In this document: piece by piece, positions 1 to 21,696 of the stretch
How the letters are laid out: each line of letters opens with the position of its first letter
Numbering within the stretch: position 1 is the stretch's first letter
Notes under the pieces: generated by a model
The model's input: the letters and a program-made list of their open reading frames with translations, nothing else
The model's database searches: none
What the model was told of the DNA's origin: nothing
From: a virus
Reading direction: 5' to 3' (one strand)
DNA length: 21,696 bases
Virus record (IMG/VR): IMGVR_UViG_3300000576_000027
Location: 1 to 21,696 of that record
Position numbers and translations under genes: made by a program

Positions 1-627
1 AAAATGTTTCATGGTCGATCATATTTGAAGAATTATTCTAGAATATATGAAAAAGCAAAACTATATAATTCAGAATTAACTAGAAAAAGACATTATGAAG
101 AAGTTGAAAACAATATTCACCCTTGGCAAGGTGATAGAAATCCATCCAGAATTGCTTCTAAAGAAGGTCGACATCATGCTAAAGAACCAGAATGGCGGCG
201 AAGAAAATCTGAAGAACTTAAAAGAAAAGTTGAAGACGGAACACACCCTTGGCAAGGTGATAAAAATCTTCTAAGAATAGCTGCTAAAGAGGGCCGTCAC
301 CCTTGGCAAGGCGGTGAACATCAAAGAAAAGTGGCTCGTCAAAAGATAAAAGATGGAACTCATAATTGGTTAGGCGGTGAACAGCAAAAAGAATTAAATA
401 AAAAACGAATTGATGAAGGAACACATAATTGGGTTAACGAAACTATTTGTATAGATATGGACGGCAATACAGTGAGTGTGTCCAGAGAAGAATATAGAAA
501 TCAAAAGATAGGTAAACCTGAAACTTGGAAATATGTCCATTATAATTCTAAAGAAGGACATAGAAGACGAGGTGTTCCTTATATTAACAGAAGATGTAAA
601 AACAAAGTAAATGATCAACTTTCATAA
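1..627 (+). CDS. Homing-endonuclease-like protein, C-terminal part (5' end outside window)
   Basis: The frame is open from base 1 and the first ATG is at 4, so the gene probably starts upstream and only its C-terminal part is seen. The protein is very basic and built of repeats of the form DGTHPWQGG or DGTHNWLGG, each followed by a Lys/Arg-rich helix; at DNA level CACCCTTGGCAAGG occurs at 118, 244 and 298. Such repeats resemble the DNA-binding repeat tails (NUMOD type) of phage GIY-YIG and HNH homing endonucleases. The end, with DMDGNTVSVSREEY, WKYVHYNSKEGHRRRG, matches the usual C-terminus of these proteins. No nuclease domain is visible in this window; it would lie to the left. It is AT-rich compared with the sheath gene and stands immediately before it, as expected for a mobile gene parked beside an essential tail gene. 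The family call is from recognised style, not from a search. Confidence 0.7.
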   Translation, partial: KMFHGRSYLKNYSRIYEKAKLYNSELTRKRHYEEVENNIHPWQGDRNPSRIASKEGRHHAKEPEWRRRKSEELKRKVEDGTHPWQGDKNLLRIAAKEGRHPWQGGEHQRKVARQKIKDGTHNWLGGEQQKELNKKRIDEGTHNWVNETICIDMDGNTVSVSREEYRNQKIGKPETWKYVHYNSKEGHRRRGVPYINRRCKNKVNDQLS

Positions 628-630
628 ATA
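623..630 (+). promoter_or_regulatory. Probable T4-type late promoter (CATAAATA) for the sheath gene
   Basis: CATAAATA differs from the T4 late consensus TATAAATA at the first base only. It overlaps the TAA stop (625-627) of the preceding gene and lies 52 nt before the sheath ATG at 683. It also forms part of the left arm of the inverted repeat at 625-664. Confidence 0.5.
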
Positions 631-664
631 TTATTAAGAGAAATTGGGATTTTAATAATATTTA
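625..664 (+). repeat. 13-bp perfect inverted repeat in the sheath leader
   Basis: TAAATATTATTAA (625-637) is perfectly complementary to TTAATAATATTTA (652-664), with a 14-nt loop. The left arm coincides with the late promoter and the stop codon of the upstream gene; the right arm ends 4 nt before the Shine-Dalgarno AAAGGAG (669-675). No U-tract follows, so it does not look like a terminator. Read-through RNA would contain the whole hairpin, whereas RNA begun at the late promoter would lose most of the left arm. Confidence 0.65.
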
Positions 665-668
665 CTTG

Positions 669-675
669 AAAGGAG
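669..675 (+). promoter_or_regulatory. Shine-Dalgarno AAAGGAG that sets the sheath start at 683
   Basis: AAAGGAG lies 7 nt before ATG 683. The in-frame GTG at 714 has no ribosome-binding sequence before it. This makes 683 the likely initiation codon although it is in a different frame from the body of the sheath gene. Confidence 0.8.
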
Positions 676-682
676 ACTAAAA

Positions 683-2690
683 ATGAGTTCTTTTTCTTTG
701 AAGCCCAGCCGTTGTGTCACGCGAGATCGATCTTACAGGGATCGTTCCTGCTGTTTCTACGACTGTAGGTGCTTTTGCAGGTGTTTTCCGTTGGGGACCA
801 GCCGAAGAAGCACAATTAATTTCAAACGAAAACCAGCTTGCCGAACGTTATGGTAAGCCAACTGATTCTAACTTTGAAACATTTTTCACCGCCGCTAACT
901 TTCTAGCATATTCTAATGCACTGTATATTTCACGTGCTGTTTCAGCCAATGCAGAGAATGCTATTACTGGTACGAGTGTAGATGATATTCAGATCAAGAA
1001 TCGTGATCAATATCTAGAGCAAGAAGGTAATTTTGATGCCAATACCGTCTATATTGCCAAATGGCCAGGTGAACTTGGTGATTCACTTAAAATTTCTGTC
1101 TGTGATTCAGCCAATGCATTTTCATCTGCACTAGAAGTTACAGGTAATAATACCCTTGCTATTGATTTTACTGTGAACTCAAATGAAGTCACTATCGAAA
1201 TTGAAAACACAGATGGTAACTCTTCTGTTGCAGCCGAAGAAGCTAATACACTTGTTAATTCACTTGTAATTGGTGATCAGATTCAGGCCGGTAATACTAC
1301 AATTGGTAATCAATATCTTCGACTAACAAGCATTGGTTCTATCACTGAAGACGGCAATACCGCTTTTGTTACACTTACAACTTCAACTCGTTATCGTTTA
1401 TCAACTGATCATACAGAGTCTACTCTTCGGAGAAGTTGGGAATATTTCAATCTAGTACCTGGTGCTCCTGGAACTTCTGCTTTCGCTGAGGGTAAGGGTG
1501 GTGATGGTGATGAACTTCACATTGTTGTCGCTGACGAAAACGGAGAATTCACTGGAACACCTGGAACTGTTCTGGAAGTATGGCCTAATCTATCAAGAGC
1601 TACTGATGCTCGTGGTGAACAGGGCGGATCAATCTATTACGTTGATGCGGTTAATCGTAGTTCTCGCTATGTATGGTTTGGTAATCACCGTCCAGGTTAT
1701 TCAGTAGGTAAAGCATCTACTATTACTGCATTAGATACTACACCATATACGGAGTCGTTCGCAGGTGGTGATGACGGTTTATCTGAAATCGGCATACCTC
1801 TTGGTGATCTGGCACGTGCCTACGACGTCTACAAACATGGTGAAGAGATTGATATTTCACTTCTCTTGACTGGTAAATCACGATTCGGTCTACACGGTGA
1901 AGGCCTAGCAAACTATCTTATTGATAACATTGCTGAAGATCGTAAAGACTGCGTGGTATTCCTATCACCAGAAAGAGCGGACGTAGTCCAGAACCCAGGT
2001 AATGAAGATAATGATATCGTCGAATTCAGATCTGCAGTTCGTGCTACATCTTATGCTGTTCTGGACTCCGGTTATAAGTATCAATATGATCGATACAATG
2101 ATGTATTCCGTTGGATTCCTCTGAACGGTGATATTGCAGGTACTGTAGTCCGAACAGATGATGTTCGTGATCCTTGGTTTTCTCCTGCTGGTTTCAACCG
2201 TGGGCAGATCAAGAATTTTGTCAAGCTTGCTTGGAATCCAGATAAGGCTAATCGAGATGTTCTGTATAAGAATGATATTAACCCAGTAGTAACATTTCCA
2301 AATCTTGGAACAATCCTATTTGGTGATAAAACACTTCTTGGTAAACCTTCTGCATTTGATCGAATCAATGTTCGTAGACTATTCATTGTTCTTGAGAAGG
2401 CAATTTCAACTGCTTCTAAATTTATTCTCTTTGAATTCAACGACGAGTTCACTAGAGCGCAGTTCAGAAATCTTGTTGAACCTTATCTTCGTGATATTCA
2501 AGGACGTAGAGGTATCTTCGATTTCCGAGTAGTCTGTGATACTACAAACAATACACCAGAAGTGATCGACCGAAACGAGTTTATCGGTGATATCTACGTG
2601 GCCCCAGCGAGATCGATTAATTTCATCCGTCTCTCGTTTGTCGCCGTCCGTACTGGGGTGGAATTTGAGGAAGTGATAGGATCTTTCTGA
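683..2690 (+). CDS. 18: Contractile tail sheath protein (gp18), apparent +1 frameshift near codon 7
   Basis: This is the contractile sheath subunit that polymerises around the tail tube. The main frame from 714 gives 658 residues, close to T4 gp18 (659). Family hallmarks are the N-terminal REIDLTG, FRWGP, an internal PGELGD, the block DGYKYQYD-like (DSGYKYQYDRYND), SPAGFNRGQI, FGDKT, FDRINVRRLF, VVCDTTNNTPEVIDRNEF and the C-terminal PARSINFIRLSFVAVRTGVEFEE. The conserved sheath start SPAVVSREIDLT is encoded in this frame from 702, but the frame has TGA at 699-701. The only ATG with a good ribosome site is 683, in another frame (MSSFSLKPS..., closing at TAA 854-856). Joining the two needs one base skipped between about 700 and 707, giving about 668 residues starting MSSFSL(K/S)PAVVSREIDLT. 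Either programmed +1 frameshifting (CCC-A at 704-707 is a possible slip site) or an indel explains this. Function is near certain; the start is the open question. Confidence 0.93.
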
Positions 2691-2720
2691 TCTAATAAAA
2701 AATATGGTACTTACCAAAAT

Positions 2721-2745
2721 AAAAGAGGGCTACGGCCCTCTTTTT
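2721..2745 (+). terminator. Rho-independent terminator after the sheath gene
   Basis: Stem AAAAGAGGGC (2721-2730) pairs with GCCCTCTTTT (2735-2744) around a TACG loop closed by C-G, a very stable UNCG-type tetraloop, followed directly by T's. It lies 31 nt after the sheath stop and separates sheath transcription from the next unit. Confidence 0.9.
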
Positions 2746-2756
2746 AGTAGGTTTAA

Positions 2757-2764
2757 TATAAATA
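2757..2764 (+). promoter_or_regulatory. T4-type late promoter (TATAAATA)
   Basis: Exact match to the T4 late consensus TATAAATA, just after the sheath terminator and 71 nt before the GIY-YIG gene. It probably restarts late transcription for that gene and possibly the tail tube gene beyond. Confidence 0.7.
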
Positions 2765-2835
2765 ATAATGTAGATCGCGGCACGACCAATACCCATCTAC
2801 TCTAAAACTTAAAACTATAACCAAGGAGTTTCAGC

Positions 2836-3942
2836 ATGAATATTTATTACACTGTATATCAGATCACAAATTTAATCAATGGCAAAATTTATATAGGTGC
2901 TCATAGAACCAGAAATATCTACGATGATTATATGGGTTCTAGTAAAATATTGAGACAAGCTATAAATAAACACGGCAAAGAAAATTTCAGTAAAGAAATA
3001 TTGCATATATTTGATAATGAAGATGATATGTGGAATAAAGAAAAAGAATTAGTAACTAAAGAATTTTGTTCTAATAAAAATACTTATAATATTGCAGAAG
3101 GAGGTGTGGGTTGGTCAGATATAGGAAAATATACTGTAGATAATAAAATAGGTATATTTTCAGAAGATTATATTAAAAATAAAAAACCGGAAGTTTCTCG
3201 AAGAACACATATAAAATTGAAAAGAGAAAAACTGGGTATTTACGGTATGAGTCCCGAAAAGAGATCTGAAAACGGTAAAAGAGCTGTTGCTTATTGTAGA
3301 GAAAATAATTTAGGATTATTCGGTATGAGTTCCGAAAAGAGATCTGAAAACGGTATTAAAGGTTCTAATACTTGCAGAGAACGCGGTGTTGGTTTATTCG
3401 GTTTAACTTTTGAAGAAAGATCAGAAATATCTAAAAAAACGCAAAGTGAAATGTGTCCAATAAAAGCTTTTGAAATTAGATCTAAAGGTGGGAAAATAGG
3501 AGCACAGATGCAAATTGAAAATAAAATAGGTATATTTGGTCGTAGTGAAGAAGAACGAATTGCTTATGCTAAACATGCTAATAATAAACAGAAAGAATTA
3601 GGTGTAGGTTTTTATAGTTCTGAAACACAAAGAGAATTAGGTAAAAGAGGCGGTCCTAAAAATAAAGGATTCAAATGGTATTCAGATGATAATGCGGACT
3701 ATAAATATACATCTAGAGAACAAAAAGAACTTTCTTTTGAGGAATTTCTAGAACAAAATCCACAATATAAATCAGGCAGAAACAAAGTACCTTATAGACC
3801 AAGAAATACTAAAGGTCGTGTACTTGCAACTAATGGTGTAGTGAATATACAATTCAAGTCGCCAGAAGAGCGTGATAAATATATTCAGGAGAATAAGGAC
3901 TTCCGTAAGGGTAGAACTAATTTAAACAAAAAGAATAAATAA
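2836..3942 (+). CDS. GIY-YIG homing endonuclease
   Basis: A free-standing homing endonuclease that would nick or cut phage DNA near its own site and spread by repair. The N-terminal GIY-YIG domain is clear: YTVYQITN (5-12) for the GIY strand, KIYIGAH (17-23) for YIG, basic HRTR (23-26), an acidic EKEL segment with candidate metal-binding Glu near 69-71, and TYNIAEGG (83-90). Residues about 95-280 hold repeats of the form LG(L/I)(F/Y)GMSxEKRSENG, two of which (3244 and 3322) are nearly identical at DNA level at a 78-bp offset; such repeats bind DNA in this group. The C-terminus contains TNGVVNIQF and a GR-rich end, also typical. It has its own Shine-Dalgarno (AAGGAG) and late promoter. It separates two tail genes that are normally adjacent in T4-like phages and is visibly richer in A/T than its neighbours, consistent with insertion. 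Confidence 0.9.
   Translation: MNIYYTVYQITNLINGKIYIGAHRTRNIYDDYMGSSKILRQAINKHGKENFSKEILHIFDNEDDMWNKEKELVTKEFCSNKNTYNIAEGGVGWSDIGKYTVDNKIGIFSEDYIKNKKPEVSRRTHIKLKREKLGIYGMSPEKRSENGKRAVAYCRENNLGLFGMSSEKRSENGIKGSNTCRERGVGLFGLTFEERSEISKKTQSEMCPIKAFEIRSKGGKIGAQMQIENKIGIFGRSEEERIAYAKHANNKQKELGVGFYSSETQRELGKRGGPKNKGFKWYSDDNADYKYTSREQKELSFEEFLEQNPQYKSGRNKVPYRPRNTKGRVLATNGVVNIQFKSPEERDKYIQENKDFRKGRTNLNKKNK
3934..3941 (+). promoter_or_regulatory. 19: Possible late promoter (AATAAATA) for the tail tube gene
   Basis: AATAAATA keeps the ATAAATA core and lies 30 nt before the tube ATG at 3972, almost the same distance as the other late promoters here (31 nt). It overlaps the TAA stop of the GIY-YIG gene. 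An AT-rich end of an AT-rich gene could give this by chance. Confidence 0.4.
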
Positions 3943-3971
3943 ATTATAACCTTGCAAGGAGAATAAAAGAA

Positions 3972-4520
3972 ATGTTGAATATATCTAATATGCGTTCTCA
4001 GTTAATTGGTGGAGGTGCTAGACCTACTCTATTTCAGGTTATTATCACTAACCCAATTGACGGTTCTGCAGATCTAAAAGTACCGTTTATGGCACAAGCA
4101 GCACAGCTTCCGTCATTCACTACCGGTATTATTAATGTTCCCTACATGGGAAGAACTATCAAAGAAGCTGGTGATCGTACCTTTGAAGACTGGACTGTCA
4201 CTATCATCAACGATGAAGACTTTCTAGTCCGTAATGCAATGGAAGCATGGAATAATGCTATCAATCGTCTGGAAAGAAATATTCGTGATACTGGTTCATC
4301 TTCTGGTTTAGACTACAAGTCACAGGCCACAGTAACACAATATGCAAAGACTGGTGATCCAATCAGAACTTATCAGTTCGAGGGACTTTTCCCATCTAAT
4401 ATTGCTCCAATCCAGCTTGATTGGTCTTCAACGGATACATACGAACAGTTTGATGTAACTTTTTCATACGACAGTTTTGAGGTGATTTCCGGATCTACTG
4501 GTAACGCCGGCGGCCGATAA
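3972..4520 (+). CDS. 19: Tail tube protein (gp19)
   Basis: Subunit of the inner tail tube through which DNA passes; the sheath encloses it. The 182-residue protein is slightly longer than T4 gp19 (163). Family features are the start MRSQLIGGGARPTLFQV, FMAQAAQLPSFTTGIINVPYMGRTIKEAGDRTF (about residues 39-72, the conserved receptor-like strand region), DWTVTIINDEDF, and the C-terminal GLFPSNIAPIQLDWSSTDTYEQFDVTFSYDSFEV. The start ATG follows AAGGAG with about 11 nt spacing; an internal Met at residue 7 is an alternative start. It is followed 19 nt later by the portal gene, so the T4 order 18-19-20 is kept apart from the endonuclease insertion. Confidence 0.95.
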   Translation: MLNISNMRSQLIGGGARPTLFQVIITNPIDGSADLKVPFMAQAAQLPSFTTGIINVPYMGRTIKEAGDRTFEDWTVTIINDEDFLVRNAMEAWNNAINRLERNIRDTGSSSGLDYKSQATVTQYAKTGDPIRTYQFEGLFPSNIAPIQLDWSSTDTYEQFDVTFSYDSFEVISGSTGNAGGR

Positions 4521-4539
4521 TATTTGAAAGGACTAGATT

Positions 4540-6165
4540 ATGGTAAAATTATTTGGTTTTGAAATAAAAAAATCAAGTGAGCAACCACCAGAAGTAGAGA
4601 GTTTTGCACCTAAAATTGAAGATGATGGTGCAACTGTTGTTACTGCGGCTGGTGGTTCTTACGGCACTTTCGTTGATCTTGAAGGATCTGCCAAATCAGA
4701 GGCCGAACTTGTTTCTCGGTACAGAGAAATGTCTCTTCAACCGGAAATAGAAGAAGCTATTGATTCTATCGTTGAAGAAGCAATGGACACAGACGATGAT
4801 ACTATCGTGTCTATCAATATAGATAAAGTTGAATACACTGAAAAAGTGAAGAAACGCATCCGAGAAGAATTCAATGTAGTACTTGATCTGCTCAATTTCA
4901 ACATGCTTTCTTATGATATATTCAGACGTTGGTATATTGATGGACGTCTATACTATCATGCTATTATTGATAATGATAAACCCCACGAAGGTTTAAAAGA
5001 ACTACGGTATATTGATCCTCGGAAAATCCGAAAAGTTCGTGAAGTAAAGAAAGAAAAACAAGGCGAAGTCATCATAGAAAAGGTCAAAGGTGAGTACTTC
5101 ATCTATAATGACAAAGGTTTTGCCAACAAGCTAAAAGCATCTGCTTCATATGGTTCTGTTGGTGGTATGAAAATCGCCAAAGATTCTATTGTTCATGTCA
5201 CTTCTGGTGTTCTAGACGAAACAAACACTTTCGTTCTTTCTCATCTTCACAAAGCAATTCGTCCAATGAATATTCTTCGTTCAATCGAAGATGCTACGGT
5301 GATTTATACTCTGGCACGTGCACCAGAAAGACGAATTTTCTATATTGATGTCGGTGGTCTTCCAAAGGCCAAGGCCGAACAATATATGCGCGATATGATG
5401 ACAAGACATAAGAATAAGCTCGTCTATGACCAGACTACTGGTGAAGTTCGTGATGATAGAAAATATACCACAATGCTGGAAGACTATTGGTTTCCACGTA
5501 GAGAGGGTAACCGTTCAACAGAAGTTTCCAGTCTTCCCGGTGGTGGAACACTTATAAATATTGAAAACATTGAATATTTCCAACGGAAACTATATAAAGC
5601 ACTGAATGTTCCTATTACTCGTCTTCAGGGTGAAACAGGTTTTACTCTTGGTCGTTCAACAGAAATTTCAAGGGATGAAGTCAAATTCTCTAAATTTGTT
5701 GCTCGTCTACGTAGACGCTTCTCGCATCTTCTTTATAATGCACTAGAAAAACAATTAATACTAAAGAAAGTAATTGCACCAGAAGACTGGGAAGAACTTC
5801 GGAATGATATCACTTTTGATTTTGCTATTGACAACTATTTTTCAGAACTTAAATATTCAGAAATTCTTACTTCTCGTGTAGATACACTACAGAGAATGGA
5901 ACCTTATATTGGTAAGTACTATTCAAATACATGGGCTCGTAAGAATATTCTGATGCAGACCGATGAAGATATTGAAGAGATGGATAAGGAAATAGAGAAA
6001 GAAACTGGAGAAGGTGAAGGATCCGAACCAGGAGGGAATGGAGAAAGACCAGAACCTAATCCATTACCGGAACCTAGAGCGGCACCTTTACCAGGTCAAG
6101 TAGACAAAGAACCTAAAGAACCGTCTGATGGTGACGAGCAAGAAGAAAAACAAATACTTTCATAA
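4540..6165 (+). CDS. 20: Portal vertex protein (gp20)
   Basis: Forms the dodecameric ring at one capsid vertex, nucleates head assembly with the scaffold and is the channel for DNA packaging and exit. The 541 residues compare with 524 in T4. Recognisable portal segments are YREMSLQPEIEEAIDSIVEEA, DIFRRWYIDGRLYYH, LRYIDPRKIRKVREV, the central LARAPERRIFYIDVGGLPKAKAEQYM, the long DDRKYTTMLEDYWFPRREGNRSTEVSSLPGG block, YFQRKLYKALNVPITRL and GRSTEISRDEVKFSKFV. The last 60 or so residues are acidic and proline-rich (repeated EP and GEGEG), a low-complexity tail beyond the T4-like core. The start has AAAGGA about 8 nt upstream. No promoter is obvious just before it, so it is probably co-transcribed with the tube gene. 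Confidence 0.96.
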   Translation: MVKLFGFEIKKSSEQPPEVESFAPKIEDDGATVVTAAGGSYGTFVDLEGSAKSEAELVSRYREMSLQPEIEEAIDSIVEEAMDTDDDTIVSINIDKVEYTEKVKKRIREEFNVVLDLLNFNMLSYDIFRRWYIDGRLYYHAIIDNDKPHEGLKELRYIDPRKIRKVREVKKEKQGEVIIEKVKGEYFIYNDKGFANKLKASASYGSVGGMKIAKDSIVHVTSGVLDETNTFVLSHLHKAIRPMNILRSIEDATVIYTLARAPERRIFYIDVGGLPKAKAEQYMRDMMTRHKNKLVYDQTTGEVRDDRKYTTMLEDYWFPRREGNRSTEVSSLPGGGTLINIENIEYFQRKLYKALNVPITRLQGETGFTLGRSTEISRDEVKFSKFVARLRRRFSHLLYNALEKQLILKKVIAPEDWEELRNDITFDFAIDNYFSELKYSEILTSRVDTLQRMEPYIGKYYSNTWARKNILMQTDEDIEEMDKEIEKETGEGEGSEPGGNGERPEPNPLPEPRAAPLPGQVDKEPKEPSDGDEQEEKQILS

Positions 6166-6168
6166 ATA
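6161..6168 (+). promoter_or_regulatory. Probable late promoter (CATAAATA) for the prohead core genes
   Basis: CATAAATA overlaps the TAA stop (6163-6165) of the portal gene and ends 31 nt before the ATG at 6200, the same distance found before gp22 and gp23. Confidence 0.6.
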
Positions 6169-6199
6169 AATTAAATAGATAATTCAAAAGGAGAGACTT

Positions 6200-7258
6200 A
6201 TGTCTTGGGTATCACAAATTGTTAAATCTGCACTAGAAGGTGATGCAGTTGAAATGAAAACTGCATTTGAAAAAGAAATGGATGAACGCATTTCTGATAA
6301 AATGGATGATCTTTACCAGGAAGCCGCTGATGAACTCTTTGCAGAATCAGAAGAACTAGATGAGTCATTTAAACGAGGTGATATTATCGAAGTGCCTGGT
6401 TCAGGTTCTACTAAACATAAAGCAGTAATGATTGCACCAAATAAAGCTGTTTATATTGAAGATGACTCTGCTGAAAGTGTTCCTTCTGATGCACTTTCAA
6501 AATCAACTAAAGCTAAGAGAACTACTCGTGATGAAAAGAATATGGCATCTGAATATTTAAAAGCCATGAAAGAAGATCTAGAATTAGATGAGCGCAGAGG
6601 AGGTGCACCCAAAATGGGCCCAGACCCTTTTCGTTCAATGACAGCCGGTGGTGAAAAAGATCGGAGATCAGCTGCACAGAAAGGTTCAAAATGGAGAGTT
6701 ACTTTCAAGACAGGACATAAAGCCGTTGATGTAACAGCTCGGAACACTTCAGAAGCTATCAAAAAGGGTATTGCATCTGCAGATAAACAAGATGTTCAGG
6801 GATCACCTGCTTATAAAGATGTGAAGAAAATCTCAGAGGAAGTTGAATACTTAGATGAAAAAATCAAAATTGGTACTAAAGTGAAAATACATTCTCCTGG
6901 GGATTCTTATCACGGTAAAGTCGGTAGAGTCGGTGAAATCCGTCATGGATCTTTTAAAGGTGCTCCAAAAACATATACTATTGATTATGAACATGATGGA
7001 AATCAATCAGTACAATTACCAAAAAATAAAATAAAAATGTATACTGAAGAAGTTGATCTGGATGAAGCCAAGATGTCTGATGGAGAAGTGCTTGCTGCTG
7101 CAAAGAAACTTGCCAAAAATGGTAAAGATGCTAAGACAAAGAGTTTTGGACAAGGTCTTGTAGACTTCTATGATGAAAATGATTCTTTCACACCTGATCA
7201 AGTCGCCGGACTACAGAACATTATGAAAAATGCAAGTTTCCAGATGGCTAAAGACTAA
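6200..7258 (+). CDS. 67: Prohead core protein, gp67-like N-terminus with modular extension
   Basis: The first 50 residues (SQIVKSALEGDAVEMKTAFEKEMDERISDKMDDL...) resemble T4 gp67, the small prohead core protein encoded directly after the portal gene: an amphipathic helix region with the SALEGDxVxxKxxFE pattern. T4 gp67 is only 80 residues; this protein has 352. The extra 300 residues are divided by ELDE/YLDE/DLDE motifs at 52-55, 129-131, 218-220 and 287-289. The pieces look unrelated: 56-131 (FKRGDIIEVPGSG..., a small beta fold), 132-220 (WRVTFKTGHKAVDVTARNTSEAIKKG), 221-289 (TKVKIHSPGDSYHGKVGRVGE, SH3/KOW-like in appearance) and a helical 290-352. The LDE sites resemble the (L/I)xE consensus of T4 prohead protease, so the chain may be cut into several internal peptides. 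AAGGAG precedes the ATG. The gp67 assignment rests on position and the N-terminal pattern. Confidence 0.75.
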   Translation: MSWVSQIVKSALEGDAVEMKTAFEKEMDERISDKMDDLYQEAADELFAESEELDESFKRGDIIEVPGSGSTKHKAVMIAPNKAVYIEDDSAESVPSDALSKSTKAKRTTRDEKNMASEYLKAMKEDLELDERRGGAPKMGPDPFRSMTAGGEKDRRSAAQKGSKWRVTFKTGHKAVDVTARNTSEAIKKGIASADKQDVQGSPAYKDVKKISEEVEYLDEKIKIGTKVKIHSPGDSYHGKVGRVGEIRHGSFKGAPKTYTIDYEHDGNQSVQLPKNKIKMYTEEVDLDEAKMSDGEVLAAAKKLAKNGKDAKTKSFGQGLVDFYDENDSFTPDQVAGLQNIMKNASFQMAKD

Positions 7259-7710
7259 TGGAAAGTTTCAAGTCTTTCTCTGAAGGTATTAAGTTTGGAA
7301 GGCCGATGTTTCATATCTCTTCTACGAGATCGAAACTTCAGACCAAACCACCCAACTATAATCAATACCTAGAAGCATCATTGAAAGATATTGAAGCAGA
7401 TGCCAAGAAATTTAAAGAAGAAGGTCGGGATGACTTTGTCAAACTTCTCCGTGATATCTATAGAAAGAGACGAGAGGAAATACCACTAGTCAAGAAGAGT
7501 GGTATGTCACCACAGGAACGTGAAGGTGTCAGAAATCAAGCACAAGGGCCGTTTATAGAATCAATGCCATACTATAGGTTGAAAGAAACTCTTGATTTTT
7601 ATAAGACAATGCATTCTAGGCTTAAGAGAAAAAATCCCTCTGATCCTCTTCTAGATGATATCAAAACCGTACTAGGAAAAATAGTCAATAGATTTAAAAA
7701 GGGAAAATGA
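7258..7710 (+). CDS. Prohead-region protein of unknown function (position of gp68)
   Basis: A 150-residue, strongly charged, mostly helical protein. The start ATG shares one base with the TAA of the preceding gene (TAATG), and its TGA overlaps the next start, so translation is coupled on both sides. It sits where T4 carries gp68, between gp67 and gp21, but I cannot see a convincing sequence match to gp68. Visible features are an N-terminal SFKSFSEGIKFGRPMF, a central basic helix (RDIYRKRREEIP), GMSPQEREGVRNQAQGPFIESMP and a lysine-rich end. Unlike its neighbours it lacks repeated LDE-type motifs. No known domain recognised. Confidence 0.75.
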   Translation: MESFKSFSEGIKFGRPMFHISSTRSKLQTKPPNYNQYLEASLKDIEADAKKFKEEGRDDFVKLLRDIYRKRREEIPLVKKSGMSPQEREGVRNQAQGPFIESMPYYRLKETLDFYKTMHSRLKRKNPSDPLLDDIKTVLGKIVNRFKKGK

Positions 7711-9905
7711 TGAGAAATCTCCATCAAATTATCAACGAAATGGCATCTAAGAATGTCGTACAAGAAGTAGAAGAACCACGCGGTGAAGCTGAAAAGAACT
7801 TCAAGGGTAAACATGAAGTATCTGTCAAGGCTGATGCTGCGGGTAATGGTGATGAAGTCTTCAAGGGCTCTGGGACCAAGAAGAAAAAGCGCAAAGCTGA
7901 CTATGAATCTCCTGAAGATGAAATCTTTTATGAGGATGCTGAAGAAAGTGATGATATAGACGAATCTAAGAAGCTTCTTAATCCGAAACGGGATCCTAAA
8001 ATGGGTGATGAATATGCTAAAAAATCATCCAATAAACCTGTACGTGTATCTTTTCACGATGAAAATGCTATGAAAAGATGGATGAAAGTTCAGTCACTTG
8101 ATAAAAATGATAATGAAATTATCAATATGAGCAAAACACATTTGGATCTTGTTCCTGAAATGAGAAAGTATATTTCTAAAGTGAAACACGGAGATATGAT
8201 TTATCAAATTAAAGATATTAAAGAAGATCTAGACGAACGTGAACTTTCTGCGTCTGAGGAAAAGAAAAAAGAAGAAATCGTGAAGGGTATGAAAGATAAT
8301 GAAGCAGAGCTTAAAAAGAAATATGGTGATGACTGGAAATCAGTCATGTATGCCACAGCAACTAAGCGTGCTAAAGAGTCAATGAACGAAGCCGTGGAAG
8401 TATCTCACGATCGTTATATGCGTTCCCATGGAAAGAAAGCATCTGGTCGTGGTGGTATGTGGATGTTTACTAACAAACGTTCTGGTGACGTTGACTATGA
8501 CAATGAAGAAGAAGTATTTCAGCCCAAGAATTTTTCTTCCAAGTCATTCACTGATGCAGCCAAAGAAGCTAAAGAATGGGCCAAGAAGAACGGACATTCA
8601 ACTATCTATGTGATGGAATCACTGGATGAAGAATATTTAGAAGAAGCTACTAAGATAGATGATTATGAACTTAAAACGACTGGTAAAAAGAAAAGTACAA
8701 CAGCACATCCTAATGGTAAACCTGTTTATGAGGTTCTTTATAAGGGTGAAAAAGTAGGTACTGTTGAACCTTATTCGGCTTATAAAGATACAAAAAAGCC
8801 GGGTGCAAGAATAGTTTCTAGTAGAAAAGAAGTAACAAGATATAGCTATTCGTTTGAACAAGGTAAAGGGCCTGAACGAGGAGAAGTATCTGCTAAAAGT
8901 AAACATGATCATCTTAATGCCAAACACGCTTTCGAGCATTTTGTTATGATGCATTCTAGATGGGCCGAAAAAAATATGAACGAGGCCAAGAAAATGAAAG
9001 ACGATCCTTGCTGGGATGACTATGAAATGGTTGGTAAAAAGAAAAAAAATGGTAAAGAAGTTCCAAACTGTGTTCCAGAAGAGGTAGAACTTGATGAGTA
9101 TGAAGAGTTGGACGAACTATCTAAAAAAACAGTTCAATCATATCTTGATAAGAATATAGATTCTAAAAAAGATGGGTATGATTCTCCAAGAAAATTTAGA
9201 AACAGAATGACTTCTGGTGCTACTGCGTATCGTAAACTAGGGAAAAAAATACCTGGAATGCGCTCTCAACCTAAGGTAAAAATTAAAGCAACGAATGAAG
9301 AACTTGATGAATCAAAGTGGGTTGTTACTGTTAATGGTAAAGATGGTTATGGTGTTTTTGATAATGAAGCTGATGCCAAAAAGAAAGCTCAAGAAGTTCG
9401 TAAAAATTTGAAAAAAGATGATAGAACAGCAACTGTTAGTGTTATTAAGGAAGAAATTAAAGAAAACTATCCAATGGCTCAATCAGTAGGCATGCCATCA
9501 GTTTCATATGAATATGACCATGATAATACTGAAATAGAATTCCTAGAACAAGAAATTCTTTCTTCACTAGTAGCATCTATGAATATCAAACTACAGTATG
9601 TATTCGATAGTCTTGACGACGGTACTACACTACCTAGTTACTATATTGATACACTACTCTCTATGCGTAATACAGTGAATTCAATGTACCAGGCAGTTCT
9701 AGACCAAGAAAATGGTGTAACCGAAAGTCATGAACTTGATGAAAATAATGAATTTGATAAATATATTGATACCAAACTAGAAGAAAAAGAAATATTGCAA
9801 TTTCTAGATAAACTTTCTGAAAAGAATCAGGCTAAAGCCAAGAAAATGATGGATTCAGATGAAGGTCTAGAAAAACTCAAGAATTTCATCAAGAAACACG
9901 GGTAA
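7707..9905 (+). CDS. Large modular prohead protein, candidate protease-processed polyprotein
   Basis: A 732-residue, highly charged protein between the core genes and the prohead protease. It begins with IINE (8-11) and then consists of small, compositionally distinct modules divided by LDE, IDE, MNE or LEE: at 84-86, 175-177, 226-228, 306-308, 311-313, 424-426, 462-464, 468-470, 533-535 and 677-679, plus IKE at 171, 580 (KEE) and 584. Modules include 87-177 (VRVSFHDENAMKRWMKV), 178-228 (a helical SASEEKKKEEIVKGMK...YGDDWKSVMYATATKRAK unit), 229-308 (GGMWMFTNKRSGDVDY), 314-426, 427-464 (DDPCWDDYEMVGKKKKNGKEVPNCVPEE, with two Cys) and 536-582. Several of these recur, in my recollection, in scaffold-like proteins of marine T4-like phages. 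I infer an internal head protein cleaved by gp21 during maturation. The start ATG overlaps the previous stop by 4 nt (ATGA); the ATG at 7710 is an alternative. Confidence 0.85.
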   Translation: MMRNLHQIINEMASKNVVQEVEEPRGEAEKNFKGKHEVSVKADAAGNGDEVFKGSGTKKKKRKADYESPEDEIFYEDAEESDDIDESKKLLNPKRDPKMGDEYAKKSSNKPVRVSFHDENAMKRWMKVQSLDKNDNEIINMSKTHLDLVPEMRKYISKVKHGDMIYQIKDIKEDLDERELSASEEKKKEEIVKGMKDNEAELKKKYGDDWKSVMYATATKRAKESMNEAVEVSHDRYMRSHGKKASGRGGMWMFTNKRSGDVDYDNEEEVFQPKNFSSKSFTDAAKEAKEWAKKNGHSTIYVMESLDEEYLEEATKIDDYELKTTGKKKSTTAHPNGKPVYEVLYKGEKVGTVEPYSAYKDTKKPGARIVSSRKEVTRYSYSFEQGKGPERGEVSAKSKHDHLNAKHAFEHFVMMHSRWAEKNMNEAKKMKDDPCWDDYEMVGKKKKNGKEVPNCVPEEVELDEYEELDELSKKTVQSYLDKNIDSKKDGYDSPRKFRNRMTSGATAYRKLGKKIPGMRSQPKVKIKATNEELDESKWVVTVNGKDGYGVFDNEADAKKKAQEVRKNLKKDDRTATVSVIKEEIKENYPMAQSVGMPSVSYEYDHDNTEIEFLEQEILSSLVASMNIKLQYVFDSLDDGTTLPSYYIDTLLSMRNTVNSMYQAVLDQENGVTESHELDENNEFDKYIDTKLEEKEILQFLDKLSEKNQAKAKKMMDSDEGLEKLKNFIKKHG

Positions 9906-9910
9906 TAGAA

Positions 9911-10594
9911 ATGAAACTTATTACAGAACTATATCAGGACTCATTTGAAGTCATTAATGAAGAGAATGATACTGGAAAGAAATCACTTTGTATAGAGGGC
10001 GTCTTCATGCAAGCTGATGTGAAAAACCGTAATGGTAGAGTCTATCCACGTGGTATTCTTGAAAAGGAAGTGAACAGATATATCAATACTCATGTGAAAG
10101 AGAAAAGAGCACTAGGTGAACTTGGACACCCACAAGGACCTAAAATCAATGAAGACAGAGTATCACACCTTATTACTAATCTAAAATTAGAGGGTAATGA
10201 TGTAATCGGTAAAGCTAAAGTTCTTTCTACTCCAATGGGTAATATTGCTAAAGCTTTACTTGATGATGGTGTTAAGATCGGTGTTTCTTCTCGTGGTCTT
10301 GGTTCATTAAAGGAAAAAAACGGTGTTAATGAAGTCCAGAATGATTTTTATCTGGCAACAGTTGATATCGTAACAGACCCTTCCGGTCCAAATTGCTTTG
10401 TTAATGGCATCATGGAGGGAGTAGAGTTCTGGTATGATCCTTCTAAGGGTATTTGGACTCAAAAAGAAGTCACTGAATTTGCTGACCAGGTTGAAGAGAT
10501 CAAAGATACCGTGAAGCAAATGAGCAGAAAAGAGATTTTTGAAGTAAAAGAGTCAGTATTTGCTCACTACCTTAACATACTCGCTAATAAATAA
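9911..10594 (+). CDS. 21: Prohead core protease (gp21)
   Basis: Serine protease (T4 gp21, MEROPS S77 type) that matures the head by cleaving capsid, scaffold and core proteins after (L/I)xE. The 227 residues compare with 212 in T4. Features are SLCIEGVFMQADVKNRNGRVYPRGILEKEV (25-54), GELGHP with His73 and RVSHL with His86, VLSTPMGN (104-111), GVSSRGLGSL with Ser126/Ser127 (candidate nucleophile), and DIVTDPSGPNCFVNGIMEG (152-170). This His...Ser...Asp arrangement is as expected of the family; I cannot say by eye which His is catalytic. The gene starts 6 nt after the 732-aa protein, its likely substrate, and precedes the scaffold and capsid genes, the canonical order. Its start has only a weak Shine-Dalgarno, so coupling to the upstream gene is likely. 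Confidence 0.95.
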   Translation: MKLITELYQDSFEVINEENDTGKKSLCIEGVFMQADVKNRNGRVYPRGILEKEVNRYINTHVKEKRALGELGHPQGPKINEDRVSHLITNLKLEGNDVIGKAKVLSTPMGNIAKALLDDGVKIGVSSRGLGSLKEKNGVNEVQNDFYLATVDIVTDPSGPNCFVNGIMEGVEFWYDPSKGIWTQKEVTEFADQVEEIKDTVKQMSRKEIFEVKESVFAHYLNILANK

Positions 10595-10598
10595 ATTT

Positions 10599-10606
10599 GA
10601 TAAATA
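10599..10606 (+). promoter_or_regulatory. 22: Probable late promoter (GATAAATA) for gp22
   Basis: GATAAATA ends exactly 31 nt before the gp22 ATG at 10638 and lies just after the protease stop. It differs from TATAAATA only at the first base. Confidence 0.6.
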
Positions 10607-10637
10607 ATAGTAATACACCAAAAAGGAGTCTATTAAA

Positions 10638-11861
10638 ATGACTAAGAAAACAGAAGTTGAAAACCAGGATCTTGACCTAGACTTTGAAAACGAGCTAGAT
10701 ACAGATCTTGGTGAAGCCGAAGACAAGGCCGAAAAAGAAAATAAGAAGACAATTAAGTCTACTGGTAAGCCAAAACAAGATGCTGATCATATTGAAGAAA
10801 AGTCATATGACAAAAAGAAAATGAAAAAAGAAGATGATCATGACGAAGATGAGGACGAAGATCTAGAAGAAGCTTATACTTCCAAGTCCGAACTAATGGC
10901 TAAAATGGTTAAGTATGCTTCAGGTATGTCTAAGGATAATCTTGCACAGACTGTTGAGCGTATCATTCACTCAGCTGAAGAAATTGCTGCTGCAAACAAG
11001 TCCGAAACTGATCCAGATAATAATGAAGCAAAAAACAAAGCTTCTATTAAGTCAACCGGTAAGCCAAAAGAAGCTGCACATAAGCTTCCCATGAAGGAAG
11101 ATCTAGAAGCTGTATTTGGTTCTGAAGATCTTACTGAGGATTTCCGCAAGCGCACTGAAACACTTTTCGAAGCTGCCGTTGAAACTCGTTTAGGTATTCT
11201 CCGTGAGGAACTCATTGAAGAGTACGAAGAGAAGCTTTCAGAAGCTAAGGCTGAATATGAAACACAACTAGAAGAAGCAACAGAAACCATTCTGGAAGAA
11301 ACCGAACAAAAGGTATCTGATTATCTTGACTATGTCGTCAAGGAGTGGATGGAAGAGAATGAAGTTGCTCTCCGATCAAATCTTAAGGTTGAAGTCACTG
11401 AATCATTCCTTCAGGGGCTAAAGGGTCTATTCACTGAACATTACGTAGAGATTCCAGATGATAAAGTTGATGTCATCGAGGAACTTACAGGAAAGGTTCA
11501 GGAACTCAAAAATGAACTTAATGAAAATGCAGAACGTTCTATCGAACTGCAACACGAATTGAACGAAATGAAAATTGATTACATTCGTTCTGAACTAGCC
11601 GAAGGTCTTACTGAAACTCAGAAAGACAAGTTCTATTCATTGACTGAAACTATTTCAGACTATTCTGATGTAGATGCTTTCCGTGAAAAGGCTGGTTATT
11701 TACTAGAATCTGTCCAGAAGAGCAATACTCGAAAGAGCTCTGAACAGGATCTAAATGAAGAAGTTGAACTAGAGGAGAGTGACAGCCCAAAGGGTTACAC
11801 TGATCCAAATATTTCAATGTATGCAAAGGCCCTTTCACTAACCTCTAACAGAACTCGATAA
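10638..11861 (+). CDS. 22: Prohead scaffolding core protein (gp22)
   Basis: Main internal scaffold around which gp23 assembles, later degraded by gp21. The 407 residues are longer than T4 gp22 (269) because of an acidic, lysine-rich N-terminal extension of about 150 residues. That extension includes two copies of a short cassette, NKKTIKSTGKPKQDA (35-49) and NKASIKSTGKPKEAA (133-147). The gp22 core starts near 153 with LEAVFGSEDLTEDFRKRTETLFEAAVETRL and continues through long coiled-coil helices to about 320, then GLTETQKDKFYSLTETISDYSDVDAFREK. Near the C-terminus are LNEEVELEE and PNISMYAKALSLTSNRTR, typical of gp22. A late promoter and AAAAGGAG precede the ATG. Confidence 0.93.
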   Translation: MTKKTEVENQDLDLDFENELDTDLGEAEDKAEKENKKTIKSTGKPKQDADHIEEKSYDKKKMKKEDDHDEDEDEDLEEAYTSKSELMAKMVKYASGMSKDNLAQTVERIIHSAEEIAAANKSETDPDNNEAKNKASIKSTGKPKEAAHKLPMKEDLEAVFGSEDLTEDFRKRTETLFEAAVETRLGILREELIEEYEEKLSEAKAEYETQLEEATETILEETEQKVSDYLDYVVKEWMEENEVALRSNLKVEVTESFLQGLKGLFTEHYVEIPDDKVDVIEELTGKVQELKNELNENAERSIELQHELNEMKIDYIRSELAEGLTETQKDKFYSLTETISDYSDVDAFREKAGYLLESVQKSNTRKSSEQDLNEEVELEESDSPKGYTDPNISMYAKALSLTSNRTR

Positions 11862-11872
11862 AGTTCAATTTT

Positions 11873-11880
11873 TATAAATA
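11873..11880 (+). promoter_or_regulatory. 23: T4-type late promoter (TATAAATA) for the capsid gene
   Basis: Perfect TATAAATA, ending 31 nt before the gp23 ATG at 11912, followed by an A-rich leader and AAAGGAG. T4 gene 23 also has its own strong late promoter. Confidence 0.85.
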
Positions 11881-11911
11881 ATAATAAGAAAACCTATAAA
11901 GGAGAAACTAA

Positions 11912-13267
11912 ATGTTTACTAATGAAGAACTACTTAAAAAGTGGGAGCCAATCCTTGAACATGAAGATGTTCCTGCGATTCAGGACAAGTACCGCAAGTA
12001 TGTTACAGCTACCCTTCTAGAGAATACTGAAAGAGAACAGCGTAACGAGTCAACTTCCGGCTACAACGGTTTCCGGAGTCTTCAAGAAGCTCCAACCAAT
12101 GCTGCTGGTACTGGTGGTTTTGGTGGTTCTGCAACTTCACCTGTTGCTGGTTATGATCCAATCATGATCTCACTCATCCGTCGTGCTGCACCTAATCTTG
12201 TTGCATACGATGTTTGCGGTGTCCAGCCAATGACCGGACCTACTGGCCTAATCTTCGCCATGCGCGCACATTATGCCAACATGGAAGGTGACGAAGCATT
12301 CTATAATGAAGCTAATACTGGTTTCGCTTCACGCGTAGCCGCTTCACCTGCTGCTAACACACTCGTTGTTGGTGGTGCTAATAACAACGTAGGTACTGAC
12401 GTATCTGCAAACTCTGAACTATATAACTTTGCTGGTGGTATGAGTACTTCTCTGGCCGAAGCTCTTGGTTCTAATACAACCAATCAGTTCCCAGAAATGG
12501 CTTTCTCCATTGATAAGGTTTCAGTTACCGCACAGAGCCGCGGTCTAAAGGCTGAATATTCAACCGAGCTTGCACAGGATCTACGTGCCGTCCACGGTCT
12601 TGATGCCGAGACAGAGCTTGCTAATATTCTCCAGACTGAAATTCTGGCTGAAATCAACCGTGAAGTTGTTCGTACTCTGAACCTCACTGCTTCTGCAGGT
12701 GCTCAGACCGGTACTACAACTGCTGGTATCTTCGACCTCGACACAGATTCTAACGGCCGTTGGTCAGTAGAAAAATTCAAGGGTCTTCTATTCCAGATCG
12801 AGCGTGAAGCTAACGCAATTGCAAAAGCTACTCGTCGCGGTAAGGGTAATATCATCCTCTGTTCTTCTGACGTAGCATCCGCTCTTCAGATGGCCGGTGT
12901 ACTTGATTATACTCCTGCTCTGAATGCTAATAACAATTTAGTTCCTGATGATACAGGAAATACCTTCGTCGGTGTTCTATCTGGTCGTTACCGTGTGTAT
13001 ATTGATCCATACGCTGGTGCCGATTACCTCACTGTTGGTTATAAGGGTGCTAACGCATTCGATGCTGGATTCTTCTATTGCCCATACGTTCCACTACAAA
13101 TGGTTCGTGCAACTGGTGAAAATAGCTTCCAACCACGTATCGGATTCAAGACCCGATATGGAATGATTGCTAACCCATTTTCACGCGGATCAACAGCTTC
13201 AGACGGTTCACTGATGACTAACTCTAATGTTTACTATCGCAGAATTAGAGTTAATAATCTTCTATAA
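11912..13267 (+). CDS. 23: Major capsid protein (gp23)
   Basis: HK97-fold major head protein that forms the hexamers of the capsid. The 451 residues compare with 521 in T4 and are nearer the length in cyanophage-type relatives. The N-terminal targeting segment (ELLKKWEPILEHEDVPAI, about 5-59) should be removed by gp21; the likely site is after Glu59 in SLQE-APTNAAG, an (L/I)xE site. Highly conserved blocks follow: GGFGGSATSPVAGYDPIMISLIRRAAPNLVAYDVCGVQPMTGPTGLIFAMR, EAFYNEANT, FPEMAFSIDKVSVTAQSRGLKAEYSTELAQDLRAVHGLDAETELANILQTEI, GNIILCSSDVASAL, and the end FSRGSTASDGSLMTNSNVYYRRIRVNNLL. The region is richer in G/C than surrounding genes, with highly expressed-type codons. No gp24-like vertex gene follows. 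Confidence 0.98.
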   Translation: MFTNEELLKKWEPILEHEDVPAIQDKYRKYVTATLLENTEREQRNESTSGYNGFRSLQEAPTNAAGTGGFGGSATSPVAGYDPIMISLIRRAAPNLVAYDVCGVQPMTGPTGLIFAMRAHYANMEGDEAFYNEANTGFASRVAASPAANTLVVGGANNNVGTDVSANSELYNFAGGMSTSLAEALGSNTTNQFPEMAFSIDKVSVTAQSRGLKAEYSTELAQDLRAVHGLDAETELANILQTEILAEINREVVRTLNLTASAGAQTGTTTAGIFDLDTDSNGRWSVEKFKGLLFQIEREANAIAKATRRGKGNIILCSSDVASALQMAGVLDYTPALNANNNLVPDDTGNTFVGVLSGRYRVYIDPYAGADYLTVGYKGANAFDAGFFYCPYVPLQMVRATGENSFQPRIGFKTRYGMIANPFSRGSTASDGSLMTNSNVYYRRIRVNNLL

Positions 13268-13297
13268 TAAAAATAAATCCAGATTAACTGGACAACT

Positions 13298-13325
13298 GGG
13301 CGGGACTTCGGTTCCGCCCTTATTT
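13298..13325 (+). terminator. Rho-independent terminator after gp23
   Basis: GGGCGGGAC (13298-13306) pairs with GTTCCGCCC (13311-13319), with one G-T pair, around a cTTCGg tetraloop, followed by TTATTTTA. It ends late rightward transcription at the point where the leftward genes converge; its T-rich tail overlaps the stop codon of the leftward endonuclease gene. Confidence 0.9.
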
Positions 13326-14972
13326 TATGTAGACATATAATTTACTCCCTGCATCATAATATCTCTTCATACTTAATACGTCTGTCATAAATTGAACTTC
13401 ACTTTGTACTAAATCAGCTCCATATTCTTCGATTAATTTATGTTTTTGTGTTTTATATCTAGGTAAAAACTTTTTAGAGTCTGTCCAAATATAATTAGGA
13501 TCTGTATGAGAAACATATTCGAAATTATTTTTTTCATATACATTTCCATTAGACCAAAAACAGTTTGCATATGATAAAATGGTTTCTCCTTCTTTCATAT
13601 GATTTTTAACAAAATACGAAAGTAATCTAGAAAATCCACCTATCACAGTTGTATTATTAAGCGTACAAAACCTCACAAGTTCATAATTATATTGTTTATT
13701 ATACCTACTTTTAGAGAAAGTAGCAATAGATAATAAGGTATCATTTTCATCAAAAAGACCAATATACCAAGATGCATTTGAAAAACCTTGAAGGTGATTA
13801 TTATCTAAGAAATGTCTTATATCTTTATCATAAGACATTTCTTTCACAAAGCATTTTCTTGCATAGATTTTATTATCTATTATACCTAATTTACTCTTGA
13901 TAACACTTTTCCACTTGTCAGTATTACTATAATAAAAAAGATCTGTTATTTGTAATAATTGAATACCTTTATTTTCAGCAAGAATATATTTTTCTTTATG
14001 GTAATTTTTTTTCTTATATTCTTCAGAATGCCAAAATATACCATTACATTCAATACCTATGTTCTTATTAGGTATGAATAGATCAATTTCCTGTCCATTT
14101 AGAGTTTTTCTATCATTTCTAATTATTTCTTTTTCATCAATAAATGTTTTTAAGAGTTCATATACACTATTTTCAAAGGACGAAACCTTATAGTTGGGTT
14201 TATATTGTATATTTTTAAAATCTAAAACACGCTTAAACATATGAGGTGAAATATTCAATTTATCACTTATTTCTGTTATAAGATCACCATTTAAATATTT
14301 CTCTATATCATCCATAAGAAATTCAGAATCACGTATTTTTAATAAATGTCTTAGACCGTTTTCAGTTTTATACCAACTAGATACTCCATAATTTTCTTGA
14401 AAATAATTTTTGAAAAAATCATTATCTCTTTTTTCTTTCATATTTAGTGAAGACATTTTTCTTGATTCTTCACTTTCAAACCAATAATCAACGCCGTATC
14501 TTTGATTGATAGTGTTTTTAGTTTTTTCTATTAAAATTGGAGAGAAAACAGCATGTTTTGCACCATATCTTTCCAACATGGTTTGTTCTTGTTTTTCCTT
14601 TATCTCTTTTCTTTCTAATGGCGTTTTAACTCCATATCTTTCTAAATTAGTTTTGACCATATTTTCTACATGAACATCTCGACAATCTTTACGTGAATCT
14701 CCTCCTTTTTTAGCTGCACATTGAACAGAACAAGTTTTTCCATACCCCTTAAGTATACCTCTAAAAACACTATTTTTATTTTTACATACTTCACATACAG
14801 GTATTTCAGAAATTTCATTTACCAGATGATAAATATTTTGTTTGAAATTTCCTGTATCTATGCAAAATAATTTAGATATTCTATCTTTATAGGGTTTTAT
14901 AGATTTATAATATCCATATGGACTGTTTTCAACCTTATTTTTAATGAACTTGATTAATTCTTCATCTGTCAT
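13320..14972 (-). CDS. EDxHD/Vsr-like homing endonuclease with zinc-ribbon-like N-terminus
   Basis: A 550-residue free-standing phage endonuclease. Residues 60-85 contain CEVC and CSVQC, spaced as a zinc ribbon. Four repeats follow, each with ERYGV-like cores (LERYGVKTPLE near 110, LERYGAKHAVF near 133, NQRYGVDYWFES near 156, QENYGVSSWYKT near 192), the kind of DNA-binding repeat seen in this group. The nuclease core is NGQEIDLFIPNKNIGIECNGIFWHSE (292-317): Glu295, Asp297, Glu308, Asn310 and His315 fit the Vsr-like EDxHD pattern described for I-Bth0305I. The C-terminal 170 residues (RHFLDNNHLQGFSNASWYIGLF...VIGGFSRLLSYFVKNH...YANCFWSNGNVYEKNNF) form a domain often seen attached to such nucleases. 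The gene faces the capsid gene tail to tail and is very AT-rich, suggesting recent insertion at the late/early boundary. AAGGA lies 7 nt before its ATG. Confidence 0.85.
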   Translation of the reverse strand: MTDEELIKFIKNKVENSPYGYYKSIKPYKDRISKLFCIDTGNFKQNIYHLVNEISEIPVCEVCKNKNSVFRGILKGYGKTCSVQCAAKKGGDSRKDCRDVHVENMVKTNLERYGVKTPLERKEIKEKQEQTMLERYGAKHAVFSPILIEKTKNTINQRYGVDYWFESEESRKMSSLNMKEKRDNDFFKNYFQENYGVSSWYKTENGLRHLLKIRDSEFLMDDIEKYLNGDLITEISDKLNISPHMFKRVLDFKNIQYKPNYKVSSFENSVYELLKTFIDEKEIIRNDRKTLNGQEIDLFIPNKNIGIECNGIFWHSEEYKKKNYHKEKYILAENKGIQLLQITDLFYYSNTDKWKSVIKSKLGIIDNKIYARKCFVKEMSYDKDIRHFLDNNHLQGFSNASWYIGLFDENDTLLSIATFSKSRYNKQYNYELVRFCTLNNTTVIGGFSRLLSYFVKNHMKEGETILSYANCFWSNGNVYEKNNFEYVSHTDPNYIWTDSKKFLPRYKTQKHKLIEEYGADLVQSEVQFMTDVLSMKRYYDAGSKLYVYIK

Positions 14973-14996
14973 TATAATTCCTTAATTATTGTATAG

Positions 14997-15004
14997 TATT
15001 TATT
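14997..15004 (-). promoter_or_regulatory. Possible late promoter (AATAAATA) for the leftward endonuclease gene
   Basis: On the minus strand AATAAATA lies 24 nt before the ATG at 14972. The spacing fits a short leader holding AAGGA. The match is one base from consensus in an AT-rich stretch, so chance is possible. Confidence 0.25.
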
Positions 15005-15049
15005 AACCTTTGATTGGATTCATAACACTTTCAAAGAATTAATCTTGTT

Positions 15050-15238
15050 TCACACTGTAACTCTTCTCTTCAAATCCATCTCTTCAAAAACACCAAATCG
15101 TATATCATCTCTTAGAATATGAAAAAATAATGTCATCTTCAAGTTAGGAACATGGTAATTATTTTTGTATATCATACTGATAACTATTTCAGGGCCATGG
15201 ATAGGAATATATCCTTTATCGATAGGGTTAAGTTTCAT
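15050..15238 (-). CDS. Small protein of unknown function (62 aa)
   Basis: MKLNPIDKGYIPIHG..., not recognised. Its ATG overlaps the TGA of the preceding 53-aa gene by 4 nt (ATGA), so it is probably translated by coupling; no separate ribosome site is visible. The sequence has a mixed beta/helix look (GPEIVISMIYKNNYHVPNLKMTLFFHILRDD) and a basic end. It shares the initial MKLN with its neighbour, but no wider similarity is evident. It is the last gene before the endonuclease insertion. Confidence 0.55.
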   Translation of the reverse strand: MKLNPIDKGYIPIHGPEIVISMIYKNNYHVPNLKMTLFFHILRDDIRFGVFEEMDLKRRVTV

Positions 15239-15396
15239 TGGTAAGTACCACGAATAATTATTTTTACATTTATAATACTCATAAGTGGTTCTTTGATATT
15301 ACCACCTACTATTCTTCTCATTTCCATATTTACTCCTTGGAAATTAATACGAAAATCAGTATAGTATTTCTTCATGCTTACTGTATTAAGTTTCAC
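15235..15396 (-). CDS. Small protein of unknown function (53 aa, GTG start)
   Basis: The frame runs from GTG at 15396 to TGA at 15235-15237 and gives MKLNTVSMKKYYTDF...GTYQ. The GTG follows AAGGAG by 6 nt and overlaps the TGA of the NADAR gene by 4 nt (GTGA). Its own stop overlaps the next start (ATGA). This head-to-tail packing and the good ribosome site support a real gene despite its small size. An inner ATG at 15327, also preceded by AAGGAG (within CCAAGGAGTAAAT), could give a 30-residue product. No family recognised. Confidence 0.55.
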   Translation of the reverse strand: MKLNTVSMKKYYTDFRINFQGVNMEMRRIVGGNIKEPLMSIINVKIIIRGTYQ

Positions 15397-15827
15397 AATT
15401 CACTCCTTACGGTCATAAGTATATTACCAAGATAATTGAAACCTTCACCATCACATACACCCCAAAATTTATCACCCCAGTTATTACCCTCGACTAATTC
15501 GGCATCACCCGTCTTGAGGAGTAAACTCTTTAGCTTGTCAGAATTAGTGAATTTAGATCGAACTAGACGCTCCATGGTGTCTAGTTTTCTGTCGTCAAAG
15601 GTGATATCATATGGAAAGTCTTTACCACGACCAAATCGTTTAGCATCGCCTGGTTTGATGATAGATCTTACCAGTTTCCGAACTTCAGGGTCTGTAGTTT
15701 TGGCAGCGACATATGCGTGTTCTACTGAATTATACATTTCTCCTTCAAAGTAGACAGTGCATGGATACATATTAGACAGAAAGGAATATTCACCACGGAA
15801 ACTATTGATTATATTGCTCATAAGCAT
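15393..15827 (-). CDS. NADAR (YbiA-like) domain protein
   Basis: A 144-residue single-domain member of the NADAR/YbiA family (DUF1768), N-glycosidases linked to ADP-ribose chemistry; bacterial NADARs remove ADP-ribose from guanine in DNA and YbiA acts on riboflavin intermediates. Family motifs are SFRGEYSFLSNMYPCTVYFEGEMYNSVEHAYVAAKT (9-43, with the core SVEHAY and a preceding FLSN), KPGDAKRFGRG (58-68), a central helix TMERLVRSKF, LLKTGDAELVEGNNWGDKFWGVC (near 103-125) and NYLGNILM. All usual motifs are present, so it should be active. The start may be ATG 15827 (AAGGATGA upstream) or ATG 15821 (MSNIINSF). Phages could use it to reverse DNA ADP-ribosylation defence such as DarT, or to adjust NAD-related metabolites; that use is inference. 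Confidence 0.88.
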   Translation of the reverse strand: MLMSNIINSFRGEYSFLSNMYPCTVYFEGEMYNSVEHAYVAAKTTDPEVRKLVRSIIKPGDAKRFGRGKDFPYDITFDDRKLDTMERLVRSKFTNSDKLKSLLLKTGDAELVEGNNWGDKFWGVCDGEGFNYLGNILMTVRSEL

Positions 15828-15969
15828 TCATCCTTATAATATATCTGAATAAACCTACTCTTCGTAAACGAATGCAATCATATGATATTTTATAAATACC
15901 TGCTATTGCTAATAAATTATTTGAAGTACATGATCTAGTAATTAGCCTTTGAACAGATACTAGTTTCAT
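15802..15969 (-). CDS. Possible small ORF (55 aa) between PRTase and NADAR genes
   Basis: ATG at 15969 overlaps the TGA of the 30-aa ORF by 4 nt (ATGA) and the frame closes at TAG 15802-15804, 26 nt inside the NADAR gene. The product is basic and rich in Leu, Ile, Arg (MKLVSVQRLITRSC...MNAYEQYNQ). No Shine-Dalgarno is seen apart from coupling. The overlap with NADAR is longer than usual in this operon, so it may not be a gene. Confidence 0.3.
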   Translation of the reverse strand: MKLVSVQRLITRSCTSNNLLAIAGIYKISYDCIRLRRVGLFRYIIRMNAYEQYNQ

Positions 15970-16058
15970 TTTAATTTACTCAATCCAGCATCTTCCATGA
16001 GTTCTTCATACCGATCCTTCATCCACAAAAAGTCGTTTGTTGATTTTCTTGATATCAT
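15966..16058 (-). CDS. Possible small ORF (30 aa) after the PRTase gene
   Basis: It begins 3 nt after the PRTase stop in the same frame (MISRKSTNDFLWMKDRYEELMEDAGLSKLK) and looks like one amphipathic helix. A competing 19-codon frame starts at ATG 16065 overlapping the PRTase TGA. A GAGAGAG stretch lies 12-15 nt upstream. It could be an independent small protein or, if the PRTase stop is read through, a tail on that enzyme. Confidence 0.4.
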   Translation of the reverse strand: MISRKSTNDFLWMKDRYEELMEDAGLSKLK

Positions 16059-16061
16059 ATT

Positions 16062-16718
16062 TCATGACACTCTCTCGTATTTTTCTATGAATTTCTGATA
16101 GTCAAATGTAAAGTCATTCAGTGAAAAGAGTGATAGCATTTGAAAATCTTCTGGCATCGTTTTACAACCCTTGAAGATGTCCTCACTCTTATTCACAATA
16201 GCAAACGCAAACTTAAGAAATTCCAGCCGTTGATCGCCATAGATAATACTCATAGCATTTCTCATAGAATTTGATGAGTTACATAGATCATCAACTAATA
16301 GAACAGGTTTATCATTCAGTACTAGTCCTTCGATCCAGTTATGAATGCCATATTCTTTACGGTTTTTCCGAACAGAGAATGAATTGATCTCAATTCCAAA
16401 CTGTTTCGCGACCATAGGAATAGAAACAAGTAATGGTGTTGATGCAGTCTCTAGACCAGCTATCTGGAAATCAAAATGACCAATTTTCTCTTGGACTAGA
16501 TCAAGAAATAGTAGAGAAATCAGTTCATTAAAGTATGGATTAAAGAGACCTCTCCGGAGATAGAATTGCCAAATATATGTCGTACCTGGTGCTTTACCTA
16601 ACATATGGCCTTTACCAGGAGGTACCCGAACAATACAGAACTTATCAATATATTCTTGTAGCCAGGATAGAGCTTCTGCCCTATCCTGGTCACTTAGAAA
16701 ATTAATTTTTTCAGTCAT
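16062..16718 (-). CDS. Phosphoribosyltransferase, orotate PRTase-like
   Basis: A 218-residue type I phosphoribosyltransferase. The PRPP-binding loop is KPVLLVDDLCNSSNSM (about 137-152), with the two acidic residues and the small/Ser-rich loop of this fold. Earlier, FDFQIAGLETASTPLLVSIPMVAKQFG (83-109) corresponds to the glycine/Ala substrate region of orotate PRTases, followed by FSVRKNRKEYGIHNWIEG (the flexible hood with K/R residues). Orotate PRTase makes OMP in pyrimidine synthesis; other nucleobase or NAD-related substrates are possible and cannot be decided by eye. Its ATG overlaps the end of the membrane-protein gene by 8 nt, so it is translated as part of the operon behind the promoter at about 17460. 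Confidence 0.82.
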   Translation of the reverse strand: MTEKINFLSDQDRAEALSWLQEYIDKFCIVRVPPGKGHMLGKAPGTTYIWQFYLRRGLFNPYFNELISLLFLDLVQEKIGHFDFQIAGLETASTPLLVSIPMVAKQFGIEINSFSVRKNRKEYGIHNWIEGLVLNDKPVLLVDDLCNSSNSMRNAMSIIYGDQRLEFLKFAFAIVNKSEDIFKGCKTMPEDFQMLSLFSLNDFTFDYQKFIEKYERVS

Positions 16719-17157
16719 GTAACTTTTTCACTTCCCTCTTGTATTTGTTCAGAGCATTATTCAATACTTTCACGGCTCTGTCAACATCAGAAATATGTGT
16801 CATTTCGAAGTTATTCCAGAATTTGGCTCCACGAACTTTGATCTTGATTCGACCAGTACCGAATAGACCGTCAAAGAGTCCCTTTTCGATATCAATCTTT
16901 TCAATCATATCAAACTGATAAGTTTTGGTACGACCTGACCAAGAGTAGAACTTATCGATGTGTTCAATCCAGCTAGGATAGACATGATAAGTTTGCTCTC
17001 GAAGTTTTGTATAAGACCTCAGAATAATTACAAGATATAGACCAAAGGTCGCGGGAATAAGAATCAAATTCCATGGAGAAAATACCACGCGCTTCCAGTT
17101 GTACCTCAGGGTAGCAATTGGCTTTTCTTCATAGTCATCATTATAAAACTCAGACAT
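16711..17157 (-). CDS. Membrane protein with bacterial PH-like (YdbT/DUF304-type) domain
   Basis: 148 residues from ATG 17157; a longer frame reaching 17232 would run into the preceding gene and has no better start. After a charged N-terminus (MSEFYNDDYEEKP) comes a hydrophobic stretch (about residues 27-48, FSPWNLILIPATFGLYLVIILRSY) able to cross the membrane once or as a tight hairpin. The rest, TYHVYPSWIEHID...YQFDMIEKIDIEKGLFDGLFGTGRIKIKVRG, has the pattern of bPH2 domains: a beta sandwich with an I-xx-Idi-xx-G-xx-d-x-lfG-tG-x-I-x-I motif. Such proteins are membrane-anchored and of unclear role. In a phage early operon it might alter the host envelope or block superinfection; that is inference. 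Shine-Dalgarno is weak. Confidence 0.72.
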   Translation of the reverse strand: MSEFYNDDYEEKPIATLRYNWKRVVFSPWNLILIPATFGLYLVIILRSYTKLREQTYHVYPSWIEHIDKFYSWSGRTKTYQFDMIEKIDIEKGLFDGLFGTGRIKIKVRGAKFWNNFEMTHISDVDRAVKVLNNALNKYKREVKKLHD

Positions 17158-17174
17158 AACTTTCACTTTCTTTA

Positions 17175-17218
17175 GGGGGAGTTGGGATTTGATCCCAATT
17201 CCGTGGATTATTACCCCC
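17175..17218 (-). other. Stem-loop between two early genes
   Basis: TTGGGAT (17182-17188) and ATCCCAA (17192-17198) form a perfect 7-bp stem with a 3-nt loop, extendable to 11 bp (17178-17202, one G-T pair). An outer GGGGG (17175-17179) can also face CCCCC (17214-17218). No U-tract follows in the direction of transcription, so an mRNA processing or stability element is more likely than a terminator. Confidence 0.5.
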
Positions 17219-17420
17219 GAATAACATTCCAACGAAAATGAATACCAGTTTCGGAAAGTTCATTTTCAGAAGGGAAAAACACCGGAAAGAAACGACCCTT
17301 ATCATCTTGCAGGATAGTATGACGGATATTCCAATCATACGGATACTTTGCAATTGCTTTCCGAACATTTTCCTTCGTGGCATATGTGCGGGGAGCAGTG
17401 ATTTCAAATTCGCGGTTCAT
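17211..17420 (-). CDS. Small phage protein of unknown function (69 aa)
   Basis: First gene behind the promoter at 17449-17476. The start at 17420 follows GAGGAG with 6-8 nt spacing; an ATG five codons earlier (17435) overlaps that ribosome site and is less likely. The product is MNREFEITAPRTYATKENVRKAIAKYP...GRFFPVFFPSENELSETGIHFRWNVIRG. The EITAPRTYATKENVRKAI helix and the GRFFPVF strand are of a type I associate with small conserved phage proteins of no known function. It overlaps no neighbour. Confidence 0.75.
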   Translation of the reverse strand: MNREFEITAPRTYATKENVRKAIAKYPYDWNIRHTILQDDKGRFFPVFFPSENELSETGIHFRWNVIRG

Positions 17421-17448
17421 AGTGTTTCTCCTCATTGGGTATAATTAA

Positions 17449-17476
17449 ATACTACACCATTTGGATACTATGTCAA
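17449..17476 (-). promoter_or_regulatory. Sigma70-like early promoter (operon of 17420 to about 15050)
   Basis: TTGACA (17476-17471), 16-nt spacer, TAGTAT (17454-17449). The A/T-rich TTTTTTTCAAAAAAGAG just upstream resembles an UP element. The spacer ends in ATGGTG, so the segment ATGGTGTAGT is shared with the promoter at 21045-21073. Confidence 0.6.
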
Positions 17477-17495
17477 CTCTTTTTTGAAAAAAATT

Positions 17496-18614
17496 TCACA
17501 TATCCCTCTTTGTCTTATAAAGAGCTTTAGCCACAGGAAAGCGAGGAATTCCATCTGGTGTCAGTCTGAAGTGCTGTACGGTCGCTTCACCATCTACATA
17601 ATCATCTCGTTCAAGGAGAAGTTTCTTGCAGAAATCATGTGTTCCCTTGACTGATGACCGGAAAGTTCGTCCATCACCTAAATCACAGACGATATAACCG
17701 GCCATACCGGAACGATTACCCTTACCTTCCTCGACAGAAATAATCCGAAATTCTGAATCATCAAAGTCTTTGTGTTTCAGAAGATTTTTCGAGCGCTTTT
17801 TCTCATATCCAATACCATCAATACGGATCATCTGGCCTTCGTATCCGTCTTCCACGTATCGTTCATATTCCTTCATCAATTCATCATTACTGGAAACAAG
17901 CGCTGTTCGAACAATCTCGATTGATGGGTTATCCCTTACCATAGGTTCGTGACTGAAAATCCGGATCATTCTATATGAATAAGATTCATCAGAAACAATA
18001 TCATACCAATGAAATTGGATTAGGTCTTTAGATCGTTGTAGATCGTCAGTGGTGACCTTTGTCTGTCTTACAATAGATACTATCTGGTTAAAATTTTCTT
18101 TGAATTGGTGATTGTAAAGCTCCCCATCTAGAATGACTTCGGGATCTTCATTGAAAATGAAATCAAAGGCTTCACGGACATGCGGTGCAGCAACAATTTC
18201 TTTACCAGATCGGGAAAAAATCCCATCAACCGTAATGATAGCACGGATACCATCTAGTTTCGGCTGGGAATAGACATTTTGCTTCGTGAAATCAAATTTA
18301 GTCTTTTTCAAATCCTTGGCAAGCATAGGCTGAAAGAAGCCAGTAGAGTCCACAGTATCAGGTGTTTCAGCATAAGCCAAGTCCAATCGTTTAGTATAGA
18401 GAGCATTGATTTCAAATTGTGCTTGTTCGACAGAATTTCTTGCATTTGCCCGCCCTTCATTAGTACCTTCTGCTCGTTTCCAAGTTGATGTTACAGTTTT
18501 ACCGTCGACTTTACCGGAATGTGTTCGGTAATGATCAGAATCTCGTTCTACCCACCATTCCTGAATAGAACCTGTCTGTGTACGCTTGTAGAGTTTCGGA
18601 TAAGTTTCAGTCAT
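17496..18614 (-). CDS. ATP-dependent DNA ligase with N-terminal WGR-like domain
   Basis: Seals nicks in duplex DNA using ATP, needed for phage replication and repair. The nucleotidyltransferase core shows motif I QPKLDGIR with catalytic Lys119 and Arg124, motif Ia/III region RSGKEI (135-140) and ILDGELY (161-167), motif IIIa-like FHWYDIV (201-207), motif IV EGQMIR (259-264) and motif V LLKHKDF (278-284). The C-terminal segment GYIVCDLGDGRTFRSSVKG... fits the OB fold. Residues 1-76, YPKLYKRTQTGSIQEWWVERDSDHYRTHSGKVDGKT, resemble a WGR domain (a DNA-end-binding module known from PARPs and some ligases), which T4 gp30 lacks. At 372 residues it is shorter than T4 ligase (487). AAGG precedes the ATG; it closes the operon starting at 19842. 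Confidence 0.92.
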   Translation of the reverse strand: MTETYPKLYKRTQTGSIQEWWVERDSDHYRTHSGKVDGKTVTSTWKRAEGTNEGRANARNSVEQAQFEINALYTKRLDLAYAETPDTVDSTGFFQPMLAKDLKKTKFDFTKQNVYSQPKLDGIRAIITVDGIFSRSGKEIVAAPHVREAFDFIFNEDPEVILDGELYNHQFKENFNQIVSIVRQTKVTTDDLQRSKDLIQFHWYDIVSDESYSYRMIRIFSHEPMVRDNPSIEIVRTALVSSNDELMKEYERYVEDGYEGQMIRIDGIGYEKKRSKNLLKHKDFDDSEFRIISVEEGKGNRSGMAGYIVCDLGDGRTFRSSVKGTHDFCKKLLLERDDYVDGEATVQHFRLTPDGIPRFPVAKALYKTKRDM

Positions 18615-18622
18615 GATATACC

Positions 18623-18970
18623 TTAATCTTGTTGAATTCTTATGATCTGGAATAGATCATCTGGTTCTGGATCATATTCATTATAGTCTCTGTAGTCAAA
18701 CTTTTTCTTCCTTGGACTTAATTTCTTTTTTCTCCACTTAAGAAAATGATGAGCTTTTTTCCGAAACGGTCTAGTCGTGGTACCAGGTTTTCGGCCTCGT
18801 TTGACTTTCGGTGGTGACAGACCAAGTTCTTTCAGTGCTTTATAGTAATAGGTATTGGCAGAGTTCTCGGGAATATCAAGTTCTTTTGAAATTAATTGGA
18901 CCATTTCTGGTCTGGATTTTAGTTCATTATTTTTTAGAATATCTAGTACTAACTTATACTTACCCCGCAT
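18623..18970 (-). CDS. Putative DNA-binding protein with HTH-like and AT-hook-like segments
   Basis: 115 residues. The N-terminal part (residues 4-52) looks like a small helix-turn-helix: LVLDILKNNELKSRPEMVQLISKELDIPENSANTYYYKALKELG, where ELDIPENSANTYYYKAL would be the recognition region. It is followed by KVKRGRKPGTTTRP (56-69), containing the RGRKP core of an AT-hook, then a very basic stretch (FRKKAHHFLKWRKKKLSPRKKKF) and an acidic tail. This suggests a nucleic-acid-binding regulator or accessory protein. It lies between the exported protein and the ligase, 8 nt before the ligase start. No named family assigned. Confidence 0.7.
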   Translation of the reverse strand: MRGKYKLVLDILKNNELKSRPEMVQLISKELDIPENSANTYYYKALKELGLSPPKVKRGRKPGTTTRPFRKKAHHFLKWRKKKLSPRKKKFDYRDYNEYDPEPDDLFQIIRIQQD

Positions 18971-18973
18971 TGA

Positions 18974-19405
18974 TCAAAACCTCTCTTCGTCATAGAATTG
19001 ACAGAGATTAAGATCATTCTCTACGATTCGATTATCCTGAAATGGGAAATTCACTGAAGACATGTTAGTTTCCAGATCAATTCGGACAGTCATTTCATCT
19101 TGTCGACCTGAATCATATCCAACAAACAACACGACAGTGTCTGTGACAGTCAAATTTCCCGTAGATGGAATGAAAATATCAGAGAGCACCATATCAGATG
19201 AAGTGATATTCACATGTGCTGTGACTTCAAATTCACCGTCATCAAAAGCAATGATATTCAGTGATCCAAATGTAGAGGGATCATCATTGATTTTCAGTGA
19301 GCAATAGATGGCGGATGCAGTGTAAGCATGATCAGAGCTATTAGCTACTGTTATCGAGTAGGCGAAAATGAAAAACGAGAGTAGTGCGAGTGCTGCATAT
19401 TTCAT
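18974..19405 (-). CDS. Exported protein of unknown function with signal peptide
   Basis: 143 residues from ATG 19405, which follows GAGG by about 10 nt; a longer frame from 19438 overlaps the deaminase gene and would bury the signal sequence. The N-terminus MKYAALALLSFFIFAYSITVANSSD is a classical signal peptide with a hydrophobic core and likely cleavage near residues 20-24. The mature part is rich in Asp, Ser, Thr and beta strands and has two cysteines, Cys35 and Cys135, that could form a disulfide in the periplasm. No family recognised. A secreted protein in an operon otherwise devoted to nucleotides and DNA stands out; envelope modification or superinfection exclusion is a possible role. 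Confidence 0.75.
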   Translation of the reverse strand: MKYAALALLSFFIFAYSITVANSSDHAYTASAIYCSLKINDDPSTFGSLNIIAFDDGEFEVTAHVNITSSDMVLSDIFIPSTGNLTVTDTVVLFVGYDSGRQDEMTVRIDLETNMSSVNFPFQDNRIVENDLNLCQFYDEERF

Positions 19406-19416
19406 GGTAAAGATCC

Positions 19417-19842
19417 TCACATTAGTAAAGTTGCACAAGTTTCGGTATTAGTCGTGTAAATTACTTTTTTGATTTTAAATTTTTCAATGGCTTCCATACA
19501 CCCTTCACACGGATGAGCAAGCCCACAAACCCACTTTCCCTTTTTACCAGGCCAAGTCTTTTTAGCACGAGCAATCAGAAGAGTAGATCCATTCAATTCT
19601 TCTTTGGAATATCTCCGAAGAGCATTATGGATAGCATTAGTCTCTGCGTGCCAAAAAATTGCATCTTCATTTTTTCCAAATTGTGACTGGAAAGGATGAG
19701 ACTTAAGTGAATTAAATCCCCACGCAATAGGTCTATCACGGACAGTGATTGCTGCAGCTAGCTTGGCCCTATGTGGATTATCATCATAATCCATAGCAAG
19801 ATCAAAGAGCTGATCAATAAGTTTTTTCTGTCGAATGTTCAT
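19417..19842 (-). CDS. Cytidine/deoxycytidylate deaminase family protein
   Basis: 141 residues with the zinc-dependent deaminase signature: HAE (His65-Ala-Glu67, Zn ligand and proton shuttle) and HPCEGC (Cys112 and Cys115, Zn ligands), with ALRR and KKVIYTTNTE strands around them. T4-like phages carry dCMP deaminase (gene cd) to raise dTMP supply, and this is the likely role; T4 Cd is longer (193), so another nucleotide or base deaminase cannot be excluded. An additional Cys106 in WVCG precedes the second motif. No Shine-Dalgarno precedes the ATG, which lies about 6 nt after the proposed -10, so the mRNA may be leaderless. First gene of the operon leading to DNA ligase. Confidence 0.85.
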   Translation of the reverse strand: MNIRQKKLIDQLFDLAMDYDDNPHRAKLAAAITVRDRPIAWGFNSLKSHPFQSQFGKNEDAIFWHAETNAIHNALRRYSKEELNGSTLLIARAKKTWPGKKGKWVCGLAHPCEGCMEAIEKFKIKKVIYTTNTETCATLLM

Positions 19843-19848
19843 GTACTG

Positions 19849-19877
19849 ACACTAATACAGATCTAATTGCTTGTCAA
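19849..19877 (-). promoter_or_regulatory. Sigma70-like early promoter (deaminase to ligase operon)
   Basis: TTGACA (19877-19872), 17-nt spacer, TAGTGT (19854-19849), preceded by AAAAGAGAG as at the 17476 promoter. The -35 contains the TGA stop (19876-19874) of the upstream gene. The -10 match is weak. Confidence 0.5.
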
Positions 19878-20470
19878 CTCTCTTTTGGTTCCCATGAAGA
19901 CCAACCTTCCGAGAAAGTACCACGGTGAGAATTATGCACTGTATGTCCATTTTTTGCTTCATAGAAATTTTCACGAGGGCCCCAAATTCCGCTGTAAGAA
20001 CAACGAATATGAAAATCAGGATTTTGTTCTAGAAATTCGTTCACAGTACCTTCTGCATCATCTTTCACGGTACCTAGAGTATCAGGATAACCCATTTCTT
20101 CATCCCATAGATGATTGTAATCACAACCAACCTTTGAAACATCGTAAGTTTTCATAGTTTTTCTGTCAAAATATGGTTCTGATGAAGACCAAGTGATACC
20201 GCCATAGAATCGAATATTCTCAAAAGCCTTCCCATGGTGTTCAAAACCATTTACATCCCTCTTGCATCTAAAATCATCCCAACGATGCGGATACATCTGC
20301 TCGGGAATGATAAGATAATAGCACCAGATACCCGGATGGCCTTCAGCAAGGAGAGGGTTCGAATAATCAGGTTTCCGAAATCCATGGAATGATACCAGAA
20401 TATTAACAGATCGGTGCTGGTGCCTGAACTGCGTAGTACCTTCGAGAAGTTCTTCATACGTCGGTGTCAT
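19874..20470 (-). CDS. Conserved-looking phage protein of unknown function (198 aa)
   Basis: The start at 20470 (MTPTYEELLEGTTQF) follows GAAAGG with 8-nt spacing; an upstream ATG at 20494 lies deeper in the previous gene. The product is rich in aromatic residues, His and Gly: VSFHGFRKPDYS..., HPGIWCYYLIIPEQMYPHRWDDF, FYGGITWSSSEPYFD, KVGCDYNHLWDEEMGYPDT. The GGITWS...VGCDYNHLWDE segments look like conserved motifs that I associate with uncharacterised phage proteins. No enzyme family can be assigned. It overlaps the previous gene by 17 nt and ends inside the next promoter. Confidence 0.75.
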   Translation of the reverse strand: MTPTYEELLEGTTQFRHQHRSVNILVSFHGFRKPDYSNPLLAEGHPGIWCYYLIIPEQMYPHRWDDFRCKRDVNGFEHHGKAFENIRFYGGITWSSSEPYFDRKTMKTYDVSKVGCDYNHLWDEEMGYPDTLGTVKDDAEGTVNEFLEQNPDFHIRCSYSGIWGPRENFYEAKNGHTVHNSHRGTFSEGWSSWEPKES

Positions 20471-20810
20471 AATTATACCTTTCATAGTAACCACAATTCA
20501 ATGTAGTCCACATTTCTTCTGTATATTGTTCAGCTTCTTGAGGTGTTTCAACATATCGAGAAATATTGATTGCAGAACCACTCATATTATCCTCTGTGTG
20601 AAATTGTACTTCCAAAGAGATATATGGGCGTTTGGCGCCTTTATGTACTTTTGGAAGATCAAAAATATAGACATTTACGAAATATTTAGTTCCGTATTTA
20701 TCAGTTACTTTTTTCTGATAAGCATCAGGATAAACATAATCATCACGGAGAGGATTAAATCTTAGATATCCTGCTGATAAAAACAGATTTTCAATTTCTT
20801 TAAGTTTCAT
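20454..20810 (-). CDS. Hypothetical protein (118 aa)
   Basis: MKLKEIENLFLSAGYLRFNPLRDDYVYPDAYQKK..., not recognised. It starts with an amphipathic helix and then alternates beta strands (KYFVNVYIFDLP, RPYISLEVQFHTE), an alpha/beta look, with a Tyr-rich C-terminus. It overlaps the upstream gene by 11 nt and the downstream gene by 17 nt, so it is the middle cistron of a translationally coupled trio behind the promoter at 21045-21073. Confidence 0.72.
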   Translation of the reverse strand: MKLKEIENLFLSAGYLRFNPLRDDYVYPDAYQKKVTDKYGTKYFVNVYIFDLPKVHKGAKRPYISLEVQFHTEDNMSGSAINISRYVETPQEAEQYTEEMWTTLNCGYYERYNYDTDV

Positions 20811-21015
20811 TGATATATTCCAAAATTTCAGTGTATGTCCAGACCTTACCGATACCTCGCTGCGTAATCATATATGCCGGACGGGGATTGGAAAAAGAAC
20901 CGTTTTTGTCAGGGAGTGTGGTATACGCAAGCACTTCAATACCGCGACGTTTCAGTTCATTGATAGCGCTGTTACCGAAGTGACGAACCACTAGTTGAGT
21001 TGATGCTGTTGTCAT
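20800..21015 (-). CDS. Hypothetical protein (71 aa)
   Basis: The ATG at 21015 follows AGGAG with 8-nt spacing; a GTG at 21024 in frame lies too close to that site. The product is MTTASTQLVVRHFGNSAINELKRRGIEVLAYTTLP...YMITQRGIGKVWTYTEILEYINET. A helix-strand-strand-helix pattern is apparent, but no family is recognised. It is the first gene after the 21045-21073 promoter. Confidence 0.7.
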   Translation of the reverse strand: MTTASTQLVVRHFGNSAINELKRRGIEVLAYTTLPDKNGSFSNPRPAYMITQRGIGKVWTYTEILEYINET

Positions 21016-21044
21016 GTCATTCACTCCTATCAGATTATAGTTTA

Positions 21045-21073
21045 TAACTACACCATCAAGACCCCTTTGTCAA
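21045..21073 (-). promoter_or_regulatory. Sigma70-like early promoter (operon of 21015 to 19874)
   Basis: TTGACA (21073-21068), 17-nt spacer, TAGTTA (21050-21045). The -35 lies within the last codons of the upstream gene. ATGGTGTAGT matches the promoter at 17449-17476. The -10 is part of a dyad, TAGTT-ATA-AACTA (21050-21038), which could be an operator. Confidence 0.55.
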
Positions 21074-21337
21074 CTTAATTTCTTCATTTATGTAAAAAAA
21101 GAAATTTTCAACAGATCTTTCATATTCTTGGAATTCACTTGGTCTAACGAAATATTCTATGCAATGAAGAAATCTATTGATATTATCAATATCCTCATTG
21201 ACGATATCTGTATATTTCCCATGCATTTCGACTTGATTTATGATAAAAGACATGCAAGAATTAATATGACTTTTTAGTCCATTGACGATAAGATCATCCA
21301 TCCCATCGTCATCTATTTCAATTGTAATTTTTGGCAT
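21056..21337 (-). CDS. Hypothetical acidic protein (93 aa)
   Basis: MPKITIEIDDDGMDDLIVNGLKSHINSCMSFIINQVE..., ending in FFFYINEEIKLTKGS. The pattern KITIEIDDDG followed by long helices is common in small phage proteins, but no function can be given. It starts 11 nt after the RNA-ligase stop and so belongs to an operon entering from the right. Its last codons contain the -35 of the next promoter. Confidence 0.7.
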   Translation of the reverse strand: MPKITIEIDDDGMDDLIVNGLKSHINSCMSFIINQVEMHGKYTDIVNEDIDNINRFLHCIEYFVRPSEFQEYERSVENFFFYINEEIKLTKGS

Positions 21338-21348
21338 TTTTTCACCTA

Positions 21349-21696
21349 TTAATTAAGTTCTGTTCCACCTTTACGTGTAAGATAATCATCAGAAATATCT
21401 TTCAAGACCATACGTTCTGATGACTTATGCTCATCTGTTTTACGAATAACGATACCTTCCTTGATATTATTACCAAGTTGTGAAGAACCATCACGATACT
21501 TGTCACGAAGAAGTTTCATGTTATATGCACGTCCTTCGTGTAGATAAGGCACGAAAGGAACACCAGACATATGACAGCAGCTTAGAAAATCCAACATATT
21601 TACCCACACATATTCTCCATTTTCCAAGAAACACATATCAAATAGACGAAGGTTAGCTTCATTCATTCCATCATAATGTAGGTCTTGAACACCTTT
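21349..21696 (-). CDS. RNA ligase, C-terminal part (5' end outside window)
   Basis: The frame is open to the right edge of the window (reading KGVQDLHYDG before the internal Met at 21666), so the gene is truncated. Visible parts fit the nucleotidyltransferase core of an Rnl2/DRB0094-type RNA ligase: LRLFDMCFLENGEYVWVNMLDFLSCC (motif III and IIIa region), VPFVPYLHEG, motif IV EGIVIR (70-75 from the internal Met), and motif V-like RMVLKDISDDYLTRKGG. The catalytic-lysine motif I would lie outside the window. Phages use such ligases to repair tRNAs or other RNA cleaved by host defence. Family assignment is by motif pattern only. Confidence 0.72.
   Translation of the reverse strand, partial: KGVQDLHYDGMNEANLRLFDMCFLENGEYVWVNMLDFLSCCHMSGVPFVPYLHEGRAYNMKLLRDKYRDGSSQLGNNIKEGIVIRKTDEHKSSERMVLKDISDDYLTRKGGTELN

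Follow-up and report, generated by a model that had tools for sequence, protein, structure and literature searches.

The open reading frame at 7707-9905 (+) in this T4-like aquatic phage is best read, with moderate confidence, as encoding a modular prohead-core polyprotein that the prohead protease gp21 would cut, some of the pieces being retained in the head and maybe delivered. The window, meaning the whole stretch of 21,696 nucleotides analysed here, is an IMG/VR virus fragment of 21.7 kb with a T4-type gene string on the + strand. The coordinates, strand and length of 732 aa assigned by the earlier note are correct, and the ATG start codon overlaps the stop of the preceding ORF in the sequence ATGA. 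The structural genes are arranged as follows.

714-2690, +, gp18, sheath
3972-4520, +, gp19, tube
4540-6165, +, gp20, portal (PF07230, 4e-168)
6200-7258, +, second modular core protein, a gp67-like N-terminus followed by LDE-bounded modules (phrog_1064, prohead, 9e-4)
7258-7710, +, small ORF of unknown function, 150 aa, without LxE enrichment, in the same gene string
7707-9905, +, the target, a putative modular prohead-core polyprotein, 732 aa, in the gp68 position between gp20 and gp21
9911-10594, +, gp21, prohead protease and candidate cutter (Peptidase_S77, 3e-40)
10638-11861, +, gp22, scaffold, LxE-rich (T4_CASP, 2e-60; 21 LxE against 9.7 expected)
11912-13267, +, gp23, capsid
12080-12088, +, gp23 maturation site LQE/A, residues 57-59 of gp23, with L-x-E in relatives

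The order gp20-(gp67-like)-x-target-gp21-gp22-gp23 matches the T4 order gp20, gp67, gp68, gp21, gp22, gp23, and the target therefore occupies the T4 gp67/gp68 prohead-core gene position. The gp21 protein displays the motifs GHP (from residue 72), SSRG (126) and TDPS (155), providing candidate His, Ser and Asp residues, and residues 223-274 of the second modular core protein form a DUF1918/KOW-like module (DUF1918, 8.5e-4, below the cut-off). Putative homing endonuclease genes flank the structural genes in the window, one of SegE-type GIY-YIG between gp18 and gp19 (2836-3942, +) and one of MTES_1575-type REase with DUF7487 after gp23 (13320-14972, -). A NADAR-domain protein (PF08719, 2.4e-23) is encoded at 15393-15827 (-); the NADAR family can reverse ADP-ribosylation marks, and this gene is a possible counter-defence gene.

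The target resolves into a short leader, two conserved end domains and a string of modules between them, with the slash marking each border.

7707-7739, +, leader MMRNLHQIINE/, residues 1-11, capsid-targeting-like, ending I-N-E, supported by relatives' leaders
7740-7964, +, N-terminal conserved domain, residues 12-86 (..KH.V..GNGDEVFKG..PEDEIFYE), ending IDE/ (phrog_26626, 2e-8)
7965-8237, +, M2, residues 87-177, ending LDE/, with a weak match in S-B05 only
8238-8390, +, M3, residues 178-228 (ELSxxExxKKEEIV..YGDDWKSVMYATATKxAK), ending MNE/, AlphaFold2 pLDDT 89-95
8391-8630, +, M4, residues 229-308 (SHDRYMRSHGKKASG..IYVME), ending LDE/, 60-65% identical in L064-L068
8631-8984, +, M5, residues 309-426, ending MNE/, the interval between two supported borders
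8985-9098, +, M6, two-Cys module DPCW..VPNCVP, residues 427-464, ending LDE/, confirmed in viral contigs (counts below)
9099-9311, +, M7, residues 465-535 (LDELSKKTVQSY..), ending LDE/, LSxxTLxSY family
9312-9743, +, M8, residues 536-679, ending LDE/, with a C-terminal part (613-) matching L005
9744-9902, +, C-terminal conserved domain, residues 680-732, from relatives' alignment, AlphaFold2 pLDDT 85-91

As in a viral polyprotein, one ORF holds several separable units, with cut motifs of the type of the phage's own protease at their borders. Cuts at the nine best-supported sites would release the leader of 11 aa and pieces between 38 and 144 aa long, a range slightly wider than the blocks of about 40-110 residues proposed earlier; the unlikeness of those blocks is borne out, the best block-block match spanning 11-12 aa at E 0.02. 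M8 probably comprises two units, with IKE ending at 582/586, and no relative of M5 was found. The leader shares its shape with those of relatives (MKTFNDILNE/, MLSFKELMNE/, MRKFKNLRSIKE/), and a capsid-targeting role is suggested for it by analogy with T4 (PMC9026906). The N-terminal domain matches L036, L040, L012, L015, L010, L027 and L047 by blastp.

AlphaFold2, run on the target with 17 sequences, predicted the folds of M3, M4 and the C-terminal domain confidently. For most linkers the confidence is low, the LDE at 177, 464, 470, 535 and 679 lying in blocks of pLDDT 38-55, and the whole-target model is mostly so (pLDDT 55.9). Residues 693 and 705 fall inside the C-terminal helices, and LEE 691-693 and LSE 703-705, within this confidently predicted helical domain, are probably not borders. 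Foldseek found no PDB match for the whole-target model and, at E<1e-4, two viral matches, both unnamed phage proteins with TM of about 0.1; M4 modelled alone (pLDDT 68) had no PDB match. Sequence searches of the PDB returned no match for the whole target and only non-significant ones for M3 and M6, while function profiles (Pfam, PHROGs, NCBIfam, PADLOC) hit only unknown families.

The earlier note had reported at least ten LDE, IDE, MNE or LEE tripeptides, and eleven were counted: six LDE, one IDE, two MNE and two LEE. INE (9-11), IKE (starting at 171, 580 and 584) and LSE (703) bring the total of [LIM]xE to 16. Against 2000 composition-preserving shuffles (p floor 0.0005), the target contains 14 [LI]xE where 7.3 arise in shuffles, an approximately 2-fold excess (p=0.0065), 12 [LIM][DEN]E against 2.7, approximately 4-fold (p<=0.0005), and six LDE against 0.4 (p<=0.0005), with no enrichment of the control motifs [KR]xE, [FYWV]xE and [LIM]xD. 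The same test revealed enrichment in ORF 6200-7258 (4 LDE against 0.1), gp21 and gp22, and none in gp18, gp19, gp20 and gp23. T4 gp21 cuts after L/I-x-E (PMC9026906), and the above-chance L/I-x-E content of the target is, judged by sequence, that of known gp21 (S77) substrates. In this phage the maturation site predicted earlier at gp23 residue 59, LQE-A, is confirmed by alignment, L-x-E standing there in 26/26 distinct T4-like relatives, followed mostly by A or T. The motifs could in principle reflect chance or composition in a lysine/glutamate-rich disordered protein, the target being 11.6% Glu, but this explanation is vanishingly improbable, refuted by the shuffle controls, by borders recurring in independent relatives and by cassette breakpoints.

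A scan with gp21 yielded 47 loci, and nearly all loci holding both gp20 and gp21 have an LxE-linker gene between them. Most of these genes have a common start (..DEQKFVDKHVVAK..NGNGDEVFKGSKVK..GEDEKVYEE) and, at the C-terminus, a conserved helical domain. Between the two lies a variable stretch of 1-6 modules, connected through linkers that follow the pattern EE(V/A)Ex(L/I)(D/E)E; the conserved N-terminus is kept by the relatives and the C-terminus by most. The target matches these gp20-gp21 relatives at the N-terminal domain, M3 and the C-terminus, and other phages at M3, M4 and M6, the matching regions beginning and ending near its LDE/MNE sites. Of 600 candidate stretches inspected in viral contigs, 514 were confirmed as M3. 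Another recurring cassette of this protein type is an EF-hand/dockerin-like module (KIDANKNGKVDAHDF and relatives; L010:6328-7590, L015:4313-5770, L021:5256-5972, L058:7623-8378). Cultured cyanophages were rejected as a source of target orthologues, since they have nothing but small ORFs between gp20 and gp21; knowledge of the target type therefore comes here from metagenomes alone.

Several neighbouring genes of these loci were also recorded. Most relatives carry a gene for a small beta-rich-looking protein directly before gp21 (e.g. L010:7593-7991), which is absent from the target window, and ORF38 and ORF39 of S-SCSM1 are two small virion-detected proteins in the place just before gp21. At L025:3311-4570, directly after gp20, a 419-aa collagen-like protein with G-x-x repeats is encoded. 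An intein splicing domain (PF14890) interrupts the gp20 at L046:2260-5319 (6.7e-12), and the gp20 at L047:3733-5742 carries the same domain at 1.6e-6, below its cut-off.

Module borders in the relatives coincide with the motif to differing degrees. All copies of LSxxTLxSY (M7) have [LI]xE directly before them (10/10). At the start of M3, 77% of 74 copies have L, I, V or M at P3, where the background is 18%, P3 being the only independent test there because the Glu before the border belongs to the M3 consensus. For M4, [LI]xE occurs within 14 aa upstream in 4/6 copies and downstream in 5/6, against 15% background. The borders of M6 are weaker, with [LI]xE within 14 aa upstream in 27/65 (42%) and downstream in 21/65 (32%), against 14%. 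MNE, MKE and MEE also occupy module borders in relatives.

Module order was compared using motif-labelled modules; automatic clustering of linker-cut pieces was discarded, as chaining through multi-module pieces had collapsed most of them into a single group. Single-copy labelled modules occur in inverted order for TAK/SYR and TAK/LS (L010, L015, L045), for LS/ISA between L015 and L045, for M3/M6 between the target and BUCT-ZZ01, and for M4/MSH between L065 and L068, and some proteins, such as that of L047, hold duplicate copies of one module. The search for shuffled order across phages proposed in the earlier note is thereby positive, and its separate blocks emerge as separately mobile modules with borders marked by LxE motifs.

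Exchange is captured most directly in L066 and L067, which share 97-99% identity along 5.2 kb and differ by one swapped cassette in the target-type gene, 160 bp in one (2329-2488) and 358 bp in the other (4614-4971), with breakpoints at the linkers AMEE/A and EEVE(I/L)DE. A third locus, L182, 73-85% identical elsewhere, holds the L066 cassette at 97.3% (182 bp) and, adjoining it, the first L067 cassette at 94.0% (199 bp). Across 234 module-type ORFs, blocks of high-identity DNA end within 6 aa of [LI]xE in 61% of cases against 20% in the control (n=106) and start within 12 aa of it in 62% against 36% (n=96), counts that are not fully independent since some loci are near-duplicates; [LI]xD as a control showed no association with block boundaries. 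At the level of nucleotide sequence, phages exchange single modules as linker-to-linker cassettes.

In a rival reading the protein stays an uncut string of beads, the LxE linkers acting as acidic flexible spacers and recombination junctions rather than protease sites, and swapping of cassettes could be favoured by the sequence of the linkers alone. The residues around the motif leave room for this reading. P3 is L or I in 66/122 linkers and V in 17/122, and V, M or A in part of the linkers falls outside the L/I rule; MNE, with Met at P3, does not strictly fit the T4 L/I-x-E rule; and P1' is often L or I, unlike the gp23 sites with mostly A or T. This looseness counts against gp21 cutting, as does the occurrence of several modules, such as M6, in proteins without LxE on one side. 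The linker Leu codon CTT is somewhat over-used (0.48 against 0.28), so part of the linker likeness may be DNA homology. Synonymous codon choice in the linkers is nevertheless near normal: [LI]DE is written in 31 different 9-mers, and the target encodes its six LDE in five ways. The motif therefore looks kept as protein, not only copied as DNA. With the enrichment specific to hydrophobic-x-Glu and lacking for [LI]xD, and with the gene adjoining a protease of that specificity, an uncut chain appears quite unlikely.

The two-Cys module M6 (DPCW..YE.VG.KKK.GK.VPNCVP), singled out previously as a distinct module, proves to be one: it was confirmed in 546 of the 600 viral-contig candidates inspected and extends to archaeal viruses, occurring in HSTV-1 within the gene annotated as head maturation protease and in HRTV-4 within a gene between portal and capsid. 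It is further present in cytidylyltransferase-type genes of cyanophages. In Bacteroidetes chromosomes (Flavobacterium, Pedobacter, Pontibacter; L232-L270) it forms a free-standing, lysine-rich protein of 40-50 aa, for which no Pfam or NCBIfam entry was found. By its sequence distribution, M6 is an autonomous unit without a named family.

Module content bears on whether the pieces would matter after assembly. A disposable scaffold, in which gp21-cut pieces fill the core and then leave, would make the modules near-neutral filler and their shuffling of little function, and the wide length variation among relatives (163-611 aa) fits filler. Neutral filler would decay, however, whereas distant phages have the modules in strongly conserved form, M3 and M6 being present in hundreds of contigs; the modules are also joined to kinds of enzyme known from virions (cytidylyltransferase; the kinase-like protein of L001), and M6 additionally exists as a free-standing bacterial protein. 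The scaffold reading is accordingly judged rather unlikely. Because the modules are conserved, mobile and joined to virion enzymes, and one is a free-living bacterial mini-protein, we infer that at least some are cargo, not filler.

On the preferred reading of a polyprotein cut by gp21, the short leader and conserved end domains would place the target in the head core beside the gp67-like protein, gp21 and gp22, its middle forming a string of interchangeable small modules on acidic linkers ending (L/I/V/M)-x-E. Active gp21 would cut the exposed linkers, converting one chain into pieces of about 4-16 kDa. Some pieces would be lost from the head as waste of the scaffold, while others would stay with the DNA and may reach the host; modules pass between phages as linker-to-linker cassettes. 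A broader version, in which tailed phages share a pool of mini-protein cassettes that are plugged linker to linker into one core chain, freed by the head protease, packaged and delivered, is tentative and less likely than not; if true, a phage would alter its injected toolkit by cassette swaps, not gene swaps.

A T4-type core, gp21 cutting and hypervariable internal proteins are kinds already known. No description of a core chain of linker-bounded exchangeable cassettes was found in the open literature, subscription papers lying outside the search, and in a study of phage protein mosaicism (Nat Commun 2023) head scaffolding comes up solely as an area of poor domain-database coverage (PMC10684548). 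Module swaps at cut-type sites suggest a plug-in principle for stocking the head with small proteins. The proposed design occurs in many uncultured aquatic T4-like phages, in core genes now annotated hypothetical, and a sequence rule of acidic linker plus LxE allows hundreds of these proteins to be divided into mini-proteins for testing. The old question of the role of T4-type core peptides becomes directly testable in cultured phages.

Among cultured cyanophages, S-SCSM1 ORF89, ORF91 and ORF92, S-CREM2 gp154 and gp160, and P-TIM68 AIR93496 have module types in common with target-type proteins (M6-like, LSxxTLxSY, DACY, EF-hand-like) and similar EEVELDE-type linkers, although they are encoded near a cytidylyltransferase, unlike the target between gp20 and gp21. 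ORF89 and ORF92, module strings with the linkers EEVENVDE and EEVELDE, are labelled virion proteins in the record belonging to the 45-protein virion proteome of S-SCSM1 (PMC9602691), and S-CREM2 gp160, with an M6-like module between LEE/ and ISE/, was detected in virions by 7 unique peptides (PMC10665884, Table 3). The virion-detected cytidylyltransferases of S-SCSM1 and S-CREM2 start like capsid-targeting leaders (MKNFSSFLTE/A and MKSFLQFLKE/A). These data lend indirect support, by analogy, to a head location, with the authors' own caution that some such proteins may be lysate carry-over (PMC9602691, PMC10665884). P-TIM68 AIR93496 (L288:841-3861), 1006 aa and downstream of the cytidylyltransferase, carries DACY, LSxxTLxSY-like, M6-like and SDAPQFKG modules with EEVEKIDE/LDE linkers, and is a practical test subject. 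BUCT-ZZ01, a cultured phage of Synechococcus elongatus PCC 7942, likewise encodes a module string (ORF UTS51990.1).

Among known systems, T4 gp68 is, like the target, encoded between gp67 and gp21, but it has 141 aa and is not modular; the target was rejected as its homologue, hhalign detecting no homology for the conserved ends (probability 0.1). One review lists gp68 as not cleaved in its table (PMC9026906), contrary to a report that it is degraded (PMC9958956). T4 gp67 and gp22, precursors of internal peptides, share the gene neighbourhood of the target; gp21 cuts these and other core proteins at L/I-x-E into several fragments, of which most exit the head and a few remain (PMC9026906). The 80-aa gp67 has an acidic tail and is without exchangeable modules, whereas the target is one 732-aa chain of unlike modules. 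In phiKZ and SPN3US many head proteins are cut C-terminal to Glu, with several sites per propeptide (PMC5694885), as proposed for the target; their motif is A/S-x-E, and no shuffled cassette string is known from them. T4 IPI, IPII, IPIII and Alt have a short N-terminal leader with an L/I-x-E-type end, small mature pieces and hypervariable cargo, traits that the target may share, and the injected IPI-III block specific type IV restriction enzymes (PMC12373910, PMC3012670). PHROGs and PADLOC turned up neither homology to IPs nor an anti-defence profile in the target. The T4 IPs are separate genes, one small cargo protein and one leader each, while the target ORF is a module string, many modules in one chain behind one leader. 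Such a cleavable chain with a single leader would be more compact and faster-evolving than the separate IP genes of T4.
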